Made by a program: the position numbers and the translations under genes. Under the pieces are notes generated by a model. That model saw only the letters and a program-made list of their open reading frames with translations. It was not told the DNA's origin and did no database searches. Shown one piece after another: positions 1 through 64,000 of a stretch of DNA of 64,000 nt. Every line of letters starts with the position of its first letter. Within the stretch, counting starts at the first letter, position 1. Source of the stretch: Lepidurus packardi (lineage: Eukaryota > Arthropoda > Branchiopoda > Notostraca > Triopsidae); the NCBI GenBank assembly GCA_023053545.1, contig JAKZAN010000004.1, positions 11,036,001 to 11,100,000 of the forward strand, written 5' to 3'.

Positions 1-3
1 TCC

Positions 4-40
4 TATAAAAACCCCGCTTGTTTTCGCTCCCCATTTCATT
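4..40 (+). promoter_or_regulatory. Core promoter of the cuticle-protein gene (TATA box and initiator)
   Basis: A TATAAAA box lies at 4-10 and an arthropod-type initiator TCATT at 36-40, 32 bp downstream. This is the usual TATA-to-start spacing and sits about 90 bp before the ATG at 125. The call rests on motif and spacing only. Confidence 0.55.
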
Positions 41-124
41 CGACAACTGAAATTTGACTGTTCAAGTTTTACCCCTTTTCTCCCAGGTGAAATTTCTTTA
101 GTGTGTAGACCCCCAATTTTTAAA

Positions 125-2110
125 ATGCGTCCAGCACAGGTAAATATAACATGTATAGAATCGTAATATAGAGTATTTCAAACCCGCGTAGGCAGATTAA
201 AATGTAATTTCTATTAACAGTATTTCATATTGTTGCTGGGTGCACTTTCACTCGAATGGAGCTCTTCGGACGGGCTCCCACAGTCACGCCCACCGTACCG
301 TCGTGTTCGCCTCTTCTCTAACGCTCCCATTCAAGCACCGCCTGGTTATAATGCATTTAGCAATAATTCCCAATTAGCTCCCACAATTCCGTCTTCTCGA
401 CTGCAAGATAACCCCAAAGTCGAAAGAACGTATGTCCAAACCACGCCCAAACCCCGTGTGTACCCAGCCTACACCTACCCAAGCCCCGCCCAAGCCACGC
501 CCAGACTTCGCGAAGAGGTTGAAGAACAATCTGATTATGAATATATCGATTTTGAAGACTTTGCGGACGATTTTGTAAACGAAAGGAGGAGACCCGTAGA
601 TCTACCGCAATTGGAAACGGAACGGGGAAGAGTGATAAGGCCTGTTTACGCAAATTATCCGACTTATGTGGACGCCCCACAAGCCGCAAAAGTTCGTCCA
701 GCACAAACTTACTACGCTGAAGTGGGCGAAAAGAAGAAGCATGATCAAGCTCAAGCGTACGCTAGTTTACTCGACGCCCAAAGCCCGATCGCAGAACAGG
801 CCGAGTGGATTAGACAGATGGAACTGCGAAAGAGGATAGCTCAGGCCACCTTAGCTCCGCCCACAATGCCTCCTACGACAACAACTACCAGTACTACTAC
901 GACGAGTACAACTACCCCTGCTCCAGTCACTATTTCGCAGTTGAAAACCGTGATGATGAATCCCCAGCAATTTGACAGCTTATTCGACCAAGAGGAATTT
1001 AAACAGAAGCGGCAGAAATACCGCTTGGTGAAGGTCGCCGACTCTGGGAAGACAGAAGAAAGGATTCAGCCTAAACTGCAAAAAATGTACGAAACTACAA
1101 CAGCGAGATCTCCATTCAAAACTCAAAACGAACAACGCTACCTGGATTATGGTCCACGCCCCATTACCAAACAAGCTGAACCTTTTACAGAGTCGAATAG
1201 ATACTACAAACCTGACTTAAAAACTCAGGACGGACAACGCTACCAGAATTACGGTCCATCAGCACCCGTTACCAAACACGCTGAACCGATTACAGAGTCG
1301 AATAGATACTACAAATCTGACTTAAAAACTGAGGACGAACAACGCTATCAAGATTACGGTACATCTGCACCCGTTACAAATAGACAAGCTGAATCGATCA
1401 CAGAGTCGAACAGATATTATAAACCTGACTTGAACTCGGGAAGAACAACTCAGGAAGAGCAACGCTACCAGGATTATAGTCCGCCACAAACCGTTACCAA
1501 ACAACCTAAGCGTATTAGAGTGTCGAATAGACACCGTAAACCTGACTTAAAAAATCAGGATGAACAACGCTACCAGGATTATGGTCCACGACCCGTTCCT
1601 AAACAAGTTGAATCTATTACACAGTCAAGTAGATATTACAGACCGCGTACGGAAGAAAAAGTATCTGAAACAGAACCTTCTACAAACACAAACTATCAAT
1701 TTAGCACCTTTCTAGACGACGGACTGAAGGACAGTCTTCAACAACGCAAAGAATCGAGCAAAGATGGACAAGTAATATTTTTGGTTATTTTTAATGAGCA
1801 ATCGAATTAGTTTCTTACTTTGATAAAGGTGACGGGAATGTACTCGTATAGTGACGGGTTCTTCCGACATACAGTTCACTACCGAGCTGACGACACTGGG
1901 TACAACGTTCTAAGGTAAGTTGATCTGAAACTTTTTTGGAACGGTTTTAATCAATTTTGATTTAGTGAAACGCACGAACCTATTGGAGAAGGACCCTTGG
2001 AAGACGAAGAGGGTATGGCTAAAGTACAAACGAGTTTTAACGGCGAGGAGAGCAATTATACTGTGGACGCCAGGGAGATCAAAGGAACTCGTTATGTGTC
2101 TCATTTGTAG
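125..2110 (+). CDS. Secreted cuticle-type protein with C-terminal R&R chitin-binding domain
   Basis: Exons 125-139, 221-1771, 1829-1914 and 1966-2110 join in phase to 598 residues. The mini-exon 1 (MRPAQ) plus the start of exon 2 forms a hydrophobic signal peptide. Next comes a Pro/Tyr/Gln-rich region, a Thr-rich run near residues 220-240, and five imperfect ~35-residue repeats at about 305-485, each built on an RYQDYG block and an ESNRYYKPDL block. The C-terminus, from the end of exon 2 across exon 3, matches the Chitin_bind_4 (R&R) pattern: DDG, KDGQ, VTGMYSYSDG, TVHYRADDTGYNV. Known role: such proteins bind chitin in cuticle. The tyrosine-rich repeats suggest a cross-linkable matrix protein (inference). 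Start and splice sites are well supported; the exact cuticle class is uncertain. Confidence 0.85.
1124..1650 (+). repeat. Five coding tandem repeats (~105 bp) inside the cuticle-protein gene
   Basis: Each unit encodes QRYxDYG, a short Pro/Val/Thr spacer, then ESNRYYKPDL. Units two, three and four vary in length by a few codons, and unit four is the most diverged (SNRHRKPDL). The repeats keep the frame, so they are part of the protein. Confidence 0.75.
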
Positions 2111-2221
2111 CATTTTTACCACTAGAATACACTCATTTTACCCGTTACCGAAAGAAAGTTAATTCTGGATTAGCTGGGTTCTTCTTACGTTATGCCGCAA
2201 GCGTTTTTACATTATTTTACG

Positions 2222-2227
2222 AATAAA
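2222..2227 (+). terminator. AATAAA polyadenylation signal of the cuticle-protein gene
   Basis: A canonical AATAAA lies about 110 bp after the stop at 2110, the first such hexamer downstream. Confidence 0.5.
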
Positions 2228-3469
2228 TTGCTTTAATTTTCTGTTGTTTAACGAAGTCATGGGCGTATTTAAAGTCATGGGCATATTTTAAATTAAACCA
2301 CATGACTTTGTATAATACAATAGGACAGAAGAAAAATCATTACAGAAGACAATTTGACACCTGAAAGAAAAAAAAAATGAAAAGGAACTGCATAAACTTT
2401 TTTAAATAAAGTACTAAAGTTTCGAAAACTTACTTGAAAACTAAGTTATTATTTTCAGCAAACTCGCAACCTGCGGTTTCACCAAAAGTATCTTGAACGT
2501 GTGGCCAGTTTAGCAAGCAGAACTGCCAGACCTCCTTTTTGATCGTATTTTTTCAACGAATCCAACACTGGATTGGCGCTTGTTGTATATCCTGGAGATC
2601 TTGCGACTACCTTATTTTAGATTAGATACTATTAGTATATAAGTATGCTTATTAATTATAAATATACCTATAATCATTGAGAAGATTGCACTGCAGCTAT
2701 AACTGAGCAAATTTAGGCAAACAAAATAAAACTTCCCGCAGAAATAAAATTGCAGCGTTGCCTACAACGTTTGCTAAACAGCATATTAGCATAGTTATGT
2801 TTACATTCATTTCGTATGTTATAATTAGATGTCTAGTTAAAACCAACACGCAAGTAGTTCTCTACGAGATATTTCATTCGAATCTAAAACTTTGGCAATG
2901 GCGCCGAAGCGGGAATTTCAAAATTTAATTTCAAGTGTTCAAATGTAGCTTCCCAACCAATCTTTCTAAAATGTTTATTGCAAGGAGAAAACGACATAGT
3001 TATGAACTAGACACATATAATGAACGTGTTTATTTCTACGAATTTAAAATAAAAGTAACAACGCAAAAATTGGCGAAGGGCACAGTCAAAAAAACACAGT
3101 TTGGCCCGTTCTTTGGTATCTCCTTCCGTCAGCTGTAGCAATAGCCCAGGGCTGCACAACTGCAATGTAACTTTGAGAAGGCTAAACCCTAACATAAGTA
3201 CAGAAAGAAAAGGCATGGCGTAGGCTATACAAGGAAGATGTGAAAACATGGGAGTTGCGTGTGAGCTGTCACGTCTTAGGACGTGTTCGCAAAGACGAAA
3301 AAACACGAAGACGAATTACTATAAAGAACGAAAAGAAAAACGTCCACGAAAAAGGATTGTCGATGCCTCTCGTTCATCTGTCTCATTCTTTTTTTAAAAG
3401 GTTTTTCTGTTCGGTTTGGATCTGTTCACACAGTTCATCTCTTATAACCAACTCAACCCGTGCAGCAAC
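2228..3469. other. Intergenic, AT-rich, no gene seen
   Basis: Short open frames on both strands lack splice context, family resemblance or protein-like composition. The part next to 3470 probably holds the 3' UTR of the calbindin-type gene on the minus strand. Confidence 0.5.
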
Positions 3470-5768
3470 TCAAGGGTTTCGTTCCACTTCTTCCTGGGAA
3501 TGTTTAGCCAAGGCCAAAAGAATCATCGTCAGCTCTTTTTTGTTGATCTTTCCATCTCGGTTAAAATCGCAGCCCCTTAAGATGGTCTCTTGAAATTCTG
3601 CCAAATCTTGCGCATCGTAGTCCTTCTTCACCAACTCTAGTAAATCTTTCAAAAATCCACCTAGTTCTTCATTCTCGATGGTGCCATTGTTATCCTAAAC
3701 CCCAGAAGAACGGACATTTGCATGAGAAAGGCTTTACAATTCTTCACTTTTTGTTATTACCCGGTCGTAGAGCGCGAAAACTCTCTCGATATCTTCTTTA
3801 CTGAGGACTGTAGGTCCTTTGAAGATTTGCCGGCAGAGAAAGTTTTCTTTCACAGGAAGCAACTTGGCCATTTCAGATAGCTGCAGCTTGCCGTCGTGAT
3901 TTGCATCAAAAACTCGCAACTAAATCAACAAAAAAGCGGGGAAATAATTGTATTTTCTTGCCTCAAAGGGAAACCTTTGTGGAGCATTTTTTATGTTCGT
4001 TTTTTTTAACTTTACCATCGTGTCTGTGTACTCAATGAGCTTATCCTCCGTGACATCATTGCGCTTAGCTTCATTCAGCAAATCCCTTAGGAAATTCTTC
4101 AGTTCATCCGCTTCGATATAACCACTTCCATCGGCGTCATACTCGCGCCAGATTTTCATAAACTCCACAGAGGAATCCAACGGATTATCGAAACGGAACA
4201 ACAGCAAGAAGTTCTCCTCCATGGGCAACAACTGGGCGAGTTCCCGGATTTCAATCTTTCCATCTTGGTTGTCATCGTAAGCTTCCAGAAAACAAGCTCT
4301 GAGTTCCACCAGCATCGCATCCGATATCACTTCAGGTCCCACATCGCTCGAATTTACCGACGATACAAACTCCCTCAAAAACCCATCTAGCTCACCACCT
4401 TCAATGTATCCATTTCCTATTCCAAAGAGAACAAAACAGAAAAGGAATAAAGCCCCATGAAGAAGTATTTCCCTCTCTGTCGCTCTTCCAAGCGTCAGTC
4501 GCGTACAATAAACTTATTCTGTAGGAAAAAAGAGACGGAAGAGATGTAAAGAGTTTTATTCTTCTCTCGAGAGAAAGTCCCGCATTGCGGAGAGAACATA
4601 CGCGGAAGAAAACGACAACGACACTTTCAGGCGGAAACCGAGTTACCCAGGATTACATTACTACTCTTTAGACCCCACCCCCAACCCTCCCATCCTCTCT
4701 CCTTCTCCATCTCAAATTTTGCGTCTATGCTCTGCAGCTGCTCTGGCTGCAGCTATCGATTGAAAAGGCGTGGGGTACATTTCTCTTCCTTCCCTGGATC
4801 TTATAAATACTGAAATAAATACTCGAGCATCCCCATACAGGGGCAACAGTCAAGTTAAATTATTTCTCCACATCCAGGACCGAAACAAGCTACATAGACT
4901 TCATGACGCAGTTAATTCTAGCGAGTTTATATTAAAAATGTTCACATGCTCACATCGTAGTTTTGCCGAAAACGCGAAGTTTGATAACGTTAGCCTAAAA
5001 AATAGGAAGAGTCTTCAATACGGTCTTCAACGCTTGTGGGCGGTTCCAGATGGCGTTAGCACCTTCCTTAATTAAAAAGTTATATTTTACCTTAACTAAA
5101 AAGAGCTCTAAAAAGTACGGAACTAGTACTTATGAAAATATGGGATGTGAATCACGAAGACACGAGCTTTCTTGTACAGTTCTTCTAAAATGGCTTTTAG
5201 TTTTAGAATTTTATTGTGCATATAAACTTCAAATAGCACTTCCTGAACAAAACCTGCATGTCTATGGCTTATTACTTTGAATAAACACTTAGAAGACCCA
5301 AAAATATAACTTTTATTACTGTCTAGGGCCTCTCTATCTGTCCATCAATTCTTATTAGCGTTGTTTTTTAACCCCCCGTGAGAAATCTAAACGACTCGCC
5401 AAAACGCAATGCTTATAAATCAAGCTTTAAAATGGCGTGTGCACGTATGCTTAGCTACGATTAGTGCCAGTGCGTGATAGGCAACGTTTTATCACAACTT
5501 GAAAACATCCGCTCTTACAAAAAGTACAAAATACAAACTCAAATTAAAAAGAAAAAACCCATCTTTGTCCGTGCTCATCTGCGAAATTACTCCCCCTTCA
5601 AAACTCGTAAATAATAGTAAAAAAACGACTGATATTACCGTCTTTATCGTAATGACTCCATACATCCATAAATTGGTGGGCGGACAGTCTTTTCAATTCG
5701 CGCGAGTCCGGATCACGGAATTGGCGCAGAAAGTTGGAACAGCGTTCCAAGTTTACTTTTAAGCTCAT
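3470..5768 (-). CDS. Cbp53E: Calbindin-32/calretinin-like protein with six EF-hands
   Basis: Exons on the minus strand: 5768-5639, 4416-4016, 3919-3761, 3694-3470, giving 304 residues (insect calbindin-32 is about 310, vertebrate calbindin 261). Six EF loops follow in order: DKDGNGYIEGGEL (across the first splice junction), DDNQDGKIEIREL, DADGSGYIEADEL, DANHDGKLQLSEM, DRDNNGTIENEEL (across a junction) and DFNRDGKINKKEL. Loop end positions keep Glu except loop 4 (Met follows the usual Glu). Known role: cytosolic calcium buffer or sensor, mainly neuronal. The first coding exon is preceded by a pyrimidine-rich acceptor at 5772-5773, so a separate 5' UTR exon lies upstream. The 1.2 kb first intron is large for this window. 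The start ATG at 5768 is the first in frame after that acceptor. Confidence 0.93.
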
Positions 5769-5771
5769 TTC

Positions 5772-8700
5772 CTGTCAAGAGTAAAGAAAACAAGAATACA
5801 ACACCACAAAAACTCTTCGCAAGACATGTCCGAAATAAAACAAAGGCAAATGTCTTTGGTAGTATTGATTGTATAAAAGCCCCTTAAGCGTGCTGGACAG
5901 CAATTTCATTTTTTTTCCGGGGGCTTACATCCTCATTATAGGGCCCTGTTTCACATTTCTGCTTAGTCATTATGCAAATTAACTCTTCTTTTTTCCTCTC
6001 TAAGTCTAAGAAACATGTCAACGATTCAACTAGCTAGAAAATCAACTCAAAACTCAGACAAATTAGCTTAGGCAAACGCTTGCAGTGCAGGAATGTTTGA
6101 ATGCAAACGAGAAAACTCTTACGTTTTGAATCCGGAAACTTTCAAAATTACTTCCAGTTATTGCCTCGGGGTACGGAGAGGACGTCTGTTTGCAAGCACG
6201 CTTCAATACTGACAGCTAGCACAAAGAGAAGCTTTGGAGTAGTGGCCATAGTCTGGGTGTTTAGTACGCAAGACATTTCTGATCCGAAACTCAATCGGAA
6301 AAGGGCGGGGCGTGTCCTATTTGCTCCCTTTTTTCCAATTCACCTCCCAACCCCCCAAAAACTAGCTACAGGTGTTGCATGGAAACACGAATAGCTTCCA
6401 TTTTGGTCGATTTTTGTTTTTGATCCATTTTTTTGCCTGTTTCCCCGCTTCAAAATCGCTTTTCCTTCGGATCGTGTTCAATGGAGGCGTGTCCTGTGGT
6501 TGGAGAGCTTGGGGAGCACCTGTAAATACTTAAGATGAAGTAGGAATTGTTACAACTCCTTTACAAGAAGGATCGTTAGCGAAACACGTTACCTCGTTAA
6601 GAAAATTCTTTCCCTTTTCCCGAATTTTCCTTTTTTTTCAGTTTCTTTCAGTTTTCAAGGGCCGTAGAGGAAAGCTGCAGCAGCCATAGAGCACGCGCAG
6701 ACCAATCAGCGTATGGATCCAGCAGAGAACCCTTGGATATAGCCTCAGGGTACACTTCCACGACTTTTTTTCCTCATAAGCTTTCCCAGGCGTGTAATAT
6801 CTTCTTAGATCAAACCGTTTTCCTCAAGTTTGTTTTTTCTTCGGGAGATTCGTTCAATTTAGCCAGTGGGGTTCCCCACCAGCTCCACACCAACGGAAAG
6901 AGGCGTGTCTCTGTTCTCTACAGCCCTTTTATTCCAGCTCTGGGTTCCCCGGAACACGCACACGCCTCATCAGCCTAGCAAACAAGAACAAAAAACTTGA
7001 GAATTAGATCAATAAACATTATTTTTCTTGTTTCTTGGAGTTATTTTTGCTGTATTGGTCCTTCCTTGACGGAATGCAAGAAAAAACATGGCACAAGCAC
7101 AGTTCCTAGTCGTGCCCTAGAAACGCCCACACTAATTTAGCAAACTTATGCTCTTGTTTGAAACCAAACTTTGCAAATAAAGGAAACCAACAACAAAAAA
7201 AAACGGAATTAACTCGAATTAAGCTAATTAGCAACACATTCACTCATGACAGTAATCTACCGGAGGCGTAAAACACGAATTAATCGTATCGAGCTTCCTT
7301 CCGGATGCTATCGAACGCGCAATTGGCAAACGCCAATTAACAAGACACTAAAAACGATAATACAAAGAAAAAAACTCGCTACGTTCGCCAGTTTAGAATT
7401 TAAACGCTTCATCAAATTGTCCAGACAGTCACCTTCCGGGACCAATCCCATTTAGACTTCTTGGCGGGTTCTGAAATTCTCAGAGGAATTTCGGAACCTT
7501 AAGAGTCCACAAAAAAGCCATTTCAAATTTGCATTTAGCCATTTGACATTCCAGATTTTCATTTCTGCTCACGTCTCAATTTACGACTCCGCAAGTTCCA
7601 CTAACGATCTAAATCATCCTCCCAATATCGAAGCGATCACCTTCTTCCAAACCTATCTTAGTAAGCCCCAAAAGAATTCCGTCCAAACTATCACTACCAT
7701 AAAAAATAAGAAAAAAAAAATTCTTCCGTATGGGGAAAAAAAAGTACAAAACCTCGGTTCAATAGTCCGAGAAAGGACTTGTATTAACTGCCCTCCTCCA
7801 TATAGGACGTAGATTATGCCCCCAGTACCTGAAAAATGCCTGAAACTTATGCTCGCTCTAAAAAAAAAACTTCATGTAAATCCCCAATTCTTTTCCAACG
7901 GAAATCTGCATTGAATAGCCCAATAATGACCAATAGTCTCCTGGTTTAAGGATTAAGTATGGGGCCGTGTATATATCCGATCGTCAATCAGCCAGGAAAG
8001 GACCTTAATCTTTGGTAAAATCCCAGTCTCAGACAAACGAGACAGCGCGTAGGCGTGTGAGCCTGTTATATATGTGACACGTATTAGGCGTCAACAATCA
8101 TCCCTGGGAGGTTCAGCGACAGCTCCGACACCTCCTCGCGGTTCCATGTTGCGTGTCATGCAAAGCTTTTCCATTTTAACGACCCATTGTTGTCCTTGTC
8201 TACCTCTCTCTTCCTTTTCCTCTTCTCAGTCTCTTGCTTACGGCTGGCCCTTACGAGCATCTCCCATCTCCAGAAAAACAGGTAACTCTAAAACAGCCCG
8301 ACAAACTAGATAAGAAAAAAATTAGGAGTAGAGGCTTCCTCATAAATATATCTTGTATTATAATACGCGCGAAAAGGTGCTGATTTACACGTACTCGTAA
8401 ATCACGACCAACATAAGAAATTCTAAAAAAAAAATCTTCCAAACAAATCTTCCAACCAAATCTTGAAGGAACTAACAAGCTCCACCCAAGGGGCATTTTT
8501 TGGCCTGCCTTCCATCAACTCTTTAAGGAACTCTTCCATCAACTCTTTAAGGAATGAGCTGAACACGGTGAATTGAATATCATCTCCACCCAAGAAGGGG
8601 AAAAAACCTAAATAAATAAATCCAAATCTTTTATTTAAATAAGATTATTTTTTGAAAATAGTTTTATCTGTGGAAAAATCTTGTTCCCGGCTCTTTTGCC

Positions 8701-9240
8701 CTACGTCGGAATTTCTTAAAGGGGCAGAAAAACAGTCGCCCCATATGGAATAGATTTCCGGACTCTGTTTGTCGGTTTGCAGGTTCACCTGTCCACCTCT
8801 TGTCAGAAGAAAAAGGGGAACTAACACTGTGGCAAGACACAATACGGTACCATCGGTATATTCCTCTCCTCCTACTCTTCTCGTTTGCCTCTGGTCGCTA
8901 TTTTACCTTGGACCACAATGCACCAAGTAAGACCTAAAAGCTGCTCCCGCAGAAGTCATCCAGTCGTCCACCAACTCCTGGACCCACCGTTTCTCCCAAA
9001 TTGCTTCCCTTTCTTGAGATCATTTCACTCCCTTTACAATCTGTGCAACGAAGATTTCAATTTGCCCGAAGGTTAATTTCATTTTCCCCACTCCCTGCAC
9101 CCTTAAGAACTCACAGTGGGTTAAGATGAGACTTTGACTGCGCGAAGACCAAGTGGACGTGGCTTTGCGTCTTAGGAATAGTGGGCGTGGTTTTTCATTT
9201 ATTTCTTAGTTTTATTCAAACAATTAAAAAGCCAAAGAAC
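5772..9240. other. Long region without an assignable gene
   Basis: Presumably holds the promoter and 5' UTR exon of the calbindin-like gene (minus) and the 5' region of the coiled-coil gene (plus). A strong donor site follows a short ATG-Cys-free stretch at 8918-8926 (ATGCACCAA then GTAAGA). It could be the 5' exon of the downstream gene, but no matching acceptor is convincing. Pyrimidine-rich sequence then TCTCTTGC at 8229 resembles a plus-strand acceptor and precedes a short open frame ending at a GT at 8281, with no recognisable product. I see nothing else. Confidence 0.4.
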
Positions 9241-11242
9241 ATGCAATGCTGGACGTTTATGTTGATCCTGGGAGTATGGGAAAGTGTAGCCACGCCACCT
9301 CCAAGCCTTCCGTCCCGCCCTACGGGAAGAACTACCCGCAGACGGGTTACGACCACGCCCCCTCCACGTTGGGGAGCGGATGCTTTGGCAGAACGCGACG
9401 CACAAATTGCGTCTGCGTTGCTGGAAGTTGCTCAAAACCAGCCTCATTTGCATATGATGGTTCAGTCCGTAAGTTTCCTAATGCATTTTTTTAAATTACA
9501 AGATTTTTTATTTATTTTTTTTTAATTTCAACTTGAAATTTAAATTCTAAACATACGGTGGCTATAAAACGCTGTAGAAGGAAGTTCTGGCGTTAGGATG
9601 GGAGTCCCAGGTAGAATTTATAGCGCCTTATAAGGAGCTATAGGTGCGAATTAGAATATATGGAAGTGGCAGAAGCCACGCCCATCATAACAATATTCTT
9701 GTCCCGAAAAAAAAAATAACAAAAATTCACATCTTCCTTGTATTGTATTGTTTTAACAGTTAGGAGAAGTCTCGGCCGGGACGCAAAGATTACAATTGGC
9801 AGTGACCCGGTTGGAGGAAACCCAGCGGCTTCTAACTGATCGTATTCAAACTTTAGGTAATTTTCTTTTTTTTATTTGAGTTTTCTCTCACAATTGAAAG
9901 GTACAAACCTGTTCTCTTAATTCCCTACGGGAGCTTCTAAATCACGATGAGGACCGAGGCGAACACCTCGTGGTCTTAAAACAAACAATCCAGGAATTGA
10001 AACAAAACGAGATATTTCAGGAATTTCTATAATTTATTCAAGTTTTTTTTTCCTGGGTTTTCTTTACTACTCAAAACCCTTGAGATCGGTTGACAAGTTG
10101 AAAAGAAATTACTTAATTAACGCAAGTATAAAAAGCTAAACGGAAAAATAAACAAAGATTGCCAAAACTTGAAACAACACACAAAGAGGACAACTCTACT
10201 GAAGAACGTAAACAAAAATTATAATAAAACAACAAACCACGATTCGGTTTAAGAAACTTTCGTTTGCTTAATAATGTTAATGATTCCGCTGTGACTACGA
10301 CAACAAAATTAAAACAGAATAAGAGAATAAAGATGTAATTCAAGAAATGCTAGTAGTTCATAACAATCTCCCTGTAATAACAACTGCGCAACCTTAACAA
10401 CCTTAACAACGTAAACACGTTCCAGCAAGGACGCAATGCTACTCCAAATTTAAGCTCTAATGAAATTTCTGGGGCTTAGGAGAGAAAATGTCGCTGTTGG
10501 AATCGCGCTGGACGCAGAGCGACCGTCGTTTCGAACGCGAAATGGGACAACTGCAGCACAAGATGGAAGACTTCCTCCGCAGTACTAATTTAGCCGACAA
10601 AAGGTAAATCAAATTACGTCAAGGTGTCCCTCTGAAGTAAACTAATGACAAACTTCCTTTTATGGTCTCCTTTCCCCATAGCGCCGATGGACTCGCTCAC
10701 AAATTAGGCCATGTGGGAGCTCAATTAGACGTCTTACAAGAGTTGCTACTCGAGAATACCAATCACGTGCGGGTCAAGAGCAATAGCCGCTCTCGTAAAC
10801 GACCCAAACGTTTACCCAAGACCCGAGCCGGTTCTCCGTCTATCATTCGTCGCGACCTCTCCCACATAGACACGGTAATATGAATGAAACTACAATCAAA
10901 CTAAAAATACACAACAAGAGGAAAACTCCCCAATAAAGTTAATTAAGTTAAAAAAAAACTTCACTCGACTAATGACTATGTTCATCTTGACAAAAGGAAT
11001 CTCAATTAGCAAACGGCTGGAGCCAAACACTGGGCGTGGCTCACGCGGACATCGTGAGGGTGGTCCGTGAATCGGAATCTCATCTACAGCACCAAATTTC
11101 GGTTCTGGCAGCCGAAAACAAAGTCTTAACTTGTTTCCTGGACCAAATTTTCGTCTCCGCCAACAATACTTTGACTCCATCCAGCCTTGGAAAGGTTCAA
11201 AGCTTGTCAGACGACTCGAAATGCCATCTACGGTGTCCCTAA
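9241..11242 (+). CDS. Secreted coiled-coil protein, family not recognised
   Basis: Exons 9241-9468, 9760-9856, 10480-10603, 10682-10874 and 10997-11242 join in phase to 295 residues. Residues 1-18 form a signal peptide (MQCWTFMLILGVWESVA). A Pro/Thr/Arg-rich linker follows, then about 110 residues of heptad-like coiled coil (LAVTRLEETQRLLTDRIQTL, then ESRWTQSDRRFEREMGQL). After this comes a strongly basic patch (SRSRKRPKRLPKTR) that could be a proprotein-convertase or matrix-binding site. A second helical stretch leads to a C-terminus with three cysteines and ending Cys-Pro. Coiled coil plus terminal cysteines suggests an oligomeric extracellular protein (inference). The last acceptor was chosen at 10995-10996 because the nearer AG at 11009-11010 would bring in a stop. 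Confidence 0.7.
9901..10032 (+). other. Possible alternative terminal exon of the coiled-coil gene
   Basis: After an AG at 9899-9900 a 43-codon frame reads SLNSLRELLNHDEDRGEH then VVLKQTIQELKQNE and ends at TAA 10030-10032. Its composition matches the coiled coil around it. It is in phase with exon 1 (ending 9468), but out of phase with exon 2 (ending 9856). No GT donor precedes its stop. Splicing exon 1 directly to it would give a 119-residue short form. It could also be a decayed exon. Confidence 0.35.
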
Positions 11243-12806
11243 ACCTTCAAAAAAAGAAAACTAACATCTTCGTTGTAGACGAACAGGATCATATTATGCT
11301 CAGAGACCAGAACTAATAAGAATGTAAGGCGATTTTCGTGTATGTTTCTTCTCAATACAAGCCCCAAAAAGCTCTTCCAAATGATGGAGTACTAAACTAG
11401 AACGACTTACTTGGGCGTAATCGTAGCCCTGGGCAAGGTAAGTGCGCTTCCAGTGGGTCTTAGGATTGCTCATTTACATAATTGAGATTCGTACTAGCAA
11501 AAACCCGCCTGGTCTTTGGCTTTTCTGTGATTACTCAGACTAATGGAGATGGGGAGAAGGGATTAAGGTCAGATTTCGTGCCGTTTGGGCCAGGAAATAA
11601 CAGTCTTAAAGGAGTTAAGCACCAAAAAGGAAGCTTATTTGCTTAAATACTTCCCTTTCCCGCCTTAGGAAGATGAAAAAGCTCGGGATTTTCCGACCCA
11701 AGTTTGAGCTGTGGCTGCGCTGCACTTAGGCTAATGAGCGAGGGAAAAGATATGCCGAAAGTTTGGCGAAACTGAATACTTTATAAGAAACATTAGAGCA
11801 GCGAAGAGGGTTGCGTCTTTTGTGAGTCTGTTGTTGTTAATAATGAATTGGGTTGCTCGGAGAGAGTTGGGATGAAAACGCATTTGGAGATGTGAAAGAC
11901 TGATAAATGAGACGAAAGGACGTCAAGAGCGTTTGTGCATTTGTGGGGCACGGGATGATGATAATAACGAGTTCGAGGCAGAACATGTCCTTTTCTGCCG
12001 GAGAAGGCTTTTCACAACACCTTGATTTTATCACTCGCTTTTTCAGTCCTTAACAGAATTAATGGTCAGTTTTAAATCAGCTGAGTCCTGTTTAATAAAA
12101 ACGACCATCGCTTGCCTTTTTCGAACATCGGAAACATGTTACACGCCTAGATTACACGTGTTCGTCCGTCCAAAGGAGTTGGAACTTGGCTTGATAGTCC
12201 TATGAAAGCCAGAGCAAGGAAAAAATTCTCTGGTCAGGGCGTTATTGATTATCTGCTACCAGAGCGTCGAATGCATAATGGATGAGGGATTGGAAAATCG
12301 CTCAAAACGTTTTCCTTTCCTTTTAATATAATGTACTCTAGAGTTATGTCGGACAGCGACACGTTCGAATGTCGAATACCGTACCATATCTATTGTCAAA
12401 TTTACACATAAATCAATGTTATAAGAATGTTGACGTACTTGGATTTATGGAAGAAATAAAACATTCCCATATTGCACTAAAATAAAGCCAATAAAGCATG
12501 AGAAAGTCACAAAAACGCCACGAAAACATTAACCTTGAAAAGCACGCAGTTCATTTTTGCGGGGGTTGAATATTTTGGTTGATTTTCGCTGCAAAACTGG
12601 CTTTGCACGCCATCTAACCATAGGTTAATTTCGGACCTAACATAATTTAAATTCTAATTTGCCTCCCATACGCCATCTAAGTACGGGATAGATTCCATTT
12701 TCACGTGCTTGTATTGATTGCATAGTATTTACGTTTTCTATTTCATTGGGAAATTTAGTAAATTTTAATTTTACCTTAAAACGGCATTTAATATAAAGAT
12801 AAAAGG
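11243..12806. other. Intergenic stretch between the coiled-coil gene and ELP3
   Basis: No intact gene seen. It includes the possible retroelement remnant at 11879-12025 and the ELP3 promoter, which is AT-rich with no clear TATA box. Confidence 0.4.
11879..12025 (+). mobile_element. Possible remnant of a non-LTR retrotransposon C-terminus
   Basis: A 48-codon plus-strand frame contains ERLCICGARDDDN and EAEHVLFCRRRL. The spacing Cys-x-Cys-Gly, acidic stretch, Glu-His-Val-Leu-x-Cys resembles the CxCG-EHxLxxC segment after the reverse-transcriptase domain of several non-LTR elements. No reverse-transcriptase domain is present nearby. This is a weak, pattern-level call. Confidence 0.25.
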
Positions 12807-15037
12807 ATGGTACAATACATAGAAGGTATGTTAGTTGAAACTATAAAGTGGGGTGTTTCGTGCTAACAGAATTCTGTTTTAATACATAATACATTACAGA
12901 TACAGATTCGTCAGTAACACCGGTGATCGGAAAGCGGTCTAAAGAAGAGCTGGCCTTAATAGCAATCGGTGAGATCATCCAGGAATTGGTCAAAGCACAT
13001 ACCGAAAAACGCGATGTCAATCTCAACAAGCTTAAATGCTCCATTTCCTCAAAATATGGCTTGGCCTCGTCTCCCAGATTGGTCGACATTATTGCAGCAG
13101 TCCCTGCAATGCACAGAAAGACAATTGTGCCTAAGCTAAAAGCCAAACCTATTCGGACAGCTAGTGGGGTACATTTTTACCATTTTTGGTTCAGTTTGCA
13201 CCTTTCAGATAAATAATTTCTCATTCAAGATCGCCGTGGTAGCTGTCATGTGCAAACCACATCGTTGTCCCCATATCAACATGACTGGCAACATCTGCGT
13301 CTATTGTCCAGGTGGCCCAGATTCTGATTTCGAGTATTCGACTCAGTCCTACACTGGCTACGAACCGACGTCCATGAGAGCCATCCGAGCACGCTATAGT
13401 CCCTATTTGCAAACCCGTAGTCGAGTCGAACAGGTACATTTACCTTCTTTCGTCGCATTTAAAGTCTTAATCAACAGAATATGGTCTAGTTAAAACAACT
13501 GGGACACAGTGTGGACAAAGTAGAGTTCATCGTCATGGGAGGAACGTTTATGGCCTTGCCAGAGGAGTATCGGGACTACTTTATTCGCAATTTGCACGAT
13601 GCTTTGTCAGGCCACACGAGTACCGACGTAGACGAAGCCGTCAGGTAGAAGAAAATTGAACTGTTCATCTGTTCCTATTTTGTTGATTTTTTTTATTTTT
13701 GTTTGTTCAGGTATTCAGAGCGTAGTCCTACCAAATGTATAGGAATTACCATCGAAACTCGTCCTGATTACTGCCTGAAACGACACTTGTCGGATATGCT
13801 GCGATACGGATGCACTCGCTTGGAGATTGGAGTCCAATCCGTCTATGAAGATGTCGCTCGTGACACAAATCGAGGTCATACCGTCAAAGCCGTATGCGAG
13901 TCTTTTCATATGGCTAAAGACGCTGGTTTCAAGGTGGTTTCGCATATGATGCCCGATTTGCCTAACGTAGGACTCGAGCGCGACATTCAGCAATTTATCG
14001 TAATTTCATTACAAGTTTTTAAAGAACTAAATTAACCTTTTGAAGTTTTTGACAGGAATTTTTCGAAAATCCAGCGTTTAGACCAGACGGACTAAAGCTC
14101 TACCCAACATTAGTCATTAGAGGTACTGGACTGTATGAGCTATGGAAAACCGGCAGATATCGCTCCTATCCCCCAGATACTTTAGTTGATTTGACAGCCA
14201 GAGTTTTGGCGTTAGTTCCACCCTGGACTCGGGTTTATCGCGTCCAGCGTGATATTCCCATGCCGTTGGTCACGTACGTGATAACTTTCTAATTTTACGG
14301 GATGCGCTTCATGTATATCTTGGGTTCAGATCCGGAGTTGAACATGGAAACTTGCGAGAATTGGCCCTGGCTCGCATGAAAGACTTTGGGACGCAGTGCA
14401 GAGATGTCCGGACTAGAGAAGTTGGAATTCAAGAAGTTCACCACAAAGTTAGGCCTTACGAGGTAAAAAGTTACTTGTTTCCTTCTTATTGCAATTCTAA
14501 TTCTTGGGTCCTTCCTAGGTGGAGCTGATTCGCAGGGATTATGTGGCTAATGGAGGCTGGGAAACGTTTTTATCCTATGAAGATCCCAAACAGGATATTC
14601 TGATTGGCTTGTTGAGGCTTAGAAAATGCTCTGACGAAACTTACAGGTTTATAAAACTTTTTTTGACTTAAAAATCCATGTTTCTGTATTAAAAACCTAT
14701 ATTAATTGCCTTAAAATTAGGGAAGTATTCCCTGACAGAAACTAGTGTATTTGAACATGTGTATTTGTGTATTTGCAGACAGGAATTGAAGGGACAATGT
14801 TCGATTGTACGAGAGTTACACATTTATGGAAGTGTAGTACCTGTCAGTGCTCGCGACCCTAGGAAATTCCAGCATCAAGGATTTGGAACGCTGTTGATGG
14901 AAGAAGCAGAACGAATTGCGAGAGAAGAACATGGATCAGATAAAATCGCTGTTATTTCTGGGGTGGGAACACGGAACTATTATAGGAAATTGGGATATGA
15001 ACTTGAGGGGCCTTATATGGTTAAAATGTTGGAATAA
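12807..15037 (+). CDS. ELP3: Elongator complex catalytic subunit ELP3
   Basis: Nine exons join in phase: 12807-12825, 12900-13168, 13230-13433, 13490-13644, 13711-13999, 14056-14273, 14330-14462, 14519-14646, 14779-15037; 557 residues (human 547). It is near-identical to the animal family throughout. The radical-SAM domain has the [4Fe-4S] cysteines C109, C119 and C122 in [14 protein letters not shown], followed by [19 protein letters not shown]. The C-terminal GNAT acetyltransferase domain carries the acetyl-CoA loop [13 protein letters not shown] and ends YMVKMLE. Known role: with ELP1/2/4-6 it installs the cm5-type modification on wobble uridine of tRNAs in the cytosol. The divergent 20-residue N-terminus differs from vertebrates, so the tiny first exon is the least certain part. 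AATAAA follows at 15070-15075. Confidence 0.97.
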
Positions 15038-15458
15038 TTAAACTTTGTATTGGTTTTGACTTCAGTGGAAATAAAGATTTCTTTGTTTGACTTCACCAGT
15101 TTCGGATTAATCGTTAAATGATTCCACTATAATTGACGAAATAAAGCAATCAATAAAACAGCGCAAGCCAAATTCGCCCTTTTAGGTTTTAATTCATTAA
15201 TCTTAATTAAATTGAGCCTTTATCTTTAAGTTTTATTTAGTTAAACTGGTTTTATTTTTCTAAAAAAAGCAAAAATGTAGAATTAATAAGCAATACGGTA
15301 GATCATTATTTTGTTTTCCTTCTGTAATTCGAAGAGACATCCTTTAGATAATTCGAATATGGCTTGGAACGTTTTATAATGTATAGATGGCATGCAAGTA
15401 CGAGCACTGTGGTAGCTAGTAAATAAACTTGGTCTGTTTCCTTCTTTAGGGGGCAAAA

Positions 15459-16329
15459 ATGGTATTTTATTTTGTTAGTACAGGTAAAGTAAGGTTAATT
15501 AATAAATAATAATTTAATAAGTTGTTCTTTCATGTCTTTAGCTGTTTCCCCTTCTGTGACGTTGTTTATGGGCGAAGACAAATTTGAAAGTATGTATGGA
15601 ATGCATTTTTAGATAAAACTTGTAAGTTGTATTAAATGAATGCAAATCTTGGTTTAGATGAGGAGCTGATTAAATGGGGATGGCCAGAAGACGTTTGGTT
15701 TCACGTTGACAAGCTTTCGTCTGCCCATGTGTACTTGCGGTTGCATCCAGTGAGTAATTTAATGTTAGAGAGTTAGTCAATTAAGTGAGTATCCTGCAAT
15801 TTAATTAGGGACAAACCATCGATGACGTTCCGGCGGCCGTTTTGGAAGATGCGGCTCAATTAGTCAAAGCTAATAGTATCCAAGGTAATAAGATGAATAA
15901 CTTGGAAGTGGTATACACCATGTGGTCTAATTTGAAGAAGACTCCAAGCATGGAAGTTGGCCAAATTAGTTTCCATAAAGACAAAGAGGTAAAATATAAT
16001 TACTGTACTTTTAATGTGCGTATAATAGTGTGGTATGGTTCTAGGTTCGAAAGATTAAGGTAGATAAGCGCGTAAATGAGATTGTGAACCGTTTGAATAA
16101 AACCAAGGAAGAAAAGAAGCTTGATTTTCGGCTCTTAAGAGAAGAGCGGGATCGCGAAGAAAGGGAAGACAAGAAGAGGATCCTAAGAGAACAGAAAGAG
16201 CGCGAGAAGGAAGATGAACGGAAACGACAGGACGACGCTGAATTTCGCAGTTACGACCGTTTGATGAAAGCTGATTATATGAAGACCAACAAGGAGGATT
16301 CGGCGAATGATTCCGATGATTTCATGTAA
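15459..16329 (+). CDS. CCDC25: Coiled-coil domain protein 25 (NFACT-R domain)
   Basis: Exons 15459-15483, 15542-15589, 15658-15749, 15809-15988 and 16045-16329 give 209 residues (human 208). It begins MVFYFVST. Conserved blocks are [33 protein letters not shown] and [12 protein letters not shown], followed by a charged coiled coil rich in Arg/Glu/Lys and the typical tail NDSDDFM. Known from vertebrates: the NFACT-R fold, and for human CCDC25 a membrane role as a sensor of extracellular DNA. The invertebrate role is not settled. Polyadenylation signal AATAAA at 16371-16376. It is co-directional with ELP3, 421 bp downstream. Confidence 0.96.
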
Positions 16330-16622
16330 TAATACAGCGAAAGGTTCATCCCAAATTTCCTTTGTATGCAAATAAACTGTCGTGTCACTTTCGGCATTTA
16401 AATCTCGCGCTTACATTTCAATTTGTCAGACATATCCATCGCAAAATCAAAGTCTATCCCATTACTGTTTCGATCCGATACCAACTTTGTTTACATCTCC
16501 TATACATTGCAACACCTAACTAATTGGTTTCACGAGGTTTTCCGTCACCAGTACGTGCTGCCACCTAGTGACGCCACACTTTACTAAAAATATGCGTACC
16601 ATTGCACATTTATTTTTAGCAA

Positions 16623-17598
16623 ATGTTTCTTGAAGTAATCACCATTGTCTTTAAGTTTTTATATCTTACAATATAACTGTGTATTCTTGCGACCACTGTG
16701 CTTATAATAGGCTATTTCAACTTATTTTCATCTCATTTTCGTCTCATTTTCACTTTTTAGGATGAAGAGGGCTTTATAAAAGTTTCCAAGAAAAAAACCG
16801 CGAAACGGAAGATCGTTGTCCACCATCAGTTGCATACAACTAATTCTTTAGAAGATTTTGATTCAATCGTCAAGTACTTCAAGCTCATTTTTCAAAGAAA
16901 TAACCTAACAGCGAATTTTGTGTAGACGGCTCGAAAAGTGTGTTGTAGAATTACGTTCCTCTGAGTTTCTAACTCGTTTCCTGGATCTTTTAGATCGTCA
17001 GGTGCCCTCTTCGTTTAGCGAAATCGTCTGTTACGGCCTAGGCCGATTCTCAGACTGCAAAGTAGCCCGTCTCCAGTGTGCTTTACTCCTAATCCTGCAA
17101 AGCCATCTCTCGCACAATATTCTTGTTTTCGACCCGGTCTTTACCCCCGTCGAAAAAGCCGTTCTCCAGCACCTTAATATCCACCTTATCTTAACCAACG
17201 AAGAAGGGAAACGACCGGTAGCTCGAGAAGGCTCCTTTTTCATTCTTCCCCATTGTCCAAAACAGTTAACCAACAATTTGCTATACGCCAACTGGTCTCT
17301 CGAAGCCCTCAATAGCAGTCTTATACTAAGTAACAGCTTTAGCCACATCGTCGAGTCCACCCCAGCTCGGATCCTCAAACAAGAAGCTCCTCATATCCTT
17401 AAAATTGGCCCCTACGTTCAAGAAACTGCCCTTCCCAAAAACGTCTTTCATTTAGACGACGTTTTCAACCATTTATCCTTCCATTCCTTCCCATTGTCCA
17501 ATTTCTCTTCTGTAGAAGACGACTTCTGGCTAGATAACTCCGAACCGGACTACTCCGAGACTTTCTCCGAAGAATTCGTCAAACTGCAGCTTCATTAA
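16623..17598 (+). CDS. SRRD: SRR1-like domain protein
   Basis: Exons 16623-16634, 16761-16873 and 16926-17598; 265 residues. The core is the SRR1 domain: IVCYGLGRFSDCKVARLQ, VFDPVFTPVEKAVL, NEEGKR, then FILPHCPKQLTNNLLYANWS and ILSNSF, matching the order in human SRRD and plant SRR1. Known role: linked to heme-dependent and circadian regulation, biochemistry unclear. The 12-base first exon (MFLE) was inferred because exon 2 starts after a strong acceptor and needs an upstream phase-0 ATG; GAA then GTAATC at 16632-16640 provides one. That start is tentative. The stop at 17596-17598 is only 16 bp before the FMC1 ATG and no AATAAA lies between. Confidence 0.88.
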
Positions 17599-17614
17599 AG
17601 CTAACTGAAAGAAA

Positions 17615-17920
17615 ATGAACAGCCACCAATTAATACGTTCATTACTTCACGAGTTACGCACCCTAAGACCTGACCATCGCTTAAGGAACACCCCTTCCGC
17701 CAGTTATGTCTTGAATCTCTTTCGCAAACACCAGGTCACTGGCGAGCTAACCTGCAAAGCTGAAGAAGAAATGAAACACTTGGCTTCCACCTACACAACG
17801 TATTTACATAGCAGTCGGCGATCTGAGCAGTTGAGAAGCGAATATAATGGGCGTGGCGAACGCACTGTCCAGGAAACTGCTTCCTTAGTGGGCTTTAAAC
17901 TCCCCCACGATCCCAAGTGA
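17615..17920 (+). CDS. FMC1: ATP synthase assembly factor FMC1 homologue
   Basis: A single uninterrupted exon of 101 codons. It matches the FMC1 (C7orf55) family along its length: LIRSLLHELR near the N-terminus, FRKHQVTGE in the middle, then RSEYNGRGERTVQETASLVG and FKLPHDP at the C-terminus (human has EFHGKGERSVEESAGLVG, LKLPHQP). Known role: mitochondrial matrix factor required for assembly or stability of complex V (F1 sector, with ATPAF2/Atp12). The gene lies 16 bp after the SRR1-like stop and ends 62 bp before the POMK start. This leaves no room for a conventional promoter, which suggests a shared transcript. Confidence 0.95.
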   Translation: MNSHQLIRSLLHELRTLRPDHRLRNTPSASYVLNLFRKHQVTGELTCKAEEEMKHLASTYTTYLHSSRRSEQLRSEYNGRGERTVQETASLVGFKLPHDPK

Positions 17921-17982
17921 AGTCGTAGTTCTTATCTAATATGAATAGAGTTGTAGAGAACGGTTGAATTTACGTTTTAAAC

Positions 17983-18888
17983 ATGAAATCTCCCACAATT
18001 GTGCTAGTTTGGTGCCTCTTAGACATAGTAATGGGCAAACTTTGTCCAGATGGGATGTTTTGGTGGCCTCAAGGCGGAATTTGCCATTCTTGGCTAAACT
18101 GTGAGGATATGGCGGATTTAAAGGTTGGAGATTTGGTAGGATCTGGCGCTGTGAAGGCTATTTTCAAAGCAGAGTGGAAGGAATACGAGTTGGCGTACGT
18201 GGAACTGTTGAATGATGAATTTGAAGCCGATTTTTTGCACGGTTTGCGAGTTCTGAAGTCGCTTCAAACTAGCGATCTAGTGGTAAAGCTTAGAGGGGTT
18301 TGCGAGTCAAAGATGGTTTATTTAACCGAATATCATGAGTTGGGAGATGCTCGTAATATTCCGCGAGTTTTGAAGGATTCTGGGCCGGATTTTGACCGGC
18401 CGGAATTTCGTTTAGGGTTATGTGCTACCTATGCGAGGATTTTAGCTCAGTTACATGAAAACCGGATGGTCATGTGTGATTCCAATAATTTACAAAAGAC
18501 CTTAAGCCAGTACTTGGTTCGTAAAGCGGATTTAAAACTCTTGGTCAACGATTTGGACTCTGTAGCTGGTATGCGTGAAAATGAAGATAAATCTGTGATT
18601 CGATGTGGGCCAAACGTACTTGAAGGGGATTTTTTGGCACCTGAACAGCGAGGGGAACATGGTTTAAAACTAGGATACAATGAAAAAACGGATATGTGGA
18701 AGCTTCCTGCTGTTTGTAGCTATTTCCTCGGAAAGGAATTGAGTTCGTTTAGAGCTGTATTGCCACGTTTGGGCAAATTGCATCGATCCTGCAAGAACGA
18801 AGAGCCTAACTTGCGACCTAATGCGAAGCAAGTTGCTGAAGAATACGATTATATTATATGGACGCTTTTACATGACGAAGAACTCTAA
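17983..18888 (+). CDS. POMK: Protein O-mannose kinase (POMK/SGK196)
   Basis: A single-exon 301-residue protein. An N-terminal hydrophobic segment (IVLVWCLLDIVMG) acts as signal anchor, followed by the luminal CPDGMFWWP motif. The kinase-like fold has GSGAVKAIFKAEWKE (modified glycine loop), DFLHGLRVLKSLQ, the family signature MCDSNNLQKTLSQYL (catalytic-loop equivalent with Asp), VNDLD in place of DFG, and GDFLAPEQ. Known role: in the ER it phosphorylates position 6 of O-mannose in the core M3 glycan of alpha-dystroglycan. Length is near the human protein (350) minus its longer N-terminus. No intron is present. A variant hexamer AATACA lies at 18916-18921. Confidence 0.95.
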   Translation: MKSPTIVLVWCLLDIVMGKLCPDGMFWWPQGGICHSWLNCEDMADLKVGDLVGSGAVKAIFKAEWKEYELAYVELLNDEFEADFLHGLRVLKSLQTSDLVVKLRGVCESKMVYLTEYHELGDARNIPRVLKDSGPDFDRPEFRLGLCATYARILAQLHENRMVMCDSNNLQKTLSQYLVRKADLKLLVNDLDSVAGMRENEDKSVIRCGPNVLEGDFLAPEQRGEHGLKLGYNEKTDMWKLPAVCSYFLGKELSSFRAVLPRLGKLHRSCKNEEPNLRPNAKQVAEEYDYIIWTLLHDEEL

Positions 18889-19161
18889 AAATATGTTGTA
18901 AAAACATTTTCCGGAAATACATTTCTCAGATTTTATCATAATTATGGTTCCCCCCACTCCTAGATGGCGAGTACGTTCCCTTTTCGATGTAAAATGATCT
19001 TTGAAAAAACACAATCAACACGAAATGCTCGTGCTTTATTAGCTGTGACAACAGCTTAATATATCGTCCAGACTTTAGCCTTGCCAGTGGGAGGGTGGGT
19101 TGCTGAGCTTGTCGTTTAAATATTTGGAGAAATTAGTTGTAATACCAAATAGTTAGATTCT

Positions 19162-20407
19162 ATGTCAAACATGAACAGCCCTTCTCGCTCGTCTTGTGCG
19201 TCTCCCTTGTCACATTTAGCAGAAGTAATTAAAAGAATTAAAGTTGTCGCTTAAGTTATTAAATATAATTGTCGTAGGGTGCTGGAGGATATGATTCCTT
19301 TGAGAGCGACGAAGAAGGAGCGGAAAAGAGGCATACACGCAAAGATTTAGCCATCAAGCTGATACAAAAATCCGAATCAGGTTAATTTCTTATCACTCGT
19401 TCTCCACATATTTCCTAATTTGTAACTAAACTCGTTGTAAAAGGCCCTCGAGCAAAGGAAGTTTTCGCTGAAGAAGAACGCAAAGAAGAATTCAGACGCG
19501 CTCGTTCATCGATTCTGTCCTTAAACGCGTATGACCGTCACAAACGCTTAGTTAATGACTACATCCTGTCCAATCCTGGTGATACAAAGCTGCTTCAACG
19601 CGATACGTAAGTTAAAATCAGGTATGTTAAGCAAATTAACGTGTTTCATTTGCTCTGCAGGACCCGAGATCGCAGAGATATAGACATAATCCGTGAAAAT
19701 CATCAATTCTTGTGGGACGAAAGTAGCTCAGCCGAAACGTGGGGATCCAGATTAGCCAAAAAGTATTACGACAGGCTTTTCAAAGAGTATTGCATCTGTG
19801 ATTTAAGTCGTTTTAAAGAAAACAAGGTAGAAACGTTTTCAATGCTATTGATATTTCGTTAGTATCTTAAGAAATGTTCCCAGGTTGCAATGCGTTGGCG
19901 AATAGAGAAAGAAGTAGTAGAAGGCAAAGGCCAATTCTTATGTGGTGATCGCCAATGTGCAGAAAGAGAAGACCTGCGAACCTGGGAAGTCAATTTCGGT
20001 TATGTGGAGCATGGAGAAAAGAAAAACGCTTTAATAAAACTACGTAAGCACAATAAATGTAACCTTTTTAATCATCCAAATTTTTGTAATTATTCTCGTT
20101 AAAAGGACTTTGTCCCGACTGTTCTTACAAGTTAAACTACCATCACAAGAAAAAGGAAGTAACCAAGAAGAAAAGGAAGCATTCCAAGCAGAAGAAATTA
20201 AAGAAACGGGCAAGGAAGGAGCGGGTTGCCAGTTCTTCTTCCTCGGAAGAAGAAACAACAGAGGAAAAACTCGCTGTAGATACTGTAGAGACGGAAAAAG
20301 CTGAAGAAAAGAAATCCGCATCGATCTGGAAAGAAACAAGTCAAGCAGTGGAAGAGAAAACGCGTGAAGAAGAATTCGACGAATATTTGCAAGATTTATT
20401 TCTCTAA
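19162..20407 (+). CDS. FRA10AC1: FRA10AC1 homologue (nuclear protein)
   Basis: Exons 19162-19224, 19278-19380, 19444-19606, 19661-19826, 19884-20043 and 20106-20407; 318 residues (human 315). Conserved blocks: GGYDSFESDEE, NAYDRHKRLVNDYIL, DIIRENHQFLWDE, RLAKKYYDRLFKEYCICDLS, RWRIEKEVVEGKGQFLCG and WEVNFGYVEHGEKKNALIKL. A CPDC-type zinc-like pair follows, then a basic/serine-rich tail ending EEEFDEYLQDLFL. Known: nuclear, associated with spliceosomal fractions in human cells; function poorly defined. Two in-frame ATGs (19162 and 19171) could start it; the upstream one is listed. Confidence 0.95.
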
Positions 20408-20760
20408 AACCTGATTGGCTGGCCCAAGAAAGCATACAAAGACTATCTTAAATAACAGTTCCTTCCCATATTTGGCACCCATAAAATATCTTTCCTTTAC
20501 AAATCTACACCCAAATTACAGACAATATTACACAGAAACTGGCCCGACAAAGTGAAATGGGAATTGGCTACAAAGTGAAACACCACTATTATTTTGGGTT
20601 AAAAAAGCGCCTGTTTTAAATCCACAGGTTTTTTTTAAGAAACAAAACACCAAATGACACACAACTTCCTCCACTTTTTTCTTACCGATTCAGTGCAGAC
20701 GTTAAGGCACGTTTCTTTTTTAATAGATGTAAAACGTAAGAATGGATCTTAAAAAGTCCT

Positions 20761-22493
20761 TTAAAAGACTCGCGTGAGATTCCAACAGAGGGCGTGATCA
20801 CGCGGATCCGCCCATCCTCCGTTTCCTTTCTTGAGTTTGGCCACTTTTACACCCCTCGGCACATTTACTGTGAATTTGGGGGGAAATAACTGCGGTTTGA
20901 ACAGCCCTAATGCCCACTGGACTTTTTTCAGCACTTCTTTGGCTTGACAATCGTATTTCTTATGATGAACTCCGCTGTTTCGTTTAGAGAAAATAGTTAA
21001 ATATGTTAAGAAACATTTAACAAACAAAAAGTAGAAAATTCAAAGGTTATTACCATTCTCCTATATGGAAAACCCGAGGCACGCGGGGGAGCAGCACTGT
21101 AAGCGGTTTATCGAGGCAATTATGGGATACGGCTTGCAAACTCCAGTCCCAGTTATAGTCATCCAAGGTACAGAACAACTCAGCGCAGTGCTGGAACTTT
21201 TGCCAGAGATTTCGGTTTAAAACCATGCCCATATTGTGCTTAGAAGATGACCAAGGCACGTATTCTATCAGTCCGCCGTCTGCCGTTACCTAGAAAAATA
21301 AATTTATCTCCACTCCATTAAGGTTTCTTCAGTCCTACCCGTAAGACTTTTGGATAAGACCCCAAAGTGAGCAAAGCAGGGGAAGGTTCGGGTCTCGTCC
21401 ACTCGTTTTGGATTCGAGTCATAGCGTGCAAAGTATAGAGCAAATCTTCCGCTACGTAATGATCCTCTTCAAGCAGAATTACTGGCCCGTTGAAGCTTTC
21501 CGTAATGCGTAATCCGCCGCCGAAGATGTAATTTGCTTTCCACCACCAATGATGCTTGGTCTGTGTGAATCTGGCTTCGCGATAATGTCCATACAAGTCT
21601 GGTGTCTGCGCATTGGTACAGCCCAAAGCATTAGCCCTAGAAAAGCCATTACCATACGTTTTAACCGCCCCAAGAAGGGAAGAAAGGAACAAAAAGCAGT
21701 GAACACAGCACAAAGCAGGGGACAAAAGTGCTACCGAGAGTAGATTCCATTTGCTTTGCATATTTAGTTCTTTACTTGTCTTTGGTCACGTCGCGAGGAC
21801 AATCGCCTGGCGAATCGCCCGGAAAAGTGTGCGGATGCGTTTGCAAAGAGTGCGGAAAGAAAATTTGCACCACGGGCGCGAAATCAATGGCGGAGACCAA
21901 GGCATTGATGTCTTCACTCCACACGTCATGTGAAAATACGAGCAGGGCGTGGTGGACGTCCTTAACGAGAGCCAAACTCACCACTAATTGACGCAAATAG
22001 GCTAAGCGTGTGTGGACTTGAATGACGATTACAGATGGATAAGACGTAAATTGGCTTTCGTTGTTGGATTCAACATGGGGCCACGGGAATGATTCGATAT
22101 TGTGGACTTTCTGACGACGGTTCTCTTCCTCTATCAAATGCTGGATCTCGGGGAGCGTTAGGTTCGCTGTGTGGTTCGATACACTGGCCGGAGCTTTTAT
22201 GGTTAGATATTTCCGTAGAGCCAAGGGTACGGCTGATAAATTGGCTTCTAACCTGTACATAGTTGTAAAAATGAAAGCTTATGTAATGTTTTCGGGCTGT
22301 TTTACGTGTCGCTGTCGCTGATTTTGTCGAACCATTTCCAAGCGCCTTGTCCACCGGATCGGGGGGTGTTTTCTGTGTTTAAACTGCCCTGAAGAATGGA
22401 GATTTGTATACCAAAAAAGCCTATCAGACAGAGCGCCAGGCCTGCTTTGACGATGTACAACATGATTCTTTGTTTTTGAGAAAATAGACCCAT
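20761..22493 (-). CDS. MGAT2: Alpha-1,6-mannosyl-glycoprotein 2-beta-N-acetylglucosaminyltransferase (GnT-II)
   Basis: Minus-strand exons 22493-22306, 22252-21776, 21636-21339, 21289-21054 and 20974-20761; 470 residues (human 447). Type II membrane topology: a short cytosolic tail, then a hydrophobic anchor (IVKAGLALCLIGFFGIQI). The luminal catalytic domain has VIVIQVHTRLAYLRQLV, VFSHDVWS and GHYREARFTQTKHHWWWK (HHWWWK at 250-255). The metal-binding EED lies at 278-280, followed by KHNMGMVLNRN, DDYNWDWSLQ and GVHHKK. Known role: in the Golgi it transfers GlcNAc to the alpha-1,6 mannose arm, committing N-glycans to the complex type. The stop lies 353 bp from the convergent FRA10AC1 stop. Confidence 0.96.
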
Positions 22494-22919
22494 TTGGGAC
22501 CAGCCCAAATTGGGTCTAGAAGTAAATGGAAAGAAGTTCTAAAATAATAATTTTAAGAAACACAGGACTAATCCATGCTAAAAATCACCGAAAACATCTT
22601 AAACTCGATTTGTTTTCGTGTTCCTGAAGAAACTCAAGACTTGTTGACGTTCACAAAGATAAAAAAAAAAGACGTGTCAGTAAACGCGAATTGAGAAACT
22701 TTCAAAATACTAAACCGCGATTGGCTGGTATTTATGCATTACGTCATAAGGGGATGATTTATAAACTTCACGTTTCTTTGATTTTCGCTTTGATTGCAAC
22801 AGACGTAGTTAGCGCGGTGAGTCATTTTACCAGAATATTATTTAAATATTAAGCTCGCTCAATCCAGGTTGTAACTGTCATTCGTACCAGACGTCTCGAA
22901 GTGCGCTGATTAAGCGAAA
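22494..22919. promoter_or_regulatory. Shared divergent promoter region of MGAT2 and PDCD6
   Basis: Only 426 bp separate the two divergent start codons. No TATA box is evident on either side, consistent with a bidirectional housekeeping promoter. The call is from arrangement only. Confidence 0.45.
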
Positions 22920-23753
<834 letters not shown>

Positions 23754-23934
23754 GTATCGTTTCAAATGTTTGCTGGAGAAAAGACACAATTATCTGTGAA
23801 CTTCCTGAGCCAAACTGTCTTTGAGCCCATGCTTTCCGCTGTATTCGTTCTTCCATTTACACAGCACTTTTACGTGTTAAAGCTAAAATACAAAAAATTT
23901 ATAAAGCTCCGAAAAAAAAGAAACAATTATGGAT

Positions 23935-26557
<2,623 letters not shown>

Positions 26558-27831
26558 TTTAGTGAAATTAAGAGTACTTAATTACGAAGGAACTGAAACA
26601 AATTTTGGTTTCATCCGAAACGCAATTTACTGTGAGTTTATCATCTTTGTTTAGCATGTGACGTCACAATGGGCGCCTAAAGAGAAAATGAGCCACGATT
26701 AACAGTTCCTAATCGGAGTGCAGACAAGAAGCGGAATTGCGAAATGAAAAAAGGTCAAACAAGAAATATCCTCATAGTTTTTTTTATCTTGTATGACTAG
26801 AAAACCTCGTTTAGAAAATCCATACATTTAAAAACTTCGAAAACGCAGCTTCGGAAGAATACTTCATGTAAGAATGTAACAATAAAGAGCTTCGTTTAGA
26901 AGAACATGCAATTTCCAGAACAAACATTATTTATAACCAAGATTGTAACAGGAACTATAAGATGTTAGTGTTTCTTTAATTGAAACGGAAATGAAATTGA
27001 TAAAATAACATCCAGAAGAGAAACGGTAACAGAAACAAACATGTAAAAGTAACGTTTTCAAACGGAAAACCAGAAACGAAAAGGGAACGAATTTCCTCCG
27101 GAAAATACAAGTGCGAGTAAGGGTAATGTTACAATTTTTGTTACCCACTATTGTTACACAATAGACAAATTTTTGTTACACACTTTTGTGTATCAGATGC
27201 TAATTTGCGACCTCAGAAAACTAGAGGATACTTAGAAACTCCGAAAAAGCAATCCAAAAACCAACTTCGGCTTGGGTCGCATTTTTTATGCTCATGCACG
27301 CCTAATTTGCTACTTTGCGACCCCATTAATAAGTTGGAAATATACAATTAAGTATTTATTAAATGAACTTTTAAGGGGTTTTAAGTATTTCTTTCATTTC
27401 ATACATTCCTCGCTTTTGCGTTTCAAATTTGGATATTCAGAAAAAGGCAGCCAATAAAAAAACGCCTTGACTTTGGAAGGGAAATATTCCCTTCGTAGTA
27501 GGCTTACGTGACTTGACAGGGATGATTTCCCTTTTATCCCGTCAGACTCCGGACCGGCAGCTCTTCGTTTGTTGTGAGAGTTGCAATGCAGCTGCTATCT
27601 GTGATTTGATTCCGGGTCTTTTTAACGAAATTTGTCGTTTTGCACGAGCCGAGTCTTGGGATGATTAATTCCTAAACACCTGCTATTTCAGCTTTTCCCA
27701 CAATTTCGCTCTTTTTTTTTTAACCCATCCTGTTCGACCCGATTGCCGATTATTGATCGTTTCTTCAACACGAACTCTTCCGCAGCCGGCTATATTGTAT
27801 TTCGTCACCACACCGTTATAATTTGACAGTC
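26558..27831. other. Intergenic region between divergent PHAF1 and PEPCK-A
   Basis: No gene seen. A perfect 8 bp inverted repeat with a 3 bp spacer (GAAGGGAA-ATA-TTCCCTTC) lies at 27476-27494 and could be a dimeric factor site upstream of the PEPCK gene. The rest is AT-rich with no clear TATA box. Confidence 0.4.
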
Positions 27832-30800
27832 ATGACCCGGTATTTAGGACTACTGAAAAGGTAACATCAATTATTTCATTCGCTTACGTAGACACGCTTT
27901 CCCGTCATGTTCTATCGCAATATCAGTATATTTTACACGTGATCGAGTCCGAAGTTAAAAATCCAAGGCTCTAGGTTATTGTCACGTCAAAAACTGACGA
28001 GCTTGCATTGTGGCAATGTTTCTAATGTACCGGATACTTCGGCTTACGCAACCTATAACAAGTACACAAAAAATGAATAAAGACTTCGAACCCCAGAATC
28101 AAAGGGTGATCCGGACTCTCTCCTTTCTGTGCTCGGTAAGAAATTGGATCTGAAAAAAAAAGTTTTCCTGCCTCAAGCCCTTGATCTGACCTTTTTCAAG
28201 TTTCTAGACTTTGGGGGACTTGATTTTTGGCATGTTTGTTCAACTTTTTACTGTCGTAAACAAAGCCATTAAAGCTGTATAGCTAATGAGTAAACAACTC
28301 GGGATACATAGCCTGCGATAATGTGTGCTGCACGTAAGGCACGTAGACGTTTGATCTAAAAGCAGGTTCTTTCCCGTTGGTCTTCCACCACGAATGAAAA
28401 TGAAAAAAAAAAACTCACGCCTGTTTTTACAAGGCCAAATTAGTATTTCTAGTTTTGCTCAGGGTCAAGTTGTTTACTAGAGACCCATCCAGAAAGTTAC
28501 GGGAATACCTTCACAGACCGTGACGATAAGAAAGTGACCCATGCGTTTTCATCCAAAGTTCATGCGCCTTTTTTGGGGGGGGGTGCGAAGTTGCGTTACT
28601 TTCGCGGTATCCTGTCTCTTTCCAAAGTCCCAAGTTTCTTTGAAAGTAACTTAATATCTGCATTCTGAGAAAAAAATTCTCTGATGAGACAAAAACTCAT
28701 CAAAGAGAATGAAAGAGAACTAAAAATTTCTCTAAAACGAGGGAAAAGTTGTCGAACGGGACCTTTCAAAAAGGTTTTAGGCCGTTGTCCTTGATAGAAA
28801 GAATTGGGGGGTGTATTTCGTCTAGGTAAACCTGTTTTCGACTTCTAGTCTTTCCTTTTATAAATAAATTAGAAATCCATTTTCCTTCTCAGTAAAAATA
28901 CCGTAGGCTGGAGGTGTGTCTCAAGCTGGTTTTCCGTATTTTTGTGAATTTCTGGTAGCTTGTCAATGCATAATCGGCAATTCAGGATGACCTTTTTAAA
29001 AGAAAGGATTACACGTGATGATCAGTCGTTGTTCATTTCTTTAAGAGAGCAACAACACGTGTAAAGCTCCTGTTAGGAGGGGGAAAGCTCGAGGTGATAA
29101 TTGAATTGTGTATGCCAAGTCGAGCCCTTTACGAGTTGACCAATTAGCAAAGCTTTAGAGATCCGTAGCTCCGCCTTTTCCTCTTGAATTGTACTGAAAT
29201 GAAGAGAAAATGATGCAACTTAATTTGAAAAAACGCATATTCGCTGCTGGAGATATAAGTTGCGGGAAAGTGGGTATGACCCACAGTTGCTCATGGACCA
29301 GTCAAGATATTTTTAAGAGATTACAATCCTGGAATTCTAGAATTCTAAATTGTGGAATCCGAATTCGAATTCTGTTTCGTTTTTTGAACAATGATTTCAT
29401 CAGTTTCCTGTGCTGACCCAAGGTGTGACAACGATTTCATTCGACTTATCACTTGTCTTCAAGTTTAATTTTAAGAAAATTTCAAATTGAATTTTAAGAA
29501 AATTTCACATTGAATTCTAAGAAAACGCCAAATTTAAGACGAAAATTTGATTTTCACGTTTCTTCAAGTTTAATTTTAAGAAAATTTCAAATTGAATTTT
29601 AAGAAAATTTCAAACTGAATTTTAAGAAAATTTCACATTGAATTCTAAGAAAACGCCAAATTTAAGACGAAAATTTGATTTTCACTTTTCGTCAAGTTTA
29701 ATTTTAAGAAAATTTCAAATTGAATTTGAAGAAAATTTCAAATTGAATTCTAAGAAAACGCCAAATTTAAGACGAAAATGGATTTTTTTGAATTAATAAA
29801 GTTTTTATTTTAGGTCGAACTTGATTGGGTCGCCATTTTTCAAAAGTTGCCTCTCTCATGGAACCGGAATGGTAAATAACCGCTTTGCGTCTTCGGTTTC
29901 CGGACAATTGGGAGTTTTGTCGCCCAAGGTAAGTTTAAGGAATTTAAGTTGGACTAGTGACGTTTTTGTTTCTAATCAAAAACGGTTTCATTTTAGGTCC
30001 GTAGCTTCGTAGACGAGTGCGTCAGATTATGCCAACCTTCGCAAATCCATGTTTGCGATGGATCCGAGTCAGAAAACCAACACGTTTTGGGCGTTATGCA
30101 GAAAGAAGGCATGATTGAATCCTTGCCAAAATTGAAGAACTGGTAAGAAACCAAAAGACCATACGTTTAAGGCTGTATAGTAGTATATTGTATGAATTGT
30201 CAGTTGGTTGGCACACACGGACCCCGCGGATGTGGCTCGAGTGGAGAGTAAAACCTTCGTAGCGACGCCTACTCGTCGCGAAGCAGTTCCCCAGGCTCGA
30301 GAAGGAGTCAAAGGTCAATTAGGCAACTGGATTGCACCTGACGATCTGAAGAAGGAGATCCAAGATCGATTTCCGGGCTGTATGAAAGGTAAACCTTCAA
30401 TTTTCTGATGATTTTCTGTTTTCAGAAAATATGAAAATTTCCATTTTCTGATGTTTTTCTTGACGTTGCATAGGTCGGACGATGTACGTGATTCCCTTCA
30501 GCATGGGTCCAGTGGGCTCCCCCATGTCCAAAATTGGAGTGGAAGTCACGGATTCCCCTTACGTGGTAGCTTCCATGCGGGTTATGACCAGAATGGGGAA
30601 GAACGTACTCGACGTCCTCGGAGAGGGCGATTTCGTGCGCTGTCTCCACTCTGTTGGTGCTCCTTTACCTCTGCAGAAACCTCTTGTCAATCACTGGCCT
30701 TGCAATCCGGAGAAAACCATCATTGCTCAGTACCCACAACACAACGAAATCGTTTCATTTGGCAGCGGCTACGGTGGCAACTCCCTTTTGGGCAAAAAAT

Positions 30801-32568
30801 GCTTTGCCTTAAGAATTGGCTCTACCATAGCCAAGAAAGAAGGCTGGCTGGCCGAACACATGCTCGTGAGTTCCCTTCTAAGTTGAATACTACCTCAAAA
30901 TTGTATCTAACGCAATTTTCGGCCAATTTTTTTGTATTTTTCTATATAATTTCATGTTTTAAGCTATTTCTTGTTCTTTTTTTTCAGATTGTGGGCATTA
31001 CAAATCCAGCTGGAAAGAAGTTTTACGTGGCAGCAGCTTTCCCTAGTGCATGTGGCAAGACCAATTTAGCTATGTTGACGCCCACTTTACCTGGCTACAA
31101 GGTAGAATGCGTGGGAGATGATATTGCCTGGATGCGGTTTGATGAAGAGGGCCGTTTGAGGGCTATCAACCCAGAAAATGGGTTCTTTGGCGTGGCGCCA
31201 GGTACTTTTGTTGGCTTGTTGTTGTTTGCCTCGGACCAGGACGGGTTAATGACTTGTTTTTGTTCTGTTAATAGGGACAAATCATGCCACGAATCCTAAT
31301 GCCATGGATACCATTCAAGAAAACACCGTTTTTACCAACGTGGCCAAGACCAGCGATGGTGGCGTGTACTGGGAAGGCTTGGAAAAGGAAATCTCATCAG
31401 ACGTCAAGATTACCTCCTGGTTAGGGGAAGAAAACTGGACCAAAGCCTCTGGCAAACCTGCTGCTCACCCCAATTCCAGATTTTGTGCACCCGCATCCCA
31501 GTGTCCCATCATTGACCCCGCCTGGGAGGATCCCAAGGGCGTGCCCATTGACGCCATCCTTTTCGGCGGCAGAAGACCCAGGGGTGTACCTTTGGTCTTT
31601 GAATGCTTCGATTGGAAGCACGGCGTGTTTGTAGGAGCTTCTGTCTCCTCTGAAGCTACAGCTGCAGCTGAATATAAGGTACTAATAAGTAATGCTAATA
31701 ATAAGTAAAAATAAGAAGAAGAAACAATAATAATAATAAGTAATAATAATAAGAAGAAATAATAATAATAAGTAATAATAATAAGAAAAAACCATAATAA
31801 TAATAAGTAATAATAATAAGAAGAAACAATAATAATAATAAGTAATAAGAAGAAGAAGAAACCATAATAATAATAAGTAATAATAATAAGAAGAAACAAT
31901 AATAATAATAATAAGTAACAATAAGAAGAAGAAACCATAATAATAATAATAATAAGTAATAATAAGAAGAAGAAACCATAATAATAATAAGTAATAATAA
32001 TTATGAGTAATGCTGGAGAATTTTATCTTATTTTTGTAACATTTTCCAGGGAAAGCAAATTATGCACGATCCCTTTGCCATGAGACCCTTCTTTGGGTAC
32101 AATGCTGGCCAGTACCTGGATCACTGGCTCAGTATGGAGAAGCCTGGCAGGAAAATGCCGAAAATCTTCCACGTTAACTGGTTTAGAAAAAATGCCGAGG
32201 TAAATAGAGCCGTTGAGGTGTATAGACAGTTGTATCTTATTGTGGAAAATCGTCTTTAGGGAAAATTCTTGTGGCCTGGATTTGGAGAAAACATCCGTGC
32301 ATTGGATTGGATCCTTAAACGTTGCGAAGGAGCCGATGTTGCCCAGAAAACAGCAGTAGGCTACGTTCCCAAGCCTGGTTCTTTGAATGTAGAAGGCTTG
32401 AAAGAGAAAGTGGACCTCGATGAGCTCTTCAAACTGCCCAAGGACTTTTGGCAAGAAGAAGTGAACAATCTGGACCATTACTTCACCGAACAGTTTGGCA
32501 ACGATTTGCCTAATGCAGTCAGAGAAGAACTAGACAAACTTAGATCCCGTGTCCAAGACTCTGTTTAA
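27832..32568 (+). CDS. PCK2: GTP-dependent phosphoenolpyruvate carboxykinase, mitochondrial-type leader (PEPCK-A)
   Basis: Exons 27832-27860, 29814-29928, 29997-30142, 30204-30388, 30474-30865, 30988-31201, 31275-31678, 32050-32199 and 32260-32568; 647 residues. Key sites: P-loop with the reactive cysteine PSACGKTN (C311), [10 protein letters not shown] (metal and kinase-2 motif), [11 protein letters not shown], and the mobile lid [12 protein letters not shown]. Known reaction: oxaloacetate + GTP to phosphoenolpyruvate + CO2 + GDP. The first ~35 residues ([20 protein letters not shown]) are basic, acid-free and hydroxylated, typical of a mitochondrial presequence (inference). Intron 1 is 1.95 kb and contains a nested tandem repeat. 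Intron 7 contains a microsatellite. Confidence 0.95.
29457..29780 (+). repeat. Nested AT-rich tandem repeat in PEPCK-A intron 1
   Basis: Three higher-order units of about 105, 129 and 90 bp start at 29457, 29562 and 29691. Each begins with TCAAGTTTAATTTTAAG and ends with a GCCAAATTTAAGACGAAAAT block. Between these blocks lie two to three copies of a ~22 bp subunit (AATTGAATTTTAAGAAAATT). Unit number varies by whole subunits, as expected from unequal exchange or slippage. Confidence 0.85.
31680..32005 (+). repeat. TAA/AAG compound microsatellite in PEPCK-A intron 7
   Basis: About 325 bp of TAATAA runs interrupted by GAAGAAAC, GAAAAAACC and AAG blocks, arranged as repeats of roughly 35-60 bp. 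The reverse strand shows artefactual Tyr/Leu-rich frames; they have no coding support. Confidence 0.9.
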
Positions 32569-32923
32569 AATTTCCAGCCCAACTGTTATGTTTCCTTTTG
32601 CTAACGTTTAACTGTGTTTTATTATTATTATTATTTCTTGCTGAAAGGAGCTTACAACACTCACCATTCCATAAACAAGGGGACCAACAGCACAATTACA
32701 CATTCCGTATTTGCTAAAGTTCTTGTAAATTTATTTCTTAACGTCTTCCTCAGATTTTATCTTTTTTAAAAAGACCAAAAGGTTCTATTTGTTAGAAATT
32801 GTATTTTGCTCTCGCTTTTACACGCAGAGAAACACCTAATTGATGTAAGGTTAAGGAATCCTAAACGCGCAAGAATGCCAGTGACAATAAATGTGGAAAA
32901 AATGGCTTCCTTGTGTTGTGATT

Positions 32924-35636
32924 CTATGGCATGGCATTAACGCGATCTTTCAGAGCTTGGATCTCGTCGCGGATATCCTGAGGCAAGTCTTCGCCAATCT
33001 GCTCGTCGAAATACTGCTCCACACTTTTGACTTCTTCCAGCCAGAAATCCTTCGGCACGCAAAAGAGCTGATCTTCGACGGATTTGTCGAAGCCTTCTAA
33101 ACCCTCCAAAGGTATAGTTCCTGGTTTGGGAATCAGACCCACAGGAGAGGGCTGTGCAATGTCCTCACCATCACACCTACGCAAAATCCAGTCCAGAACG
33201 CGAATATTGTCGCCATAACCCGGCCACAAGAAATGCCCCTAAAAATGTTCCAAGTTTCGATTATTATCGATTATTAGACCGTATATTAGTTTCGATTTCG
33301 ATCGTATATTAGTTTCCAAGTTTCGATTATTAGACCGTATACTTTGCAGAAGCAAAATAAGCGTAAAATCTTTCCCAATTCTTTGGTAATTAGCAATCTA
33401 TTTCTTTACTTTCATAGGCAAGGCTTCGGCAAAACAATAACAAACACCAGTGCCATCTGTGAATGTTTGTAGCTATCTATTTCTGTAGTTATGTCTATGT
33501 GTAGCTATCTATTTCTTTACTTTCATAGGCAAGGCTTCGGCAAAACAATAACAAACACCAGTGCCATCTGGGAATGTTTCCCATCAATAAGCTAAAGGCA
33601 TACGGGAGCCTTAATGGCTTTTTTTCTAGATCTAGTGAAAAGAATATCACCTGTGCGTCGCGTAAGAACCAATTCACGTGGAAGATCTTGGGCACTTGGC
33701 GTTCAGCCTGCTCCATACGCAGCCAGTGCGCAAAGTACTGGCCAGCGTTGTAACTCAAGAACGGACGCGCGGAAAAGGGGTCGTGCATCACTGTTCCGCT
33801 CTAAACGCAGAATTTATTTATAAACTTACAAGTAGAAGTAGTTTTTACCTTATATTCAGCTGCTGCAGTCGCTTCAGATGACACAGACGCTCCCACAAAA
33901 ACTCCTGCAAGGCAAAGGGCCAAAAAAAGAATAAAATGAGATATGATTCAGACCATTTTGGGGATTTTTACCGTGTTTCCAGCTGAAAGATTCATAAATC
34001 AAGGGCACGCCTTTAGGGCGACGTCCTCCGAAGAGAATAGCATCAATAGGAACGCCCTGGGGATCCTCCCACGCAGGATCCATGATGGGACATTGCCGGG
34101 CGGGGCAGCAAAAGCGCGAATTTGGATGCGCAGCAGGATGACCTGATTGTGGAGTCCAATTTTCTTCTCCTAGCCACGAGGTAATAGTCACTCCAGGGGC
34201 CAATTCGCTTTCCATGCCTTCCCAAAACACGCCCCCGTCGCTGGTCTGTGCAACGTTGGTGAAAACCGTGTTCTTCGTAACCATGTCCATAGCCACAGGA
34301 TTGGTGTGGTGAGTCGTACCAGGACACACCCCAAAGAATCCGTTTTCCGGATTAATGGCCCTTAATTTCCCTTGTTGGTCAAAGTGCATCCAGGCAATGT
34401 CATCACCAACGCATTCTACCTTGTAGCCAGGCAAACTGGGCGTCAACATGGCCAAGTTGGTCTTGCCGCAGGCGCTAGGAAACGCTGCAGCAATATATTT
34501 CTTTTGGCCCGCTGGATTCGTAATTCCAACAATCTGGGAAGACTTGAGTGATAATCTTAAATACGTAAGGAGGTAAGTACCAGCATGTGTTCAGCGAGCC
34601 AGCCTTCTCGACGAGCAATGGCTGATCCTATTCGCAAGGAAAAACACTTTTTGCCCAGTAAAGAATTGCCTCCGTAACCGCTTCCAAAGGAGATAATATC
34701 ATTGGTCAAAGTTCTAATGAAGCATAGGATATAATCGTAATTTGGTCTGAAAAAGGGGCAAATTAGCAAGAAGGTAAGGGTTACTTATGGGCCACGATGA
34801 CTTTTTCAGGATTGCAAGGCCAATTGTTGATCAGCGGTCTTTCTAAGGGTAAAGGAGCCCCTACGGAATGAAGGCACCGTACGAAATCATCATCGCCCAA
34901 AACGTCCAGTACTCGACGGCCCATACGAGTCATGATCCGCATGCAAAGCACCACATACGGCGAATCTGTGATTTGGATGCCGATCTTGGACAACGGAGAG
35001 CCAATGGGGCCCATACTGTAGCCCAGCAAGTACATCGTTCGACCTGTAAGGGAAATGTTAACCTGCCCGCTTTGGAAAGGTTGAAAATCGAGTAAATTTT
35101 ACCTTTCATGCAGCCAGGAAAACGCTCATCAATGGCCGCTTCAAGTTCGGTCGGAGATATCCAATTGCCTAGCTGACCCTTGACCCCCTCTTTGGGAATG
35201 GGTACGGAATCGCGTTTGTTTGGAGTTGAAATGAAGGTTTTACTTTCGACGCGGGCTACATCAGCGGGATCAGTTCTGGCTAGCCAACTGTTTCCGAGAA
35301 ATTAATCATGGGTAGGTTTTGTATTATATTGGTACCAGTTCTCGTATTTGGGCAACGCATAGATAATGCCTTGTTCTTTCAGCGTCTCGATGAGGATCTT
35401 GCTCTCCGTTTCACTGCCATCGCAGATATGGATATTGTCTGGCTTGCAGAGCTGGGCGCCATAGTCCAGGAACTCGAGCTCCTGTTTTATGAGACAAAGA
35501 GGGTATTCTAATAGTGAAATAATAACGGATTTACCTTATGGTGCAAGACTGACAAATCACCATACGTGACGGGAACACCGGACACTTTAGGCTGGTCACA
35601 ATTATCCAAGTATTGGTGGGGCGGATGAGGAGCCAT
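32924..35636 (-). CDS. PCK1: GTP-dependent phosphoenolpyruvate carboxykinase, cytosolic type (PEPCK-B)
   Basis: Minus-strand exons 35636-35535, 35481-35336, 35287-35103, 35043-34785, 34713-34581, 34533-33972, 33904-33849, 33800-33651 and 33238-32924; 635 residues. The N-terminus [13 protein letters not shown] has no leader, so a cytosolic enzyme is likely. Active-site motifs are intact: PSACGKTN (C297), [21 protein letters not shown]. The lid region reads [19 protein letters not shown], so the usual Gly-Lys after EYK/EHK is replaced by Ser-Gly-Thr. An acceptor at 34714-34715 (AG then AACTTTG) was preferred over an upstream one because it keeps the length equal to PEPCK-A. It faces PEPCK-A tail to tail, 355 bp between stops. 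One intron (33905-33971, phase 1 in Gly) is not in PEPCK-A. Confidence 0.95.
33398..33610 (+). repeat. Duplicated fragments of a dispersed MITE arm in a PEPCK-B intron
   Basis: A ~110 bp segment starting CTATTTCTTTACTTTC is repeated at about 33398 and 33509. Both contain GGCAAGGCTTCGGCAAAACA and CCAGTGCCATCTG; the second runs on through CCCATCAATAAGCT to TACGGGAGCC at 33610. The same ~90 bp sequence forms the arms of the foldback element at 52337-52605, so this is a partial, tandemly duplicated copy. Confidence 0.7.
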
Positions 35637-37251
35637 TTTTAAGTTCCACTGTGGACCTAAACGGAAATCGTGCTGTGAGCGGGCAAATACGAAATCTGTA
35701 CGTTCTAGAAGAACGAACGCCTGGAGCGGAATTCGCGAATGGTGTGTGCAGAATAGCGAGGGTCGCACGACCTCTCTTTTCACTTTTCACCCTCTTCTAC
35801 CTGAAACGAAACATATCGGGCAACCTCCTGTGTGTTTAACTAAGGAGATGTTAGTAATTCAGTGGAATTTATCTTACAAATATTTACCACCGAAATTCCT
35901 CGCAGTTATGCACTTGTTTTGACCTCTCTTTTCGCACTCTTGAAACGAAACATACCGGACTTTCTCCTTAGGCATTTAACCGAGGACATACTAATAATTT
36001 ATTTTAATTATCTTTATAAATATTCCCTCCGAAATTCTTTACCCTGATGTATTCGTTTACGAAAAAAATACGAATACAGGCATTTCAGAATGACGTGCTA
36101 TAATTGCCAATAGTGTATCGGAATCAAATGGATGTAATCGTTTTTCGAGTGTAACCCTTAGCGGAATTGCGCACTTCGATCATAACTAGCTACGGGTCGG
36201 ATGCACGTTTAAGTACTCCTAAGAAAGTGACTATCTGTGAGTGAAAATAAGGAATTTCCAACAAGAGTAAGGAACATTTATAAAAGCATACCAGCTTAAT
36301 CAAGTTGCTTGCAAAAATCGATGTGAGCTTAAGTGATTACTCTAACATTTCAAGATACATTTCGTGTTTTACGTTGTACTTTGGCGGGCTTTTGTGTCAC
36401 GCTTCAGTCGTATGCGTTCAGTGCATTGTGCATAATCGATTCTTAACTTGATACCATACTGAGGTCTGTAACTTGTTCCAAGATGGCGGAATATCGATCA
36501 TATTAATCGATTCAACCCAGATCGTGATAGTGAAAGTGATTAGCGAGCTACAGTATCGATTCTGAGCAACTTTTTAGACGAAAGGTAAACGTTTCTCTAG
36601 GTGAGTAATTTGCTGTTTGCAATTGGAAGATTCAACTACACGCCTACAATTAACTGCTTATAATATAAAGGCTATTAAGGAGCTATGACAAGGTAAGCGT
36701 CATATCTAATTTATACTTTTCGTTTCCCTGTTTCATGTTTCCCGGCGTTTGTTTTAGTTTTGCTTGCTAACAAGTTAGTAAGCAAACTCGAGGGGGCACA
36801 TTTTAAAAGAACTAAAAGCCTATTACTATTACAAAAAAGCAGTATCGAAGTTCACTCTGAGTCTGAAATTCTCCCAACATCATGACATAACAGTAAAATC
36901 GAAAAAGCTGAATCTTAGCTTACGTAAGAGTTCTAAAAATATATTCGTACTTCAGTGCGTCATTTATGGCGGTTTAAATTGCCCTAATTACATCGAGTCA
37001 AATAAGGAAGTTTCTCATAGAGTTCGCACATACATTGTTTGGCTCTATCCGTGTTTGAATTCGTTGTATGTCAGCATGACTGGCATGTTTTTTAGTTCTC
37101 GGGCATTCCAAGGTCATTTCTCGGTATCCCAGCTTGTTTCTTATCATCTCTTTCAACCCTCCGTTTTGAATAGTTGTGGTAACTTTGGTCACTTATTAAA
37201 CCTGAAATTGTCCACAGCTTCAGTCGATTCGCACCTCCCTCCACCGAAACC
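35637..37251. other. Intergenic region between divergent PEPCK-B and MGST3
   Basis: No gene seen. Several ATCGAT-type palindromes cluster at 36430-36560 (for example AATCGATCATATTAATCGATT), and a GTAAAC donor follows ACGAAAG at about 36585. The latter may be a non-coding first exon of MGST3. Short frames here lack support. Confidence 0.4.
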
Positions 37252-37909
37252 ATGATTTCGTTGACAATTCCCGCTCAATACGGTTACGTGGTCTTGATAG
37301 GCATAGCTTCTGCCTTTGTGCTCATGTGGCAAGGTATTCAGGTAAAAAAAAAAAGTCTTTTCATCTATACGAAATACTTTTAAAAAACAACAATCTCTTT
37401 ATAACATAATACAAAGGTTGGGAAGATGCGCAAGAAGTTTAGCATCAACTACCCTATTATGTACAGCAATGACAACAATCTCTTCAATTGTTACCAGCGA
37501 GCCCACCAAAACACGTATGTGACTCTGCTTTTCTACCTATAATGTGTTGGAACGTTTCTGTTTTCTAAAAGAGATCCAAGTTTAGTCTGGAGAATTACCC
37601 CCAGTTCTTGATGCTCTTGTTCACTGGCGGTTTGCAGTATCCTTTGGTCAGTGCTGTGGGCGGCGCTGTTTATTTGGCAGGGCGCATTGCCTATTCTTTG
37701 GGTTACTACACCGGAGGTAACATTCTTCTATTCGAACCTTATTTATAGCTTCTATTATGCAAAAGACATTGGAATGTAACAGTTCTCTTGACTGGGCTTT
37801 ATTCTTAGATCCACGTAAGCGAATGCAAGGCGGATTTGGATATTTGGGCTTGATTGCCATGCTGGGATCTTCTGCCGCCTTTGCTGGCAAACTCTTGGGT
37901 TGGGTTTAA
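37252..37909 (+). CDS. MGST3: Microsomal glutathione S-transferase 3 (MAPEG family)
   Basis: Exons 37252-37341, 37417-37514, 37586-37716 and 37809-37909; 139 residues (human 152). Four hydrophobic segments are visible. The MAPEG signature [19 protein letters not shown] follows [13 protein letters not shown], and [13 protein letters not shown] precedes the last membrane segment. Known role: membrane-bound glutathione transferase/peroxidase of the ER and outer mitochondrial membrane; the human enzyme also has LTC4-synthase-like activity. The protein ends at GKLLGWV and lacks the vertebrate cysteine-containing tail. Confidence 0.95.
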
Positions 37910-38113
37910 ACTTTGAAATCTGTTAAATTGGCTCACTTGACTCGCCAGTTTTTTAACGCTATTTTCTCCGTAAGTGTTTTAGTTGCGCGACGTCATTTTT
38001 GAGCTCGTTAAGTTGTTTCAAGTCGGATGTATTTGCTTAAAAAAACGTACATTTCTTACGAATATAATTTAGATCCAAAACTGGGTGGAAGAGACGAACG
38101 AATGTATGAAACC

Positions 38114-39526
38114 TTAGCCTCTGTGCGAGCGGGTACCGATTATATCGTCAGCCGTGACGCACCTTTTGAAGATATGGAACATCGAGATTAGTTTCGATTT
38201 TCTAAGAAAAATTGCCAATCAAGTTAGCGATTTACCGGCAGAGCTGAGTGTCGTAGTAGGATCCAGTCGAGCATTCCGTGACCAAAGCAGGAGGACAGCG
38301 ACACCGGCATGTGGAATCGTCCCAATAGAGCGGGTCAGAACAGCTAGGCCTGCCTTTCACAGGTTTCCCGTTTTGGTCTACACGACATAAACAACGACAG
38401 TTCTTGGAGTCGTAATTCTGTCGTTCGTTGCAGTGTTGCGCTTTCACTTTGCACTCGCAGCGACACTTGTTGTGTTTCTCGATCGAGACTTGCTTGATGG
38501 TCATTTGCGAAGCGGTTGAACTCATAGCCACCACCTTTAGTATTTAAAAAGGAATTTATTGTATTATTGAAGACACATTGAGACAGTTTCAGTTCAGTTC
38601 AACTCAACACAGTTCAGTTCCACACAGAAGGTAGAAAGATCAGGAAATAACTGAAATTCTTACCTTCTTGCGGATCATGGTGATGCCATTGGGATCAGGA
38701 ACACATTCCAAAGCTTCGTGTTTGCAACAGCCACCACATCTTTCGATCAGAGCGCAACCGGGGAGTAAGCGAATCATGGGGTTCGGATCTTTGGGGATTT
38801 CCACCGAGATTTTGCGGGGTTTGCAGTCAGCGGACTTGTCTTTGAGAATCTCGTTCACTTTCTGGAGCGTGTCGGGATCGGGCGGCAAGGCGGAATTGGA
38901 TTCGTCGTTGCTCTTTACCTTGGGCCGCTTGTCTGTCAATTTTGGTTCAAATTTAGTTTCGGATCAAAGAATTAAATTAGAAAAGAAACAAATTGTTGTC
39001 ACTATCTCACCTTTAAACGTGATGGCGGAAGGGGATGGTATGTAATCATAACATCGTTTTCTCAAGGCAATCGAAGCTTTCTATAGGGTAAAAAAAAGTC
39101 GTGAAATCTTTTTGCAAACTATCCGTTTTGCGACATTGTGTCTCGCTTGAAAACGCTTACTCTTACCAGTTCCTCGTCCTGGGGAATGTTATTTCCACGC
39201 CAGAATCCCTGCATGACTTCTTTGGCAACGGGGGAAAGACAGATTCCAGGCCCTCCGATGTCGATCATTTGCAGCAGTAAGCTTTCGAGGTTAGTCACTG
39301 TGCCATTGAGTGCTTGAGGCTGCAAATCAAAAGATTTTTTTATGAGGAACCTTTTTTTTCGAATTTTTTTTCTTGATTTCTTTACCGATTCCGTGCTGGG
39401 GGAGGTATTATCCTGGAAGTACTTTTCTCTCGATGACAAATTTCTCGGTGTTGAGCGGCAGGGTACCAAGGGAGCAGCGACAAACAGGCAGACGACGATG
39501 ATCACGTATTGTTGCTGGGCTGACAT
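38114..39526 (-). CDS. Pvf: PDGF/VEGF-related growth factor with CxCxC tail
   Basis: Minus-strand exons 39526-39386, 39319-39167, 39080-39011, 38932-38664, 38534-38236 and 38201-38114; 339 residues. A signal peptide (YVIIVVCLFVAAPLVPC) is followed by a propeptide. The cystine-knot domain from residue ~158 contains CKPRK, LLPGCALIERCGGCC, LECVPDPNG and HNKCRCEC, so all eight family cysteines are present. Two further CxCxC units follow (CRCLC, CRCRC), as in VEGF-C/D and insect Pvfs. Known role: secreted ligand of a PVR/VEGFR-type receptor tyrosine kinase, acting in haemocyte and cell migration. The last exon is the least certain. Intron 1 (39320-39385) is 66 bp, in frame and stop-free, so it could be retained. 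Confidence 0.92.
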
Positions 39527-39678
39527 GTTCGGTTGGGATGATTTTGACTAGCACTTTTGGAGAGCAGTGAATTTGCACAAAAATTGACTTGGGAGCAGAG
39601 AGGGTGGAATTGAGGATCTCAACGAGCTATCGAGAGATGTAGACGCTAATGATGGAGCACATGGAGTTTCAGCGATGG

Positions 39679-39686
39679 TTTATATA
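39679..39686 (-). promoter_or_regulatory. TATA box of the Pvf-like gene
   Basis: TATATAAA on the minus strand, about 155 bp upstream of the ATG. This leaves roughly 120 bp of 5' UTR. Confidence 0.5.
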
Positions 39687-39689
39687 CGT

Positions 39690-40641
39690 CTGCTGCAAAG
39701 ACTGGGAAGAGAAGCCTTTTCTAGTGTATAAACGTCTGGGGATTTTCCCTTGAAGGTTCGGTGCCGCCCTTTTAAAGCCCCTTTCATGTGTGTACTGGGT
39801 TACACACACATGAGTGGTTTTAAACAAATAATTATTCAGACAGAAAAGTTCAAAGGTCGCTTCGTTTTTTGTGAAGGATTTGGGGGGGATGAATCTATAC
39901 ATGACTAACAGTTTGTCTGGGCCAGAAGCTAATTTTAGGTCATTATTACGATGTGGATCGTGGCACGTAGTGTGTCAAGTGGGACAAAGGAAATTGCGGT
40001 TTTTATTTTCAAAAAAATGAGTTCAAACTTGGGTTTGTTATGCAGCTTTTCTTTAAAACGAAGATAACGTGTAGATTGTCTGGACGGATGGAATTTTTCC
40101 CAGCTTCTCTCTAAGACAGATTTCTGAGTATTTGTTTGGTCTGACGCAGCATGGGGTCTCCCGTATTAACAGAACAGGCCGGGCTTGTTTTTATTATTTA
40201 TTTAAGCGTTTTGAGGTAACGGCAATTCCGAGATTCTGTTGAAAATCCGCGAAAAGGCTTCCGAGAAGTGGAAAGTGAGAGAGAGATCTCGGGGTAGTAC
40301 GTAAGCCAACGCCAAAAGGGTAACTACGTCCGACTCATTGTTTAGATTGAACGAGTTCCGTATTTACGGATTGCGTCCGAGAAATTTCCCCTGGAATTAG
40401 TTGACGGATGACGACTTTACGGACTCTCCTTCCTAATTGTTTGCTTGCGTGGGGAAGGTTCGTTTCATAATGGGGTGGTGACAGTTTGTTTAAGAACGTT
40501 ATATGCAGATTTGAGAAATTGTAAAATTTGAACTTCGTAAGGAATAAAAGTAACTACGAACTTCGTAAGGAATAAAAGAAGTGAATAGAGAAAATTTCTA
40601 ATGTTTTTAAGTGGAAACTTGCTTTGAATTTGTAAAAAGTA
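39690..40641. other. Intergenic region upstream of the Pvf-like gene and downstream of channel gene A
   Basis: No gene seen. A 28 bp spaced direct repeat (AACTTCGTAAGGAATAAAAG) lies at about 40531-40578. An AATAAA-type signal for gene A on the minus strand is not obvious. Confidence 0.4.
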
Positions 40642-43571
40642 TTAGTAATACGCTGGGGCGTTGTTGGAGGGTGGAGGGTGGTAATTCATGGCCTGAGGTA
40701 GCGCCGCAGGCATCATGAACATGGGCTGGAAAGCGTGCATTGGCATGGACATAGGGACGGGCACGTGTTGGATGATGACACTGGGCCTATTGGTAGCGGG
40801 CTGGACGTAGAAGTCATCGGCGAGGGCATCGTAAGCGTGCCGGCGACGCCGCATCAGTAGGGGCGATTCGGGCAGGGCGGGGAGGAGCGGAGCGCGTTGA
40901 GCCTGGTACTGGGACAGTGCTGCAAGCGTCTGTTTTCGGTGGGTCGGTTGGGCCTGGAGGGCGGCTTGGAGCGCCAGCGTGGCCGAACTTCCCGGTCGAA
41001 CGCGGTGTTCGCGCTCGAAGCACCAGCGGAAGCAGATGAAGTAGAAAAGTTCGATGCAAGCGATGACGCTGAAGCCGAGTCCAAAGCCCAGCAAGCCTCC
41101 CATGGCCGCTGTTTGTTATTATTATGTTTACGATGATTAATATTGTAGAATAGCATTCATTTTTCTTAACACATATATAAGAAAAAAGGAACTTACAAAC
41201 AAAATCTTCCCAGGCGTAGCGCACCTCCATTGAGTATCGTATGGCCACTTTGTCTTGGAAATAGACCGCGATTGGAACCATATTCTCCCTATGAGATAAA
41301 AAATAATCAGAAAACATTGGATCGTTAAATGTATATAACTGAAACTAAGTTAGCGCATGGGAAGAATTACCTGGCATAGGTTATTAAAGACTCTGCGCCT
41401 GGAAAATTTTCGTCATTATATTTAGTTGTATTGCGCAAACGGCGAAATAAAGCCGAGCCATTAAACGCTGTGCCAGGGAAAGGCGCAGAGGACATGTGCA
41501 CCTTGTATAGAACTTCCGAGCATTCCGGGTAACATTGTGGGCAGTATATACCCTAGCAATAATAACCAAAATCAATTCAGTAGGTGAAAAATTTAGGAAC
41601 GATTCAAACCACTCTGACCTAACTTACTTGGTCGCTACGGATATCAGCTGTAAAACGTTAGTATCAATGTATATTAGTAAACATGAGTAAACTTTTGAAA
41701 AGCAGCTCTTGAAATACTTACACAACTTTTTGGCGAGTTTGGGTAAATTATCCATACCACAGATAGTTAAATTGCTAGGCACTTGATGGAAATGAGGGGA
41801 ATTGTGGAATTGTTATGAAAGAGTTTTGTAAAATTTTCAGAGGAATTCTTCTCTACCTGGGTAGAAGTAGGGCCGGCATCCGATTTCCGTCATGGTTAAT
41901 TTGGTGATGCATTCCATGAGACAACGGGCTGCCGTATATTTCCTAAAATAATCCAGTTCGGCTTCACCGTCATAGTAACAAAGTCTTTTTTCAAAACGGA
42001 CGGAATTGATACTCGAGTCGGCTACGATACTGATGGGCTCCACTCCAATATTCATGGCACTATCCACTCCGAGGATAAAGCCACGGTCACTCACGTCCGG
42101 GAACTCCTCTTTGCCATGGAGCGAAACCTTTGAAGAAGGAAAGTAATTCTTACAAAATGCGAGTTCTCTTTGATCGTTTCAAACAGCATCGAAGTAAAAG
42201 AAAAAGGAAGGATGTACTTTAAAACCATCGAAGTTGGTCATGATGCTGCTGTAGTCTTCGCGGTTACTGTCCAGTAAGACTGTTAGACCGGCGAACCTAA
42301 TTTGTGGGAGTAAATTTTCAATTTCCAAAACTTCGTTTGGGTTTTAAATTTAAGATAAGGTTTGAGGAGAAAGACTTGCATTCCTGCGCTGTTGGTGTCG
42401 AGAATCTTCTTGTTTTCCGATAAGGGGACGAACATTTTTATGTCTGCCGAATCGTCGGAAGTCATGTTGGTAGAATTGAGACCCGTGTCGTAGTCTACAA
42501 ACGCTGCGCTAGCCAATAGTGCCGCTTTGCTTTCGTCGTAGAAAGCATCCCAGATTCTAGTAACCAAACAGTTTTTAAGGTATTCGGGCTTCTTAAGGCA
42601 AGTAAATGGAAGTAAACGAACGTCATGTTGACTTCCGGAATAAAGACGCGAACATTCTTAGCGTTGAACGAACAGCAATAACCGTCGTCAGTTGCCCGTC
42701 CAAGGAAAATGGATTGGCAATCGATAGGATCGTCTTGCCAGGTGCAATCTGCCAAGATTTCTTCACAAGGCGTTTGACACTGACGGAAAATTGGAAACAT
42801 TTTATTTCTGGAAAAACTAAACCTAGGCTAATTTTTAAGAAAGAAAAACCCTAAAAAAATGACTTAAATATTAATTAAATTTAACATTAAAATTGAAGCT
42901 AAATTTTAAGTCCTAACCCTAACCTTTTTCATGATGTACAGCATCTCGGTGACATTGATATTGCTATCTTTCATCAATTCTGCCAATCGGATGGTATCGT
43001 TAAGGAATTTGGAGGGTAAAGCCAGATCAGGCTTGGTCATGATTCGCAAAGCGAGTTTCATATCCTCGTATGTGATCGCATTATATCTACCAGCGAGATT
43101 ATCCTCTTTTAAATGAACCGGAAAAGGGATACGTTACGTACCGTGGATTGGTCAAAAGTTCTTCCAAGCGTATTTTGGACACTTTATTCACGTTACAAAC
43201 CGTAAAAGCGGGAAAAGGCAGTTCATTCAAAGGTACTGCTGTGGACTGGATGGACGTTAAAATCGGCGACTTTTCCCATTTACTCCAGTAACTCCAGCAC
43301 ATGTAGACAGCGAAACCCGAGGCGATCGAGACCAAAAGCACCCACATGATTTTCTCCACCTTGTGCGTTCCATCCTCGCCCACGTATTTGACCTGTACAG
43401 ATAACAGTTTCCCCCCGTATGAACTTCTCAAAGGATCAATGTTAAGAGAAAGCTGATTGAGAGAAAGCGGAAATGAAAACAATCAGGACTGACCCCGTGG
43501 AGCGCACTGTTGGCAGACCATTCTTTGCCCAGTTGGATGAACTTCGCCGTACTTTGTTTGCCTTTTGGCAT
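40642..43571 (-). CDS. DEG/ENaC (pickpocket-like) sodium channel subunit, gene A
   Basis: Minus-strand exons: 43571-43494, 43392-43142, 43086-42924, 42779-42622, 42556-42380, 42296-42218, 42127-41857, 41781-41722, 41647-41628, 41552-41371, 41288-41197, 41108-40642; 665 residues. Cytosolic N-terminus with the His-Gly gating motif (NSALHGVKYVGE), then TM1 (IMWVLLVSIASGFAVYMCWSYW). The Cys-rich ectodomain includes FPAFTVCNVNKVS, GYCCSFNA, CLMECITKLTMTEIGCRPYFYP and CPQCYPECS. TM2 carries the selectivity Gly-x-Ser (GLGFSVIACIELFYF). A Pro/Gln/Met-rich cytosolic tail of ~110 residues includes RRRRHAYDAL. Known role: trimeric amiloride-sensitive Na+ channels for mechano-, chemo- or fluid sensing. 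One exon is only 20 bp. The 42297-42379 intron uses a GC donor. The ATG was chosen because gene C conserves it. Confidence 0.92.
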
Positions 43572-44333
43572 AGCGAAGAACAACAACCCTTCTTGAACTT
43601 CTTCAATGCCCCACCGATCATACAAAACGTTGCTACTTTGGAAACTACTTTGTAATCCGATTTTGGAGCTCCAGGAAGTGTCGGTTGAGCAGCTAGGAAG
43701 ACTCCCTTCTAAGTGTACCAGCTCTGCCTATCGAGTCTTTTATCCTGGCTAACAACAGTGTGAAACTCATTTTTTCATCCTCTTGTGATGTTATAGTAAA
43801 TAAAAGGGATGAAATTCAGGTGCATAGGTTCCCTGGTGACCCGAATGCTAATGTGGGGACTTTCATCCACTGTTATTCTTGATTAACAACCGCCTGACTC
43901 ATTACAAGGCCAATTTGGAGTCAGTAGAGCGCACTCACACGCACTCTGGCCTATCGTGAGTTCCTTTTCCTGCTGAATTAGAGCACCCTATAAAATATTA
44001 TGCGAGATACACCTCACCTCCTTATTTGTGTAACTACTGTATGCTGTTTTCTGCGAATACATTTTTATTTTGGGGGGGTCAGCTTTAGAAAAAGGGTCAA
44101 CTGTGTTCGACTCAATTATTCTTCTCGTTCATGAAGGTGAAAGATTGAAGAAACTTGTTCTAGGAAGAGAATTCAGTCCCTTTTTAGGGTGGACAAGGGG
44201 ATTTTGAATAATTGAATAGCGCGTGAGAAGAAGAATAAAACGCAGTGGTACAGGGTCCATTTACCGCAGTACAGCAAAAGGATAAAAGTGTCGGAATGGC
44301 TGACGAAGATGAGGCCCAATTGTCTTCCCCCTT
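43572..44333. other. Spacer between channel genes A and B
   Basis: Upstream region of gene A and 3' flank of gene B. Short stretches resemble the spacer between genes C and D: a GGGATGAAATTCAGGTGCATA-like block near 43808 matches one near 51250, and GCGTGAGAAG with nearby GGAATGGCT near 44220-44300 matches 51690-51740. The flanks were therefore duplicated along with the genes. Confidence 0.55.
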
Positions 44334-46921
44334 TTAGTTTCCCTCAGGGTCAGTCATCCAGGTGGGAATCATTGGGATCGAGGTCACGATCGGCAGATGG
44401 ACCGGTTGGAGGAAATAGGCTGTAGGCGTGGCTTTGAGGTGGCCTGTGTAAGGCGTCGGCATGATTTGGTAGGTCCTGTGGCGCCGATGACGGAAAAGGG
44501 TGGCAGCTGAGGGAGCTGATGGGAATGATTCAAACGCCGCGGGCTGTTTCGGGGTTTGAGGAAGTGATTTCGGCAGACATTGACGGATTCCGAAGAAATA
44601 AAAACACTCGAAGACTGTTATAACGCTGAAACCCATGCCCAAGCCGAGAATTCCCCCCATAGATGCTATTGAAAATACAATTTTAATGTTTACAAAATTT
44701 AAGGAACCGTGAAGGAAAGGGAGTCGGACAAAAACTGAAGTTGAACTATTTGCGGAATTTCTCCTTACCTAGGAAATCATCCCAGTGATAGCGAACTTCC
44801 ATCCTGTACGCCATGCAGGTCGCTTCCTCGTAATAAAGGGAGAGGGAGACTACATTTTTTCTGGAATTATTTCAGAATTGACTTTTATGAGAAATGACTT
44901 TATTGGCTTGTGTTGGCTAGTAGTTATGAAAAGACATCGACTCACTTGAAGTAAGCTTCGAAAGTACTGTTGTCCATAAGAAGGTAATTGGAATGACTGC
45001 GAAGCTTTTGGGCTAGTTCAGTGTCGAAGAAGTTCTGTCCAGGGAAGGGCGCTCTGGACAAGCGATACTCGTAGATAGAATTGCTGCAAGTAGGCAAGCA
45101 TTCAGGGCAGAGGTTTCTTTTATGGCGGGACCCTATAGGATATTTATTTAGAAAGTTAACGCCAGGCTTTTGTTATAAACCAAGCGTTACGGAGAATCTC
45201 AGCCAGCTTTGGAAGTTGCTCGAAATCGCAGATCTTGTGGGAAATATTGACTTTGGGGTAAAGAAAAATAGGAGTGAGCAGACTTGGCGATTGTTTGGTA
45301 GGTAGATTGCCAACCTGGATAGAAATAGGGTCGACAGGAAATGTTCTTCATCATGAGGCCGGTCAGGCAGTCGAGGAAGCAATTACTCGCCGAGTAGGAC
45401 TTAAATTCCTTCAATTCTCGCTCGCCGTCCACGTAGCAGTTACGGGAACTTAAACTAACGGTCCGAACGTCCTCTCGTGCTTTGACTACGCTGCACTGAA
45501 TTCCGACATGGACTTGGGAATCGAGGCCGATAATAAATCCGCGTTCGCCCACGTCAGGAAACTCGATAGGATCATGTAATAATAGCTTTTTTTTAAGGGA
45601 AATGAAGAAAACGATCGAAATATTTTCTTATTTACTATATTCTTATTTAAATTTTATATAAGAATATTCTGAAACGATGGAGATTAAGTTATCGGAAAAT
45701 TTTCAGACGGATGGAATTTACCTTGAATCCATCAAAGTCACTCGTAGTCACGGAATAATCGTCAGTTCGACCGTCGAGTGTGATAGTCAGGCCTAGCGAA
45801 ATCACTTCACTATGTGAAAACTGATGCAATAGACTAAAGTACCAGCAAAGATGCCGGCTGTCTGGGAATCCCGGTACTGCTTCTCTTCGTTCAACACGTA
45901 GTCCGTCGAAAGGCTGATCCTCGCACTCCGGAGGGGCAAGTTAGGCGTTGGCGTTGTCCAAGTACCAAGGAAGACTTCCCAGTCACTTTAAAAACAAAAC
46001 AAAAAAAAATGGTATTAAATGCCAAAGAAAATTATGTTTTTTTTATGTTGCGTACGTTTCATTGATCTGAGGGATAAACATTTTGGTTTCTTTGGCATTA
46101 AAAGTGCAGGCGTAACCGTCATCCGTTAGGCGACCGATAAACAAGTCAGAGCAATTAAGATCCACGCCCTTCCATTCGCAGTGAACGATAATTTCATCGC
46201 ATTCCACTTTCGTCTAAAATTTTACGTAGAATAAATACTCAATACTTAGAGGACGTAACAGTAAATCACTTTTTTCATTATGTAGAGCAGATCAGTGACG
46301 TTAATTTGCGAGTCTTTTAGTTTCTGCGTTAACCCAGGTACTCGGCTGGCGTTGACATCGTCCCGGATGAGCTCAGGAATGGTCATTAGCTTCAGAATTA
46401 ACGGCAAATCAGCAGAAATGTTCTGGTACCTAAATTCAAATGAATTAAAAAGTAAGTAAAACGTTGATTCATCTATTCCTGTGAGTTTGAGGTTTTGAAC
46501 CACAATTCTTACTTGGGATTTTTCATAATAGTCTCGTTTAGTTTCTTCTTAGAGAATTTGTTGACATTGCAGACAGTAAAGGCTGGGAAGCTAATGCTTG
46601 TCAAAGGAGCGTTGGTGGAATCGAACGAGGTAAGCAAAGGTAGATCCTTGGATTTATTCCAGTAGGTCCAACACATGTAAACCGAAAAACTAGCTGTTGC
46701 AAGGCACACGACAAACCAAACCAGTTTCTCTGCTTTGGTTGTCCCTTGCTCGCCAACATATCTGAGCCTAAATGGAATAAACAGGGAAAATGAGGATCTG
46801 GAGTTCTTTATTTTTGTTTTTTATTAATTTCTTTATTTTACCCTTGGATGCCAGTATTGGAAAAGAAATCTTGGATATTAGTCGTAAATCTCGTGCACGC
46901 CTCCTTTCTGGACAGTACCAT
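44334..46921 (-). CDS. DEG/ENaC (pickpocket-like) sodium channel subunit, gene B
   Basis: Minus-strand exons: 46921-46842, 46767-46513, 46429-46270, 46213-46056, 45985-45843, 45792-45722, 45585-45315, 45250-45191, 45132-44946, 44860-44769, 44665-44334; 602 residues. TM1 is WFVVCLATASFSVYMCWTYW. The ectodomain includes SFPAFTVCNVNKFS, GYACTFNA, CFLDCLTGLMMKNISCRPYFYP and CPECLPTC. TM2 has the Gly-x-Ser filter (GMGFSVITVFECFYF). The position of the conserved His-Gly gating motif reads Gln-Gly (NTGIQGLRYVGE). The 20 bp mini-exon of genes A and C is fused with the next exon here, and the tail is shorter (~75 residues). It is clearly diverged from A and C, so it is an older paralogue. Confidence 0.9.
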
Positions 46922-48050
46922 TGCCTTGGGAGAAACTTGTGATCTTTGTGTTCACGTGTTTAGGAATGCTCGTGAAAGAAAACTAACTAGGCCGCGTTTA
47001 GGTGAGTCGGCTTTAAATGAGTTCCCTTGGACATCCCACGCCCCAAAAGGGATACAAACTTGGGTAATGGAAAACGGGGGCAGAACCCAAAAGTCAAGAA
47101 GCACTAATGGATTCCTCACCTGAAAAATATGGCATTCGCAAGAAGAATATTGTTTTCCGTGTTCAAAGCTGTTGGGCTCGATTTTCTTTCGAAAACTGGA
47201 TCGATATCAGAGTTAATTGGGTTCTTATGTGAGTTTTACAGCCTGCTACGACTAGAGCAGTACGAGCGAAGTATCAAGTAGGGTGTTTCCAGCTGTTTAT
47301 TGGCTGAGTGAAACCGAAGAGATGGAACGTGTCAAGCAAATTAAGAGGACAGTCGGGGGTAGCTTTATTATGAGTACTTTACTGGATCTGCGGGGTGCAC
47401 AGTACTAGTCTTCTAGGCTATGATAGTGCGTAAAACCACTGATGAAGGATCTGCGTAAAACCACTGATGAAGGATCTAAGAAGGCGTGGTAGATCGATGC
47501 TTGGCGTTGTTGGTAAAAAGCCAGCGGGAGCTGGATCGACTGCATCATAAAGCCCCGTTAGGGTGGCCTGGAGCCATGTAGGGAAAAGGAGGATCTCGCG
47601 GATCAGCTGGACCGGCCGGTACCCGCCAGAACGAAGGCTTGGCAACGGCGGGTATGTAGCTGTTCACATTTCCAGTTTCACTAGCGTGGTTTAAACTATC
47701 TCGGGGATCAGCAAGGCAGTGGCTGATGTAGTTTTGGAGATGTTACAGGAGAAGCCGTGGACAGGATTCGGATAATTCGTATCGCTGAGACGAGGCAAAG
47801 TGGGAAATCGGAATGATTCGCTCGCCGTAGACTGATTCCCATTCCAAGCGGATTGGTGGAAACAATGACAAGTTGAGCTCTGAGGCGTAGTTTGAAGTTT
47901 CTGAGTTATACGAAGTTTTCAAAGAGTAATAATGGGAATTTTTAGGAATTTTTGTATATGGGAGGTGAAGATTAGAAAATTTAGTAGATTTTAGGTGGGG
48001 TAACTTGAATTGAAAATATTTGACTTTGGATGGAAATAAAGTGAAAAGAG
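46922..48050. other. Spacer between channel genes B and C
   Basis: Holds a degenerate channel exon (47410-47700) and a 25 bp perfect tandem duplication (unit GCGTAAAACCACTGATGAAG...) at about 47428-47478. The remainder is presumably the promoter of gene B and 3' flank of gene C. Confidence 0.5.
47410..47700 (-). pseudogene. Decayed C-terminal exon of a gene D-like DEG/ENaC paralogue
   Basis: On the minus strand this segment aligns by eye with the end of gene D's last exon. Shared blocks are the GTACCGGCCG and GAT..CC..C region, then CAGTCGATCCAGCTCCCGCT and TACCAACAACGCC. In gene D these encode VPAAP and IQSIQLPLIVYQQRP; here a frame reads MQSIQLPLAFYQQRQ. A frameshift and a stop separate the two halves, and no upstream channel exons precede it in the right place. 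Confidence 0.7.
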
Positions 48051-50976
48051 TTATTGCCAGGTGTAAGGTGGATTGTACGCCATTGGCTGCTGTAAAGAAC
48101 TAGGCATCATGAACATGGGCTGAAAAGCAGGCATAGGCATAGGTATCTGGACCGGCACTTGCTGGACGATGAAATTCTGCATATTGGTTGGGGGCTGGGC
48201 GTAAAAGTCGTTGGGAAAGGCGTCGTACGTGTACCGACGCCGCCGCATCAGCAGTTTGGGCGAATCCGGCGGCTCGGGCATCAGTGGAGGACGTTGAGCC
48301 TGGTACTGAGCCATTGCTGGCGGCGGTTGTTTTCGGTAATCAACCGGCTGGGCCTGGAGGGCGGCTTGGAGCGCCAGAGTGGCTGAACTGCCGGGTCGAA
48401 CGCGGTGTTCACGCTCGAAACACCAGCGGAAGCAGATGAAGTAGAAAATTTCGATGCAAGCGATGACGCTGAAGCCGAGTCCAAAGCCCAGCAAGCCTCC
48501 CATGGCCGCTGTTTGTTATTATTATGTTTACGATGATTAATATTGTAGAATAGCATTCATTTTTCTTAACAAATATATAAGAAAAAGGAACTTACAAACA
48601 AAGTCTTCCCAGGCGTAGCGCACCTCCATCGAGTATCGCATGGCTACTTTGTCTTGGAAATAGACCGAGATCGGAACCATATTGTTTCTATGAGAAGAAA
48701 AGTCAAGGCAGTGGATCCTTAAGAATATACAGTTGGAAGTAAATTTGTAGTAACAGGAATTACGCGGCGTAATCGATAAAAGCGTTTGCATCTTTAAATT
48801 TGTTGCTATTATAATAAGTTGAATTTCTCAAACGGCGAAATAAAGCGGAGCCGTTAAACGCTGTGCCAGGAAAAGGCGCAGAGGACATGTGCGCTTTGTA
48901 TAAAACTTCAGAGCATTCCGGGTAGCATTGAGGGCAGTACGTATCCTAGCAAGACAAGAATTCGTTAATTGAAAAGTCTAGGAAGGATTGAAACAGCCCC
49001 GACCAAACTTACTTGTTTGCTTCGAGTCTCAGCTTTATATTGTGATGAAATAGGTCAAAATTTATTAGTAAAATACATACCACATTTTTTGACAAGCACT
49101 CGATTTGAAAATACATACACAGCATAGTAGCGAGTTGGGGTAAATCATCCAGACCACAGATTGCGAATTCACTAGGCACTGGATTGAGAAGAAGACTTGG
49201 AATTTTGTTCCAAATTAAGATAGGAATTTAATGCTTTTACCTGGGAAGAAGTAGGGTCGGCATCCGAGTTTTGACATCGTTAGTTTGGTGATACATTCCA
49301 TGACACAACGTGCTGAGGTATATTTTTTGAAATAATCCAGCTCTATTTCACCTTTATAGTAGCAAAGTCTTTTTTCAAACCGGACGGAATTGATACTCGA
49401 ATCGGCATTCATAATGATGGGCTCCACTCCAATATTCATGGCACTATCCACTCCGAGGATAAAGCCACGGTCACTCACGTCCGGAAACTCCTCTTTGCCA
49501 TGGAGCAAAACCTTGAAGCAGGAAAGCAATGGCAATTCTTACAAAATGCGACTTCTCTTTGATCGTTTCAAACAGAATCGAAGTAAAAGAAAAAGGAAGG
49601 ACGTACTTTAAAACCATCGAAGTTGGTCATGATGCTGCTGTAGTCTTCGCGGTTACTGTCCAGTAAGACGGTTAGACCGGCGAACCTAGTTTGTGGGGTA
49701 AACTTTCAACTTCCAATACTTCTTTTGGCATTTAGAATTGAAGATAAGATGTGGTGAGAAAGACTTGCATTCCTGCGCTGTTGGTGTCGAGAATCTTCTT
49801 GTTTTCCGATAAGGGGACGAATACTTTTATTTCTGCGGAATCGCCGGAGGTCATGTTGGTGGAATTCAATCCCGAGTCGTCGTCTACAAACGCTGTGGTA
49901 GGCAATACTGCCCCTTTGCTTTCCTCGTACAAAGCATCCCAGTTTCTAGTAGCCAAACATACTTTTTCTTTCATTTGGGCTAAGTAAGAGATTCTTAAGG
50001 AAGGTAAGAAGTGTACTGACGTCATGTTGACTTCTGGAATGAAGACGCGTGCATTCTTCGCGTTGAACGAACAGCAATAACCGTCGTCAGTAGCTCGTCC
50101 AAGAAAGATGGATTGGCAGTCGACTGGTTCGTCCTGCCAGGTGCAATCTGCCAAGATTTCCTCACATGGGGTTTGAGCCTGAAAACAACTGTAGTCAATT
50201 TGGTCCCGTTTCTAAAATCTGACGGTGACGATTGAACTCAAGGAAAGTACATTTTCATTTTCATTTGGTTTTCCACGCATTAACTGGAATGCGGGAGCAG
50301 GCTTCATGCCTTTTGCTAATCAGTGTACCTTTTTCATTATGTAGAGCAGCTCGGTGACGTTGATATTGTTCTGTTTCATTAAGCTAGCCAATCTGATCGT
50401 ATCTTTGTGACTTTTGGAGACTGCAGCTAGGTCAGGCTTGGTCATAATTTGTAAGGCGAGCCTCATGTCCTCGTATTTGATTCCCTTGTATCTGTTAGCA
50501 CGACAATGCTCTTCAAATCAGCGGTAAAAGGGTTATATTACGTACCGTGGATTGGTCAAAAGGGGTACCAAGAGTGTTTTGGACACTTTATTCACGTTAC
50601 AAACCGTAAAAGCAGGAAATGGCACTTGACTCAGAGGTACCGCTGTGGACTCGATGGACGTTAAAATCGGCGACTTGTCCCATTTGTTCCAGTAACTCCA
50701 GCACATGTAGAGAGCGAAACCCGCGGCGATCGAGACCAAAAGTACCCACATGATTTTCTCCACCTTGTGCGTTCCATCCTCGCCCACGTATCTGACCTGT
50801 AGGGATAACAGTTTTCCCCCGGTATAAACTTTTCAAAGGATCACTTTTAAGAGAAAGCTGATTGAGAGAAAGCGGAAATGAAAACAATCAGGACTGACCC
50901 CGTGGAGCGCACTGTTGACAGACCATTCCTTGCCCAGTTGAATTAACTTAGACGTACTTTTTTTGGCTTTTCGCAT
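48051..50976 (-). CDS. DEG/ENaC (pickpocket-like) sodium channel subunit, gene C
   Basis: Minus-strand exons: 50976-50899, 50796-50546, 50491-50329, 50178-50021, 49945-49769, 49685-49607, 49511-49241, 49178-49119, 49032-49013, 48945-48764, 48687-48596, 48508-48051; 662 residues. Every exon except the last has exactly the same length as in gene A, including the 20 bp mini-exon and the GC-AG intron (49686-49768), so the two are close tandem duplicates. Motifs: NSALHGVRYVGE, TM1 WVLLVSIAAGFALYMCWSYW, CVMECITKLTMSKLGCRPYFFP, CPQCYPECS, TM2 filter in GLGFSVIACIEIFYF, and a tail with RRRRYTYDAF. Sequence between A and C is patchily near-identical, including in introns. Confidence 0.92.
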
Positions 50977-51926
50977 CGCGAAAACTCTCCTACCTCTTTC
51001 GAACGCTTCCACGGACTCACCAAACAAGAAAACTTATCTCTTGAGGACTGATCTGGGAGCTGACTTTCTGGTACTGGCGACAGTGATCTACCCTCCAACC
51101 CTTAAAAGTCTTCCTCAGACAGTGGATCACCTCCACTGCCCGACTCTTCCGATACTCTTGGATAGCAGGGTTGAATCTCTTTGTCGTTATATGCTCCGTC
51201 TTATGTTACCTGAGCCAGACAATCGTAATACATAATGGAAAGGAAAAGGATGAAAGTCAGGTGCGTAAGTTCTCTTGTGACCCTAAAACTAACGTGCGCG
51301 TCATCCGAAATTTCCTTCACCAATTACTATCCGAAGCCTTTTATGGGTCTTGGGTCATTATTAGACCTATATCCGCATGTTGGTATCTTTAGCTATACCG
51401 TCTATGAATAGTCAATTGCAGTACTGACTTACTAACGAATGTGAGAAACCAAAGTTCGACCCTTAGTTGGTTTGCTGTTTACGGTTTTGGGATGTACTCT
51501 TCTCTGACAATATATTCGTCAAAATTCTAGGAAAGTGCCAGCAGTTGTCTTAATTTATTTTTATATTCTTCTTTTTATTGACGAGGGAAAAGATTACATC
51601 GGAAATTCGTTTTCTCTTGAAAAGAACAGCGTCGGTTTAACAGTTTCTCTTAGCGCATGAAGAAGGGCACTTGCATATTGAGTGACGCGTGAGAAGTAAA
51701 ACAGGACATTCATATCGGAAAAAATGCGTTGGAACGGCTAGTCAGGTGATCTTTAATACTATTTCGTGTTCTTCGTTAATTTCGGGTACATTCAGCCGTG
51801 CAGGTGCTAATCATACGGATTGATGTCAGGATCGGCAGACGGACAGCCTAAAGGAAAGTTGACAGTATGCATGGTCTTTGGGAGGGTACAATAAGGCATA
51901 GGAATGAATGAGTGGATTTTGTGGAG
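50977..51926. other. Spacer between channel genes C and D
   Basis: No gene seen. Portions match the A-B spacer (see 43572-44333). It holds the gene C promoter and the gene D 3' flank. Confidence 0.45.
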
Positions 51927-54900
51927 TCAACGATGAAAGAGGCGGTCTGGGCGTTGTTGGTACACAATCAGCGGGAGCTGGATTGACTGAATTGTAAAAT
52001 CCAGTAGAGGGCCACGAGTCACGTAGTGGAAAGGATCGGCTGGGAGATCAGGAGGAGCGGCCGGTACTGCCAGGCGACGGCGGCGGTGTTGCTGTTCAGA
52101 TTCTAGTTTGACTAACGTGGCTGCAGCCGATGGGTGGTCTTTGGAAGGCGATAACAGCGTGGAGGAGGGATTAGCTTCTAAAGCTAAACTGGACGAACTG
52201 CCCGGTCGGGTGCGATGGGAGCGCTCAAGACAACAGCGAAAGCAGAGAAAGTATAAGACTTCCATACAAGAGATGAGCGAGAAGCCAATACCCAGGCCCA
52301 TCAGACCTATTTATGACAAAATGTGTTGTTTCCTAACGGCTCCCATATACCGTAGCTTATTGATGCGAAACAGTCACAGATGGCGCTGATGTTTGTTATT
52401 GTTTTGCCCAAGCCTTGCATAAAAATGTAAAAAAGAGATAAGTAGCTAACATTCCGGCAAGTTTTCAACGCTTTTGGTTTGGATCTGAAACTTTGCTGTA
52501 TGTTTCTGTTTTTACTTTCTTATGCAAGGCTTTCACAAAACAATAACAATCGCTAGTGCCATCTGTGACTGGTTTCCATCAATAAGCTCAGGTATACGGG
52601 AGCCGTAAAAGGTCACATTTCGAAATACATCCAAGTACTTCTTATGCCATTTGAAAACCTTAGTAAATGATGAGTAGAGAAATGAAACATAAACCAAGCT
52701 AGTGTAACTTAAGTTGTAAGAACATTAAAACGAGATTTGGTAAGAATACCGCCGAGAGCAGAGACGAAATCTTCCCAGCCATAACGTAGCTGCATTTTGT
52801 AGCGCATTCCCGTTTTCTCTTGATAATAGAGATTGATAGGGATCATATTTTCCCTTCAAACCAAAAAAAATTAGGAGGAAATCTTAAGGTTGTCTTATTA
52901 TATCTAAAGCAGAAAGATCCACAGGGAAGGACATATAAATCTTACGAGACGTATTGGATGAATGTGCCGTTTTGGTACATGGCAGAGTACCCAGGATTGC
53001 TTGCGACGAGTCTTTTGAGCAACAATGAACTGGAGAAAGCTTGACCAGGGAAAGGTGCGTAGGAGAAGAAGGGCTTGAAGTGGATGGCATTACAAGTTGG
53101 GGCGCATTTGGGGCAATAAATGTCCTGATCGGCACGTACTTCCGCTTCAGGACATTACCCGAAAAAAATATAAAATACATTAAACTGCGATCTTGAGTTG
53201 ACTAACTTGATCCAATTTACTTAAGAGTTTGGCAATGGCGGTTAAATTCGCGAGGGGGCACATGGGCAAACTATATGGAACTGAAAATCCACAAGAGTCA
53301 AAGTCTTAGTATTAATTAATGTTTAGTACATAAAAATAAAAATAATCCTAGTATTAATTAATGTTTAGCACTAATAATTTTTTTTTTTAGTTTAGCATTA
53401 ATAATTAGTATACCGTAAGTACATGATTTGTGTGCCAGTATTACTGCAAAAGTAAGTGAAGAAAAATGAAATCCCAACCTGGGTAGAAGTACGGGCGGCA
53501 GTTGTACCTTTCCATCATCTCCGCGGTTAAGCATTCCATGAGGCAGTTACTGGCCGAGTACCGGTCAAAGTAGTACAGCGGGTACTCATCTTCCATATAG
53601 CATTGGCGTTTGCTGAAATTCACGCCTCGTACGGCTGGATCGGCTGTTACTAGAATGCCTTCGACACCAATATTGATCTCAGAATCGGCGCCAGACAGGA
53701 AACCCCGATCACCCACGTCAGGGAAGTCATCCGAGTCGTGGAGCAAAAACTGTGTAAGGAAATCTTCATGGAACCTTGTAATGCACTTGAAACCGAAAGC
53801 GTTACCCGGAATCCGTTCACGTTACTCGTAGTGCCATTGTAATCGTCAATTTTTGCATTCAGAATCACGCTCAACCTTTCGAAAAATAGATAAGAAATGC
53901 AAGTCGGTGTAAAGAGAAGAAAAATTAAAAGTACGTAATAACTCGTTTACCCAGCGAAAATTCCTGCACTATTCGTGTTTTTCAAGGTAGCGTTGGTGTA
54001 ATGAATGGTGAGATTCTGAAAGTTGATAGGCGGGGGTCGATTCGGAAGAGTGTCATTCTTGGCTAATGCTGAGGCGTATCTTTCTAAATAATTTATCCAT
54101 GCACTGCAATTTGGGAAAATTTTTCGTTAATATTTTTCGTCTTTATGGAAAAGTTTTCGTTCAAATTTTTCGTTTTTTTGGAAATTTTCTTTCAAGTGTT
54201 TGGTTTTTTGGAAAAATTTTGAAATTTCGAAGACCTTCAAAAAATTCTAAAAAGTTTGAAATTTCGAAAAGTTTGAACGTTTCGCTGGAGTTTTACGTTT
54301 CATCTACGTAATTCAGGAAGCCTTGAACGTTGAAAGCGTTGAAAGAACAACAGAAACCATCGTTGGTGGCTCGTCCCATAAAGATCGATGAGCAAGGAAT
54401 AGGTTTATCTTGCCTAATTAACCCAGAGAATAATTCCAAATTATTAAGTAAAATTACTCGAGACGTGAGTGAGCCTATATATACCAAGTACAGTCGATGA
54501 GGATTTCATGGCACGGAGTCAACGTCTATGACAAGAAGCAAGAAGGTATGTGTCAGATCAAATTAATTTCACTTCACTTTCGTTTTAATTTACGCGTATT
54601 TTAATAATATGAAAGTTCAAGAGCTGCCAGGCAGTGTTCTGGGACTTTCTGGGAAAGCTCCGTTCGTTCCGGAACGGGAACGGAGCGGCGTTGCATCGAA
54701 AGTTGCAGTTAATTGAGCAGTTTTTTTCGCGAAATTTACCGTTCCGACCACGCCATATAAGTGCCATACAAGTGCATATATAATGCATGATTTTTTAGTT
54801 TCAAATTACTTGTATTAAGCATATAGTTCTTAAGTTAATTTTTTATGAAAGTATCGGATCTTTGAACGGAACTAGTTTTTAGCTCCGTTCCTGAACCAGT

Positions 54901-56846
54901 TCTTTTGTAAATTTGCCAGAATTTGAGCGGAACGGAGCGGCAGAACTTAAAGAATGAACGATAAAGAACGACGTTCCGAATTAAAGTTCCGGAACACCGT
55001 TGCCAGGAAGAAATTTCTGGATGCTATAGTTCCTAAAGTCTAACGTAATATCTATAACTGTTCTAGTAGTTGTGATGAGTTCTCCAGAATCAGAAAATTA
55101 AGAACACGTCAAGATACAAAAATAATATTGAAAGGTCAAACCTCTCTCATGAGAAACATCAACTCGTCCATGGTCACCCCTTTGCTTTCCAATGCATCGG
55201 CCATGGACGGAATTCGAGGGCCAAGCTTTCCGGGGAGAGCCAGATCCACTTTGTTCATGATTCGCAAAGCCAGTCTCATATCCTCGTAATTAATCCCTTC
55301 ATATCTGCAGATTTCAAGGGTACCAAAAATTCAGAATCGTGAAGAAATTAAGACAATTTTGACAAACTTAAATTGGTCTTAATTAGTCATCGAATTTTTC
55401 AAGAATGCTCGCTTCTTCGAAATGTCAAAATTTTTCCAAGTTTTCTATACAAATGTTGCGAATTTGGGACTTGCTTACCGTGGGTTCTGCATGAGTTTCT
55501 CCAAGCGACTGCGGGATATTTTATTATTATTGCAAATAGTGAGTGCAGGAAAAGGCACGTCTTTCAAAGATACTGTAGTGGAATCGAAAGAAGTAATAAC
55601 CGGGGAATCCTCCCATTTCAACCAATAGTTAAAACACATGTAAATGGCGAACGAAGCTCCTGTAGCGAACAGTACAGACCAGGCGATTTTCTCCAACAGC
55701 GAACTTTCCTGTTCACCGATATATTTGACGCCATGCAGGGAGGATTTGGCTAAAAAAGTAAAAGTACAGTAAAAGTACAGTAAAAAAGACAACAATTACA
55801 TTAATCTAAACCATAATCACAGTATAGAGGTTTACACAGTATGGTAACAGGGGTATCCTTCCAATGTTAAGGTTTTCTCACAAATCTCTCGGTCCCAAGA
55901 GGATGTGAGGGTACGAAGGCTTATATGGGGGATGGATTCCCAGATTGTGCCCATGTACCCCCATGTAGGCATTCCTAATCTACTAGAAAAAGGGTTCGAG
56001 AAGAGAAGAAAACATTCAGAAAACGGGGGACTGGTGACCTTTCTCTCGGGCACTCTAGGGAGTTTTGGGCTAACGTAGGGTCCTACCGGCAACGTGCGCA
56101 TTTGAAAGTGTTTTTCGGAAAAAACCGTTGATTTCCAGTTGATTATTTTATTAATTTGTTCGTTCGAGTTAGGATTTACTATACACTTAAAGAAGGAAAT
56201 GTAGCTGTAGCAGAAAGAGCCGTAGTTAAACGTGTTAAGAAAAATACTAAACTTGCAAAAGTTAGTAACATTTAGGAATAGTTGTAAAGTACCAATGTAA
56301 TGGATAACTCGTATATAGACATAAATAGTCATAACAACACAGAGACATTAATATACATGGGTATTTTATAGTATATGGGCTTAAACCTGTATACTATAAA
56401 ACACCTATGTATGGGTTGCAAAATAGACTGCCTCCTCGTGGTGCAACATGGGTAACGCGAAATAGTCTATAATGTGTATACGTGTTGTGCTTTGAGCTAG
56501 TTAATTCATCTTTTATTTTAAGCTCACATAGTTTAATAGCAATAGATTTAAATTACGCGCTTTGTAAACCGTTGTGACCTTTTTTGAACTGCACTGGTAG
56601 GTTTGCAAATGTACCCTTTCGTCTTCTGGCCTTTTAGCTGAATATTACTCTGGGGACCGAGAAGGTCCTCAGAAAACCTTAACATTGGAAGATACCCCTG
56701 TTACCATACTGTGTAAACCTCTATACTGTGACCATAATTTTATAATTCTGGTAGAAATTTTATAACGAGTTAGTTTTACCAGTAAATTCACGAGCAAGTT
56801 GTCCAAATTTGGGCCGTTTTCTCTTCGGAACATTTAGAGACACCAT
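51927..56846 (-). CDS. DEG/ENaC (pickpocket-like) sodium channel subunit, gene D
   Basis: Minus-strand exons: 56846-56780, 55749-55479, 55304-55142, 54525-54485, 54413-54297, 54103-53951, 53875-53806, 53749-53479, 53280-53221, 53144-52946, 52853-52750, 52306-51927; 631 residues. The N-terminus (MVSLNVPKRKRPKFGQL) leads to the gating motif SSLHGVKYIGE. TM1 is SVLFATGASFAIYMCFNYW. The ectodomain has FPALTICNNNK, GFCCSFNA, CLMECLTAEMMERYNCRPYFYP and CPKCAPTC; TM2 has GIGFSLISCMEVLYF. An extra intron (54414-54484) splits the CTW codon region, and the last intron is shifted relative to A-C. Introns 1, 4 and 11 hold, respectively, an hAT element, a second hAT-like element and a foldback MITE, which makes this the longest gene of the array. 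Confidence 0.9.
52337..52605 (+). mobile_element. Foldback MITE, PIF/Harbinger-like
   Basis: A 269 bp element whose two ~90 bp arms are inverted copies of each other (CGGCTCCC at the left end, GGGAGCCG at the right, each continuing through GCTTATTGATG, CACAGATGGC and TTGTTATTGTTTTG). It is flanked by TAA on both sides, fitting the 3 bp TWA duplications of PIF/Harbinger MITEs. It sits in the last intron of gene D. A partial relative lies at 33398-33610. Confidence 0.7.
54632..54999 (+). mobile_element. Short non-autonomous hAT-like element, second family
   Basis: A 368 bp element starting CAGTGTTCTGGGAC and ending GTTCCGGAACACCG, an imperfect terminal inverted repeat. It is flanked by near-matching 8 bp repeats CTGCCAGG (54624-54631) and TTGCCAGG (55000-55007). 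The interior carries GGAACGGAGCGG blocks in both orientations. No coding capacity. It lies in intron 4 of gene D. Confidence 0.6.
55818..56730 (-). mobile_element. Non-autonomous hAT-type DNA transposon, copy 2
   Basis: A 913 bp element, the same family as 24258-25161 but in the opposite orientation. Termini CACAGTATAGAGG / CCTCTATACTGTG are intact. It is flanked by a perfect 8 bp duplication ACCATAAT at 55810-55817 and 56731-56738. The interior aligns along its whole length with copy 1, with scattered substitutions and small indels. It lies in the first intron of gene D. Confidence 0.88.
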
Positions 56847-57653
56847 TGCTGGTAGTACCTCAGAATCTGACTCCCTTAACGTCTACCATAAAACTTTCCT
56901 TTTATACTAACGATACTAAACCTCCCAAAATAAGATATCTATCATACCGCCCCACCATTCCGATAATCGTTGAAGCCTCTATTACTGGTCCTCAGACATA
57001 TGGATAAAGTTAAACAAACAGATCTCTTTTATATTTCCAAGTCATTTTTGGTTTTCTTTTTATAAAAACTTTCCTTCTAGAACTCTAAGAATTGTCCTTG
57101 GGGCAATGTGAGACATTGCCTTGGGAGCAATTTAATTGCCTAGTGAGAGCAATGAAAAGTGTCTGCTTTTATGTAATCCAAGTAGCTTTCAAATAAAAGA
57201 CAAAAACCAGACAGCGTTCGAGAATATTGCTTGGGATGATGTCCATCGAGTACAAAAAAAAAATAAAAAAAAATGAGATCCTACCCAGTGTAAATACGTA
57301 CTTTACCGCTGTACCTTGTATTATAGCAGATTACGATTCATCGTAGGCAGGCACCATTATCGAAGGCTTTCTGAGAGAGAAATATATGCCCGAAGTGTGG
57401 GTCATTTATTACCTATGCATGAATGTCCCACCAAGTCCCCCAAAAGCAGGAATAGTACCCTAGTTTCTTAAATAATTTGCCTATGGGAAAGAATAACGCA
57501 CAAGTTGTTAAAGGAATACTATTGATGGGGACAGAATGTATTCGTATATACAAAAGAGAGTATTTTTTACAATATGCAAAGAAACAAAAGTGACACATTT
57601 TGAGGGGTATATTTACATAAACACACACTCGGGGACACAAAGACGTGTTGGTA
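56847..57653. other. Intergenic region upstream of channel gene D
   Basis: No gene seen. It holds the promoter of gene D and the probable 3' UTR of the minus-strand gene at 57654. Short AT-rich frames have no support. Confidence 0.4.
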
Positions 57654-58703
57654 TCAATTGGGACGCGGGTAGACGTCACGCGGGGCAAGAGCTAAGCCCT
57701 CGGAATGGAATGCGCTTTGGAGAGCTTCGTGCAATACTTGGTTTTCCAGGTTAAATAACGATTCGGCTTCAACTTCGTCCAGAGGGGTGTCTGGGATTGG
57801 TTCGGGGGCCAGAAATGGGGCAGGGGAGGAGGGAGCGGTGACTGCTGCGTGGTATTCCGGCGAAGAAGTATTGACTGCGTGCCAAATGGCCCCAAAGTTG
57901 AATCTGAGACCTGACTCCATGATGACAGATTCAAGAGCTTCGCGCTCAACAACGTCTTGGAAGTCATTGGCAGCAGAAACGGCTGCATCGAAATCAGTTT
58001 GAGCGTTGATGTATCGGGTCAGCTGCTCCACAGACTGTTGATCCAAACAAGTTTAATGGCTTTCATCTCACTTTTAGCTTTGTTTCTTTACCGAGTTGTA
58101 GAAGTTATCTAAGCTCGCTTTGGCTATGAGCAGTTCTTCGGAAATCGGGAGATCATAGCTGGCTTTGGCCAAGTTTTCGAGCTCGTTGATGGTTTCCATC
58201 AGGAATGGTAGGGTATTTTGCATGAGCAAGGCCGCTCTTTCGAACCTAATTTGCAGAATAAAACAATTAACCTAGCGTACTTCAAGCTTTCAAACGATTC
58301 AAACATGAAAGTGGCTGCGTTGCTATGAAAGGGCTAACCTAACCTAGGGATTCGCCCAATGTGCAGGTCCTATTCATTGTTGCATTCGCTACTGCCAAGC
58401 ACTGAGTGAATGAGCCATTCGTCCAATAGCTTCGTAGGCAGGGAAAACAACGGCAAAACTACCTTGATTCGCAATTACTGGACTGATAAGAGCTAACATT
58501 GATTAGCTAAATCGACAGGATACGTCACTGTCAGTTGAATTGCAACACTTGCCTTTGCCAGCACCCCCGTTATTTGCGTTGTCCTTCAAACGTTTAATAA
58601 TGTATTATTTTCAAAGCTGATGTCATGTTTGTAACACAAATACATTTTAATAGCAAGGTAACTAGTTTTGCTAAACTTACAAGGTCATAACGGGGCTTTC
58701 CAT
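57654..58703 (-). CDS. Conserved-looking 185-residue protein, not recognised
   Basis: Minus-strand exons 58703-58681, 58245-58092 and 58034-57654 join in phase; 185 residues. The N-terminal ~95 residues look helical and well structured (MESPVMTLFERAALLMQNTL, then ELENLAKASYDLP and LLIAKASLDNFYNS). A middle segment reads RFNFGAIWHAVNTSSPEYHA. The C-terminal third is Pro/Ala-rich and acidic, ending DVYPRPN. It has no signal peptide or membrane segment. The helix-rich N-terminus and small size would suit a subunit of a complex (for example Mediator-, kinetochore- or BORC-type), but I cannot assign a family. The 435 bp intron 1 is AT-rich. Splice phases agree at both junctions, so the gene itself is fairly sure. 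Confidence 0.7.
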
Positions 58704-59370
58704 AGATATTTTTCGCTAAATAGAGTAATCAAGTGTAATCACAACAAAAACAAACGAATGTCAACAAATGACGGACATGTTGAAGACGGCCATCTTTGAT
58801 CGCGGAGGCGGAGTTTGTAAAATGGGATCTCTTTTTTGGCGCGAGATGCTCAGCTTTTCAATGAAGGGCCGTTGGAAGTTAATTAAAGTGAATTATTCTT
58901 TACTTTGTCGTGTTTTTTTTATTACTAGAAACTAATCCATAGTGGCTTAAAGTGAATTCCTGTTCATTAGGTGCTAAATATTAACAAAATTATACGTAAT
59001 CGCCACAAGAAGCCGTGACGGCCTCAAAACCTTGCCAGTTTTCCGGGATATCCGCCATTTGACCGTTCATTAAGGAGTTCTAAACCTTCCTCTTTCAATT
59101 GTCAAGTAAGAATTTTCTCCTTATTAGCTAGGAAATGTTATTAATAATATAATAGACGAACCGCCCTTGTTATTTTCTCTTTGCTTCCGAAAAAGACAAT
59201 ATTCGTCAACCTCGGCAGATCCTGCCATCTCCGAAGCCGTCTTTCAAAGGCTTTGTGCAGTGCATTGGTATGGTTAACAGCAATGTGTGTGTGTGCAAAA
59301 GTTTTCTAAACTTTTGCGATAAGCTCTCGACTCTTTTATTTCAGTGCGTTACCTAGTCGCTATATATGGA
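58704..59370. other. Divergent intergenic region before the aminopeptidase gene
   Basis: Holds the start regions of both flanking genes. An acceptor (TATTTCAG at 59336-59343) just before the aminopeptidase coding region implies a 5' non-coding exon here. A short (GT)n run lies at 59285-59295. Confidence 0.45.
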
Positions 59371-62300
59371 ATGCTGTTCCTACGTGGCATGTACCTCCCT
59401 GGGGTCAAATTTCCCGGGTTGACGCCGCTTCAATGGGCCCGTTCCAGCACCTTGACAGCGTTTTATAAGGGGAGGAGCAAAAACAAGTCCTACTTCTGCG
59501 CTCCTAGAGTTTCCTTGGATCAGACCGGTACAGTGTTTCGTATCAAACGTAACTTGTGCAAATCTCACAGTTTCGCAACCACCATGTTGGACAAAAAACC
59601 CTTTTTCCGGCTTCCCAAATCGGTTCAACCGCTCAATTACCAACTGTCCATCAAAACCGACTTGGTTAAGTGCGTTTTTGAAGGGCGAGAGAACATCCAA
59701 TTAAAGGTATACACAAACCCTTTCTTTAATAAACTTTTAGGACGTCAGCATAACGATTCTAAAGTTAACTGTGGTTTACTTTCCCAGGTCCATGAGGCTG
59801 TTGACAAGATCCAGCTCAATGCAGCCGATTTGCAGGTAGAAAAAGCCACTATTGTGTGTCAGGGCCAGACTCACGTGGCGCAAATCCATCTGGATAACGA
59901 TGCAGGAGTTTTGACTTTGTCTTTGCCCGCTACTGTGCCTGTGGGAGAAGCATTGCTCAAGTTGCACTTCAAAGGCGAGCTAGGTGACAAGCTCCGGAGT
60001 TTCTACCGCAGCAAGTACAAGAGGTACACGTTGCAACCGATTCATTCTAGAATTGACGATTCCTTAACGCTGATTTCGTCTTTTTTCATCATTTTTCAGC
60101 TCCGAAGGCGAAGAACGTTACTTGGGAGTGACTCAGTTCGAAGCTGCAGATGCTCGCAGGGCTTTTCCATGCTGGGATGAACCGGCTGTCAAAGCCACTT
60201 TTGACATTGCCTTGTCCGTGCCAAAGGATCGCATGGCCATCTCCAATATGGTATTTGCACCGTCATCCAGCGTTATACAGGAAAACTAAGTTAATTGTCC
60301 TATTTTATAGCCTGTGGAATCTGAGAAAGACATGGCGGAGGATGCTACATACAAGACTGTGACTTTCCTTCGCACACCCAAGATGTCTACATACCTAGTG
60401 GCTTGGGTTGTGGGCGAGTTTGATTACGTGGAAGAGCAGTCCTCGGATGGGATCAAAGTACGAGTCTATACGCAGCTCAACAAGACCGAGCAGGGTCTTT
60501 TTGCGCTCCATGTGGCCTCCAAAGTCCTGCCTTACTACAAAGACTACTTTGGCATTGGCTATCCTTTGCCCAAAATGGATTTGATCGCCATTCCTGACTT
60601 TGCGTGTGGAGCTATGGAGAACTGGGGTATGGTTACGTATCGCGAAACATGTCTCCTGGTAGATCCAGCCAATACTTCTGCCAGTAACCGCCAATGGGTA
60701 GCGCTTGTTGTGGGACACGAGTTGGCTCATCAATGGTTCGGCAACCTGGTCACCATGGTAATGCTATTTTTTAGATATTTTTTTTATTTATGTATTGATT
60801 CATTAACGACCCAATTTCGGTTAGGAATGGTGGACGGACTTGTGGCTCAATGAAGGCTATGCGTCCTTTGTAGAACATCTGTGTGTGGAGCATTTGTTCC
60901 CGGATTACCAGATCTGGAACCAGTTTGTCACGGATACGTTTATTCCCGCTTTGGAATTGGATTCTTTGAAGACCTCCCATGCTATTGAAGTGCCTGTAGG
61001 GCCGCCTGAGGAAGTGGACGAGATCTTTGATGCCATTTCGTACAATAAGGGCGCGAGTGTCATCCGGATGCTTCACAACTACATTGGCGATGAGGTAATT
61101 TCATAATTTTGAGATGAAAATGGCTCAAATTCTGGATTTTTTTCTTAGGATTTCCGCAAAGGCATGCACCTGTACTTGACGCGTCATCAGTATGACAATA
61201 CGGTGACGGTGGATCTATGGAAAGCCTTGGCGGAAGCCAGTGGGAAGTCCATTCAACAAATCATGGAGGGATGGACCCTTCAAATGGGGTTTCCCTTGAT
61301 TAGTGTGGAGGAAAGCATGGAATCGGGCAATCGACGTGTGCTGAGCTTGAACCAGACTCGCTTTCTAGCGGATGGCTCCACTGATGGTAAGCTTTTAAAG
61401 CGTTTCTAAGCTAAACTTCCAGCTTATTTTTTTATTTTTTTCTCTTTTTTTCTTTTCTCATAGAAACCAAATGGATGGTACCCGTCCAGATTTGCAGTGG
61501 CCAAGATCCCAAACGCATTCTGAAGGATGTGTTGCTAGAACAGACATCAGCCGAGATAGTTTTGGAAAACGTGGCTGAAACGGACTGGGTGAAGTTGAAT
61601 CCGAGCCACATTGGCTTTTTCCGTACTCGATATCCCTCTGCCATGCTGGAGCGGTTTATTCCAGCTATCACGGATCTCTCCATGCCTCCTATTGACCGTC
61701 TCGGGATTATGGATGACCTCTTTGCTCTTGTAAGTCTGAGTTCCCAAAGTTTTGAATTGTCTGTGTCTTTTTGTTTTGTTTTGTTTTGAATTGTTTGCTG
61801 TCTGTGGCGTTTATTTGATTGATAATACCATTTTTCGACGTCAAAAGGCTCAAGCCGGTCAGTCTAGCACAGTGGAGGTCCTGCGATTGATGGAAGCATA
61901 CAAAGCCGAGACAGAATTCCCTGTTTGGAGCACTCTGACAGCAGTGATGGGCAAGCTAAACACGCTGCTTGAGTATACGCCCCATCAAGACCAGTTTAAA
62001 GCCTTTGCCCGGCTGCTGTTGGCCAAGGTTGTAAGTGAACTGGGCTGGGACGCCGCTGAGAATGAAGGTACACAAGACTGGGATCCTAATTCCTTTTTTT
62101 TAAACATAATTTGGAACAATTTCAGGACATCTCACCACCATGCTGCGCAGTCTCACTGTGGGTCGAATGACGAGTTTGGATGATCCGGACATGGTGGCTG
62201 AAGCTCAGCGACGTTTCCAAGCCCATATTTCGGGCGAACGGATCTTGGTGCCCGATATCCGTCCAACAGTCTATCGCGCAGTGCTGCGCCACGGTGACAA

Positions 62301-63485
62301 AGCCACTTTGGAGCAGTTTTTGAAACTCTATCGCGACGCCAGCATGCACGAAGAGAAAGATCGAATTCTACGAGCCCTGGGAGCCATCCGCGATCCCGAA
62401 GTCCTGAAAGAAGTCATTCAATTTGCAGCGACGGTAAGATTATTGGGGATTTCCCAACAGCTTTCATTAATTACCGTTACTTTATTGCTTTATTCTTTTC
62501 AATTTTTTTTTAAATAAATAGGAAGCCCGGACCTCGGAAACCATCACCACGCTCCTGTCCGTCAGCTGCAGCCGATTAGGACGAGACATGGTCTGGGATT
62601 ACCTCAAGGAAAACTGGGATATGATCGTTGAACGATACCAGGTCAGATTTTACCAACTGTCTTTTAATTTAGTGCCGTTTGTTTCGTTTGAATTGATGCT
62701 AACTCGCCTGATTGCACGTTTCCCAACAAAAAGTTTCGTTTTCCACATCTATAGCATCCCATAACTCGTTCAATTCTGCCACGGGCCAAGTTTTGGTGTC
62801 TGAAATCGCTTGATTATTTTGCCATTCTTCGTTTTTGGTACTCGGTTCACATATTCACTCGTATTAACAACAAGAATTTTGTGTGATGAACTTCGCGTGT
62901 CGAGTCGTTCTTATGTCGAGTCGTCCTTGTGTCGACTCGTCCTTATATCGAGTCGTCCTTGTGTCGAGTCGCCCTTATGTTGAGTCGTCCTTATGTCGAG
63001 TCGCCCTTATGTCGAGTCGTCCTTATGTCGAGTCGTCCTTGTGTCGATTCGTCCTTGTGTCGATTCGTCCTTGTGTCGAGTCGTCCTTGTGTCGAGTCGC
63101 CCTTATGTCGAGTCGTCCTTGTGTTACGTCGTCCGCATTTGGTTTCCGTTGGTAAGACATTCACACAAGGTTTGTTGGTTGCTTGGTGTTCCCCTGTGTA
63201 TGTCAGTCTCTCACACTCGCATGTCCTCTTCTGGGAAAAGCTTTTTGTTACAAAGTCGAAACGTTTCTCCATCAGGGGATGTTCCTGTTGGCGCGTTTGC
63301 TGAAAAGCTTGATCGAGGAGTTTGCATCGGAGGAAAAAGCGCTGGAAGTGGAAGCCTTTTTCCGAGATCATCAGCATCCAGGCACGGAACGAGCCATTCA
63401 ACAAGGAGTAGAGTCCATTCGCCTGAATGCGGCGTGGTTGAAGCGCGATGCGGAGATCATTGGCCAATTCTTGAGCCAGAAATAA
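59371..63485 (+). CDS. NPEPPS: Puromycin-sensitive aminopeptidase (M1 family)
   Basis: Exons 59371-59706, 59788-60023, 60100-60250, 60311-60757, 60825-61094, 61149-61386, 61464-61729, 61848-62067, 62126-62433, 62522-62641 and 63276-63485; 933 residues (human 919). Motifs: [15 protein letters not shown], the exopeptidase signature [13 protein letters not shown] (~341), and the zinc site HELAHQ with the third ligand Glu in DLWLNEG (H377, H381, E400). Known role: cytosolic zinc aminopeptidase trimming N-terminal residues of peptides. Two starts are possible: ATG 59371, giving a leader as in vertebrates, or ATG 59584 ([11 protein letters not shown], good context ACCACC), which aligns with the shorter human start. 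Intron 10 contains a minisatellite. Confidence 0.95.
62899..63122 (+). repeat. 16 bp minisatellite in intron 10 of the aminopeptidase gene
   Basis: About 14 head-to-tail copies of GTCGAGTCGTCCTTRT, varying at a few positions (GACTCG, GATTCG, GCCCTT, GTTGAG). The unit is not a multiple of three, so it gives unrelated long frames on both strands. These are artefacts within an intron. Confidence 0.92.
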
Positions 63486-64000
63486 GACACTTTTATCAGG
63501 CTTTTCGTCGTAAGTTCGGGAATTTGGAGCTAATTCGGAAAATATTTCATTCACCAGTTTCTCATTTTTTTTATTTAGTTATTACCGTTTTTAATTTTCT
63601 AAGAAAATTTTTTCCTCGATGCATAGGGTTTGGAACGAAAACTCGTGTGCTCGTTTTCTCTAGTTATACAATTGTTCTGCAAACCTAATTAACTACTCCG
63701 GAATGCTGAAAGTATTTTCTCTTTGTATTTTTTCTTTTCTTTTATACTGAGAGGATCCAAAGAAAAAAAGGCAAATGACTAGGTGGCCACACCCCCTTTC
63801 ATGAAAATGTCAGTCTGCTGGAGTTTTTTGTTAGGGAATTCCCTTCCAAGTCAAATGCGTTGACTTGCGGGGCGCCGAGATTTTGACAAGGGGAAAGACC
63901 TGTCCGCGGAGTATTATAATCAACCTGCCAAGTCTGTTCGTGCTTGTTTCTCACCCTGGACACTAAACATTTGCCCGGAATACTTGGGAATTTGAACATT
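63486..64000. other. Region after the aminopeptidase gene, to the window end
   Basis: No gene can be supported. A minus-strand frame from about 63999 to 63799 stays open to the window edge and contains several in-frame codons for Cys/Arg, but it has no recognised motif or splice context. Confidence 0.3.

Follow-up and report, generated by a model that had tools for sequence, protein, structure and literature searches.

In the window analysed here, the whole 64,000-nucleotide stretch of Lepidurus packardi DNA, an SRR1-like gene, FMC1, and POMK follow one another on the same strand with 16 and 62 bp between them, which raises the question of how the second and third genes are expressed. Does one mRNA carry several reading frames, is a longer precursor cut into pieces by trans-splicing, or does each gene have a transcript of its own? 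The original prediction saw a candidate three-gene polycistronic unit and left the first two of these routes side by side.

Gene content and spacing of the locus

We found the predicted arrangement to be exact: the three genes are intact, the SRR1 stop (17596-17598) lies 16 nt from the FMC1 ATG (17615), and the FMC1 stop (17918-17920) lies 62 nt from the POMK ATG (17983). The features of the locus are the following, all on the forward strand.

16592..16633, +: upstream ATG frame of 13 codons overlapping the SRR1 start, relevant only if it is in the mRNA leader and unspliced
16623..16634, +: SRR1 exon 1, encoding MFLE, with the weak start context CAA-ATG-T
16761..16873, +: SRR1 exon 2, open frame, GT-AG introns
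16762..16779, +: mini-ORF MKRAL-stop, 5 codons, out of frame, with the sole ATG between the SRR1 and FMC1 starts
16765..17614, +: ATG-free stretch, including the 52-nt intron 2
16926..17598, +: SRR1 exon 3, 673 nt, ATG absent in all frames, Pfam SRR1
17599..17614, +: SRR1-FMC1 inter-ORF gap, 16 nt
17615..17920, +: FMC1, 101 aa, with the strong start context AAA-ATG-A
17921..17982, +: FMC1-POMK gap, 62 nt, with an ATG (17941) and a weak poly(A) variant, AATAGA (17944)
17983..18888, +: POMK, 301 aa, own transcript probable

SRR1 has three exons and a CDS of 798 nt encoding 265 aa, and matches the Pfam SRR1 family with 144 bits. FMC1 matches Complex1_LYR_2 (27 bits) and 64 proteins, a good many of which bear the name FMC1 homolog, at identities of mostly about 45-56%; POMK matches a protein O-mannose kinase of solved structure in PDB (E 2.7e-54). 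One place was found for each of the three in the 108.6 Mb assembly, of which the window occupies C3:11036001-11100000, and hence FMC1 is presumably expressed from this locus. As expected, relatives of FMC1 were absent from the viral and prokaryote contigs scanned, and those of SRR1 from the viral contigs.

FMC1 and POMK are indeed intron-free, unlike their neighbours, introns being present in CCDC25, SRR1, and FRA10AC1. On the same strand the trio is accompanied by ELP3, CCDC25, and FRA10AC1, after which comes MGAT2 on the opposite strand. These neighbours were recognised by domain matches, and FRA10AC1 via the Lepidurus arcticus model P0001; the names ELP3 and CCDC25 are our reading of radical-SAM/GNAT and NFACT-R domains. 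The other gaps in this array measure 421 bp (ELP3-CCDC25), 293 bp (CCDC25-SRR1), and 273 bp (POMK-FRA10AC1), so that 16 and 62 bp are short even locally. Elsewhere in the window (40800-54000, minus strand) there are tandem amiloride-sensitive sodium channel genes (ASC, Pfam PF00858), all four pieces tested giving a match.

The closest SRR1 protein is that of L. arcticus (93% identity, P0002), followed by that of Triops cancriformis (62%, P0003), while the sole POMK match returned in the protein search was L. arcticus P0001 (90% over one third of the query), a model that begins at a methionine matching the POMK start. Both L. arcticus models in nr are fused over gene borders: P0002 joins CCDC25 to SRR1, and P0001 joins the start of POMK to FRA10AC1. 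The fusions are probably gene-prediction artefacts, able to mislead homology searches, yet they suggest that CCDC25 and SRR1, and likewise POMK and FRA10AC1, are neighbours in the same order in L. arcticus. In Triops P0003, the four residues at the start (MRVE ahead of DDQGF) equal in length those encoded by SRR1 exon 1 in the window.

Depletion of ATG between the SRR1 and FMC1 starts

The SRR1 CDS contains only two ATGs, at nt 1 and nt 14. From the second of these to the FMC1 start (16762-17615) runs an interval of 853 nt (genomic), which ranks first in length among 7,829 ATG-to-ATG intervals counted on the two strands of 264 kb (the runner-up has 751), and it terminates at the FMC1 start itself. 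When exon 3 was shuffled synonymously (5,000 shuffles, same protein and same codons), a mean of 3.2 ATGs was obtained against the 0 observed (P(0)=0.0052). The same procedure revealed no depletion in FMC1 (4 ATGs vs 4.7 expected) or in POMK (24 vs 25.7). In a second run, with 3,000 shuffles of eight coding pieces from the window, SRR1 obtained P=0.004; among the seven others, FRA10AC1 (174 nt) reached P=0.043 and six stood at 0.28 or more. The SRR1 ORF also has the lowest ATG density (0, the next being 4.1 per 673 nt) among 39 ORFs in the 264 kb, taken from stop to stop without overlap and with a minimum of 200 codons, a mechanical set in which not all are proven genes. The depletion covers the distance from the first start to the second and spares the second frame, as in a leaky-scanning dicistron.

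Some observations temper these figures. Exon 3 is generally TG-poor, and its expected number of ATGs falls from 8.0 with independent bases to 3.4 under a first-order Markov model, our weakest control, for which P(0) is about 0.03. The 264 kb contain further ATG-free open stretches, of 115-167 codons; such shorter lengths are thus not rare, and only the full length of the one in SRR1 is exceptional. Both SRR1 introns lack ATG too, which selection on the mature mRNA would not demand, and near-cognate triplets do occur in exon 3 (CTG 10, ACG 11, TTG 6, GTG 5). Finally, the depletion was first spotted by reading the sequence and afterwards tested on this single gene.

Start contexts differ along the same path. 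A pyrimidine at -3 and a T at +4 make a weak context, and this is how SRR1 begins (CAA-ATG-T), as against AAA-ATG-A in FMC1, AAC-ATG-A in POMK, and AAA-ATG-G in CCDC25. FRA10AC1 begins with TCT-ATG-T or, nine bases further on, with AAC-ATG-A. A weak context is hence not confined to SRR1: of four other start candidates, A stands at -3 in three, and T in the first ATG of FRA10AC1. A weak first start followed by a strong second one is nevertheless what a leaky-scanning dicistron displays, as are two conserved, intact frames close together on one strand, and both are seen here.

From these sequence features, we consider it rather probable that a single mRNA carries SRR1 and FMC1 as two cistrons and that FMC1 is reached by leaky scanning. 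A scanning 40S subunit would meet the weak-context SRR1 AUG, where part of the ribosomes would initiate and make SRR1 and the remainder would go past. These may then translate the 5-codon mini-ORF and resume scanning, which would give them time to reload initiator tRNA, and they would encounter no further AUG until the strong-context start of FMC1, just beyond the SRR1 stop. Selection for such an AUG-free route would exclude AUGs from the SRR1 frame, in-frame methionines too. The mini-ORF itself counts against leaky scanning in one respect: its ATG, with A at -3, stands in a good context and would trap scanning ribosomes. The ATG at 16592, if in the leader, would likewise help ribosomes on to FMC1, unless removed by a 5' UTR intron with its end at 16619, whose acceptor scores only 2.0.

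The same logic does not extend to the third gene. The prediction of one mRNA with several frames is supported by AUG depletion as far as SRR1 and FMC1 are concerned but not for POMK, since four ATGs (three within FMC1, one in the second gap) intervene between the FMC1 and POMK starts, and three-cistron scanning was rejected on that account. For POMK, a separate transcript that begins within or close to FMC1 is probable. As predicted, AATAAA is absent from both gaps; nor did it turn up in the parts scanned from the end of SRR1 to that of POMK, among them only a minor part of FMC1. Weaker poly(A) variants are present at 17594 (ATTAAA, overlapping the SRR1 stop), 17609 (AAGAAA), and 17944 (AATAGA), and with these variants only, an mRNA could terminate in the second gap or continue beyond it. 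Spacing alone does not show that there is no room for separate promoters, as had been argued, and a bacterial-type promoter scan is uninformative for an animal.

Alternative routes to FMC1

FlyBase curators have recorded 159 dicistronic gene pairs in D. melanogaster, most of which do not fit scanning according to PMC4528330, so that arthropod dicistrons are unsurprising in themselves while scanning-compatible ones are a minority. The same source reports monocistronic transcripts for one gene at 69 of the 159 loci and for both genes at 45 (PMC4528330), and a comparable situation can be envisaged here: a promoter inside SRR1 (somewhere around intron 1 or the beginning of exon 3) would yield a monocistronic FMC1 mRNA whose long, AUG-free 5' leader is exon 3, the SRR1 mRNA merely running through. 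This would account equally well for the depletion in exon 3. We deem it unlikely all the same, given that it requires a leader of about 700-850 nt and leaves the weak SRR1 start context as a coincidence.

On a dicistronic mRNA, FMC1 could also be translated by reinitiation past the SRR1 stop or from an internal ribosome entry site. The short 16-nt gap would suit either, and the FlyBase curators consider that IRES use may be common, most fly dicistrons failing the needs of scanning (PMC4528330). Against this, the depletion extends 853 nt back, well beyond the vicinity of the SRR1 stop, and no unusual fold was detected around the FMC1 start (z -0.90, 17480-17640), so that a structured element there was rejected. 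Reinitiation after a frame of 265 codons is, moreover, rare, and we judge this pair of mechanisms very improbable.

Trans-splicing of a polycistronic pre-mRNA to a spliced leader, in the manner of nematode operons, has in our estimate a still slimmer chance. Gaps between the genes are short, and spliced leaders are reported in copepods (PMC4664967); as in nematode SL2 operons, genes without a functional link stand tightly packed on one strand (PMC1657053). Unlike in those operons, no evidence of a leader was found, the acceptor right before FMC1 is poor, and AUG depletion points elsewhere; depletion throughout SRR1 is not predicted by trans-splicing. Among the paper titles listed in the literature searches, none concerned branchiopod spliced leaders.

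The two acceptors that had been proposed fared differently when scored with a matrix built from ten acceptors, itself weak (leave-one-out -1.7 to 7.4). For FMC1, CTGAAAG (17605-17611) was outscored by at least six other AGs in 17400-17614, and only some 6 nt separate it from the neighbouring CTAAC. For POMK, the AG at 17949 is fair (6.3 bits); it exceeds the cut for the top 5% (5.3) of the 3,959 AGs that the window contains, an unremarkable score with so many AGs tested. More favourable to trans-splicing is a good AG at 17516 within SRR1, the best in 17400-17614 (8.8 bits, top 1%, cut 8.1). This strong acceptor-like site, TTTCTCTTCTGTAG, lies in exon 3 at a distance of 99 nt from the FMC1 ATG and could permit an alternatively spliced FMC1 mRNA.

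The vicinity of 5S rRNA genes is a common home of SL RNA genes, and none was found in the six 5S loci scanned, a weak negative. Equally weak is the lack of any match to Rfam SL1/SL2 genome-wide, a search with no working positive control that a branchiopod-specific leader would escape. Histone 3' stem-loops were observed at four of the six 5S loci scanned. Repeats combining 5S and histone stem-loops, with periods of about 4.7, 5.1, and 1.4 kb, occur at C2:2583800-2588800, C3:1315500-1321000, C4:2224000-2227500, and C9:11500-15900 (G000; L014-L017), and a plain 181-bp 5S array is found on C135 (L018).

Chance, that is, close genes with separate overlapping transcripts and an SRR1 that is ATG-free by accident, is hardly credible: exon 3 has a composition in which a complete lack of ATG is only moderately rare (Markov P about 0.03) and several insect SRR1 are Met-poor as well, which could be a trait of the protein in arthropods, but SRR1 ranks first among the 39 ORFs and first among the 7,829 intervals, and its ATG-free stretch stops where a conserved gene begins.

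Methionine-poor SRR1 and known dicistrons

None of the three notostracan SRR1 proteins, from the window, L. arcticus (exon 2 onward), and Triops, contains an internal methionine. Across ten named arthropods we counted 8 Met in 2,533 SRR1 residues, vs 34 in 2,058 in seven chordates (Fisher test, P 2e-6, ignoring kinship). The comparison is confined to named rows; 21 of the 38 SRR1 rows are unnamed, carry between 0 and 6 internal Met, and may include arthropods. FMC1 homologues contain 1.7% Met. Internal SRR1 Met number 0-2 in named beetles and sandflies and 3-8 in named chordates. Arthropod-wide poverty is not universal, as shown by Lasius (3), Tribolium madens (2), and P0020 (5); neither Lasius, the one named ant, nor P0020, the adjacent row in the tree, is clearly depleted.

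The low arthropod count would fit a reading, which we hold to be rather unlikely, of SRR1-FMC1 as an old arthropod dicistron in which leaky scanning keeps SRR1 nearly Met-free. Two further observations speak against a universal one. In Penaeus, FMC1 has alternative N-terminal extensions, so that it probably has 5' exons of its own there, and for the fly FMC1 gene CG34117 transcription-start data are presented in PMC3436798. The D. melanogaster gene is listed among intron-free genes (PMC4938639).

The proposed SRR1-FMC1 dicistron can be compared with known ones. In Drosophila stoned and Snapin (Wall et al. 2005), as PMC11892635 relates, the first frames are AUG-deficient and the second cistron depends on leaky scanning. 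SRR1-FMC1 resembles them in its AUG-poor first frame, its divergent start context, and its arthropod host; the genes are different, and reporters were used in Drosophila where we rely on sequence. Green-algal bicistronic loci, reporter-tested, combine a weak ORF 1 context, a stronger ORF 2, and AUG depletion before ORF 2, according to PMC11892635. They share with SRR1-FMC1 the contrast in start contexts, the depletion, and a short inter-ORF distance (14 nt in one synthetic-reporter locus), but the algal ORF 1 described there is relatively small compared to the 265 codons of SRR1, and in SRR1-FMC1 a 5-codon mini-ORF intervenes. A literature search of main texts retrieved no paper naming both SRR1 and FMC1, and among the papers listed there was no report of the pair.

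What would be new here is an AUG-poor first frame that encodes a conserved protein of 265 codons, the animal cases of leaky scanning known from the source cited above being stoned and Snapin. If the SRR1-FMC1 dicistron is real, one shared mRNA has shaped the amino-acid make-up of SRR1 in both Lepidurus and Triops, and the output of an ATP-synthase assembly factor would be tied to that of an SRR1-like protein by ribosome choice alone. Closely spaced gene pairs elsewhere in compact arthropod genomes can be examined directly, from sequence, for such ATG depletion and, should the dicistron prove to be an old arthropod one, methionine depletion in protein alignments would expose hidden dicistrons without RNA data.
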